From Dehalococcoidia bacterium (GTDB lineage Bacteria > Chloroflexota > Dehalococcoidia > GIF9 > AB-539-J10), in the NCBI GenBank assembly GCA_003552125.1, contig PUON01000001.1, positions 1-38,293 of the forward strand: a stretch of DNA of 38,293 bases. The letters run 5' to 3'. Within the stretch, counting starts at the first letter, position 1. Every line of letters starts with the position of its first letter. The position numbers and the translations under genes were made by a program. Positions 1 through 38,293 of the stretch are shown here, in pieces. The notes under the pieces are model-generated. The model did not search any database. It had not been told where the DNA came from and saw only the letters and a list, made by a program, of their open reading frames with translations.

Positions 1-71
1 CGGAGCAACGCCATGGCCATCGGGGAACGACAAAGGTTTCCGCGGCATATGAAAAGAATCCTACCGGGCTT

Positions 72-88
72 GCGTGCTCCACGCACGC
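72..88 (-). other. hairpin downstream of the CNNM gene
   Basis: GCGTGC and GCACGC form a 6-bp perfect stem around a 5-nt loop, about 27 nt past the stop codon of the CNNM/DUF21 gene on the minus strand. No uninterrupted U-run follows directly, so it is at best a weak terminator or an mRNA 3'-end structure. Confidence 0.3.
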
Positions 89-114
89 CTTCTTCTGGAC
101 TCCTGTTCGCCACT

Positions 115-1152
115 TTATGCACCAACTTCACGATCGGATCGCACCAGCGCTATACCACGGAGCAGCCGCCCAAGAATATCGGACCCGGTAATGATCCGCT
201 TCTCGTCTGGTGTCCACACAAGAATCAGGTCTTCATCGATCACGTCGTCGCCCTTAGCCTCCGGGCGAACGGTCAAACGGCCGAGTACCTGCCCGAGCGG
301 CGTCGATCTGTCGTGCACAACCAGCGGCCGATGGCAATGCGCGCGAGGATCGAAGTCTTCCTCCCCGAAGAGTGCGTCTCGCAGGAACTTGTGTGCATCC
401 ATCACGTGGTGAGGAACACCCGAGTGATCGACAATTATCACCCATTTCTTCCCGGAGGCTTCCAGCGCCTTCAGAAACGGGTCTTCGACAATTCTCTCAT
501 TATCCGGAAACACCGGCCATCCGTCTTTGAACGGCAGCAAGACAATACTCAGAGGATCCACCACCTCACCCTCCGCCCCCACCGGAAGGTCATCAAGTGC
601 GAGGAAATTGACCGCCCCTGTAGCCTCAACCCGGCTCACTTCGGTCTCCCCGTTCCGCGCGTGGTGCCGGAGCATCTCCCGCAACTCCTTTTCGCGCAAC
701 CAGTTGATTCCTTCAGGACCAACCCACACGTCGAGCAGTCTGCCGGCAGGTTTCGCCACAGGCCAGAACAACAATCGATACAGACGTAAGAGGGGAGAGA
801 GCCGAGCTCCTATCCAAAGCGCATGCCGGGAGAAGTAGGCCTGCGGCATTATCTCACCGATCAGCGTGATCAAGACCGTGGAGAATAGAAACGCTGCAAC
901 TCCCGCAAGCACCGACTCTGCGAGGAGTGCCAGTAACACATTGACGGCGACGTTCGCCCAGAGGATGGTAGCGAGGGTATAGTTTGCATCCTGCCGCAGT
1001 GCGAGGACGCGTCTCGCATCGGCATTCCCGGATCTCGCCGCGGTTTCAAGCCGAAGCCGGCTTATGGTGAATACGGCAAGATTAAGACCGGAAAGAGTGG
1101 CCGACTGTGACAGGCACAGGACGATTCCCACCCATGTCAGTACATCACTCAC
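115..1152 (-). CDS. CNNM/DUF21-domain membrane protein with CBS-like C-terminal half
   Basis: This 345-residue protein has the architecture of the CNNM/CorC (DUF21) family, which is linked to divalent-cation (Mg2+/Co2+) efflux in the cytoplasmic membrane. Hydrophobic segments lie at about residues 5-30, 57-80 and 82-105, and the signature GEIMPQ, equivalent to the conserved Gly-Glu-x-x-Pro-(Gln/Lys) of DUF21, is at 99-104. Residues 198-340 resemble a CBS pair, with a VDPLSIV entry strand and a repeated ILVWTPDEKRIITGSDIL-like half, but they are divergent. The GTG start at 1152 is chosen because GGAGG lies 6 nt upstream. It is the last gene of a minus-strand operon behind the ferredoxin-like gene (50-nt gap). 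A transport role is inferred from the family; the substrate is unknown. Confidence 0.8.
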   Translation of the reverse strand: MSDVLTWVGIVLCLSQSATLSGLNLAVFTISRLRLETAARSGNADARRVLALRQDANYTLATILWANVAVNVLLALLAESVLAGVAAFLFSTVLITLIGEIMPQAYFSRHALWIGARLSPLLRLYRLLFWPVAKPAGRLLDVWVGPEGINWLREKELREMLRHHARNGETEVSRVEATGAVNFLALDDLPVGAEGEVVDPLSIVLLPFKDGWPVFPDNERIVEDPFLKALEASGKKWVIIVDHSGVPHHVMDAHKFLRDALFGEEDFDPRAHCHRPLVVHDRSTPLGQVLGRLTVRPEAKGDDVIDEDLILVWTPDEKRIITGSDILGRLLRGIALVRSDREVGA

Positions 1153-1202
1153 TTAATGCCTCCAACAGACGCCACCCATGAATCGTGGCAGACGGATGCC
1201 AT

Positions 1203-1916
1203 TCAGGAATCCAACACGTTGCCCTTGACACCAATAACAACGACAGCCACCGGTATGTCTCGACCGCTGCGCCTCACGGCCTCGTCCACAATGCGGACGA
1301 GCGCAGAGCAGCACGGTACTTCCATTCGAACGACCGTGATATGCCTCACAGCACTCTGCCTCAGTAGCTCGGACAGTTTCTCCAGATGAGCTTCCGCATC
1401 ATCGAGCTTCGGGCATGCGATCAGCAGCACCCTGCCCTTGACGATACTGTGGAAGCCTCCGTACGAGTAAGCCGTACAATCAGCTGCAATTACCAGATCG
1501 GCATCACGCAGGAAAGGTGCGGCGGGAGGCACCAGGCCAAGCTGTATCGGCCAGCTGGACAGCATCGGGCCGGTACGCGTAACTGTACCGGGACATCCCG
1601 CTGGTCGTTCTGGGGAGAACCCCAGGGATGGACAGGTTGGTACCGTCTGTCCCTTAGTATCGACGGCCTGTTGCTCCAGATGACGACGAACAGCCTCTTC
1701 ATCGAATTCCGGAGCTTCGCGTTCCTCGATACGGATGGCGCCTCTCGGACACTCACCAAGACAGGCTCCAAGTCCGTCGCAGTAGACCTCGCTCACCAGT
1801 CTTGCCTTGCCGTCAACAATCTGCAGCGCTCCCTCGGCACACGACGGCACACACGCGCCACAGCCATCGCACTTCTCCTCATCTATGCTGATGATCTTTC
1901 TACGAATCCCGCTCAT
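1203..1916 (-). CDS. 4Fe-4S ferredoxin-domain protein (CDGLGAC type)
   Basis: This 237-residue soluble protein has an N-terminal ferredoxin module. The first cluster motif is complete (Cys16, 19, 22, 26 in CDGCGACVPSC). The second, at 46-56 (CDGLGACLGEC), has Leu49 where the second Cys would be. This CDGLGAC variant is, to my knowledge, normal for a widespread family of stand-alone ferredoxin-like proteins in anaerobes, so I do not read it as damage. The remaining 180 residues carry further cysteines (around 112-127 and the CC pair near 203) and a C-terminal hydrophobic strand region (VAVVVIGVKGN), and may bind another cofactor or partner. GAGG before the ATG at 1916 sits inside the end of the preceding small ORF, which argues for translational coupling. 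It probably transfers electrons; the partner is not identifiable here. Confidence 0.8.
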   Translation of the reverse strand: MSGIRRKIISIDEEKCDGCGACVPSCAEGALQIVDGKARLVSEVYCDGLGACLGECPRGAIRIEEREAPEFDEEAVRRHLEQQAVDTKGQTVPTCPSLGFSPERPAGCPGTVTRTGPMLSSWPIQLGLVPPAAPFLRDADLVIAADCTAYSYGGFHSIVKGRVLLIACPKLDDAEAHLEKLSELLRQSAVRHITVVRMEVPCCSALVRIVDEAVRRSGRDIPVAVVVIGVKGNVLDS

Positions 1917-1919
1917 GAC

Positions 1920-2102
1920 CTACTTCCTCGCATCTTCAATCGATTCCCCCCGGGTCTGGCGCAGTGCACAGATATACCTCGTGTGGCACAGAACTTCGAC
2001 GCGGGTTTCGGTGAGAAGTATAGCCGCCCGGCAACTATGATGGAGAATCCACGAATACGGACAGGTCACAATCCTCAAGACGTTCGGATTCAACCTCTTC
2101 AA
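1920..2102 (-). CDS. small Cys-containing protein, 60 aa, overlapping its upstream neighbour
   Basis: A 60-codon ORF fills the gap between the MFS gene and the ferredoxin gene. It begins with TTG at 2102, overlapping the MFS stop codon as TTGA, and its stop at 1920 is 3 nt before the ferredoxin ATG, whose ribosome binding site lies in its last codons. The peptide is basic in the middle and carries cysteines in TCPYSW, HHSC, LCHTRYIC, so metal binding is possible. I do not recognise a family. Support comes from the tight packing and from codon choice resembling the neighbours; against it stand the TTG start, its shortness and the lack of a strong SD beyond coupling. The alternative is a non-coding 183-nt spacer. 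Confidence 0.5.
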   Translation of the reverse strand: MKRLNPNVLRIVTCPYSWILHHSCRAAILLTETRVEVLCHTRYICALRQTRGESIEDARK

Positions 2103-3310
2103 CGGGGTATGGCCCGTGAGCCCCCAACGAAAGCAATCGCTGCCAGTATTGCCACGCTCGCCAGAGAAGCGTAGTACGTGGCCGTTACATCTATGAGAAA
2201 TCCGAAAAGAACGGGCATTGCAAGCGGGCCAACGTTTCCGACGGATGATATGAGCCCAACGACGGTGCCGGCATAGGGCGACAACCGGTGGTGTTCAACT
2301 GGTACTGTCAGGCTGATAACAAGACAGCCGGTAGTCGCGAATCCGGCGAGTACGAGAGCAGGAATCAGGAGCAGCAACGGCCCAAGGGCGATGCAAGCCA
2401 CCGCAGCCACGGCAAGCAGACCCAGCATACCAACCAGGGAACGTCTGCTGGGCAGCCGATCCGCCATGAATCCAACCACAGGGCCGGCGAAGAAGAAGCC
2501 CACCGGAAGCAGTGAGGCAAGCGACGGATTAGTCTGCTTCATCTCCAGTACCCGCGGCATCCAGTTCGCAAGGGTGTCATAACAGCCCATGGAGGCTGCC
2601 AGCAGACACAGCAGCAACCAGACATGTTTGTCACGAACCAGCATCCTCACATCTTCAAGCCGCACCCCGAACTCAACCGGTCTCTCACTCCTTCCCAGCA
2701 GCCACCAGGTAATAGAAACTATGCCACCGAGGCCCGCGTACAGGAGGAACACCTCGCGCCAGTGCATCGCATTGAGCAGCAGCGGGGTCACTCCAAGGGC
2801 GGATGCGTTGCCAGTCGCGAAGCCGGCAATATACGTCCCTGTACCCAATCCGGGACGTCCAAGTGCCCATTCCTTGACCATGAGAGAAAGCCCTGGAAGT
2901 GTGGCAGCCAGTCCGAATCCAAGCAGAAACTGGCTGACCAGAAGACCAGTGTAGTCCTGGACCACCGCCCTGAGCAGGGCGGCAACGGTTGCCAGGAGGA
3001 GGGAGACGCGCATAACGGCCACATATCCCTTCCTGTCGGCAACGAGCCCCCAGGGCAGGCGGAATATGATGAGACTCACCATGGACATGGAGAATGCGAG
3101 GCCAAACTGCGTATGACTGAGGTTCATCTCGCGCATCACGGGGCTGACCATAGGAGCGATGCTGAAGAGGAGCAGGTGGACGAGAAAGGCAATTGCGAAC
3201 GCCTGCACGAACATAATTCGGCGACTGGTGTCGCCTGACCCGACGCGGTACTCAGTGCCTGGTCGATCCATGAGATTTGTGATTATCTCACGCGACATCG
3301 GGCCATTCAA
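2099..3310 (-). CDS. MFS transporter (CynX/NimT-like)
   Basis: The 403-residue product is a 12-helix major facilitator. A loop between TM2 and TM3 carries WGLVADRKGY, the MFS motif A (G-x-x-x-D-R-x-G), and a second copy, GFMADRLPSRR, follows TM8. The first TM begins around residue 34 (VQAFAIAFLVHLLLFSIAP). The pattern resembles the CynX/NimT and nitrate/nitrite-porter branches, but no substrate can be assigned. I keep the TTG start at 3310 because GAGG lies 7 nt upstream; ATG codons at residues 5 and 14 lack a comparable site. It is the first gene of the minus-strand operon with the small ORF, the ferredoxin and the CNNM protein, so a transport role tied to redox or metal handling is possible but is inference. 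Confidence 0.8.
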   Translation of the reverse strand: MNGPMSREIITNLMDRPGTEYRVGSGDTSRRIMFVQAFAIAFLVHLLLFSIAPMVSPVMREMNLSHTQFGLAFSMSMVSLIIFRLPWGLVADRKGYVAVMRVSLLLATVAALLRAVVQDYTGLLVSQFLLGFGLAATLPGLSLMVKEWALGRPGLGTGTYIAGFATGNASALGVTPLLLNAMHWREVFLLYAGLGGIVSITWWLLGRSERPVEFGVRLEDVRMLVRDKHVWLLLCLLAASMGCYDTLANWMPRVLEMKQTNPSLASLLPVGFFFAGPVVGFMADRLPSRRSLVGMLGLLAVAAVACIALGPLLLLIPALVLAGFATTGCLVISLTVPVEHHRLSPYAGTVVGLISSVGNVGPLAMPVLFGFLIDVTATYYASLASVAILAAIAFVGGSRAIPR

Positions 3311-3423
3311 CGAACAGCCTCAATTCGCATACGCTAATCGAGTACAGCTTGGAACCGCCAGTTGGGGTGCAGGAGATTGAGGCAGCGTAGAGCGCCGCGC
3401 GAACTGCGTTGGGTCTACATGCG

Positions 3424-3453
3424 TTGACATTCCCAACTCTGCCGTATTAGCAT
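3424..3453 (+). promoter_or_regulatory. sigma70-type promoter of the thiamine operon
   Basis: A consensus -35 TTGACA (3424-3429) is followed after 18 nt by TAGCAT (3448-3453), which shares T1, A2, A5 and T6 with the consensus -10. The predicted start, near 3460, lies just upstream of the TPP aptamer, as expected for a riboswitch-controlled transcript. Confidence 0.6.
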
Positions 3454-3476
3454 GTGCCCGAGACAATAATTGAATA

Positions 3477-3563
3477 CTCTCAGGGGAGCCGCAAGGCTGA
3501 GAGTCCTCGACGCGAGGAGACCCTCAAGACCTGATCTCGGTAATGCGAGCGTAGGGAAGATCC
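3477..3563 (+). promoter_or_regulatory. TPP riboswitch (THI element)
   Basis: The conserved TPP aptamer blocks are present in order: GGGGAGCC with a GCAA-capped stem to GGCTGAGAG (3483-3503), an optional P3a hairpin TCCTC/GAGGA (3504-3517), then GACCC, the core ACCTGAT (3529-3535), the P5 arm CTCGGTAATGCGAG (3536-3549) and CGTAGGGAAG (3550-3559). Family knowledge: it binds thiamine pyrophosphate and represses thiamine synthesis or uptake genes. P1 looks short (about 3 bp by eye). It precedes the PurM-like and thiN genes on the same strand. Confidence 0.95.
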
Positions 3564-3573
3564 TCACCGCGTC

Positions 3574-3600
3574 CGGAACCTGAATTGTCAGGTTCTGTTT
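3574..3600 (+). terminator. expression-platform terminator of the TPP riboswitch
   Basis: GAACCTGA (3576-3583) pairs perfectly with TCAGGTTC (3588-3595) around a 4-nt ATTG loop; a G-U and a C-G pair extend the stem to 3574/3597, and TTT follows. The U-run is short. The hairpin sits 45 nt before the start codon and clear of its ribosome binding site, so it fits transcriptional rather than translational control. Its 3' arm can also pair with the aptamer core (see findings). Confidence 0.65.
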
Positions 3601-3644
3601 CAAGATGCCTCTGCATGCTCCTCGTGGGAATCGAAGGAGGCTTC

Positions 3645-4667
3645 ATGCTGCCACAGATTGGCAAAATCGACCGTGCGAGTTTCGACAGGAGTATCTTCTC
3701 GCGACTGGGTCACCCCGACGCCAGCGTCCTCATAGGGCCGCAGCATGGCGTTGACGCTGCCGCCATCGAGCTGCCTGACGGCAAGGTTATGGTTGTGGCA
3801 GAGGACCCGACGTTCGGCATGCCCGTAATAATGCCATATTTCGGCTGGGCCATCGTCCATATCTGCGCCAGCGACGTTGCGGTGCTTGGCGTAAGACCAC
3901 GCTACATGACTATCTGCCTCATGTTGCCTCCCGGCACGGAGGAAAGCGTGCTGGATGCTATCTGGAAGCAGGTACATGAGGAGTGCGACAAACTGGAAAT
4001 CGCCATCGTCGGAGGACATACCGGAATCTATCCCGGTATCGGTTACCCGCTCAACGGCGGCTGTACCATGATGGGTATCGGAGACAAGTCTCAACTCACG
4101 CCGCCATCCAACGCCAGACCAGGTGACCGGATCATCATCACCAAGGGACCCGCAGTGCAGACCACCGGAACACTTGCGTTGCAGGCGGAATCCGCCCTCG
4201 CCGCCGCAATGAGTCCTGATCTGCTGCAGAAGGCTAAGTCCCGGTTCCACGAGATGACGGTGGTGGAAGATGCCCTGGTCGCCGCTCCCTACGCCAACGC
4301 GATGCACGATGCAACTGAGGGGGGATTGCTCAACGGCGTGTATGAAGTTGCCGCAGCTTCGCGCACAGGAGTAACCATTTACGAGGATAGGATCGCGGTG
4401 CCGGAAGAGACTCGCGCCATTTGCGACTACTTCAACATTGATCCTCTGATCTCCATAAGCGAAGGTACACTGGTAATCGCCGCGCCACCTGACGAAGCTG
4501 AGGGACTGATAGGTACGCTCCAGGAACACGATATTCCCGCCTGGGACATCGGAGAGATAACCTCCGAAGAGAGGACAATCATCGATTCGAAGGGTAACCC
4601 CAGACCCCTGAGTCCGGTGGCGGTCGACCCGTTCTGGAGCGCCTATTTCAGCACACTGGAGGAATAG
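3645..4667 (+). CDS. PurM/HypE-superfamily protein in the thiamine operon (possible ThiL-like kinase)
   Basis: The 340-residue product belongs to the PurM/AIR-synthase superfamily (PurM, PurL, HypE, SelD, ThiL), ATP-dependent enzymes of the cytosol. Visible landmarks are an early Asp (GVDAAAIE, 35-42), EDP at 53-55, ASDVAVLG at 75-82, the VGGHTG loop at 122-127, and the PGDRIIITKGPA strand that opens the C-terminal domain. The order looks most like HypE-related proteins, but the HypE C-terminal Cys tail is absent: it ends in FSTLEE. Its place behind a TPP riboswitch and 5 nt before thiN argues for thiamine synthesis, perhaps thiamine-phosphate kinase (ThiL) activity, which is inference. The ATG at 3645 has AAGGAGG just upstream; the frame is open to 3585 but runs into the terminator hairpin. 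Confidence 0.8.
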   Translation: MLPQIGKIDRASFDRSIFSRLGHPDASVLIGPQHGVDAAAIELPDGKVMVVAEDPTFGMPVIMPYFGWAIVHICASDVAVLGVRPRYMTICLMLPPGTEESVLDAIWKQVHEECDKLEIAIVGGHTGIYPGIGYPLNGGCTMMGIGDKSQLTPPSNARPGDRIIITKGPAVQTTGTLALQAESALAAAMSPDLLQKAKSRFHEMTVVEDALVAAPYANAMHDATEGGLLNGVYEVAAASRTGVTIYEDRIAVPEETRAICDYFNIDPLISISEGTLVIAAPPDEAEGLIGTLQEHDIPAWDIGEITSEERTIIDSKGNPRPLSPVAVDPFWSAYFSTLEE

Positions 4668-4672
4668 TATCC

Positions 4673-5251
4673 ATGGAAGAGAAGGATCTGGTACTGGGAA
4701 ACCTGGTTCGCGCGATGAATACCCTTAGCAATTGTCCCGAGTTCGCATGCCTTGTGCCTGAAGTCAGGGTCAACCTGGTCTACGCTTTGCCGGACCCCCA
4801 TTCCCCTCAAGACGTCGCAGCCATCGAGGGACGGATTACGGCGGTGAGAGGAGTCCCGCACGCGTCGGGTATGCCCGATTTCGGTGTCTCGGACCACATG
4901 GCACGGCTCATCATACAGGTACGGCAGACACAGCCGGAGATCCGGGCGGGCATCAACTTCAAGTGTAATGCCGGGATAATCGAGGTCGTGAAGGCCTACT
5001 GTGCAGAGAAGGGCTACTCGTTCGGTGATATCGACCGCACCACGGAGCCTGCGGAGGTAGCCGGAGAGGACGGCAGCTCGATGCCATGGAAGATAGCGCA
5101 ACTCATCGACAGGTTTGGTGCGGTACCACACCTGTTCTACGAAGGTGACGGCTGGGGCAAGGAACCATTGTTCGTAGCTATAGGCCGGAACGCAGTAGAG
5201 GTGGCCGAAATCGCATCGGACATCGCCCGGCGACATGCCCGGTCCGGATAA
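4673..5251 (+). CDS. thiN: ThiN, thiamine-phosphate synthase (stand-alone domain)
   Basis: This 192-residue protein matches the ThiN domain, best known as the C-terminal part of archaeal and Thermotoga ThiDN, which joins HMP pyrophosphate with thiazole phosphate to give thiamine phosphate in place of ThiE. Recognisable blocks are VRVNLVYALPDP (27-38), AAIEGRITAVRG followed by PDFGVSDHMARLI, and a C-terminal GDGWGKEPLFVAIG. Here it is free-standing, with no ThiD domain fused. It lies 5 nt after the PurM-like gene and shares its TPP riboswitch, supporting a role in thiamine synthesis. GGAGG lies 10 nt before the ATG. No thiD, thiM or thiC is in the window. Confidence 0.85.
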   Translation: MEEKDLVLGNLVRAMNTLSNCPEFACLVPEVRVNLVYALPDPHSPQDVAAIEGRITAVRGVPHASGMPDFGVSDHMARLIIQVRQTQPEIRAGINFKCNAGIIEVVKAYCAEKGYSFGDIDRTTEPAEVAGEDGSSMPWKIAQLIDRFGAVPHLFYEGDGWGKEPLFVAIGRNAVEVAEIASDIARRHARSG

Positions 5252-5667
5252 CCAGACGCCATTCCTACACGTGAATCTCAACGCATTAAGGAATGTCGAG
5301 GTGCCTGGAATACTACGTCCAGAAGAGCGACAGCCGGGCACCTGGACATCTATTGCATGCACAGCCAAAGAGGCTGCATCATCCGGCGCCACACACTCTC
5401 CGCAGCATCAGACAAGCCGCTGGTGATGACGGAACCTGATGCAGGTCTATATCGAGGAGGCTCCGTTAAGCCTCCAGCACGGGAGCAGCTTCAAGTGTTT
5501 CTGATGACCTTGGTACTGCTTGGCATGCACGGGCAGGGACCGCATGACACATGAGACGGATGCCTGCGAGTATTGACCAATCGACTGGCCCGTGACAAGA
5601 TGTGCCGCACAGGTCAGCATGCCGTGGTCCCGTTGCCGGATTGTTTCCGCGGTTCCAAAGGAGGTCA
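5252..5667 (+). other. 416-nt gene-free region with nested inverted repeats
   Basis: No convincing ORF occupies this gap. Three inverted repeats are visible: AGGTGCCTGG (5299-5308) with CCGGGCACCT (5334-5343), a 10-bp stem including one G-U pair; GCATCAG (5405-5411) with CTGATGC (5436-5442); and GGAGGCT (5456-5462) with AGCCTCC (5469-5475). None is followed by a U-run. A possible promoter lies near the right end. The region may be a 3' structure of the thiN transcript, a long leader of the next gene or a structured RNA. Confidence 0.5.
5573..5601 (+). promoter_or_regulatory. possible promoter before the FAD-membrane gene
   Basis: TTGACC (5573-5578), a 17-nt spacer and CAAGAT (5596-5601) would place a start near 5608, 60 nt before the GTG. 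The -10 matches the consensus only at three positions, so this is weak. Confidence 0.3.
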
Positions 5668-7776
5668 GTGACGGAGTCTCGCGACAAGATCAACGTCGGG
5701 TCACATCGGTCCAGTTCAATGCTGATCGGTGTATTGTTGCTCGCACTCGGGTTTGCCCCTTGGATCGCGTACTGGGTGCTTGTGGCCCTCCCGCAGGACG
5801 GCGCAATTGTCGTGGCGCTGGGCATCTCGTGCGCGTTGATGGCACAACAGATATGGTCCAGATCCTACAGGCTGCTGGATGTTGCCACTTTCGTGTATTT
5901 CGCCATCGCCGCGTTCATTACCTTCCCAATCGGTTCCCCACTGTTCATAATCCATGTGGCTCCGTTGAGCTTCGGATTCCTTTTCGCTATGGCCGTCTTC
6001 TCGTTCGTAATACGTCAACCATTTACGGGGCATACGGCACGATATGGGTACCCTCCCGAGTACTGGAACAACCCCGACTTCATCGCTTTGCATCGTACTA
6101 TCACTGCAGCGTGGGCGCTTTTGTTCCTGTTGTGCGGGATGATACTCACGTTTACGGATCTTTCCACGAGCTCCATCGTGCCCATGACACTGATTGCGCT
6201 GGGAATCGTTTTCACCGTCGTCTTCCAGGTCAAGGGGCCTGCCTTTCTTGTCAAGCAGCGCTACAAGCCATACGAGTGGCACGTTCCACTGACACCATCC
6301 ACGGGAAAACAGGAGCGCGAGTACGATGTGCTAGTTGTGGGAGCGGGAATAGGAGGACTAACCTGCGCCGCATTACTGGCACAGCGTGGCTACAAGGTCC
6401 TGGTGATGGAACAGCAGGCTCAGGGCGGAGGCTATTGCCGTTCGCTGGAGAGGGGAGACTACGCATTCACCACCGGGGTGGCGGGAATTACCGGTCTGCG
6501 GGAAGACGGCCCGGTGAAGCGCCTGCTCGCTCAACTCAACATCCCCACCGATGGCCGTTTCGTACCCCACAACCGAAGATACGTATTGAAGGGTCAGAGC
6601 ATTGATATCCAACCAGGGGTCCAGAATACAATCGCGACACTGGCTGACATCTTTCCCGAAGAACGAGAACGAATCGGTGCCTTCTACCAGGACTCTTCAG
6701 AGGCCTTTTGCCAGCTTCACGAGTACAGCAGGCAATTCGGAGCGCCACTGCCCGAACACCTCATAGTCCGTCTGATGAGGGACACGGCAGCAGCCAGTCT
6801 ACCACGTGAATTCGCAAGACTGTATGACTGGTTGGGTAAGACATTCGAGCAGAAACTGGACGAATACTTTGACAGTGAGAACCTTAAGGCGCTGGTGGCA
6901 GCACCATCAGGACAGAACGGTACCACGCCCCGGGTGACGCCCGGACTGAGAGCACTGATAGGATGCGTGGGACCGCAACTTGAGGGGCTCTACTACCCGG
7001 TGGCCGGACCAGGCGGCTTTGCAAACGCCCTTGTTACTGCGGTTGAATCATATGGCGGCACGGTCATGCTCAATTCCCGCGCGGACCGCATACTCACAGA
7101 CAGAAGGCAGGTCCGCGGTGTCCGGTCCGGTGAGGAGATCTATCAGGCGCGTGTGGTGGTAGCGAATGTGAACCCGCGCACCTGTGTACTGCAGCTCGTT
7201 GAGGCCAGTGAAGTCGGCGGGGTGTACATCGACTACATTAAGAGCCTGCCGATGTCGCGCTCCGCCTTCATCGTATACGCCGGCGTCGATGATGATCTTT
7301 CCTCATATCCCTCCCTGATACAGAATCTCGATGGCGACTTCAGCATTGTCATTAACTCGAACGTTGATCCTCGCTTCGCTCCCAAAGGACGTTCCAGCAT
7401 TACGCTGATAGCGCCGATGGGATACCGTGACTTCCCGCCGAGAGATGAGCGCGACTACGATGACAGGAAACGCCAGTTTGCCGCGCTATTGATCAGAAAA
7501 GCGGAGGAGGTAATCCCGGGATTGAGCGGGAAGATCTCGACTTTGGATGCGGCAACGCCGAGAACCCTCGAAACCTACACATCGATTCCTGAAGGGGCAC
7601 TCTATGGCTTCGACCAGTCAGTAAGCACGCGCCGCCCGCATTTCCGAGCGCCGATCAAGGGTCTGTACTTCGCGGGTGCGTCGACATTCCCGGGCGCCGG
7701 GGTGGAATCAGTCGTCATATCTGGTACCATCTGCGCCAACGATATTGACGGATGGACTCAGGCGAACCAAGAATGA
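5668..7776 (+). CDS. membrane-anchored CrtI-like FAD oxidoreductase (TM domain fused to phytoene-desaturase fold)
   Basis: The 702-residue protein has two parts. Residues 18-190 hold about six hydrophobic segments forming an integral membrane domain. From about residue 215 a complete FAD oxidoreductase of the carotenoid desaturase/isomerase type follows: DVLVVGAGIGGLTCAALLAQRGYKVLVME is a GxGxxG dinucleotide-binding motif, with a GGGYCRS segment after it, and the C-terminus has GLYFAGASTFPGAGVES, the FAD-binding end motif of CrtI-like enzymes. The substrate is unknown; no carotenoid genes are nearby. The GTG at 5668 is chosen for AAAGGAGG 4-8 nt upstream; the frame is open to 5602 without an RBS. 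The stop overlaps the next ATG (ATGA), so the two proteins are probably made together. The fusion is unusual for this fold. Confidence 0.8.
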   Translation: MTESRDKINVGSHRSSSMLIGVLLLALGFAPWIAYWVLVALPQDGAIVVALGISCALMAQQIWSRSYRLLDVATFVYFAIAAFITFPIGSPLFIIHVAPLSFGFLFAMAVFSFVIRQPFTGHTARYGYPPEYWNNPDFIALHRTITAAWALLFLLCGMILTFTDLSTSSIVPMTLIALGIVFTVVFQVKGPAFLVKQRYKPYEWHVPLTPSTGKQEREYDVLVVGAGIGGLTCAALLAQRGYKVLVMEQQAQGGGYCRSLERGDYAFTTGVAGITGLREDGPVKRLLAQLNIPTDGRFVPHNRRYVLKGQSIDIQPGVQNTIATLADIFPEERERIGAFYQDSSEAFCQLHEYSRQFGAPLPEHLIVRLMRDTAAASLPREFARLYDWLGKTFEQKLDEYFDSENLKALVAAPSGQNGTTPRVTPGLRALIGCVGPQLEGLYYPVAGPGGFANALVTAVESYGGTVMLNSRADRILTDRRQVRGVRSGEEIYQARVVVANVNPRTCVLQLVEASEVGGVYIDYIKSLPMSRSAFIVYAGVDDDLSSYPSLIQNLDGDFSIVINSNVDPRFAPKGRSSITLIAPMGYRDFPPRDERDYDDRKRQFAALLIRKAEEVIPGLSGKISTLDAATPRTLETYTSIPEGALYGFDQSVSTRRPHFRAPIKGLYFAGASTFPGAGVESVVISGTICANDIDGWTQANQE

Positions 7777-8672
7777 GCGGGACATCGGACAGAAACCGGG
7801 AAATCGGGGAGCACCACTCCCCCACCGATCCGCTGTCTGTGGAGTCGATTACGAGCTTCATCAGGACCGTGGTGAGCGACAGTCCCGAGAACAGACTCAT
7901 CTACATCGACAACAGTCCCATTTTCGATGCACCTATGATCGGCATCGCGGATGGCGACGACCCTATCTTCGAGCAGTACCTCCACATCATCGGACCGCAC
8001 CACCTGACGCCACGCAAAGCACTCTCCGCAGCCACCGGACTGACTTTCGAGGACCGACACATTCCACTACGCGTGATCTGCTGGGTACTGCCCATTTCTG
8101 ACGCGACGAAGCGCAGCAATGCAGCAATGACTGCCCTGCCGTCCCAACGATGGGCACATACACGACACTACGGTGAACAGTTCAACGACGAGCTGAGAAA
8201 GAGGCTCGAAGTGTATCTGCAAGACCATGGGGTGGCTGCCGTGGCTCCAGCGACGTCTTCTGTCTTCAAGACATTGCGTGACGCACATGGGAAGCCAACA
8301 TCCACGTGGTCGGAGCGTCATGCTTTGTACGCTGCTGGCCTGGGAACCTTTGGACTGTGTGATGGATTCCTTACGCCTGTTGGCAAGGCAATGCGTTGCG
8401 GTAGCGTGGTGGCGGCGCTGCCACTCCCGGTTACTCCACGTGTCCACGAGTTGCATAATGGGGCATGCACGTACACGTCCAAAGGCAAATGTGGTGCGTG
8501 TATTGCCAGATGCCCCGCCCATGCCATTTCAGCGTCGGGACACGACAGGAACAAATGCGAACAACACCTGAAGATGCAGTTGCAACAGGTGGGCGAGCCA
8601 TATGGGGTATCCATTGCAGGATGCGGACTGTGCCAGACCGCCGTCCCATGCGAGTCCCGATTGCCATCGTGA
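7773..8672 (+). CDS. QueG/reductive-dehalogenase-like dicluster 4Fe-4S protein
   Basis: The 299-residue product resembles the epoxyqueuosine reductase/RdhA type of iron-sulfur protein. The block ERHALYAAGLGTFGLCDGF (181-199) followed by KAMRCGSVV matches the family's ER..YAAGLG.FG region. Eight cysteines near the end (232, 240, 243, 247, 262, 284, 287, 293; CGACIARCP and CGLCQTAVPC) can ligate two [4Fe-4S] clusters. No TAT signal is visible, and the true queG C-terminal HEAT region is missing, so tRNA modification is unlikely; a redox partner of the preceding FAD protein is more plausible (inference). I choose the ATG at 7773, which overlaps the upstream stop as ATGA; an in-frame ATG at 7752 lacks a better RBS. 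Confidence 0.75.
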   Translation: MSGTSDRNREIGEHHSPTDPLSVESITSFIRTVVSDSPENRLIYIDNSPIFDAPMIGIADGDDPIFEQYLHIIGPHHLTPRKALSAATGLTFEDRHIPLRVICWVLPISDATKRSNAAMTALPSQRWAHTRHYGEQFNDELRKRLEVYLQDHGVAAVAPATSSVFKTLRDAHGKPTSTWSERHALYAAGLGTFGLCDGFLTPVGKAMRCGSVVAALPLPVTPRVHELHNGACTYTSKGKCGACIARCPAHAISASGHDRNKCEQHLKMQLQQVGEPYGVSIAGCGLCQTAVPCESRLPS

Positions 8673-8700
8673 CAGACATGCCCACCTGTGCTTTGGCATC

Positions 8701-10059
8701 CTACCAATAGATGCGCACGCTTTCCACAATCCCCAGGGTGTTCCAGCGACACGGCCCCAGAAGCTCCCGCTGCATCTCCAGCGTTACACGCGCTGCTTCC
8801 AGTTCGTTGTAGAGCCACTGAGCGTGACGCGCATCTTCACTGCCGGCAACAAGTGAACGACTGCTTACAAACTCGTTGTATTCCTGGGCCTGCAGATTGA
8901 ACTCTTCCAGATCGGCCAAATATTTGTCCCAGGAGCGGCTGTACTGCTCGTAGAACGTGTACTTGGGAGACTCAGCCCGATCAAGTGAGATCAACCCGTA
9001 CTCTCTTCCTGTTCGCACGTATGCAATCTTGTCATGATCACACCCAGAGAAATCCGCCGCTGGTGATATGACAGTGGCGTCTGCTCCTGTGCAATCGACG
9101 AATACGAGACCTCGATCGAGTGTCTCAAACGCATTTAGCGCGTGCCCTATCTCCTTCCCCCTTAAGTCGATCGACACCCAGGCGGACCGTATCCCTGCGC
9201 TCTCTGCGTTATTGTGCAACTGCTGTGCAAAGGCTCCACACATGTGCAGGCCAGGGATGTACGGGCTCTCATCCGTCGGATCTGCCACCAGGAAGTCCAT
9301 AAGCTCATTCCAGGTAACATCCACTGCTTCATCATTGTTCACCAACTCGATGGGAACACCTAAAGGGGTGGCCATATAAGGCGGCTGGACATCCTGATAC
9401 ACATCGACGTTCGGGCCGATGAGATTCTTGACGTTAATGATCTCGGCAGAAGTCGTACGATGCACCTGCACTTGAATGATCTGCGGAGAGTTGTGGGCTC
9501 GCTCCGCCGCCACCGTCAGGCCTGTGTGGTGTGTTCCTTCAGGCAACCCCGTTGTGTCAACACGAACCGTCAGGACCTGCAGGTCGGCTTCAAGCGTACC
9601 ACTGGTTGGTTCGACGTTCAGCCAGGAAGCATCGCTCCTGACTTCCCATTCCAGTGTTACCCGCCCTTGATTTCGAAGCACGATTGCCTGCGGCATCACG
9701 CCGCTTCCTGCATCGTCAACAAACAAGAGCTGTGTGGGTGATACGTGCAGCGACGGCGTTTGCGGCCACAGCAATGGGGACATCATCATTGCCACGAGTG
9801 CAGTGATCACTGCAAGAATGACGAGTCCGGTGAAGAGGCGCCAGCCACGTCGTGGCCGCTCCTCCTCCCAATCGTAGTCGCTTGGACCCGGGGGGCGATT
9901 GTGGCCTCTCGTCCCCGCATTCTTGTCCTGTCCGTGACGCCCGGCCTCGGTGCGGAGCAACAGGCCGCACTTCGGCTCATGGCACGACCAGGCATCCATG
10001 TTGGGATCGTAATGCAGCTGCCGGCCACAGTGTGGACAGCGTATTATTGTATTACGCAA
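8701..10059 (-). CDS. zinc-ribbon, single-TM, BACON-like and transglutaminase-like protein
   Basis: The 452-residue protein reads as: a zinc ribbon (Cys8, 11, 26, 31), a charged linker, one TM helix (about 74-98, preceded by RPRRGWR, so N-terminus in the cytosol), a BACON/Ig-like segment (104-200, with SWLNVEPTSGTL, a typical BACON pattern), and a C-terminal region with LHMCGAFAQQLHNN (Cys274), IGHALNAFET (His306) and LVFVDCTG (Asp322). That Cys-His-Asp order is that of the transglutaminase-like fold. The catalytic part would lie outside the membrane. Function is unknown; cell-surface peptide or protein processing is possible. The TTG at 10059 has GAGGG 7 nt upstream. It converges on the QueG-like gene (28-nt gap). 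Confidence 0.7.
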   Translation of the reverse strand: MRNTIIRCPHCGRQLHYDPNMDAWSCHEPKCGLLLRTEAGRHGQDKNAGTRGHNRPPGPSDYDWEEERPRRGWRLFTGLVILAVITALVAMMMSPLLWPQTPSLHVSPTQLLFVDDAGSGVMPQAIVLRNQGRVTLEWEVRSDASWLNVEPTSGTLEADLQVLTVRVDTTGLPEGTHHTGLTVAAERAHNSPQIIQVQVHRTTSAEIINVKNLIGPNVDVYQDVQPPYMATPLGVPIELVNNDEAVDVTWNELMDFLVADPTDESPYIPGLHMCGAFAQQLHNNAESAGIRSAWVSIDLRGKEIGHALNAFETLDRGLVFVDCTGADATVISPAADFSGCDHDKIAYVRTGREYGLISLDRAESPKYTFYEQYSRSWDKYLADLEEFNLQAQEYNEFVSSRSLVAGSEDARHAQWLYNELEAARVTLEMQRELLGPCRWNTLGIVESVRIYW

Positions 10060-10152
10060 ATGAAATCCCTCTGAACGTTAGCACAAGGCTGCAGATGGCA
10101 ACTTGCTCATTGACCCACAGTCGAAATCACGGATTGTGGAGGCATCTGTACT

Positions 10153-10181
10153 TTGACGCATGTCCATCACCGTGGTACTGT
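10153..10181 (+). promoter_or_regulatory. promoter of the candidate small RNA
   Basis: TTGACG (10153-10158), a 17-nt spacer and TACTGT (10176-10181) form a good -35 with a moderate -10 (T1, A2 and T6 conserved). The predicted start is near 10188, and no plus-strand gene begins downstream before 15882. Confidence 0.5.
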
Positions 10182-10187
10182 ATCAGT

Positions 10188-10285
10188 GTTCTGCCCTGAT
10201 TACACCTCCTCTTCACATCACAGGGCATACCACCAGTTTCCCTCCTGTCGGGGAAGGGAGAGGGGAGCCTCCCTTCCCCATTTTT
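10188..10285 (+). ncRNA. candidate anti-SD small RNA, about 98 nt
   Basis: Between the promoter at 10153-10181 and the terminator ending at 10285 lies a short transcript with no ORF. GCCCTGAT (10193-10200) can pair with ATCACAGGGC (10217-10226, CA bulged), and the loop exposes CACCTCCT (10203-10210), identical to the anti-SD core of the 16S rRNA 3' end. A second CCTCC lies at 10241-10245. Pyrimidine-rich loops plus a Rho-independent end are typical of small RNAs that block ribosome binding sites. The 9-nt complement GAGGAGGTG occurs in front of panE (minus, about 30621-30629) and of the universal stress gene at 33310. No homology to a named RNA is recognised. Confidence 0.4.
10250..10285 (+). 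terminator. strong intrinsic terminator, plus strand
   Basis: GGGGAAGGGAG (10250-10260) pairs perfectly with CTCCCTTCCCC (10269-10279) over 11 bp around an 8-nt loop, followed by A and TTTTT. On the plus strand no gene ends here, so it must serve a transcript that begins in the gap or readthrough. Read on the minus strand it lacks a U-run. Confidence 0.8.
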
Positions 10286-10340
10286 GTGGTGCTCGGGATC
10301 GCCCCGACTTCTAATAGGAGACCGACCCAAGCATCAAGAA

Positions 10341-10384
10341 GCCCGTCGCGATCGGGACCACATGTGATCCGGAACGCGACGGGC
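10341..10384 (-). terminator. terminator of the nucleotidyltransferase-TreT-HMGL operon
   Basis: GCCCGTCGCG (10341-10350) pairs with CGCGACGGGC (10375-10384), a 10-bp stem that continues inward with short helices. On the minus strand TTCTTG follows. It lies 43 nt past the stop at 10427. Confidence 0.65.
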
Positions 10385-10426
10385 GATTGTCATTTCAACG
10401 ACGTCTAACGTACTGCCAACCTGCCA

Positions 10427-11680
10427 TCAGGAGCCGATGACATCCCGGCAGATCTTGAGGAACTGTGCGTTGGTGAGGAGCGTGTGCTGCACCCGTCCCT
10501 GCGATTTCACCCGGTCGGTGATCTCCTTGATCTGATCCTCCGTGGCCTTGATACCGTGAACATCCAGATAGTATTCGATTGTCGCGGCACCACTGTTCTT
10601 TCCCAGAACGAGATGATACGGCTCCATTCCGACGACTTCAGGTACGAACGCCTGGATTGTAACGTCGAATCCCGCATCCTTGAACTTTCGATGCAGGTCG
10701 GCGGCAATACCAGTCTCCAGCTTGTTCAAATCACGCCCAACGATGGGCTTGTTCCCTGCCAGCGCCCGCCTCGAGATATTCTCGACGGTGACAGATGCGT
10801 TCATGATGCCATCCAGTCGGATACCGGTCTTGATGCCTGCGAGCAACTCGAGCATCATAACCACCTCTTCAGTGGCCACATTCCCGGTCCTATCGCCGAG
10901 TCCGTTATACGCAGTGTGGATGACGCTCGCACCATTCGCGACCGCTTCAAGCACACCTGCGTTCGCCAGTCCGAATTCGTTGTGTGTGTGGAACTCGAGG
11001 GGAACGTCCGGAACCCACTCTTTCAGCTTACGAAACAGATACCCTACCGCACGCGGTGAAGCCACACCGACAGTGTCGACGGCAACGATACCATCAAGCT
11101 TCGTCTCACGCGCTAGCGTAGAGTAAATCTCCTTCACGTAATCCCAGTCATCACCGCGAGTGAGATCCCAGCCCATGAAAATCGTCTTAAGATTGTTCTC
11201 ATTGGCGTACTTTGTGGTGGTGATCAATCGATCGAGCACTTCTTCCTTGCACAGCCCATACGCTGCATCACAGGCGTAAGGATTCATGATGTGCTCGAGA
11301 ATTGCCGTATTCACACCCGATTCTATCGCAAGGTCGATGTCCTTCTTGATAGTCCTCACAAACGCAACCATCTCGGAGTTGAGATTGCGCTTGACAATGC
11401 GCTTCATGCCCTCAAGGATCTCCGGAGAGGCTGGAGGCATGCCGATTTCGAGGCGGTGAATGCCGATGTCGGCCAACGCCTCCGCTATCGCAACCCTTTC
11501 CTCCGGAGAGAAGGCAACTCCGACGGTCTGCTCACCGTCACGGAGAGTGACATCATGGATCTGTACCGTCTTCCCTCGAAAGTCGGAGATGACCTCCGGC
11601 TCAAAATTGAGTGGTGACACCCACCACTTGCCGTTCACGAAGTGTTCGGTGCCTTTAAGTCGCTCAACGTCGTAACCCAT
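10427..11680 (-). CDS. HMGL-family carboligase, second of a tandem pair (isopropylmalate/homocitrate synthase-like)
   Basis: The 417-residue protein belongs to the HMGL-like TIM-barrel family (isopropylmalate, homocitrate, citramalate and Re-citrate synthases), which condense acetyl-CoA with a 2-oxoacid. Signatures are HDVTLRDGEQ (42-51), the metal motif HTHN (231-234) and NGLGDRTGN (259-267). An N-terminal extension (YDVERL, GKWW.SPLN.E) precedes the barrel, and a C-terminal helical region after about 330 stands in for the LeuA-type regulatory domain, which I cannot see at usual length. The substrate is unknown. AAGGAGG 6 nt before the ATG at 11680 fixes the start; the frame is open to 11737. 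A putative internal promoter lies at 11718-11723. Its paralogue follows upstream (11768-13030). Confidence 0.8.
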   Translation of the reverse strand: MGYDVERLKGTEHFVNGKWWVSPLNFEPEVISDFRGKTVQIHDVTLRDGEQTVGVAFSPEERVAIAEALADIGIHRLEIGMPPASPEILEGMKRIVKRNLNSEMVAFVRTIKKDIDLAIESGVNTAILEHIMNPYACDAAYGLCKEEVLDRLITTTKYANENNLKTIFMGWDLTRGDDWDYVKEIYSTLARETKLDGIVAVDTVGVASPRAVGYLFRKLKEWVPDVPLEFHTHNEFGLANAGVLEAVANGASVIHTAYNGLGDRTGNVATEEVVMMLELLAGIKTGIRLDGIMNASVTVENISRRALAGNKPIVGRDLNKLETGIAADLHRKFKDAGFDVTIQAFVPEVVGMEPYHLVLGKNSGAATIEYYLDVHGIKATEDQIKEITDRVKSQGRVQHTLLTNAQFLKICRDVIGS

Positions 11681-11717
11681 ATCGTTCCTCCTTGAAATGG
11701 CCATCGTGCCGACGCAT

Positions 11718-11723
11718 ATTATA
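11718..11723 (-). promoter_or_regulatory. possible -10 element before the second HMGL gene
   Basis: On the minus strand the intergenic sequence reads CGGGTATAATATG, with a perfect TATAAT; a start near 11711 would leave a 30-nt leader. No -35 consensus is seen at 17 nt. The same CGGGTATAAT stands before otsAB. Confidence 0.45.
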
Positions 11724-11767
11724 CCCGCAATCGTCACCGATGTGGGGACGCAGGCCAGCTCCAGGCC

Positions 11768-13030
11768 TCAGCGAGACTCCCAGTCGCCCACAACCTTCCT
11801 GCAGATAGCAATGAATTGCGCGTCAGTCAGAAGGCTATGCTGAACTCGACCGTGCCACTTGACCTGGTCGGTTATCTCTTTGACCTGTTCCGAACTTGCC
11901 TGAATGCCGTAGCAGTCTAGGAAGTACTCTACCGTGGCCGAGCCGCTGTTCTTACCAAGGACCAGCCGGATCGGATCCTGCCCTACAAGCGAGGGATGAA
12001 ACGCCTGCATCGTGATGTCGAAAGATGCTTCAGAGAACTTCCGGTGCAGATCCGCATCGATCCCGGTCTCAAGGTCAAACAGACCACGACCAACGATGGG
12101 CTTGTTAGGTGGCACAACTCGCCTGCTGATGTTTTCAACGAGAAGCGATACGTGCATGAGACCGCTGAGATCGATGCCGGTGGAAACCCCGTGGGCCAGT
12201 TCAAGTATCACTGCTATCTCTTCCGTGGCAGCGTTTCCTGTGCGGTCGCCCAAACCATTGAACGCCGTGTGGACGACGCTGCATCCTGCAGCTACCGCCT
12301 CGATGACACCTGCGTTTGCCATGCACATGTCATTATGTGTGTGGAACTCCAGCGGAATGTCAGGTAGTATCGAGGATAGTTTTCGAAACAGAAAGCCGAC
12401 AGCGCGCGGATTGGCAACGCCGAATGTGTCGACAACTGCAATCCCATCAGGATCAGCGTGCGCCCTCAGTGCCGTGTAGATATCCTCGATGAAGTCCCAG
12501 TCATCGCCCCTGGTCAGATCCCAGCCGAGGAAGATCGTCTCGAGGCCTCTCTCTTTCGCGTACAGGACGCCCCTGACTACCCGTTCCTTGACTTTCTCGC
12601 GATCCAACCCGTAGCCACTCTCGCAGGCGTACGGATTCATTATGTGCTGCAGTACCACTCGACTGAGGCCGCAATCAACGACCATGTCCACGTCAGACGC
12701 CAAAGTACGTGCAAATCCATAGAGCCCGGCATTCAATCCAAGAGCAGCCACCCGCCGCATGCCGTCCCGGACCTCTTCAGACACGGGAGGAAGTCCCACT
12801 TCGAGTCGCGGAATGCGGATCTCATCGAGAGCGAGTGCGATCTCGACGCGTTCCTCAGGAGAGTACGCCACACCAACGGTCTGTTCCCCATCGCGAAGCG
12901 TGACGTCATGAAACTGAACAGAACGTCCTGCGAATGGGTGGGCAACTACCTGTTCGTAGTTGAAGGGGGACATCCACCACTTGCCTGCCCTATAGTTCGG
13001 CTGCCTGTTCAATCTCTCAATATCATACAT
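11768..13030 (-). CDS. HMGL-family carboligase, first of a tandem pair
   Basis: This 420-residue protein is a close paralogue of the next gene, alike from the N-terminal YDIERLN..GKWWMSP.NYE extension to the C-terminal VKEITDQVK..GRVQHSLLTDAQF segment. It keeps HDVTLRDGEQ, FHTHND and NGLGDRTGN, so both copies appear catalytically competent. Differences cluster outside these motifs, for example GVANPRAVGFLFRKL followed by different loop residues, which may mean different 2-oxoacid substrates or a heteromeric enzyme; both are inference. AGGTGG lies 6 nt before the ATG at 13030; an ATG two codons earlier is too close to it. It lies 108 nt after the TreT-like gene with a 9-bp hairpin between. Confidence 0.8.
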   Translation of the reverse strand: MYDIERLNRQPNYRAGKWWMSPFNYEQVVAHPFAGRSVQFHDVTLRDGEQTVGVAYSPEERVEIALALDEIRIPRLEVGLPPVSEEVRDGMRRVAALGLNAGLYGFARTLASDVDMVVDCGLSRVVLQHIMNPYACESGYGLDREKVKERVVRGVLYAKERGLETIFLGWDLTRGDDWDFIEDIYTALRAHADPDGIAVVDTFGVANPRAVGFLFRKLSSILPDIPLEFHTHNDMCMANAGVIEAVAAGCSVVHTAFNGLGDRTGNAATEEIAVILELAHGVSTGIDLSGLMHVSLLVENISRRVVPPNKPIVGRGLFDLETGIDADLHRKFSEASFDITMQAFHPSLVGQDPIRLVLGKNSGSATVEYFLDCYGIQASSEQVKEITDQVKWHGRVQHSLLTDAQFIAICRKVVGDWESR

Positions 13031-13074
13031 GTGCATCCACCTGCAGAGAGCACGGCGACCTTCTTCCCTGCCGC

Positions 13075-13103
13075 GCGTCGCGCTCACTCACGAAGCGCGA
13101 CGC
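13075..13103 (-). other. intercistronic hairpin
   Basis: GCGTCGCGC (13075-13083) and GCGCGACGC (13095-13103) form a perfect 9-bp stem with an 11-nt loop between the TreT-like and first HMGL genes on the minus strand. No U-run follows, so an mRNA-stability or attenuation structure is more likely than a terminator. Confidence 0.55.
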
Positions 13104-13138
13104 AGATCACGAAATGACCACCTCGGTTTCGCTCGTAC

Positions 13139-14533
13139 TCATCCATGGCCACGCTTGTTCAACTTGTACCATGGATGGAAGCTGATGATACAGTCGCGGC
13201 AATCATCCTGCCGAAGCAATCCCTTCTTGGCCAGTTGCATACCCTGCAGGCAGTCGGCCACCCGCATCGGCATGAGGAAGTGCTCCCGCACATATTCACG
13301 ACCACGCTCACCAACCATTGCTCCCTCTCCGGGATTACGGAGCAGCGAGACGATTCGCCTTGCGGTGTTGGATGCTCCACCGTAGAAGAAACCGGTGACG
13401 CCATTACGGATCTGCAGCGGGATCGCTCCCACGTCGGCGCCTATAACCGGCTTGCCCTTCCACAGGGCTTCGGTAATGACCAGGCCAAAGCCCTCCCGGG
13501 TTGACGGCTGCATAATGACCGAGGCTGCCCGTTGCAATGCGTTGACCTCGTGCCAGTTCGCAATGCGGTCATCCAGCGGCAGATTGAGGATATGAATATC
13601 CTCATCCCCCTCAACCATTTCAGTCACCTGATGCAGTACCCGCACGCCTTCCGGATCATCGGTCGCGATGCCTCCAGCCAGAATAAGCTGGCACTTCTCC
13701 TCGCTTCGAGCCATCTTGAACGCCTTGACAGTGCGATCGAGTCCTTTCCAAGGATCAAACCGTCCGATCTGCGCCACGATAGGAATAGAAGCATCGATGC
13801 CATGCTTGTCGAGCACGCGGCGGACTTCCTCGGGTGCAAGGTGCCGGTTCTTCTCAGACAGAGGATCGATGAACGGAGGTATGATCAGCTTCGGGAGGGG
13901 CCAGCGAGAAACCACGTAGTGAGCAGCTGAGAAGATGGACACATCGTAGTGCTCAGTCCATGCCGTCATGAAATCCCAAAGGCGAGGATTACGTCTTATG
14001 GTCTCCTCATCAATATCGATATGGCAGCGCCACAGCCATGGCTGGCCATCCGACTTGAGATAGCGACCCAGGCCGAAAGGCTGCGGATCATGGATGACAA
14101 CGATATCATGGTCGCAACTCCCTGCACGTTCACGGGCGCACTGCTCGATCGCTTCGAGATAGGAGCCCTCCATCTGCATCGTGAACTGGCCTTTCTTACC
14201 CTGCAACAGATTGTGAAGCGTCTTCGTTGTCTCGAAATACTCGGGTGACCCACTTATGATGCGCCATTCCACGTCAAGCCCTAGTTGGTCAAGCAGCGGA
14301 ATATAGCTGAATAACATTTCAGCAACACCGCCACCCTTTGCACTTGAGTTCATCTCAAGGATAGAGGCGCCATCCAACGCGTCGGCGACCCGCCGCAGTC
14401 GGCTGATCTCTTCCTCTCCTACGAAGGGGGTATACTCCTCGATCGGCGCACATGCGAATGGCCGCTGGCCCATGCGACCGCTGTAGACTGTACCATCTGC
14501 CAAAGGAAACGCACATGTATCCATGCTACTCAT
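13139..14533 (-). CDS. treT: TreT-like trehalose synthase, GT4 glycosyltransferase
   Basis: The 464-residue enzyme has the N-terminal signature of the TreT family: NSSAKGGGVAEML (62-74), LGLDVEWRIISGSPEYFETTK, HNLLQGKKG. TreT joins NDP-glucose and glucose to trehalose, reversibly, in the cytosol. The GT4 donor-site block STREGFGLVITEALWKGKPVIG is intact at about 370-391, and FDPWKGLDRTV is the usual hinge motif. It is about 50 residues longer than characterised archaeal TreT, mostly at the N-terminus and a Cys/Lys-rich C-terminal tail. GGAGG lies 4 nt before the ATG at 14533. It follows an NDP-sugar-forming gene by 53 nt and lies opposite the otsAB gene, so trehalose is the best reading. Another GT4 acceptor is possible. 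Confidence 0.75.
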   Translation of the reverse strand: MSSMDTCAFPLADGTVYSGRMGQRPFACAPIEEYTPFVGEEEISRLRRVADALDGASILEMNSSAKGGGVAEMLFSYIPLLDQLGLDVEWRIISGSPEYFETTKTLHNLLQGKKGQFTMQMEGSYLEAIEQCARERAGSCDHDIVVIHDPQPFGLGRYLKSDGQPWLWRCHIDIDEETIRRNPRLWDFMTAWTEHYDVSIFSAAHYVVSRWPLPKLIIPPFIDPLSEKNRHLAPEEVRRVLDKHGIDASIPIVAQIGRFDPWKGLDRTVKAFKMARSEEKCQLILAGGIATDDPEGVRVLHQVTEMVEGDEDIHILNLPLDDRIANWHEVNALQRAASVIMQPSTREGFGLVITEALWKGKPVIGADVGAIPLQIRNGVTGFFYGGASNTARRIVSLLRNPGEGAMVGERGREYVREHFLMPMRVADCLQGMQLAKKGLLRQDDCRDCIISFHPWYKLNKRGHG

Positions 14534-14586
14534 AGAACCTCCGCACCCATGGATTGGGTATCTACAGGTGAACTGCCGACCCCGGG

Positions 14587-15648
14587 CTATCGCAATTCCA
14601 CGCTGCTGTCGCTGTCCAGAAACAATCGCAACGAGCCTTCGGGCTTTTCAACACTAATCCGGGACCGCGAACCAACTATGCTTTCCTCAACCGTGAATGA
14701 GCCAACAATCTCTGCCCCTTCCATCACAATTGAGTTGGTGATAGTCGCACCAGTGACCCTGACGCCCTTTCCAAGACTGACGTAGGGACCAACGCAGCAA
14801 TCCTTGAGGACGCAATCGGCTGCAACCGACACGGGTTCTTCAATCCGGCATCCGGAAACTGAAGCATCGCAGGATACTCCAACCTCACATGCCGCCAGTC
14901 CGGGAACAGGAGTCATGCCACCCGTCTTCCCCACCGCCCCCAACAGCACCCTATTAGCTTCAAGAATATCAGCCTTGGTACCGGTATCAAGCCACCAGCC
15001 CTTCAGAATGTGGCTTACGACGGTCTTGCCGGTATCCAACAGCTTCTGGATGGCATCCGTTATTTCCAGCTCACCACGCCACGAAGGACCTGTCTGATCG
15101 ATAGCCTCATGCACAGCTCTGGTGAACACGTATGCACCCACCAGGGCCAGATTGCTCTTGGGCTCCTTGGGCTTCTCCACAAGCCGCACCACATGACCGT
15201 GTTCATCCAGCTCAGCAACGCCGAATCGCCTCGGATCTTCCACTTCCCTGAGAAGGACCAATCCGTCCGGCTTGCTCTCACAAAACCCCTTCAACAACGG
15301 CGCAACACCACCCTCGATCAGGTTATCTCCCAGGAACATGAGAAAATCAGAATCACCGAGGAAGTGGCGCGACACTTTGACCGCATGAGCAAGGCCGCCA
15401 GGCACCTCCTGAGTGATGTACTGGACATCCAGTCCCCACGCCGCACCATCTCCAATCGCCTCACGTATTCGGGCGCCGGTGTCCGGAGAGATGATGATCC
15501 CCACTTCGCGAATACCGGCGTCCGCAATCTGCAGCAACACGTACGACAGTATCTCCCGGTTACCCAGTGGGATCAGGTGCTTGGGGGTAGAGTGACTCAG
15601 CGGGCGAAGTCTCGTTGCCTTTCCTGCACACAGCACGATGGCTTTCAT
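14587..15648 (-). CDS. sugar nucleotidyltransferase (RmlA/glucose-1-phosphate type, long form)
   Basis: The 353-residue protein has an N-terminal nucleotidyltransferase domain and a C-terminal left-handed beta-helix part with hexapeptide-like turns (around 260-330). The nucleotide loop is CAGKATRLRPLS (7-18), a variant in which the usual second Gly of GGxGTRLRP is replaced, and TPKHLIPLGNREIL (20-33) follows. Such proteins make NTP-sugars (dTDP- or UDP-glucose) from sugar-1-phosphate. Length and the helix place it with long-form glucose-1-phosphate thymidylyltransferases. As first gene of the operon before treT it could supply the NDP-glucose donor; this is inference. The ATG at 15648 has AGGAGG upstream. 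Confidence 0.8.
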   Translation of the reverse strand: MKAIVLCAGKATRLRPLSHSTPKHLIPLGNREILSYVLLQIADAGIREVGIIISPDTGARIREAIGDGAAWGLDVQYITQEVPGGLAHAVKVSRHFLGDSDFLMFLGDNLIEGGVAPLLKGFCESKPDGLVLLREVEDPRRFGVAELDEHGHVVRLVEKPKEPKSNLALVGAYVFTRAVHEAIDQTGPSWRGELEITDAIQKLLDTGKTVVSHILKGWWLDTGTKADILEANRVLLGAVGKTGGMTPVPGLAACEVGVSCDASVSGCRIEEPVSVAADCVLKDCCVGPYVSLGKGVRVTGATITNSIVMEGAEIVGSFTVEESIVGSRSRISVEKPEGSLRLFLDSDSSVELR

Positions 15649-15794
15649 AAGCCCCTCCTCCTGGGATCAACGCACGGCCGAAAACAAGATGCCACACAAC
15701 ACAATCCAATTCGACAGCCGTGGTTGCGTTCAACAAGTCTATGCAATCGAAGTCCAGGGGTCAATCTTGCTGGACCGAGAGAACCACACGACAA

Positions 15795-15832
15795 TTGGCA
15801 CTTTGGCCAAGCACCGCGCATACGGGTATAAT
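15795..15832 (+). promoter_or_regulatory. promoter of otsAB with an overlapping inverted repeat
   Basis: A perfect -10 TATAAT (15827-15832) stands 18 nt after TTGGCC (15803-15808), giving a predicted start near 15839 and a leader of about 43 nt. TTGGC (15795-15799) and GCCAA (15806-15810) form an inverted repeat over the -35 that could be an operator, though it is short. Confidence 0.6.
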
Positions 15833-15881
15833 CGATGTGAAGACTCCGCGGCAGTTCCGCACACAGGGAGGTACAGGACGT

Positions 15882-18080
15882 ATGGGAAGACTGCTGATAG
15901 TCTCCAACAGGCTACCCGTAACGGTTCACCGAAAGCGTGGACAACTCCACTTTGAGCCTAGTGCCGGCGGACTGGCGACCGGCCTGTCTTCTTTCTACCG
16001 CAGCTACAACGCGCTGTGGATCGGCTGGCCTGGCATCGACAAACGGGAGGGCACCGCCAACAAGGACGACATCAAGGAGAAACTGCTTGCCGAGAACTGC
16101 TACCCGGTGTTCCTGTCCCAGAAGGAAGTCGATGAGTACTACGGCAAGTTCTGCAGCGCCACAATCTGGCCGCTGTTCCACTATTTTCCTCAGTACGCTT
16201 CATACACGCAGTCGTCGTGGCAGGCGTACGAGAAGGCGAACCACACCTTCTGTGATGCCATAGTCGAGGTATGGGAGCAGGGTGACACAATATGGGTTCA
16301 CGACTTTCACCTGATGCTGCTGCCGCAGATGCTGCGCGAACGACTACCTGACCCAACGATAGGGTTCTTTCTGCACATACCGTTCCCCTCGATCGAATTG
16401 TTTCGACTGCTGCCGTGGCGCAGCCAGCTTCTCAACGGCATGCTCGGGGCAGACCTCATCGGCTTCCACACGTGGGAATATGCGGGACACTTCCTCTCGA
16501 GCTCCCGGTTCCTGCTCGGCTATGATTCGTGGATGGGAAGGATCACGGCCGGGGACCGCATATCCAAGGTTGACGCATTCCCAATGGGCATCGATTATGA
16601 ACGCTTCGCGGGAACTGCCATCACCTCCGAGGTCGAGAAAGAGGTCGAGAAGCTGGACCGTAGCTTCAAGGACCGCAAGGTGGTCCTGTCGGTCGACAGA
16701 CTCGACTACAGCAAGGGAATCCTGCGCAGGCTGGAGGCATTCGGTCTGTTCCTGGAGAGAAACCCTCAATACCGGGAGAAGCTCACTTTCGTCCTCGTCG
16801 TTGTGCCCTCTCGGACAATGGTGGCACGCTACGCGCTGCTCAAGCGGCAGATCGACGAGTTGGTCGGGGCCATTAACGGAAAGCATGGCACCATTGGCTG
16901 GACGCCTGTCTGGTACATGTATCGTTCAATTCCCTTCCAGACTCTCGTCGCCCTGTACCGGCGAGCGGACGTAGGCCTGATCACCCCCGTGCGCGATGGC
17001 ATGAACCTGGTTGCCAAGGAATACCTGGCCTCACGAGTCGACGGCCGTGGCGTCCTAGTGCTGAGCGAGACGGCCGGCGCGTCGAAGGAGCTGGGCGAGG
17101 CACTAACGATCAATGTCAACAATGACAACGACATCGTGGAGGCGCTTGAGCATGCACTCGAGATGCCCGATGCCGAGCAGGCCGAGCGCCTGCGGATCAT
17201 GCAGCGGCGATTACGGCGATACAACGTCCAGCGCTGGGCAGAGGACTTCATTCACACGCTGCTTGACTCCTCAAAACTACAGGAGGAGATGGGAGTCAAA
17301 CCACTGGGAGCGCAGTCTAGAAGGAAGCTGATCAAGTGCTATCACGAGGCACAGCGACGCCTGCTACTTCTGGACTATGATGGCACGCTGGTTCCGTTCG
17401 CCTCCAGGCCTTCAAAGGCCGTGCCGACCCGAGAGGTGCTCGATCTGCTATCCGAGCTGGGCAGACAGTCTCACATCGACGTGGTGCTGACGAGCGGCCG
17501 CGACAGGGATTCGCTCGACGGCTGGTTTGGAGAGTTGCCGATTAGTATGATCGCCGAACATGGGGTCTGGCTGAAGCCCCGCGAAACTCGTCAATGGGAG
17601 ATGATCGAGCCTCTCAATGCAGATTGGAAGGAAGAAGTGCGCCCAATACTCGAAATGTACGCGGATCGGACTCCCGGATCATTCGTTGAAGAGAAGGACT
17701 TCTCGCTCGTGTGGCAGTACCGGCGTTCCGATTCCAGGCTTGGAGAACTCCGCGCCCGCGAGCTTGTCGCCCACCTCGAAGGCCTCACCACCAACCTTGA
17801 TCTGCAGGTCCTTGAAGGTAATAAGGTGGTCGAGGTGAAGAACTCCGGGGTGAACAAGGGACGCGCAGCGCTGAGGTGGCTCAACGCAAACGAGTACGAC
17901 TTCGTACTTGCCATCGGTGATGACTGGACAGACGAAGACACATTCAAGTCGGTACCGGAGGAATGCTGGAGCATCAAAGTTGGTCTCAGCACCACCGCGG
18001 CACGATATAACATCAGTTCACACAACAAAGCGCTCGCACTCCTGCATGAGCTTCTCCAACAGGGGGAACAGGGGCATTGA
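15882..18080 (+). CDS. otsAB: OtsA-OtsB fusion, trehalose-6-phosphate synthase/phosphatase
   Basis: The 732-residue protein makes and dephosphorylates trehalose-6-phosphate. The N-terminal GT20 domain shows VSNRLPV, SAGGLATGL, WIGWPG, HDFHLMLLPQMLRE, SVDRLDYSKGI and GMNLVAKEYLASR. The C-terminal HAD domain begins around residue 490 with LLLDYDGTLVPF, the DxDGT nucleophile, followed by TSGRDRDSL and the GDDWTDEDTF metal site. Both catalytic parts look complete. The start is the ATG at 15882, behind GGGAGGTACAGGACGT; an open frame upstream to 15720 has no comparable RBS. It is divergent from the treT operon (233-nt gap), so the organism appears to have two trehalose routes. Osmotic or desiccation tolerance is the usual role. 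Confidence 0.9.
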   Translation: MGRLLIVSNRLPVTVHRKRGQLHFEPSAGGLATGLSSFYRSYNALWIGWPGIDKREGTANKDDIKEKLLAENCYPVFLSQKEVDEYYGKFCSATIWPLFHYFPQYASYTQSSWQAYEKANHTFCDAIVEVWEQGDTIWVHDFHLMLLPQMLRERLPDPTIGFFLHIPFPSIELFRLLPWRSQLLNGMLGADLIGFHTWEYAGHFLSSSRFLLGYDSWMGRITAGDRISKVDAFPMGIDYERFAGTAITSEVEKEVEKLDRSFKDRKVVLSVDRLDYSKGILRRLEAFGLFLERNPQYREKLTFVLVVVPSRTMVARYALLKRQIDELVGAINGKHGTIGWTPVWYMYRSIPFQTLVALYRRADVGLITPVRDGMNLVAKEYLASRVDGRGVLVLSETAGASKELGEALTINVNNDNDIVEALEHALEMPDAEQAERLRIMQRRLRRYNVQRWAEDFIHTLLDSSKLQEEMGVKPLGAQSRRKLIKCYHEAQRRLLLLDYDGTLVPFASRPSKAVPTREVLDLLSELGRQSHIDVVLTSGRDRDSLDGWFGELPISMIAEHGVWLKPRETRQWEMIEPLNADWKEEVRPILEMYADRTPGSFVEEKDFSLVWQYRRSDSRLGELRARELVAHLEGLTTNLDLQVLEGNKVVEVKNSGVNKGRAALRWLNANEYDFVLAIGDDWTDEDTFKSVPEECWSIKVGLSTTAARYNISSHNKALALLHELLQQGEQGH

Positions 18081-18189
18081 TGAAAGGGGGGTCGCAGATG
18101 CGACCTCTACGCAGTGTGTCATCTCTTGCGAGTGGAACCACCACACAAGCGGCGTTCTGCCTCTTGGGCCACCAGAGCCGCTAACGGCC

Positions 18190-18798
18190 TTACAGAAGCC
18201 GAGGGTTGAGACGATCACGCCACGCAGGCACATCCTCGCGTGACGGCACGATACCGTAGAAGTCCCACGACATGCCGAACGGCATCTCAGCAGTCATCGA
18301 CTTCTCCACAACCCCAGGCTCCTTCAGTGCTATCTCACGCCGCAACGCACCGGTGACTATCTCGCGGCCCACTATTGTGAGCACTTCGGGATTGCCATTC
18401 ATCTTCACTACATCAGCAGCCTCAGCAAGTCGCGTCATATCCGCCACCAACAAAGTAGCAAAGATCACCTGTATCAAGTCCGAGACGCCATACCTGCCAC
18501 TGAGACGACGCACATAATCCCTGGTCTCTTGCCGAAGTACCGCGAAGTAGCCTCGCACCTGGCCTGATTCGGCCAATCTGTTCAACGCAAACGCCAGGCG
18601 CAGAAAGCAGCACTCGAGCTCCACACTGCGATGCGCATCTACCTCAATGTGGGGAAAAGCGACTCCCAGTACGTGTCTTGCGGTTAGCATGGCACTTCCC
18701 CGGAACGGCCGTCCCGCTTCTTCACCCATAGTCACCACAACCCCCGCCTTATGCCAGCCGGGAGGCGTGTCCGCCACACCGGCATCATCTGCATGCAA
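18190..18798 (-). CDS. hypothetical protein, no recognised family
   Basis: I do not recognise this protein of up to 202 residues. It has no signal peptide, TM helix or clear motif. It holds a short Cys pair (ECCFLRLAF), an amphipathic helical stretch around 66-120 and a C-terminal WDFYGIVPSREDVPAWRDRL. It overlaps the end of the universal stress gene by 14 nt, so the two are probably cotranscribed and translationally linked. The start is open: TTG at 18798, GTG at 18774 or ATG at 18729 lack a strong RBS. Stress-linked function is guilt by association only. Confidence 0.65.
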   Translation of the reverse strand: MHADDAGVADTPPGWHKAGVVVTMGEEAGRPFRGSAMLTARHVLGVAFPHIEVDAHRSVELECCFLRLAFALNRLAESGQVRGYFAVLRQETRDYVRRLSGRYGVSDLIQVIFATLLVADMTRLAEAADVVKMNGNPEVLTIVGREIVTGALRREIALKEPGVVEKSMTAEMPFGMSWDFYGIVPSREDVPAWRDRLNPRLL

Positions 18799-19234
18799 GT
18801 GAGGGTACTAGAACGACCGGCACAGGCGACCTGCGCAGTACCCTGTCGGCCACACTGCCGATGAACCACCGCGATACTCCTCCTCTGCCGTGAGAACTGA
18901 GGACAAGAAGATCAACGTTGTTATTCTCTGTATACTCAAGAATCTTCTCAGCCGCCTGCCCAACCTGCACCACCGTGGTGACTTTGGACGTGGCCAGTGC
19001 GAGATCGGCCTTGGCTCTCTCAAGATACTCAAATGTGTCCTCGATGGCCCGTTCCTCTGCCTCCTTAACCCGCTCAGGACCCATATATACCGCGGCAGGG
19101 ATGGCAGGCGGTTCAACTACCGTCAGCAGTACCACTTCGGGGATAGCTCTGGCGGTTGCGATTTCCCTGACATGATCCAAGACGCACTCGGCGAATTCCG
19201 ACAAATCCAGGGGCACCAGCATCTTCTTGTACAT
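18785..19234 (-). CDS. universal stress protein (UspA family)
   Basis: The 149-residue protein has the UspA alpha/beta fold: an N-terminal KMLVPLDLSEFAE strand and loop, VVLLTVVEPP, the ATP-site segment LLVLSSHGRGG (112-122) followed by GSVADRVLRRSPVPVVLV, matching the GxxGxxxxGSV-type ATP-binding pattern in slightly altered form (SSHGRGGVSRWFIGSV). Such proteins sense nucleotide or energy state in the cytosol. The ATG at 19234 is chosen for GAGGAGG 6 nt upstream over an open frame to 19249. It overlaps the following orphan gene by 14 nt. Confidence 0.88.
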   Translation of the reverse strand: MYKKMLVPLDLSEFAECVLDHVREIATARAIPEVVLLTVVEPPAIPAAVYMGPERVKEAEERAIEDTFEYLERAKADLALATSKVTTVVQVGQAAEKILEYTENNNVDLLVLSSHGRGGVSRWFIGSVADRVLRRSPVPVVLVPSLACR

Positions 19235-19510
19235 CCTGTTCCTCCTCAACAGTTATGTCACTCAAAGCGCGTTTCCTTCAAACGCCATCCCTGTAAGAGG
19301 ACTTCGGCGACGTGAAGGACTCGCATCACCGTAATGATACCAGTATAGCCCGCAACGAAAGGAGTGTGTGGACACGCCTTCACGACGGAGTACGACATTC
19401 TTCAGGCAGGTTGCGTGGGAAGCAATCCTGTAGTACCTTGTTCGTCACGGAAGACTCACGTCCCCTGCAGACTCAATTGAGAACACCTCCTCGACATTGA
19501 AGGGAGAGAT

Positions 19511-20884
19511 ATGGCTACACGACAAGAGGCAGACAGTCTACTGGCGATCGCCCGAGAGTACTACGTATCCGGGTTCGGCAGAGGAGACGCATTCCACGAA
19601 AGACCCGGCGCCATAATCGAATCTGCTGATGGCCACTACGCCGTCGATATAAATGGCACACGCCTGTTTGATACCGAAACCTGTGCATCAGCATGCTACC
19701 TCGGCTTCGGCCGGCCTGAAGTGATGCAGGCGTTACAGGAAGAGATGGCGCGAATACCATGCACTACTCCGTTATTCGTCCCAACTGCACCATTGCTGAA
19801 GCTTGGAGAGAAGCTGGCTTCGATCTCACCGGGCAACCTCAAGTACAGCGTGTTCAGCGCAAACGGAACTGATGCCACAGAGGGCGCTATCAAGATCACC
19901 AGACAGTACTGGAAGGTAATGGGCAGGGCAGGCAAGTACAAGGTGCTGCACCGCGTCCCGGGTGATTATCACGGGATGAGCCTCTCCATGGTCAGCGCCA
20001 GTGGTCACACATTCCGTCGCTCACCTTATGAGCCACTTATGGCCGGATTCATACCCTTCCACGCACCAAATTGCTACCGATGCCCGTTCGAGAAGTCTAT
20101 GCCCGACTGCCAGCTCTTCTGCGCCAGAGAACTTGAAAAGGTCATTCAGTTCGAAGATCCCGAGACAATCGCCTGTGTCATCACCGAGAACACGAACACC
20201 GGCCTGGGTATTGTTCCGCCACCCCCCGGCTACATGCAACTGATCAGCGAAATATGCTCTCGATATGGGGTACTGCTCGTGGCCGATGAGATCATCACCG
20301 GGATTGCTAAGACTGGAGCGTGGTTTGAATCGGAGAAGCACGGTTTCGTTCCCGATATACTCTGCATAGGCAAGGCCATCTCCGCGGGATGCGGTGCGCT
20401 AGCCGTCACTCACCTCAGCGAGAACATTGGACGTGTACTTGTCGAGTGCAGCAATCTCCATCACGGGTTCACCTATGGAGGACTCGGCTATCTTGCTGCT
20501 GCAGGCTTAGCAGGAATCGCATACGTCGAGGAGCACAACCTTCTGGAGCGCGCAAGGCAGATAGAAGCATTCATGGGAGCGCGACTGGGAGTGCTTGCAG
20601 CACAATCTCCGGTGGTCGGCGATGTGAGGATGACCGGTGCAATCCAGGGAATCGAGCTTGTCCGCGATAAGGCGACCAAGTCCAAATTTGACGATCCATG
20701 GGAGGTCGCCTCTTTCATCAGCCAGGTTGGCCGCGAACATGGTGTCCTGCTCAGTTGCCAGTTCCCTCACTACGGCAACATCATTACGATGTATCTGCCC
20801 CTCACAAGCACGGACGACGAACTGGCCATGGTGTGCGACTCGATCGAGGATGCCACACGGCGTGTCGAGCAACGATATCGATAG
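19511..20884 (+). CDS. class III (omega-type) PLP-dependent aminotransferase
   Basis: The 457-residue enzyme belongs to the class III aminotransferases, which move an amino group between an omega-amino or amino compound and a 2-oxoacid through PLP. Landmarks are SANGTDATEGAIKI (117-130), DYHGMSLSM (152-160), the PLP Asp in LLVADEIITG (D259) and the Schiff-base Lys in CIGKAISAG (K288). An NCYRCPFEKSMPDCQLFC cluster (188-204) is a Cys-rich insertion seen in some members, possibly structural or metal-linked. The substrate (taurine, GABA or others) cannot be decided. GAAGGGAG lies before the ATG at 19511. It stands alone, divergent from the universal stress gene. Confidence 0.85.
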   Translation: MATRQEADSLLAIAREYYVSGFGRGDAFHERPGAIIESADGHYAVDINGTRLFDTETCASACYLGFGRPEVMQALQEEMARIPCTTPLFVPTAPLLKLGEKLASISPGNLKYSVFSANGTDATEGAIKITRQYWKVMGRAGKYKVLHRVPGDYHGMSLSMVSASGHTFRRSPYEPLMAGFIPFHAPNCYRCPFEKSMPDCQLFCARELEKVIQFEDPETIACVITENTNTGLGIVPPPPGYMQLISEICSRYGVLLVADEIITGIAKTGAWFESEKHGFVPDILCIGKAISAGCGALAVTHLSENIGRVLVECSNLHHGFTYGGLGYLAAAGLAGIAYVEEHNLLERARQIEAFMGARLGVLAAQSPVVGDVRMTGAIQGIELVRDKATKSKFDDPWEVASFISQVGREHGVLLSCQFPHYGNIITMYLPLTSTDDELAMVCDSIEDATRRVEQRYR

Positions 20885-20917
20885 GTGCGGCCCGGCGTGC
20901 CGTCAGCAACGCGTCAC

Positions 20918-22321
20918 TCACGGCATCCTGGCGACGTCGGATGCCTGCGCTTGGTGTCGCCGTCTGAACTCACGCATTTGCGGAAGGATCAACGCACACA
21001 CGAGTGCAGACGCGAGCGCATCTGCGATTGGAAACGCAAGCCACACACCATCAGTTCCAAGCCATTCCGGCAGGATGAGCACAAGCGGGACGAGAAACAG
21101 CAATTGTCGCGACGTCGAGGTCACCAGCGTTTTGGCCACCTTGCCAAGTGCCTGGAATACGGTGGATCCTACAATCTGGAAACCCACCAGAAAGTACACG
21201 AGGAATATCCGGCGGGCTGCATAGATGCCCTCCGAAACCAGCGCACCGTCGGTGGTGAATACGCCTATGAGGGTTCCGGGCATTGCCATGAGGACCACGA
21301 ACGATACCACCGAGAACACCGAGGCCACTCCGAGAGACAGCTTCGTCACCTCAAAGGCCCGGTCGTATCTCTCTGAGCCGTAGCTGAAGCCGAGGATTGG
21401 CTGAAGACCCTGTGCGATGGCTAATAGAGGCATGGTCAGAAAGACCATCGACCGGTTTACAATGCCGAAAGCGGCAATCGACATATCGCCACCATGCGTA
21501 CCGAGAGCCCTGTTGATGATGAGAATCATCAAGCCGGCGGCACCCATCCTCACGAACGACGGAAACCCAACAGAGACCACCTGAGCTGCGATGGACCAAT
21601 CCAATCGCAGGTTCCGCAAACGCAGTCGTAGCGTGCTGTGGCCCGTCAGGAAGTAACGTGTAATGTAGATTGTGGACACCATCTGTGAGATCACGGTCGC
21701 CACGGCCGCCCCTTGCACGCCAAGTTGCAGCGCGAAGATGAACACAGGATCCAGCGCGATGTTCAGAGAAGCACCCAGGATCATCGACTTCATTGCGATA
21801 CGTGCGTTTCCCTCTGCCCGAGCGAGGTTGTTCGCCATCATCGGATAGATAGCAAACGCGGAGCCCAGCATAATGATTCCCGCGTAATCCATCGCGTACC
21901 CGACGATTGACGGAGATGCACCGAGCACTCCCATCATAGAGCTGAGGTTCGGCACCGCAACCACGGCCATCGCCACTCCTGAGAGCAGCCCGAGGCAGAT
22001 CGTGTTACCCAGTGTCCGTTCAGCACTGGATATGTCACCCGAGCCAAGCCTGCGGGATACCACCGATGCCGCGCCAATGCCAAACATCAGGCCGAGGGCC
22101 ATGAGCAGCATTATCAGTGGGAAGACTATTGTCACACCGGCGATTGCATTCGAGCCGACGCCGCGACCGATGAAGATGGTGTCGACCACATGGTACAAGG
22201 CCATTGTGACCATACCGGCCATAGCGGGCGCCGCCAGCTTCCACAGGAGCCGTCCTACGGGAGTCGTGGCGAGCATGTCCTGGCGAGCCTGTGCGAACGG
22301 AGAGAGGGTTCCGATCTCCAT
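20918..22321 (-). CDS. MATE-family multidrug efflux transporter
   Basis: The 467-residue protein has 12 predicted hydrophobic segments in two halves, a MATE pattern: AGMVTMALYHVVDTIFIGR (TM1, with the DT.FIGR loop), AIAGVTIVFPLIML, and in the second half QGLQPILGFSYGSERYDR, the NorM-type second repeat. It exports cationic compounds in exchange for Na+ or H+; the substrate is unknown. The ATG at 22321 has no clear SD; a second Met at residue 16 is a possible start. It is the last gene of a minus-strand cluster after DUF362 (146-nt gap) and converges on the aminotransferase. Confidence 0.85.
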   Translation of the reverse strand: MEIGTLSPFAQARQDMLATTPVGRLLWKLAAPAMAGMVTMALYHVVDTIFIGRGVGSNAIAGVTIVFPLIMLLMALGLMFGIGAASVVSRRLGSGDISSAERTLGNTICLGLLSGVAMAVVAVPNLSSMMGVLGASPSIVGYAMDYAGIIMLGSAFAIYPMMANNLARAEGNARIAMKSMILGASLNIALDPVFIFALQLGVQGAAVATVISQMVSTIYITRYFLTGHSTLRLRLRNLRLDWSIAAQVVSVGFPSFVRMGAAGLMILIINRALGTHGGDMSIAAFGIVNRSMVFLTMPLLAIAQGLQPILGFSYGSERYDRAFEVTKLSLGVASVFSVVSFVVLMAMPGTLIGVFTTDGALVSEGIYAARRIFLVYFLVGFQIVGSTVFQALGKVAKTLVTSTSRQLLFLVPLVLILPEWLGTDGVWLAFPIADALASALVCALILPQMREFRRRHQAQASDVARMP

Positions 22322-22467
22322 GACAGAGCATCAGTGTAGCATCAAAGTAGATTGCGGACGTCGGTACGCGGCGCCCCACGACGTCGCAGTCCCGAGTCAG
22401 CCGCACAACGCAACTGTGGTAATTCCACGAGTACGAGCTCTCACGGCCGAAGACAGCTTCAGCGTTT

Positions 22468-23703
22468 CTATGAACCTATGAGATTGCTGGTGGACTCCCA
22501 CATGTTGCGTCGGTTTTCGTCACGCACAGATAAGACAAGTGACGGGTCGGCACCACAGGCCTCACACAGGGCAATGACCACATCATCTTCGGCAGGAGGA
22601 CAGCCGCTCGCCATCGGCCCACTTCCCTCATACACCTCGCTGCATTCCCCTATTACGACAATTCTGCCTGTCGCATTCACCTCTTCGGGATCACCGGCCA
22701 CGATCGTGACTTCCTTCAGTCGTTCTCCATAACCCGCATCATGAACATACCGTATCGCGGTCACGAGCTCGGCCACGCAACCTCCACAGAACCTGCTCCC
22801 TGTCGCGAGATGCACGCCCGCGTAACGCTCCATAAAAGCGTCAAGAGCTGGGCGAAATCGTTCCGCGTGCGCCTCAACCGTTTCGCCAACTACCTCAACG
22901 TCGCTGAAACCGCCGATCTCACCCTCACAACCGATCATCTCCCGCAGATAGAAGACCTCGGAAGGCCCAATGCCCATCAGGGCACAGCCTACCAGGTCAC
23001 ATGCCAGTGCATCCCGGCCCGCTACGATGAGCCCCATGATACGTGCATCCTCTGGCGTACGCCACAGCCCTTCCATCGCCGTAATCGCATCTATGACCGT
23101 ATATGCTGGTCGAGCCACCGAGATGACGTCCAGCAGCGAGTTGTTGATACCGAGCATATGACCGGCACGCTTCTCAGTACCCGGCAGCACGCCGTACATG
23201 TTCTTAAGAGAGATGGTGGCATTCGTACGGTTGTGGGTCTTGAGCACAGGCACGCTGATCACCACATCACTGTCGACTATGGTCCTGGCCACCAGCACAC
23301 GGTCGAGGGCACGGGGTTGCTCCACTTCCAGCGCGACGGGCTCATCGGTATTAAGGTTCACACAGGGGACTCCCAGAGACTGTGCAACTGCACGAGTCCC
23401 GCTGAGGTCAAATACCTGCTCAGTGCTGAGCGCTCCATCGTCATAGCCCACAGCGGTACCCTCCGCAATCACTACGGATGTCGGACTGAGATCGAGGACG
23501 AGCCTGGTGACCGCCTCCGTAACACGTGCATCAGTAACCACGCCGCTCCCCGAGGCGGCCATCCTCGCCAGGTTCGGCTTGATCACCACCTTCGAATCAG
23601 GCCTGACCAGTTTCTCCAGACCCGCAGCCATATCCACAGCCTGACGAACAGCTCTCTCTATCTCGCAGTTCTCGACCCTGACAATGCTTACTCTCTGCTT
23701 CAT
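22468..23703 (-). CDS. DUF362 domain protein
   Basis: The 411-residue protein matches DUF362, a family often found with iron-sulfur and anaerobic redox genes. VVIKPNLAR, TDARVTEAVTRLV, GYDDGAL and VPVLKTHNRTNATISLKNMYGVLPG are characteristic blocks. The C-terminal part has FCGGCVAELVTAI and several cysteines (GECSE, SGCPPAEDD, CEACGAD), some possibly metal ligands. No ferredoxin motif is seen in this copy. The ATG at 23703 has AAGGAGAG upstream and is preferred to the open frame from 23736. It lies 74 nt after yjbQ on the same strand. The biochemical activity is unknown. Confidence 0.8.
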   Translation of the reverse strand: MKQRVSIVRVENCEIERAVRQAVDMAAGLEKLVRPDSKVVIKPNLARMAASGSGVVTDARVTEAVTRLVLDLSPTSVVIAEGTAVGYDDGALSTEQVFDLSGTRAVAQSLGVPCVNLNTDEPVALEVEQPRALDRVLVARTIVDSDVVISVPVLKTHNRTNATISLKNMYGVLPGTEKRAGHMLGINNSLLDVISVARPAYTVIDAITAMEGLWRTPEDARIMGLIVAGRDALACDLVGCALMGIGPSEVFYLREMIGCEGEIGGFSDVEVVGETVEAHAERFRPALDAFMERYAGVHLATGSRFCGGCVAELVTAIRYVHDAGYGERLKEVTIVAGDPEEVNATGRIVVIGECSEVYEGSGPMASGCPPAEDDVVIALCEACGADPSLVLSVRDENRRNMWESTSNLIGS

Positions 23704-23777
23704 CTCATTCTCTCCTTGTCCCTGCAACCGTCCCATGCATCAGCGCTCGATTGCAGCGTAATAGTGAATCCCTTGAA

Positions 23778-24191
23778 TCACTCGCCAATCGCCTTCACCA
23801 CAACGCGCTTTCGTCTCCGACCATCGAACTCGGCGTAGTACACCTGCTGCCACGGGCCGAAGTCCAGCTTGCCTTCGGTTATCGGCACGATCACCTCGTG
23901 GTGCAGGAGCAGGCTCTTCAGATGAGCGTCTCCATTCATCTCTCCAGTGCGGTGATGCCGGTAATCGGAACGCGCAGGTGCAAGAGTCTCAAGCCATTCC
24001 TCGATGTCCTCAATCAGTCCCGACTCGGCATCGTTGACGTAAACCGCGGCGGTGATATGCATGGCGGAAACGAGGACGAAGCCTTCCTTGATGCCACTTG
24101 CTCTTACGATTCGCTCAACCTCATTGGTGATGTTGACGTATTCATGTTCGTTACGCGTGTTGAACCACAGGTATTCTGTGTGTGATTTCAC
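23778..24191 (-). CDS. yjbQ: YjbQ family protein (UPF0047)
   Basis: The 137-residue product is a YjbQ/UPF0047 protein, a small fold reported to have weak thiamine-phosphate synthase activity that can complement thiE loss. The blocks [30 protein letters not shown] and [28 protein letters not shown] are typical. I choose the GTG at 24191 because GGGGAGG lies 4 nt upstream, giving the usual family length; an upstream GTG at 24227 lacks an RBS. It heads a minus-strand group with DUF362 and MATE. Whether it serves thiamine synthesis beside ThiN here is open. Confidence 0.85.
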
Positions 24192-24301
24192 GATGCCTCC
24201 CCTGGATTCATTCTTCCCATGGGCCACATGATAACTGCCCGGAAACAGCAGTGTCGACTCCCGCTGAGACTGAGTAACGCACGATACGCCTCAGCAGCAG
24301 T

Positions 24302-24307
24302 TATACT
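24302..24307 (+). promoter_or_regulatory. possible -10 before the YfcE-type gene
   Basis: TATACT at 24302-24307 lies 21 nt before the ATG at 24329 and leaves room for an SD-containing leader. No good -35 is found at 17 nt. Confidence 0.35.
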
Positions 24308-24328
24308 GTGCGCTGGGGGATTGCCTCA

Positions 24329-24799
24329 ATGCACGTAACGGTCATAGCCCTGTCCGATTCTCACGGTGCTTCGATAAGCGATCTTCCGCCGGCTCTCCGG
24401 GATGCTCTGTGCAAGGCAGATGTCATCGTTCATGCAGGAGACCTCTCGGAACTCTCCCTGCTGCAGGAACTCCAGGACCTCGGCCCCCGCGTGATAGCGG
24501 TCGCGGGAAACATGGATTCCACAGCCATCAGACTGCACGTAGCACACCGCCAGTTGACCACCGTGAACGGTAGAACACTGGGCGTCGCTCACGGCTCAGG
24601 AACACCAGACGGCCTCGCCGAAAGAGTCAGAGCGCTTTTCCCTGAGAATCCGGACCTCATCATCTTCGGGCATTCCCACGTACCATTCAATCGATTGGTG
24701 GATGGCATATGGATGGTGAATCCGGGACAGGCGGCTAAGAGCTACGCCAGGGTAGCAGTCGGCGAAACGCTGAACGCAGAGATCGTTTCGCTCCAGTGA
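24329..24799 (+). CDS. YfcE/MJ0936-family metallophosphoesterase
   Basis: The 156-residue protein is a small calcineurin-like phosphoesterase. All five metal-site blocks are present: SDSHG (8-12), GDLSE, GNMDS (GNxD), AHGSG, and GHSHVP. Family members hydrolyse phosphodiesters or nucleotides and need Mn2+ or similar; the substrate here is unknown. GGGGGA lies about 8 nt before the ATG at 24329, which is preferred to an open frame from 24308. It is divergent from yjbQ and converges on the MBL-fold gene. Confidence 0.85.
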   Translation: MHVTVIALSDSHGASISDLPPALRDALCKADVIVHAGDLSELSLLQELQDLGPRVIAVAGNMDSTAIRLHVAHRQLTTVNGRTLGVAHGSGTPDGLAERVRALFPENPDLIIFGHSHVPFNRLVDGIWMVNPGQAAKSYARVAVGETLNAEIVSLQ

Positions 24800-24851
24800 T
24801 GCACGATGACTACGGGCACGTCCGAACATCGTGGCCCCCCACCCCCGACAC

Positions 24852-25712
24852 CTACAGTGAGAAACACGTGCCCGAATTATTGAACACGAACGAATCACCG
24901 AACTCCCGTTCGAGTGCGCAGGCCGCCCTCAGACCAGTGCAGTGTGAAGCCGCTACCACCTGTACCTCAAATCTTCTCAATTCCCGCATGGTCTTCTCGA
25001 TGCGCTCGGGCGACGCAGGCATGAGATGCGTGCCGCCGACAACTGCGTGAACCCGCTCGAGCCCTGTCAGTTCCTGACCGCGCACAAGGTGATTGATGAT
25101 GCCGCGATGCGCACAGCCCAGTACTGCCACCATACCCTTGCCGGTCTTGATGAAAATCGACTGATCATCGATGAGAGGATCCGGCACGTACTCGCCGTTC
25201 TCCAGTAACATGAGCTTGGGATCAATGGTTTCATAGTCGGTGCACATGGGCACCTCGCCACTCGTAACCGCCGTCTCGCTCAGCCAGACGGGTTCTGCCG
25301 TCAGCACGAAACGAGCCCCCCATTTCTCAGCCTGCTCGCGTGCGTACGGGATGCCAATATACTCGTAGTCGGTCCCCACGTTGTAGCTGCAGATCTTCTG
25401 ACCGGGGTTATGGGCGTACTTGCGTTCCCAAATCCTCGGGTGACCGATCACGTCGACAGGCTTGTGGATAAGCGGCAGAAGGTGAGGCAAACCTCCGGTA
25501 TGATCGAAATGACCGTGGCTGAAGACGACGGCGTCTACGGAGGACAGAGAGACGTCCAACGTCTGTGCATTGAGCGCTGCAGCTCCTGTCGCACCGGCAT
25601 CGGCAAGGATCACGCAGTCCTCAGCTTCGACGAGAATCGACAACCCCCACTCACCGAGCATGTTCGCCCGACTCACGGAATTCTCTACAAGCGTTGTGAT
25701 ACGTATCGCCAT
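24852..25712 (-). CDS. MBL-fold metallohydrolase
   Basis: The 286-residue protein has the metallo-beta-lactamase motif HGHFDHTGG (HxHxDH) at about 66-74, a downstream CAHRGIINH and VGGTHL with a late ASHCTG, all metal ligands of the fold. The layout, with the early ENSV and a WGLSILVEAE strand, resembles 7,8-dihydropterin-6-methyl... phosphate synthase-like proteins (RFA-P synthase-like annotation), but function is not established for such bacterial copies. GAGGGGG lies before the ATG at 25712. It is divergent from the phosphotriesterase-family gene. Confidence 0.82.
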   Translation of the reverse strand: MAIRITTLVENSVSRANMLGEWGLSILVEAEDCVILADAGATGAAALNAQTLDVSLSSVDAVVFSHGHFDHTGGLPHLLPLIHKPVDVIGHPRIWERKYAHNPGQKICSYNVGTDYEYIGIPYAREQAEKWGARFVLTAEPVWLSETAVTSGEVPMCTDYETIDPKLMLLENGEYVPDPLIDDQSIFIKTGKGMVAVLGCAHRGIINHLVRGQELTGLERVHAVVGGTHLMPASPERIEKTMRELRRFEVQVVAASHCTGLRAACALEREFGDSFVFNNSGTCFSL

Positions 25713-25877
25713 CGTTCAATCCCCCTCTCGCATGTTCCTGCGTCGCAGACTCGTGAATCCCGTGCAATACACTACTACGGGAAGCATAGGAGAGGGTGGA
25801 GGCCAAGTCAACACGTCACACGACCCACAACCAGCCGCGGTGCCAGTCCAGCCATGTGCTCGGTGTGGAACAGGTAG

Positions 25878-25883
25878 TATACT
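25878..25883 (+). promoter_or_regulatory. possible -10 before the phosphotriesterase-family gene
   Basis: TATACT at 25878-25883 lies 40 nt before the ATG at 25924. The -35 region TGTGCT at 17 nt is poor. Confidence 0.35.
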
Positions 25884-25923
25884 CAGCCTGCTAATGAAAC
25901 AGGACGCCAGACAGGAGGAGCCT

Positions 25924-27006
25924 ATGACACGCAACAGCACAGCGGGCAAGGTGCAAACGGTTCTAGGCCCGATAGACCCGGAAGAAATCGGCATCACGCT
26001 GCCCCACGAACACTTTCTCATCGACCTGACGCTGGGAGGAGTGTATTTCGTCGAACCAGAGGCAATGAGCGAACGGGCTATGGCTCATAAGCCGGTGAGT
26101 ATCGAGAACCTCTGGTGGGTGCGCTACCACACCAAGGACAACCTTGATAACCAGATCCTGGATAACGTCGACACGGCGGTCAAGGAAGCTACCATGTTCA
26201 AGCTCGAAGGTGGTGGGACAATCGTCGATCAGACCAATCATGGTTTGGGGCGTGACCCGCGTGCACTGGCGCGCATTTCACGAGCCACCGGCATTCACGT
26301 GGTGATGGGGTCCGGATACTATGCTGACTCGCCATCGACTCGAGACCACGTGGCAGCACTAAGCGAGAAGGTTATGGCTGAGGAAATCGTGACCGATTTC
26401 ATCCATGGTGCGGGCAACACGGGCATCCGGTCCGGCATTATAGGCGAGCTTGGATGCTCCTGGCCGCTCACTCCTAACGAGTCAAAGGGACTGCGTGCGG
26501 GGGCCATGGCGCAATCACTGACGGGAGCATCCATAACGGTGCATCCGGGAAGAAACGACCGGGCTCCGCTTGAGATTGTCGAAGTACTTGCGACAGAAGG
26601 TGCGGATCTGAGTCGCGTGGTTATCTGCCACATGGATCGCTGCGGCTACTCTCTCGAGACAAGACTCAGCCTTCTGAAGGCAGGCTGCTTTGTTGAATAC
26701 GACCTGTTCGGTCTCGAGGGATACTATCCGGCCCGTGTGGCACTGGCCGAGGGCAAGCTGCCGGACACACCGAACGATCTCGGGCGCATTAGGGAGATAC
26801 AGGACCTGATCGGCCGCGGCTATCTGTCGCAGATACTTGTGTCACACGACATAGGGATGAAGGTGATGCTCACGTCATACGGCGGATGGGGCTACGCACA
26901 CCTGCTGAGGGAAGTCGTCCCCCTCATGCACATCTACGGAATGACTGACGAAGAAATCCACGCACTGATGGTGGAGAATCCGAAGAGGCTGTTGACTCTT
27001 TGTTGA
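25924..27006 (+). CDS. phosphotriesterase-family amidohydrolase
   Basis: The 360-residue product belongs to the PTE branch of the amidohydrolases. LPHEHFLIDL (26-35) supplies the first two metal His; GGTIVDQTNHGLGRDP is the family signature; IGELG holds the bridging residue, a Glu as in E. coli Php instead of the carboxylated Lys of true phosphotriesterases; the later His are in ITVHPGRND and VICHMDR, and SHDIGMK gives the Asp. It could act as a lactonase or esterase; the substrate is unknown. AGGAGG before the ATG at 25924 fixes the start. Its stop overlaps the helicase reading frame, so translation may be coupled. Confidence 0.85.
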   Translation: MTRNSTAGKVQTVLGPIDPEEIGITLPHEHFLIDLTLGGVYFVEPEAMSERAMAHKPVSIENLWWVRYHTKDNLDNQILDNVDTAVKEATMFKLEGGGTIVDQTNHGLGRDPRALARISRATGIHVVMGSGYYADSPSTRDHVAALSEKVMAEEIVTDFIHGAGNTGIRSGIIGELGCSWPLTPNESKGLRAGAMAQSLTGASITVHPGRNDRAPLEIVEVLATEGADLSRVVICHMDRCGYSLETRLSLLKAGCFVEYDLFGLEGYYPARVALAEGKLPDTPNDLGRIREIQDLIGRGYLSQILVSHDIGMKVMLTSYGGWGYAHLLREVVPLMHIYGMTDEEIHALMVENPKRLLTLC

Positions 27007-27011
27007 GACGA

Positions 27012-29039
27012 ATGCAGAATCCCGCCTGGGTCGACGAGTTGAATCCCCGCCAGAGAGAGGCGGTGACCCATGGCGACGGTCCACTGCTGGTGGTAGCAGG
27101 CGCGGGGAGCGGCAAGACGAGGACGCTGGTCTGCAGGGTTGCCTACCTTATCGCTCAGGGAAACATCCCGGAGCGGATCCTCCTGCTGACGTTTACTCGC
27201 AGGGCCGCTGATGACATGTTAAGGCGAGCCTCACCACACGTCACGTCACAATCTGCAACCACACAACGCGTCTGGGGAGGAACGTTCCACGCCTTCGCTA
27301 ATCGCATCCTGCGAATCTACGCGCGACCCGCTGGGCTCAGCGGGGGGTTCTCGGTCATAGACCGCAGCGACGCTGAGGACTTCCTGAACGTGGTGCGGGA
27401 TGAACTGGGGCTGTCGCGAAAGGGTAAGAGGTTTCCGCAGAAGGCCACCTGTATGGATATCTATTCACGTCGCGTGAACTCAACCAACGAACTTGATGAG
27501 GTGCTCGCGAGGCACTACCCATGGTGCGCCGAGTGGGGGGCCGAACTGTCCACACTGTTCAAGACCTATGTCGAACGCAAACAGCAGCAGGGCGTACTTG
27601 ATTACGATGATCTCCTGCTCTACCTGTACCACCTTCTGGAGGACCCACGGATGGCGCGATCGATCGAGGAGCGATTCGACCATGTGCTCGTAGACGAATA
27701 CCAGGATACCAACCGTATCCAGTCAGGCATACTGGCCCGCTTGCGCAACAGTAACCGAAATATCATGGTTGTCGGTGACGACGCACAGAGCATTTACGGT
27801 TTCCGGTCAGCCACAGTGCGAAACATCCTTGATTTCCCTATCCAGTTTCCCGGAACCACTGTCGTGACGCTGGAGCAGAACTACCGCTCACTGCAGCCCA
27901 TCCTCACGACCACCAACCGCGTCATCGCACAGGCACAGGACCGGTACTCGAAAGACCTGTGGGCCACGCGCGGCGATGGATCACGTCCCGAACTCATCAC
28001 CTGCGGCAACGAGAGCGATGAAGACAACGAAGTGGTCAGGCTCGTTCTGGAACACCACGAACAGGGCATTCCTCTGCGACGCCAGGCGGTTCTGTTCAGG
28101 GCAGCATCACACTCAACATCGCTGGAACTGGCGCTTACGAGGAAGAACATCCCTTTCCGAAAGTACGGTGGGCTCCGGTTTCTTGAGGCGGGACATGTGA
28201 AGGATGTCGTGAGCCTGCTTCGGCTCATAGAGAACCCTCGTGACGAGATCGCATGGTTCCGCGTATTGCAGCTCATCAGCGGCATCGGCCCACAGACTGC
28301 CAGGCAGATGATCAGGCACATCGCCGCACACGGCTTCGATGCTACGTCAATCGGATCGTTCAAAGCGCCGGCGGCAGCCTGGGATTCCATCGGTCGTCTG
28401 GCAACACTTTTCAGGGATGCTTCGACGATAACTGCTCACACTCCCAACACACTCATCGAGCGTGTCACCACCTTCTACACACCCCTGTTGGAGCAGCACT
28501 ACGACAATCCCGGGCCCAGGCAGCAGGACCTGGAACACCTTGTGCAATTGTCCGCGGGATACGACTCGCTCCGGGCATTCCTTGATGACCTTATCCTGGA
28601 CCCCCCGATCTCTACAGCCGACCTCGCAGGAGCGCCACTTAAGGACGACGACTGGCTTGTACTTACCACCATTCATTCCGCCAAGGGTCTCGAATGGGAC
28701 GTCGTATACCTCATTCATGCCGCGGACGGTTGTCTGCCATCCGACATGGCAACCGGCAGCCGGGAGGAGATCGACGAGGAACTACGCCTCACCTATGTGG
28801 CGATGACCAGGGCACGGGATTTCCTCTACGTGTTGTGGCCCTTGCGATTCTTCGGAAGAACCCCGGGTATTACTGATCGGCACATCTTCGTGCAGCGTTC
28901 GCGGTTCCTGTCGGACAAGGTCCTCGAGACCATGGAGCGCCGCTCCATCGGCCGGGCATCCGATGACGACATAGAGTGGATGCACGCCGACGACCCAGAC
29001 CGTGACATTGCGGCACGCATTCGCGACATCTGGAAGTAG
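27012..29039 (+). CDS. UvrD/Rep/PcrA-type superfamily 1 helicase
   Basis: The 675-residue protein is an ATP-dependent 3'-5' DNA helicase. Motifs in order: LNPRQREAV (Q motif), GAGSGKT (Walker A), TFTRRAADDM (Ia), DEYQDTN (Walker B), GDDAQSIYGFR (III), LEQNYRSLQPIL (IV), TIHSAKGLEWDVV (V) and LTYVAMTRARD (VI). Such enzymes act in repair or replication restart. It ends without a UvrD-type long C-terminal tail. The start may be the ATG at 27012, or TTG at 27003 overlapping the upstream stop as TTGA; GAGG lies further upstream. It appears cotranscribed with the PTE-family gene, a pairing I cannot explain. Confidence 0.88.
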   Translation: MQNPAWVDELNPRQREAVTHGDGPLLVVAGAGSGKTRTLVCRVAYLIAQGNIPERILLLTFTRRAADDMLRRASPHVTSQSATTQRVWGGTFHAFANRILRIYARPAGLSGGFSVIDRSDAEDFLNVVRDELGLSRKGKRFPQKATCMDIYSRRVNSTNELDEVLARHYPWCAEWGAELSTLFKTYVERKQQQGVLDYDDLLLYLYHLLEDPRMARSIEERFDHVLVDEYQDTNRIQSGILARLRNSNRNIMVVGDDAQSIYGFRSATVRNILDFPIQFPGTTVVTLEQNYRSLQPILTTTNRVIAQAQDRYSKDLWATRGDGSRPELITCGNESDEDNEVVRLVLEHHEQGIPLRRQAVLFRAASHSTSLELALTRKNIPFRKYGGLRFLEAGHVKDVVSLLRLIENPRDEIAWFRVLQLISGIGPQTARQMIRHIAAHGFDATSIGSFKAPAAAWDSIGRLATLFRDASTITAHTPNTLIERVTTFYTPLLEQHYDNPGPRQQDLEHLVQLSAGYDSLRAFLDDLILDPPISTADLAGAPLKDDDWLVLTTIHSAKGLEWDVVYLIHAADGCLPSDMATGSREEIDEELRLTYVAMTRARDFLYVLWPLRFFGRTPGITDRHIFVQRSRFLSDKVLETMERRSIGRASDDDIEWMHADDPDRDIAARIRDIWK

Positions 29040-29074
29040 TACCAAGTCGACCAGATAGATCCCGTCACTACGCC

Positions 29075-29102
29075 TTGTGACACGTCTTCACTGCGCTATA
29101 AT
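29075..29102 (+). promoter_or_regulatory. promoter of the FN3 lipoprotein gene
   Basis: A perfect TATAAT (29097-29102) follows TTGTGA (29075-29080) after 16 nt. A start near 29109 would give a 62-nt leader. It lies downstream of the helicase stop, so the lipoprotein is likely a separate unit. Confidence 0.5.
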
Positions 29103-29170
29103 GACGGGGCTATGTGCCATCAGGCAGAATGCCCCGACAACCTTGTCGCCCGTTGATAGGAATCACGCAT

Positions 29171-29596
29171 ATGAGTCACAGGGAGCTGACGAAGAAGCTA
29201 TTCATGATGATCGTGGGTGCCTCCCTGCTCTTTTCTGCAACCGCCTGTACGACGGAGGACGAGCCACTACCCGCTCCGACAAACGTCGCTGTCCAACCTG
29301 GTAATAGTAACGGACAGGGAACTGTCATAGTTTCGTGGGCTGCGAGCAGCGACCCCCGCGTGGAGGGCTACGCCATCTATCGTGCTGAGCAGGGTATTGG
29401 CACTTCTGACGGAGAGAAGACAGAGCACAAGCTGCAGGCCATCACTGTCGCCACTCAATATGTGGACGATGAACTGCGCACGACAGAGCAGTTTCCGACG
29501 ACACGTTACTTCTATCTGGTCGCCGTCATCGGCTCCGGAGGTGAACGGGGCCCCGTGTCGGAAGAGGTCAGCATTGACTATCAGGGATCAGCCTAG
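29171..29596 (+). CDS. lipoprotein with one fibronectin type III domain
   Basis: The 141-residue protein begins with a lipoprotein signal peptide: a basic N-terminus (RELTKK), a hydrophobic core (LFMMIVGASLLFSATA) and a lipobox ending in Cys near residue 26 (SATAC). The lipobox lacks the usual -3 Leu, so it is a mild variant. After an acidic spacer, residues 34-140 read as an FN3 domain: APTNVAVQPG, VIVSWAASSDPRVEGYAIYR, and a later RYFYLVAVIGSGGERGPVSEEV, the typical W and Y-x-(V/I)-x-A-V pattern. It is exported and anchored; a binding or scaffold role is possible. The ATG at 29171 has AGGA about 9 nt upstream. Confidence 0.75.
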   Translation: MSHRELTKKLFMMIVGASLLFSATACTTEDEPLPAPTNVAVQPGNSNGQGTVIVSWAASSDPRVEGYAIYRAEQGIGTSDGEKTEHKLQAITVATQYVDDELRTTEQFPTTRYFYLVAVIGSGGERGPVSEEVSIDYQGSA

Positions 29597-29687
29597 GCAT
29601 TCGTATATGACCGGCTCAAGAACAAGCCCGAACGGTGTGCAGTTCCTTCAAAGAGACTTCTGACAGCCCTGAAGCTGGCCTGGTGCG

Positions 29688-30611
29688 CTATCTCGCCTTC
29701 TTCGAAAGAGCCTCATACACGTTCACATGGGTTGGAGTATCTATGCCGAGCTCCTTCCCTTTGCGGACGACATATCCCAGCATGGTATCGAGCTCTGTCG
29801 GATTCCCCTTCTCGACGTCAAGCTGCATTGATGTCTTCGTGTCAGGAGGGAATGCACCCGCTCTTTCCACTGCCTGGTCAATAATCCCCGCCGGTAGTCC
29901 TACGTTCAGCCTGTCGCCAAGGGACTGCACCTCGCACATCAGGTCGGTGAGTTGCTTCTGAAGAGCCGGGGTGGCCAGCACTGTCCCGATCGTTACCCCG
30001 TGCAGGCTTGTCGCGGCAGAGATCGCATCGATGAAGATGAACTTCGACCACACGTCCCGCTGAATATCTCCACTCAGTTCAGCGTCAATGGCGGCAGCTT
30101 TCAGCATCTGCGCGATGGGACGGTACGGGTCGACTTCGCCGTCCGGACTGCCGAAGAAAAGCTTGCGACTTCCCCCTGTCTGTTCGACAACACCGGGAGC
30201 CCCTATGTGGGTCGAGATATAGACAGCGCCGTTCAACACGCGTCCCGAGCCGATCTCACGCCTGAGGATCTCATCATTTTCAACACCGTTTCCCAGCGGT
30301 ATGACGATCGTTGAGGATCCAATTGCAGGACGCATCGCGCGCGCAGCTTCAGGCTGGCTGTATCCTTTCACGGCGAAGAAAGCCACGTCCACCACGCCCA
30401 TTACGTCAGCGCTATCGGTGGCCATGGCCGGATGCGCCACCAGATCGCCATCCTTAGCAATCAGATTAAGCCCATTGCGCCTGATCGCATCCATATGGGC
30501 GCCTCTGCAATAGAAGATTATTTCGTGGTCGCCTCCTGGAGGGAACCGATGGGCCAGCTTGCCACCGTAGTATCCGCCAACCCCTCCGATGCCAATGATC
30601 GCAACTCTCAT
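29688..30611 (-). CDS. panE: 2-dehydropantoate 2-reductase (PanE/ApbA family)
   Basis: The 307-residue enzyme carries the NAD(P)H Rossmann motif VAIIGIGGVGGYYGGKL (3-19) and the family blocks CRGAHMDAIRRNGL, VDVAFFAVKGY, LGNGVENDEILRR and the catalytic-Lys region WSKFIFIDAISAATSL. It reduces ketopantoate to pantoate in pantothenate/CoA synthesis; paralogues act on other ketoacids, so this is a family-level call. GAGGAGG lies 10 nt before the ATG at 30611. It has its own extended -10 promoter (30645-30653) and is divergent from the Fic gene. Confidence 0.85.
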   Translation of the reverse strand: MRVAIIGIGGVGGYYGGKLAHRFPPGGDHEIIFYCRGAHMDAIRRNGLNLIAKDGDLVAHPAMATDSADVMGVVDVAFFAVKGYSQPEAARAMRPAIGSSTIVIPLGNGVENDEILRREIGSGRVLNGAVYISTHIGAPGVVEQTGGSRKLFFGSPDGEVDPYRPIAQMLKAAAIDAELSGDIQRDVWSKFIFIDAISAATSLHGVTIGTVLATPALQKQLTDLMCEVQSLGDRLNVGLPAGIIDQAVERAGAFPPDTKTSMQLDVEKGNPTELDTMLGYVVRKGKELGIDTPTHVNVYEALSKKAR

Positions 30612-30644
30612 GGAGAACGCACCTCCTCAGCCAGAAGTCGCGCT

Positions 30645-30653
30645 AGTATACCA
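30645..30653 (-). promoter_or_regulatory. extended -10 promoter of panE
   Basis: On the minus strand TGGTATACT gives a TGn-extended -10 (TATACT at 30645-30650). A TSS near 30638 leaves a 27-nt leader that includes the SD GAGGAGGTG. No -35 consensus is seen, as is usual for extended -10 promoters. Confidence 0.5.
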
Positions 30654-30763
30654 CCGTGAGCTGGCTCATACCCGCATGTGAAGAGGCAGCGCTCAATCAA
30701 CATCCCACTGCTGCTGGCCGAATCAAGAAAGGTAGCATCAGCACGTCCCGGACAACACCGTAT

Positions 30764-30792
30764 TTGCCACATGGCTTCGCGTGGGATAGCAT
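30764..30792 (+). promoter_or_regulatory. promoter of the Fic gene
   Basis: TTGCCA (30764-30769), a 17-nt spacer and TAGCAT (30787-30792) match the consensus at five and four positions. The predicted start near 30799 lies 34 nt before the ATG. The same TAGCAT -10 is used before the TPP riboswitch. Confidence 0.5.
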
Positions 30793-30832
30793 CGTGCGGG
30801 CATGCCACTGCTGGCATAATCCGAGGGAATCG

Positions 30833-32005
30833 ATGAACAGCCATCTCTTCGCGTCGTCACCCAACGGGCGGGTAGTCAGTACGAGAACAGGGTACGAAGC
30901 ATACGTGCCGGATCCTCTGCCGCCTTCCATTCGCTGGGACAATGACATTGGCCGAGCACTTGAGGCCGCCAGTCTGAGCGTGGGAGCCTTGGATAGCTGC
31001 CTGCATGACAGTCATGAACGCTACTTGCCGCTACTGCTGAGAGCAGACGCAGCAGAATCCATCAGATCGGAGGGGTATCACGTCAATACCTCAGACCTGC
31101 TTCGTGATGAGACACGCCAAGCCTTCACTCAAAAGGGCTCACGGCTTGCGAGGAACTGTATGTTGGCCTACGAACACGGCCGCGTTAGGATGCAGGAGTT
31201 TCCTCTAAGCCTGCGGTTGGTTCGGGAACTACACTACCTGCTTCTCACCGATGTTGGAGATCCAAGAACGACGCCCGGACAGTTTCGCCGCACGCAGAAT
31301 TGGCTCGGACCTCGAGGATGTACGCTTTCAACCGCAGATTTCGTGCCTCCACCAGTGGGCGAGATGCGCGACCTCCTGGACAACTGGGAGCGCTACCTGC
31401 ACACAAACGACGACACCCCTTCTCTGGTGCGACTTGCAATCGCTCACCACCAGTTCATGATCATACATCCGTTTCTGGCGATGAACGGTGCCGCGATGGC
31501 GCTGCTGGCGCCGCTGCTCCTGCAGCATCTGGGTGTCACATCCCTGCCCCACCCATTCTTTGGACGACTTGTACATACCCTTGCAGCCACTCTCCAACCG
31601 CGAATGTTCGCCGTATGCACGAGCGATAACTGGGAAGAGTGGCTCACCTGGTACCTGAACGGTATCGCAGATGCCGCACGTCAGACCCGCATGATAATCC
31701 TGCGTCTTCAGGGGCTGGAATACGGATGGCAGTTGAAGCTGCACGCGATTCAGGCTCAAGAAGCTGAGGGAATTCAGCCCGTCCTCGACCACCTCGTGCA
31801 GCGTGGCGCCATCACTCTGGAATCAACCGAAAGTGAAACAAGACTCGCCGCGAGTGAGGCCGAAAGAGCCATTCACAGACTGGCATCCCTCGACATCGCA
31901 AGAGCTGACGCGGAAGACGAAGAGGGGTTTTTTTACTCTTCTGAGATAGTCGCGATCTTGAACGGCCAATTCCTCTCCTATCAATCCACCGGCTCTCCTC
32001 TCTGA
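30833..32005 (+). CDS. Fic-family protein with degenerate catalytic motif
   Basis: The 390-residue protein has a Fic_N-like start (YVPDPLPPSIRW, 24-35), the inhibitory (S/T)xxxEG motif SIRSEG (76-81), PGQFRRTQNWLG (148-159) and the Fic core. In the core the canonical HPFx(D/E)GNGRxxR reads HPFLAMNGAAMA (212-223): His, Pro, Phe, Asn and Gly are kept, but the acidic residue, first Gly and both Arg are lost. The Fic fold appears intact, with a winged-helix-like C-terminus (AEGIQPVLDHLVQRGAITL). Normal Fic enzymes AMPylate proteins; this one probably cannot do so in the usual way and may act by binding. GAGGG lies 5 nt before the ATG at 30833. Its 3' end overlaps the convergent OYE gene by 25 nt. 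Confidence 0.8.
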   Translation: MNSHLFASSPNGRVVSTRTGYEAYVPDPLPPSIRWDNDIGRALEAASLSVGALDSCLHDSHERYLPLLLRADAAESIRSEGYHVNTSDLLRDETRQAFTQKGSRLARNCMLAYEHGRVRMQEFPLSLRLVRELHYLLLTDVGDPRTTPGQFRRTQNWLGPRGCTLSTADFVPPPVGEMRDLLDNWERYLHTNDDTPSLVRLAIAHHQFMIIHPFLAMNGAAMALLAPLLLQHLGVTSLPHPFFGRLVHTLAATLQPRMFAVCTSDNWEEWLTWYLNGIADAARQTRMIILRLQGLEYGWQLKLHAIQAQEAEGIQPVLDHLVQRGAITLESTESETRLAASEAERAIHRLASLDIARADAEDEEGFFYSSEIVAILNGQFLSYQSTGSPL

Positions 32006-33108
32006 CGCTCCTGTGCGAGGGGAACACAATAGAGACCCTCTCCGGCACGAACCGGACCAAAGCAGAGGTTACAGGATGTGCAGGTCGACGGACGAGTATC
32101 ACCCTGCTGCCAGCGTCCGATGAGGCCTGGTTCACGTATGAGTGGCCGGCTGAGGGAGACATAGTCAGCCAGTCCCGAGCGCACCACCCAGTTGGCCACT
32201 TCGTAAGATCTCACTCCTCCAACCAGCATCAGCGGGACTGAGATTTCGCGTTTATACCGTTCAGCGGCTTCCTTGAAGTAGATCTCCTGCTCACGAGGGA
32301 CGGTGCCGACGGGCCGGGAACAGAAATAGCGGGGATCACTGAAGTGTGTCCCACCGCTGACCTCGATGGCGTCGACACCCTCTCGCTCCAGCATCAGACA
32401 GAGCGGCACGAAATCGTGAAGCGCGAAGCCGCCATCTACGAAGTCTTCGCAATTGACCTTGATCATTACCGGAAAACGAGGCCCGACGGCTTGACGCACT
32501 GCACGAAGCACCTCGAGAGGGAAGCGGGCCCGGTTCTCGAGCGAGCCGCCATACCCGTCGGTGCGGCGGTTGAAATACGGGGACAGGAACTGTGAGAGCA
32601 GATAGGAGTGTGCACCATGCAGTTGCACCGCGTCACAACCCGCCGCCTTTGCCCTGATCGCGGCACTTGCGAAGTCAGCCACCGTCCGCGCGATATCGTC
32701 GATGGTCATGGCCTTGGACGGCACATCGGTCAATTGCAGATCTGAGGGACCGAGGGCGTATCCGGTGGCCGGAGGAACATACATGTTGCCTCCGGCATGT
32801 TGCAGTTGCAGAGCGATACGCGCGCCATGGTGATGAACCGCCTCGGCCATGCGCGATAGCCCCGGGATTACCTCGTCGGAGTGCACACCCAGTTGCCCTG
32901 GCCTCGACTTTCCCTCGTCACTCACGTACGCATTACCCGGAATCACCAGCCCGACCCCACCTTTCGCGACCTCCTCCCGCAGAGCGATGAGTTGCTCCGT
33001 GACACAACCGTCTTCGCGGTTGGCCGCGCCCTCATTGGTGGCCGAATGCACAAGACGGTTTCGCAGCACCATGCTATTGACCTCGGTTCTTTCGAACAGA
33101 TCTGCCAT
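31981..33108 (-). CDS. OYE-family NADH:flavin oxidoreductase
   Basis: The 375-residue protein has an FMN-binding TIM barrel of the old-yellow-enzyme family. LRNRLVHSATNE (14-26), LQLQHAGG, GCDAVQLHGAHSYLLSQFLSPYFNRRTDGYGGSLENRARF, VMIKVNC and the phosphate-binding SGLADYVSLSRPLI are the usual blocks. The C-terminal CTSCNLCFG...GLYC (about 342-361) supplies four Cys for a [4Fe-4S] cluster, as in 2,4-dienoyl-CoA reductases, but the FAD/NAD domains of that enzyme are absent, so electrons must come from a partner. AAAGGAG 7 nt before the ATG at 33108 fixes the start. Substrate unknown. Confidence 0.88.
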   Translation of the reverse strand: MADLFERTEVNSMVLRNRLVHSATNEGAANREDGCVTEQLIALREEVAKGGVGLVIPGNAYVSDEGKSRPGQLGVHSDEVIPGLSRMAEAVHHHGARIALQLQHAGGNMYVPPATGYALGPSDLQLTDVPSKAMTIDDIARTVADFASAAIRAKAAGCDAVQLHGAHSYLLSQFLSPYFNRRTDGYGGSLENRARFPLEVLRAVRQAVGPRFPVMIKVNCEDFVDGGFALHDFVPLCLMLEREGVDAIEVSGGTHFSDPRYFCSRPVGTVPREQEIYFKEAAERYKREISVPLMLVGGVRSYEVANWVVRSGLADYVSLSRPLIREPGLIGRWQQGDTRPSTCTSCNLCFGPVRAGEGLYCVPLAQERQRGEPVD

Positions 33109-33214
33109 CGATATCTCCTTTGCTGGTGTACTATATCGAACCGGGCACAAGCATTCCAACGGGAGGATTGGCATTGTCAAGACAAGACGCCCAGACTCAA
33201 GGCACACAGTGACG

Positions 33215-33243
33215 TTGACGTGACACCATCATTGCAGTAGCGT
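33215..33243 (+). promoter_or_regulatory. promoter of the second universal stress gene
   Basis: TTGACG (33215-33220), a 17-nt spacer and TAGCGT (33238-33243) form a fair sigma70 promoter. The -35 lies in a direct repeat of TGACGT (33210-33221) that could be a regulator site. A leader of about 60 nt follows. Confidence 0.45.
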
Positions 33244-33309
33244 AGTATTGGAGTTCGCTCAATATAACGATAAGAGCACGGACGACAATGGAAATGAGGA
33301 GGTGACCGC

Positions 33310-33765
33310 GTGTTCAACAGGATTCTCGTATGCCTTGATGGTTCGGGCCTCTCAGAGCAGATCATGCCGCACACCAAAGAGTTGGCACGCCAATTCGGCT
33401 CCCGCCTGATCCTGCTCCAAGTGTTGCAGGTCCCCTCATCTCTAGCCGCAGCATCGGCGCAGGGAGCGGAGGGCGTGATCGAAGAGGAGATGAAGCGCCT
33501 GGCCTATGAAGCGAAGCAATACCTCGAAGGCATCGCCGCACCACTGAGAGAAACTGGACTTGAAGTGGAGACGGTCACGATTGAGGGGTCACCGGGAGAC
33601 GCCATCGTCGAGTACGCAGCGACAAGCGGTATTGATCTCATCGCGATCGTCACGCACGGTCGCAAGAACCTCGGGCGCCTTGTGTTCGGTAGCGTAGCAG
33701 ACCACGTGATGAGGCATTCATCAATTCCAGTTCTGTCGAAGAAGCCCAAGGAGAAGAAGGAATAA
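33310..33765 (+). CDS. universal stress protein (UspA family)
   Basis: This 151-residue UspA-type protein starts with NRILVCLDGSGLSEQIMPHTKELA. Near the C-terminus THGRKNLGRLVFGSVADHVMRHSSIPVL matches the ATP-binding pattern GxxGxxxxGS. A Lys-rich tail (KKPKEKKE) follows. The GTG at 33310 has GAGGAGGTG 6 nt upstream. It is a distant paralogue of the protein at 18785-19234 and heads a plus-strand group with the 92-residue protein. Confidence 0.88.
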   Translation: MFNRILVCLDGSGLSEQIMPHTKELARQFGSRLILLQVLQVPSSLAAASAQGAEGVIEEEMKRLAYEAKQYLEGIAAPLRETGLEVETVTIEGSPGDAIVEYAATSGIDLIAIVTHGRKNLGRLVFGSVADHVMRHSSIPVLSKKPKEKKE

Positions 33766-33821
33766 GCTGCCCGGTCGACCATTCCCGAAGAAAGCCAGCC
33801 AACAGTCACATACTGAGCCCT

Positions 33822-34100
33822 ATGGATTCTCAGGAGAGACAAGAGAACGAGAGCTCGCCAGGCGAGAGTCTTCGCCAGCTATTTGCAGCCCTTGGGGATG
33901 CATTCGGCGAGGTCTTTAACGATCCCGAGTTGAAGGTCAAGGCGAAAGATCTGGGCGACGCGGCTGCCGATTCGGCACAACACCTGGGTCGTCGGTTCAG
34001 AAATGAGGAAGTACGCGAACGTTTCCGTAAGGCCGGCGAAGCAGCCGAAGAGTTTGGCCGCAGCGTCGCCGACAGACTCAAGTCCGATCGCGAACCCTAG
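33822..34100 (+). CDS. small helical repeat protein, 92 aa
   Basis: I recognise no named family. The 92-residue, charged, Cys-free protein is largely helical and holds two similar stretches: KAKDLGDAAADSAQHLG (39-55) and RKAGEAAEEFGRSVADRL (68-85), each an Ala/Gly-Asp/Glu amphipathic pattern. No TM or signal peptide is seen. It lies 56 nt after the universal stress gene on the same strand, so a stress-linked role is possible but unproven. No strong SD precedes the ATG at 33822. Confidence 0.65.
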   Translation: MDSQERQENESSPGESLRQLFAALGDAFGEVFNDPELKVKAKDLGDAAADSAQHLGRRFRNEEVRERFRKAGEAAEEFGRSVADRLKSDREP

Positions 34101-34211
34101 TGCACACGGTAGGCACGATGCCCGACTGTTCAAGCACGTACGCCTCTGGCCTAATGCCGGACTGGTCGCATATCTCGTCGGCTCGCTCTCCCGTTCGATG
34201 CCATCTTGACG

Positions 34212-34217
34212 TATAAT
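34212..34217 (+). promoter_or_regulatory. -10 element before the Fe-alcohol dehydrogenase gene
   Basis: A perfect TATAAT (34212-34217) predicts a start near 34224 and a leader of about 55 nt. The -35 at 17 nt is poor. CCTGC/GCAGG form a small hairpin in the leader. Confidence 0.45.
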
Positions 34218-34279
34218 GGCCCTGCCACGCAGCGGCGCAGGTTGAGCGTCGTCGCCGGATAACACATTTTGGAGGAATG

Positions 34280-35461
34280 ATGTTCAGCACCTTTCCATTC
34301 AGGACTGCCAAGAAGATACTGTTCGGGACCGGGACCATAGACCAGGTCGGCACCGAACTCAAGGCGTCGGGCGCCACCAACGCAGCCATCGTTACGGACA
34401 GAGTTATCACCGAGGCAGGTTGGGTGGCCAAGGTACAGGCTGCCCTTCATGCCGCGGGCATGAAGTCGCAAATCTGGGATGGCTCGCAAGCCGAACCATC
34501 AGTTGAGGTCGGCGAAGAGGCCATCGGCTTTGTACGGAGCGGTGGCTTCGACAGCATCGTTGGCCTCGGGGGAGGCAGCGCCTTGGACATTGCCAAGGGA
34601 GCCGCTGTCGGCCTGACGAATGAAGGTAACATCATGGGATGGATCAAGGAGGGTTTCGGCAAGCCGCTCGCGCCCATGGCGCTGTGCCCCACCACGGCGG
34701 GGACCGGCAGCGAAGTTTCGGACACAGCCGTCTTCGCCACTCCCGAGCTCAAAGTAGGATTGGTCAGCTCAATGCTGTACCCCGATGTCGCCATAGTAGA
34801 CCCCGCCCTGACCGTTTCCATGCCCGGCCCGGTGACTGCAAACACCGGCATCGATGCCCTGTGTCACGCGATTGAGGGATATCAGTCGATTCAGGCCAAC
34901 CCGCTCACGGATGCCCTCGCGCTCGAATCAATGAGACTGGTGAACCTGTATCTGAGGCGAGCGTACTGCAAGGGCAGTGACATTGAAGCGCGTGAAGGAA
35001 TGGCACTTGCATCGCTACTTGCGGGGATCGTCATGGGCAATGCAGACACCACTATCGGCCACGCATGCGGCTACGCTTACGTGTACCCCGCTACAAACCT
35101 GCATTTCAGCCACGGTCATGCCATAGCCATCACGTTCCCCTATGTCATGGAGTACAATGCACTGGCACAGTTCGAGAAGCATGCCATGATCGCGGAGGTG
35201 CTCGGCGAGGAGACAGAGGGACTGCCGTTGCGCGATGCCGCCTATCTTGCGCCGATCGCATTCAAGAAGCTGATGGAAGACCTCGGTCTTCCGCTCTCGC
35301 TTGAGGAGGTTGGCGTCACCGCGGACATGATCCCAATGATCGCCCACAACGTACTCAAGAGCCCCAACCACTGCCGCCGCAACCCGCGGGAAGTGACCGA
35401 GGAAGGAATGATCGAGTTGTTCTCGCATGCGTTCGAAGGCACGCTGGCCTGGGAGGTATAG
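34280..35461 (+). CDS. iron-containing alcohol dehydrogenase
   Basis: The 393-residue enzyme belongs to the Fe-ADH family (NAD(P)-dependent, group III). GLGGGSALDIAKG (94-106) and TTAGTGSEVS are the nucleotide-site blocks. Metal ligands are expected in ALCHAIEGYQS and the C-terminal GHACGYAY...HFSHGHAIAI (His residues). Substrates range from small alcohols to butanol or lactaldehyde. Of two adjacent ATGs the second, at 34280, has better spacing (4 nt) to GGAGG; the first is at 34277. A strong terminator follows at 35475-35523. Confidence 0.88.
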   Translation: MFSTFPFRTAKKILFGTGTIDQVGTELKASGATNAAIVTDRVITEAGWVAKVQAALHAAGMKSQIWDGSQAEPSVEVGEEAIGFVRSGGFDSIVGLGGGSALDIAKGAAVGLTNEGNIMGWIKEGFGKPLAPMALCPTTAGTGSEVSDTAVFATPELKVGLVSSMLYPDVAIVDPALTVSMPGPVTANTGIDALCHAIEGYQSIQANPLTDALALESMRLVNLYLRRAYCKGSDIEAREGMALASLLAGIVMGNADTTIGHACGYAYVYPATNLHFSHGHAIAITFPYVMEYNALAQFEKHAMIAEVLGEETEGLPLRDAAYLAPIAFKKLMEDLGLPLSLEEVGVTADMIPMIAHNVLKSPNHCRRNPREVTEEGMIELFSHAFEGTLAWEV

Positions 35462-35474
35462 CCTAAGCGCCATG

Positions 35475-35523
35475 CAGGGCTGCGGTCCGCTGATCAGGCG
35501 GGACCGCGGCCCTGTTCTTTTTT
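35475..35523 (+). terminator. strong terminator of the Fe-ADH gene, inside the 3' end of mazG
   Basis: CAGGGCTGCGGTCC (35475-35488) pairs with GGACCGCGGCCCTG (35501-35514) over 14 bp with one G-U pair and a 12-nt loop, followed by TTCTTTTTT. The loop contains the mazG stop codon (35494-35496), and the U-run lies in mazG codons. Confidence 0.88.
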
Positions 35524-35916
35524 CGACTGCGCACGCAACTCGGTGTATTTACGATAGTTTCCCCGCACAATCTCCGATGGATACTTGGCTCGATTCTTCT
35601 CGAGTTTGCGACCGACAGTCGCGGCCACATCCAAGCCTGCAACCGAAGCAAGGTTCAGGCACAAGAGGATGACATCAGCCAGTTCCTCTCCAAGAAGCCG
35701 ATGCTTCTGTTCGTCCTCGAGCAGTGCGGGGATCTCGTGCTCCCTGACCCATTCAAACAGCTCCAGGAGCTCTCCTGCCTCTACGTTTATTGCAATAGCT
35801 ACATCCTTCGCGTTATGGTATTTGCCCCAGTCCCGTTCGTCCACGAACTCCTGTACCAGTCTCTTAAGCACCTCAATAGTGGTGATGTCATCCGATAGCA
35901 GTTGAGTTTCCGCCAT
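35494..35916 (-). CDS. MazG-type nucleotide pyrophosphohydrolase
   Basis: The 140-residue protein is a single-domain MazG/MazG-like dUTPase-fold enzyme that hydrolyses nucleoside triphosphates to monophosphates. NVEAGELLELFEW (E..ExxE) and ELADVILLCLNLA (EL.D) supply the four-helix metal site. GGAGG 7 nt before the ATG at 35916 fixes the start; the frame is open further upstream. It lies 85 nt after the DnaE2 gene on the same strand, so a nucleotide-pool sanitising role beside an error-prone polymerase is plausible but inferred. Its last codons overlap the terminator of the convergent Fe-ADH gene. Confidence 0.85.
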   Translation of the reverse strand: MAETQLLSDDITTIEVLKRLVQEFVDERDWGKYHNAKDVAIAINVEAGELLELFEWVREHEIPALLEDEQKHRLLGEELADVILLCLNLASVAGLDVAATVGRKLEKNRAKYPSEIVRGNYRKYTELRAQSKKEQGRGPA

Positions 35917-36001
35917 ATGGAGGCCTCCCTGCAGCCGCGTGGCGATGAATCGCCGATGGCGGCGCTGATGCCACTCACAGTAGAGTGAATTGACTGGCCT
36001 G

Positions 36002-38293
36002 TCAATGGGCGCGTGATGAAGGATACGTGCTACGGGCGGGCAGCGGTCTTTCACCACCGGGACGACAGGAGTGAATCACCTCCGCCTTTACATTGAGAAT
36101 ACCATCCCTCTTCTGCAGACTGCCCTCAATCATCAACACCGGGTTGAAGACACATACCTGCCTGTAACGCTGGTACACATCAGGACGAATTATCACATTG
36201 ATCGTGCCATCCTCGTCCTCCATGGTGATAAACGCGAACCCCTTGGCGGTGGGCGGGCGCTGCTTCATTATCACGTAGCCCGCAATCCTCAGAGCATCGC
36301 CATCGCTCAATCCTGCGAGGTCCGCGCTCTTCACCAACCCATGATCCTCCAGCTCCGCCCTTAGCACCTGCATCGGATGATGTGTGGTCGACATCTCCTG
36401 CACAGAATAGTCACACCTCATCTCCTCTACGGAACTCATCGCGGGCAACAGCACAGGGTCGCCGGACGACTGCAATGGCAGTTCCCCAGGCTGCTTCTTT
36501 CCCACGATTCCCAGTTGCCACAACAACTCCCTGCGCGGGTGCCCACAAAAATCGAACGCACCTGCGAGCACGAGATTCTCCACCGCACTGTCCGCCAATG
36601 CTGTACGAAGCGAGAAATTCTCAAGCGACAGGAATGCTCCCCGTTCACGCTCACTGACGATACGCTCGATCGTACGCTCCCCAATCTCCTTCACGTACCG
36701 GAAGCCAAGACGAATGGAGCCCGCCTGGATACGGCACGAGGCCTCGCTCAGGTTGGCGTCGACCGGCAGTACCCGGACACCATGTCGCTGTGCATCGTGG
36801 AGCACCACCTCCGGACGGTAGAAACCCATCGGCTGGTTATTGAGCAATGAGCAGTAGAACTCGACGGGGTAGTGGTATTTCAACCACGCGGACTGGTAGC
36901 AGATGAGGGCGAAGCCGGCAGCATGGCTCTTGCAGAACCCATACTGGGCGAAGCCCTCAAGCGAGGCAAATACCCTCGCTGCACTCGCGGCATCAACGCC
37001 AACGGCATAGGCACCTTGCATGAAACGCGCACGCAACTGCTCGATCGCCTCGACCGACCGCTTCCGGCTCATGGCCCGCCGCAGCCGGTCCGCCTCTCCG
37101 GGAGTGAAACCTGCCAGCGCAACCGCAGACTGGATAACCTGTTCCTGGAAGAGAATGACGCCAAGCGTCTCTCGAAGTATCGGCTCCAGCCTGGGATGGA
37201 GATAGGTTACCCTCTCAAGCCCGTTTCTCCTTCTTATGTAAGGATGCACCATGTTGCCCTGGATGGGCCCGGGTCTTATAATCGACACCTCCACCGTGAG
37301 GTCATCGATCGACCGCGGCCGCGTGCGCGGCAGCGTCTGCATCTGTGCCCGGCTCTCTATCTGAAAGACGCCAATAGTGTCGCAGCGGCATATCATGTCG
37401 TACACATTCGCATCGTCCTGCGACAACGCATCAAGGTCCAGCATCACTCCATGCTCCCGCTCCACAAGTACACGAGTCTCCTCCAGGAGCGAGAGCATTC
37501 TCAAGCCAAGAAGGTCTATCTTGATCAACCCGGCGTCAGCGACGCTGTCCTTATCCCACTGGCAGACCACCCGCCCGGGCATGGTCGCCCGTTCCAGTGG
37601 AACGATTTCACTCAGGGGACGGGAGGAGATGAGGATTCCGCCATTATGGATGGAAAGATGGCGAGGATAGTCCTCGAGTTGACGGCAGATGGTCAGGTAA
37701 TCCTGAAACGTGACTCTGCCGAAGTACGGGGTGAATTCCTCGATACCGCACAGTTCTTTCGTTATGTTGCGCGAGCCATATCCGGACCATGAGACCGATC
37801 TCGCCAATCGGTCAACCACATGAACCGGTATGTCGAGCACCTTGCCAACTTCGCGAAGGGCATTGCGCGACTGAAACGTGATGTACGTACACACCATCGC
37901 CGTGTGCTCCTGCCCGTACTGCTCATACACGTACCGAATGAGTTTCTCACGGTGGGCGGTGGACACGTCAATATCAATGTCGGGGATGGATGACATCTCT
38001 TCGTTCAGGAAACGACCGAGGAAGAGTCGGTTCCTGATAGGATCCACCTTCGTAATGCCAAGTACATAGGCGACGATGGAGTTCGCCGCAGAACCGCGCC
38101 CCTGGGCCGGGATGCCATGCCGTTCGGCGTACTCCATGATGTCCCGGACGATGAGGAAATAGCCAGAAAGTCCGAGCCTGGCGATGAGATCGAGTTCATG
38201 GGCGATCCGCGAGAACACCTCCTCCGTCATATCGCCATACCGACGGCGTACTCCCTCCCGGCATACGTACGCGAGATAGCTCTCCGCCGTCTC
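36002..38293 (-). CDS. dnaE2: DnaE2-type DNA polymerase III alpha (ImuC-like), N-terminus cut by window edge
   Basis: The visible 763 residues start in the polymerase core and are open to the right edge; the PHP domain is missing. Landmarks: GYFLIVRDIMEYA, GRGSAANSIVAYVLGIT, the catalytic PDIDID (104-109), LIKIDLLGLRMLS with the third Asp, IGVFQIESRAQMQ, RPGPIQGNMVHPYIRR, FQEQVI and FCKSHAAGFALICYQSAWLKYHYP. The C-terminal OB segment GYVIMKQRPPTAKGFAFITMEDEDG is typical of DnaE2/ImuC and separates it from the replicative DnaE1. DnaE2 works in SOS-linked error-prone synthesis with ImuA/ImuB, but neither is in the window. Confidence 0.88.
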   Translation of the reverse strand, partial: ETAESYLAYVCREGVRRRYGDMTEEVFSRIAHELDLIARLGLSGYFLIVRDIMEYAERHGIPAQGRGSAANSIVAYVLGITKVDPIRNRLFLGRFLNEEMSSIPDIDIDVSTAHREKLIRYVYEQYGQEHTAMVCTYITFQSRNALREVGKVLDIPVHVVDRLARSVSWSGYGSRNITKELCGIEEFTPYFGRVTFQDYLTICRQLEDYPRHLSIHNGGILISSRPLSEIVPLERATMPGRVVCQWDKDSVADAGLIKIDLLGLRMLSLLEETRVLVEREHGVMLDLDALSQDDANVYDMICRCDTIGVFQIESRAQMQTLPRTRPRSIDDLTVEVSIIRPGPIQGNMVHPYIRRRNGLERVTYLHPRLEPILRETLGVILFQEQVIQSAVALAGFTPGEADRLRRAMSRKRSVEAIEQLRARFMQGAYAVGVDAASAARVFASLEGFAQYGFCKSHAAGFALICYQSAWLKYHYPVEFYCSLLNNQPMGFYRPEVVLHDAQRHGVRVLPVDANLSEASCRIQAGSIRLGFRYVKEIGERTIERIVSERERGAFLSLENFSLRTALADSAVENLVLAGAFDFCGHPRRELLWQLGIVGKKQPGELPLQSSGDPVLLPAMSSVEEMRCDYSVQEMSTTHHPMQVLRAELEDHGLVKSADLAGLSDGDALRIAGYVIMKQRPPTAKGFAFITMEDEDGTINVIIRPDVYQRYRQVCVFNPVLMIEGSLQKRDGILNVKAEVIHSCRPGGERPLPARSTYPSSRAH

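Follow-up and report, generated by a model that had tools for sequence, protein, structure and literature searches.

In the PurM superfamily, PurM, PurL and HypE phosphorylate a carbonyl oxygen, after which a nucleophile attacks or dehydration follows. The substrate of ThiL is thiamine phosphate (TMP). On the thiazole side of thiamine synthesis, fungal Thi6 is a TMP synthase fused to a thiazole kinase. Thiophosphate synthesis has been proposed for a SelD-like family of Crenarchaea (PMC4210487). We analyzed a stretch of 38,293 nucleotides from a Dehalococcoidia bacterium (the window), in which a gene for a protein of the HypE/ThiL superfamily lies between a TPP riboswitch and thiN; we refer to this protein and its subfamily as HypEL. 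Taken singly, the riboswitch, ThiN and the superfamily of HypEL are of known kinds. In the literature that was searched, we found no description of the HypEL subfamily, of HypEL-ThiN fusions or of an alternation between HypEL and Thi4, nor any paper linking a HypE-like protein with ThiN.

The arrangement of the locus is as the sequence-only reading had described it, with a HypE-like PurM-superfamily gene downstream of a TPP riboswitch (Rfam RF00059) and only 5 nt between its stop codon and the start of thiN (Table 1). The ATG is preferred as the HypEL start; the TTG at 3585 in the list of open reading frames falls inside the leader. This leader (3472-3660) folds with a z-score of -2.42 against shuffles, and the hairpin that follows the aptamer is a candidate expression platform, judging by its predicted fold. 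ThiN matches PF10120 with 162.5 bits over model positions 2-163 of 165, above gathering, and is therefore a full-length, ordinary ThiN; its phmmer matches include 2pb9 (3e-29) and 2php (4e-24). Since the domain fills residues 11-181 of 192, there is no room for the helix-turn-helix (HTH) of a ThiR-type repressor. By family, the protein is probably a TMP synthase that would join HMP-PP and thiazole phosphate to form TMP. Further 3' of ThiN, at 5602-7776 (+), lies a 724-aa open reading frame; its N-terminal part is hydrophobic, and a part resembling FAD oxidoreductases of the phytoene desaturase type comes after it. The close relative L088 also has a relative of this frame 3' of ThiN. The window also contains two similar tandem genes of the homocitrate/isopropylmalate-synthase type, at 10427-11737 and 11768-13087 (-), both with ...HDVTLRDGEQTVGVA.

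Table 1. Thiamine-related features of the window
Feature	Position	Strand	Basis
TPP riboswitch aptamer (THI element)	3472..3575	+	Rfam RF00059, full model 1-105, 56.0 bits (gathering 54.3)
Terminator-like hairpin, 10 bp, weak U tract, 3' of aptamer	3574..3597	+	Predicted fold
RBS AAGGAGG of HypEL gene	3634..3640	+	Direct sequence reading
HypEL1, HypE-like PurM-superfamily protein, 340 aa	3645..4667	+	Pfam AIRS + AIRS_C, alignment, AlphaFold2, Foldseek
ThiN-type thiamine-phosphate synthase, 192 aa; neither HTH nor ThiD attached to the stand-alone domain	4673..5251	+	PF10120

HypEL belongs to the PurM superfamily, scoring above the Pfam gathering thresholds for both AIRS (60.5 bits) and AIRS_C (90.5 bits). 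Among NCBIfam models, hypE (TIGR02124) is top by a narrow margin with 99.9 bits and thiL (TIGR01379) gives 98.3 bits; both scores are below the respective cut-offs of 251.6 and 184.15, indicating that HypEL is a member of neither family and roughly equidistant from them by these models. The selD model (TIGR00476) gives 76.6 bits, below its cut-off of 125. Structure prediction, which the sequence-only reading had called for, returned a HypE-like fold: the AlphaFold2 model has a pLDDT of 95.3, and its best Foldseek match is HypE (3vys, TMq 0.81), with SelD at up to 0.74 and ThiL at 0.65-0.69. By hhalign, HypEL and ThiL align over 313 columns with a probability of 99.9 and with the metal/ATP Asp positions matched. 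The earlier description of the protein as looking more HypE-like is right in that HypE is closest by fold; the NCBIfam scores are nearly equal.

The C-terminus of HypEL, ...VDPFWSAYFSTLEE, lacks the PRIC tail and its Cys, bearing out the earlier remark that the HypE Cys tail is missing (the tail reads VDPFW..., with no Cys). In an alignment of 45 diverse HypELs, G6-K7, D37, D54, D77, GHT124-126, K167-G168, MHDATE220-225 and the C-terminal DPFW328-331 are invariant in 45/45. The Trp of this C-terminal motif might make a stacking contact with a ring, as may an aromatic residue close to the C-terminus of ThiL. No invariant Cys was found among the 45 sequences, and thus no SelD-type catalytic N-terminal Cys/Sec, indicating that a persulfide is not borne by HypEL itself. 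A tree of 61 rows places HypEL in one clade, separate from ThiL and HypE; HypEL (100/100) and ThiL (99/83) are each set off by a supported branch. HypEL is a monophyletic subfamily without the tail Cys, with an invariant C-terminal DPFW and with a HypE-like fold. We rejected two assignments for it: true HypE, because HypEL has no Cys tail and a real HypE (433.6 bits) is encoded in the same genome, and the SelD-like thiophosphate family of PMC4210487, because HypEL has no catalytic Cys. The nearest group in the tree consists of GKLP-type PurM-like paralogues (L069, L071, L073, L074, L082, L085). Frequent neighbors of these genes are a MoxR/Mg-chelatase-like ATPase gene and a gene for another large, conserved protein.

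The genome that contains the window (2.09 Mb assembly, 94% complete) encodes a canonical ThiL (contig C135, 269.8 bits, cut-off 184.15), a true HypE with the PRIC tail within a hyp cluster (contig C9), PurM (contig C132), ThiC (contig C10, 11593-12858) and a ThiD2-ThiE fusion (contig C96, 121.7 bits), ThiD2 being the HMP-P kinase. No TPP riboswitch was recognized on this ThiC gene, unlike the ThiC genes of most relatives in the class. A second HypEL, 42% identical to HypEL1, is located on contig C25 directly 3' of the assembly's only other TPP riboswitch (74.4 bits), and its counterpart in the close relative L269 is intact and monocistronic behind a riboswitch of its own. Since both TPP riboswitches of the genome are directly upstream of HypEL genes, all recognized ones control HypEL. 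Our survey of thiazole genes covered ThiG, Thi4 and ThiM and counted ThiG only above 300 bits, as what passes the Pfam cut-off is mostly short pieces of barrel proteins unrelated to it. None of the three genes was found in this 94% complete genome, nor in five Dehalogenimonas-type genomes, which are complete, or in three of the Dehalococcoides type. ThiC is present in every one of these genomes. ThiD was likewise not found in the genome or in nearly all class genomes tested. The thiazole source is a gap in the thiamine pathway of this genome, and HypEL is a candidate to fill this otherwise missing step.

Scanning 84,980 species genomes, we found at least 590 relatives of HypEL, the closest named ones being from Dehalococcoidia. 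Among the best 80 of these loci, BLAST places ThiN adjacent to HypEL in 44, and it is fused to HypEL in one more, which is an upper-end estimate because the 80 are the best-scoring relatives; with about 45/80 adjacent or fused, the pairing is not due to chance. It spans bacteria and archaea, and the gene order is HypEL-ThiN in Chloroflexota and mostly ThiN-HypEL in Methanothrix, Methanoregula and other archaea. ThiN-HypEL fusion proteins are encoded at Methanomassiliicoccus, Jordarchaeia and Archaeoglobus loci, and Methanofrustulum has the opposite fusion order, HypEL-ThiN. The riboswitch-HypEL arrangement is present in several bacterial phyla. Dehalogenimonas-type genomes carry riboswitch-HypEL-ThiE, ThiE being a TMP synthase unrelated to ThiN, and Bacillota have HypEL-ThiD behind a TPP riboswitch; in one haloarchaeon, HypEL adjoins ThiDN. 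Because its partner can be ThiN or ThiE, HypEL is tied to the TMP-forming step whatever enzyme performs it.

HypEL also alternates with the known thiazole enzymes. Among the tested class genomes with ThiC, Thi4 or ThiG is present in 7/7 that lack HypEL versus 6/19 that have it (p = 0.005), a comparison that leaves the window's own genome uncounted and in which the genomes are not independent and those with HypEL had been selected for the profile. A TPP riboswitch precedes HypEL in 17/28 genomes without Thi4/ThiG versus 2/15 with them (p = 0.004), and the same contrast by genus is 12/21 versus 2/15 (p = 0.014). Presence and absence in these comparisons rest partly on metagenome-assembled genomes (MAGs). 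When we mapped TPP riboswitches in 55 genomes, the recurrent pattern was one on ThiC and one on a thiazole gene, namely Thi4 or ThiG if present and otherwise HypEL. One genome (G095) has riboswitch-Thi4-ThiN, with a Thi4 of 345 bits and a ThiN 63% identical to that of the window, and it has in addition a HypEL-ThiN pair without a riboswitch. The G095 riboswitch-Thi4-ThiN operon is the window operon with Thi4 in place of HypEL. Similarly, two genomes of one genus share a cysteine operon (Rrf2, CysK, CysE, ABC transporter) that contains HypEL in the first genome but Thi4 in the second; the first has another Thi4 elsewhere. Some genomes carry HypEL and Thi4 together, and a few carry HypEL and ThiM.

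Sulfur genes form a further part of the HypEL neighborhood. NifS, IscU, CysE, CysK, OAH sulfhydrylase or NIL is encoded within 4 open reading frames of HypEL at 35/101 loci, whereas no sulfur genes were found near the nearest paralogues, the GKLP-type genes of the class (0/21 loci; p = 0.0004). Dehalococcoides sp. JdFR-56 combines both contexts in the order TPP aptamer-cysE-NIL-nifS-HypEL-thiN-mnmA. Its aptamer (L092, 1810-1975) scores 48.6 bits, below Rfam gathering, but it contains the core motif, and a hairpin resembling a terminator follows; the serine acetyltransferase gene cysE is apparently under TPP control there. An Asgard archaeon has HypEL-ThiN-CysE-CysK, and Thi4 genes of the class occur in similar sulfur clusters. 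Thi4 homologues of about 250 bits, separate from the ThiC-linked Thi4, are located among CysK, CysE, OAH sulfhydrylase, NifS and ThiF- and MoaD-like genes (L214 12317-16111, L224 2878-11343). At two other loci (L215 5961-8429, L213 7390-9805), Thi4 is followed in one run by two apparent proteins of the homocysteine synthesis type, one of the COG1900/DUF39 kind and one with a NIL domain.

We propose an ATP-dependent role for HypEL in the thiazole branch, either in forming the ring or as a ThiM-like kinase, and put the probability of the two versions together at about 0.58. We infer the reaction from the site of regulation, the operon and fusion partners, the predicted fold and the gene content of the pathway. 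In the ring-forming version, which we hold tentatively, HypEL would help to form the thiazole ring with cysteine-derived sulfur and PurM-type ATP activation of an oxygen. Somewhat more speculatively, it could be the core of a third, ATP-dependent thiazole route that is unrelated to ThiG and Thi4, uses cysteine sulfur in an activation or cyclization step, and would be widespread in anaerobic bacteria and archaea. At low TPP, the riboswitch would permit expression of the operon, and HypEL would make the thiazole half, as thiazole phosphate or its carboxylate, and supply it to the adjacent TMP synthase (ThiN or ThiE), standing in for Thi4 or ThiG in genomes without them. ThiC and ThiD2 would provide the HMP-PP to which ThiN then couples this half, and TPP would be completed by the separate canonical ThiL. 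PurM-type phosphorylation chemistry could close or finish the thiazole ring, and the sulfur neighbors would fit such a reaction. Several observations speak against a role in the thiazole branch: some genomes combine HypEL with Thi4 or, in a few cases, ThiM, HypEL has no invariant Cys, and the HypEL genes retained in Dehalococcoides-type genomes are not preceded by a TPP riboswitch, although no known thiazole enzyme was found in these genomes. D. mccartyi reportedly requires added thiamine, so HypEL alone gives no prototrophy there, and in these genomes it either functions in salvage or has drifted.

Ring formation has its chief competitor in the second version, in which HypEL would phosphorylate ready-made hydroxyethylthiazole for salvage, as a functional analogue of ThiM; we regard this as possible but doubtful. 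It would account for the absence of ThiM from 30/30 class genomes tested (over cut-off in only 5/80 genomes) and for a Bacillota genome (L142) without ThiC, ThiG, Thi4 or ThiM, whose riboswitch-controlled HypEL-ThiD resembles a thiM-thiD salvage operon. Several archaea with HypEL-ThiN also lack ThiC, some thermophilic archaea are among the salvage-only genomes that this version fits, and the ThiN-HypEL fusion would parallel fungal Thi6. However, a hydroxyethylthiazole kinase leaves the sulfur and cysteine genes beside HypEL unexplained, including the one operon with cysE and nifS under a TPP riboswitch, and five HypEL genomes have ThiM as well; the PurM superfamily is not known to phosphorylate alcohols. 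The same sulfur neighbors (NifS, IscU, CysE, CysK and MnmA), together with a T-K loop that we take to be reminiscent of SelD, would suit a SelD-like thiophosphate synthetase that supplies sulfur for thiazole and other products, thiamine being one client of several. The thiophosphate role proposed for the Crenarchaeal SelD-like family (PMC4210487) points the same way, but HypEL, unlike that family and SelD, has no invariant Cys and scores below the selD cut-off (76.6 versus 125 bits), and we consider this role improbable.

The remaining alternatives place HypEL at other kinase steps of the pathway. As an HMP-P kinase replacing ThiD, it would provide HMP-PP to the adjacent ThiN or ThiE by a ThiL-like conversion of a phosphomonoester to a diphosphate. 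The lack of ThiD here and in almost every class genome tested, the resemblance of the ThiN-HypEL fusion to the ThiD-ThiN fusion, and some Methanomicrobiales MAGs without ThiD and ThiD2, two of them with ThiM, are consistent with such a kinase. However, ThiD2 occurs, frequently as a fusion with ThiE, in this genome and in every tested ThiC-containing class genome without ThiD, and HypEL would be redundant beside ThiD in Bacillota and ThiDN in the haloarchaeon. Overall the role is unlikely; the finding of ThiD2-ThiE led us to drop it for this class and to reject HypEL as the filler of a missing ThiD step, which the genome already covers. As for the MAGs themselves (G173, G174, G177, G178; loci L119, L120, L123, L124), they have ThiC, in several copies in three and as one fragment in G177, neither ThiD nor ThiD2 was found in them, and their HMP-P kinase seems missing or divergent. 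We give very little weight to a thiamine kinase converting thiamine to TMP in thiamine importers: its chemistry would be close to that of ThiL and TPP control of HypEL would suit it, but the fusion to a TMP synthase, the positional exchange with Thi4 and the sulfur genes would be left unexplained. Least credible is the divergent thiamine-phosphate kinase suggested by the sequence-only reading, a second ThiL, even though HypEL shares the superfamily with ThiL, aligns with it by hhalign (99.9, with metal/ATP Asp aligned) and is paired with a TMP-making enzyme. The survey for loss of canonical thiL that was to accompany this idea instead found ThiL over cut-off in 41/50 HypEL genomes, and this eliminates TMP kinase as the main function of HypEL; the genome's own ThiL (269.8 bits), the fully supported separate HypEL clade and a fold nearer HypE (0.81) than ThiL (0.65-0.69) argue the same way, and we rejected it. 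A canonical thiL elsewhere in the genome and a HypE-like structure were among the grounds named in advance for abandoning the kinase, and both were found, while the link to thiamine and the broader suggestion of another thiamine step are strongly supported.

A thiazole-branch role for HypEL would matter beyond this locus. A TPP-regulated thiamine pathway with no recognized thiazole source is found in many anaerobes, both bacterial and archaeal, with complete Dehalogenimonas-type genomes among them, and HypEL is a concrete, testable candidate for this gap, as ring-former or as kinase. If the proposal is correct, predictions of vitamin B1 requirement would change, HypE-resembling genes in hundreds of genomes would not serve hydrogenase maturation, and the PurM superfamily would gain a new reaction.

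Among known systems, HypEL is most similar in structure to HypE, sharing the two-domain fold of the superfamily (3vys, TMq 0.81), but it has DPFW instead of the Cys tail and MHDATE instead of RDPTR, scores 99.9 bits against a cut-off of 251.6, and neighbors a riboswitch and ThiN, whereas the hyp genes are on contig C9. With ThiL it shares the superfamily, the thiamine context and the ATP/metal Asp positions, but it forms a separate clade, falls below the cut-off and co-exists with canonical ThiL. SelD and the Crenarchaeal SelD-like family (PMC4210487) resemble it in superfamily and sulfur-gene neighbors and differ in the catalytic Cys/Sec that HypEL lacks. Thi4 and ThiG occupy the same slot, as seen in the G095 operon and in the alternation within one cysteine operon, yet they are unrelated proteins, Thi4 with an FAD-type Rossmann fold and ThiG a barrel, and compared with ThiG and with Thi4, a sulfide-dependent ADT synthase, HypEL would need a different, ATP-dependent chemistry. 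Like ThiM and fungal Thi6, HypEL would be a thiazole-side enzyme adjacent or fused to a TMP synthase, but ThiM is a ribokinase-fold kinase with no homology to HypEL. Finally, as in ThiDN and stand-alone ThiN proteins, the ThiN domain here is an ordinary one (162.5 bits), and what sets this system apart is that its partner is HypEL rather than ThiD.
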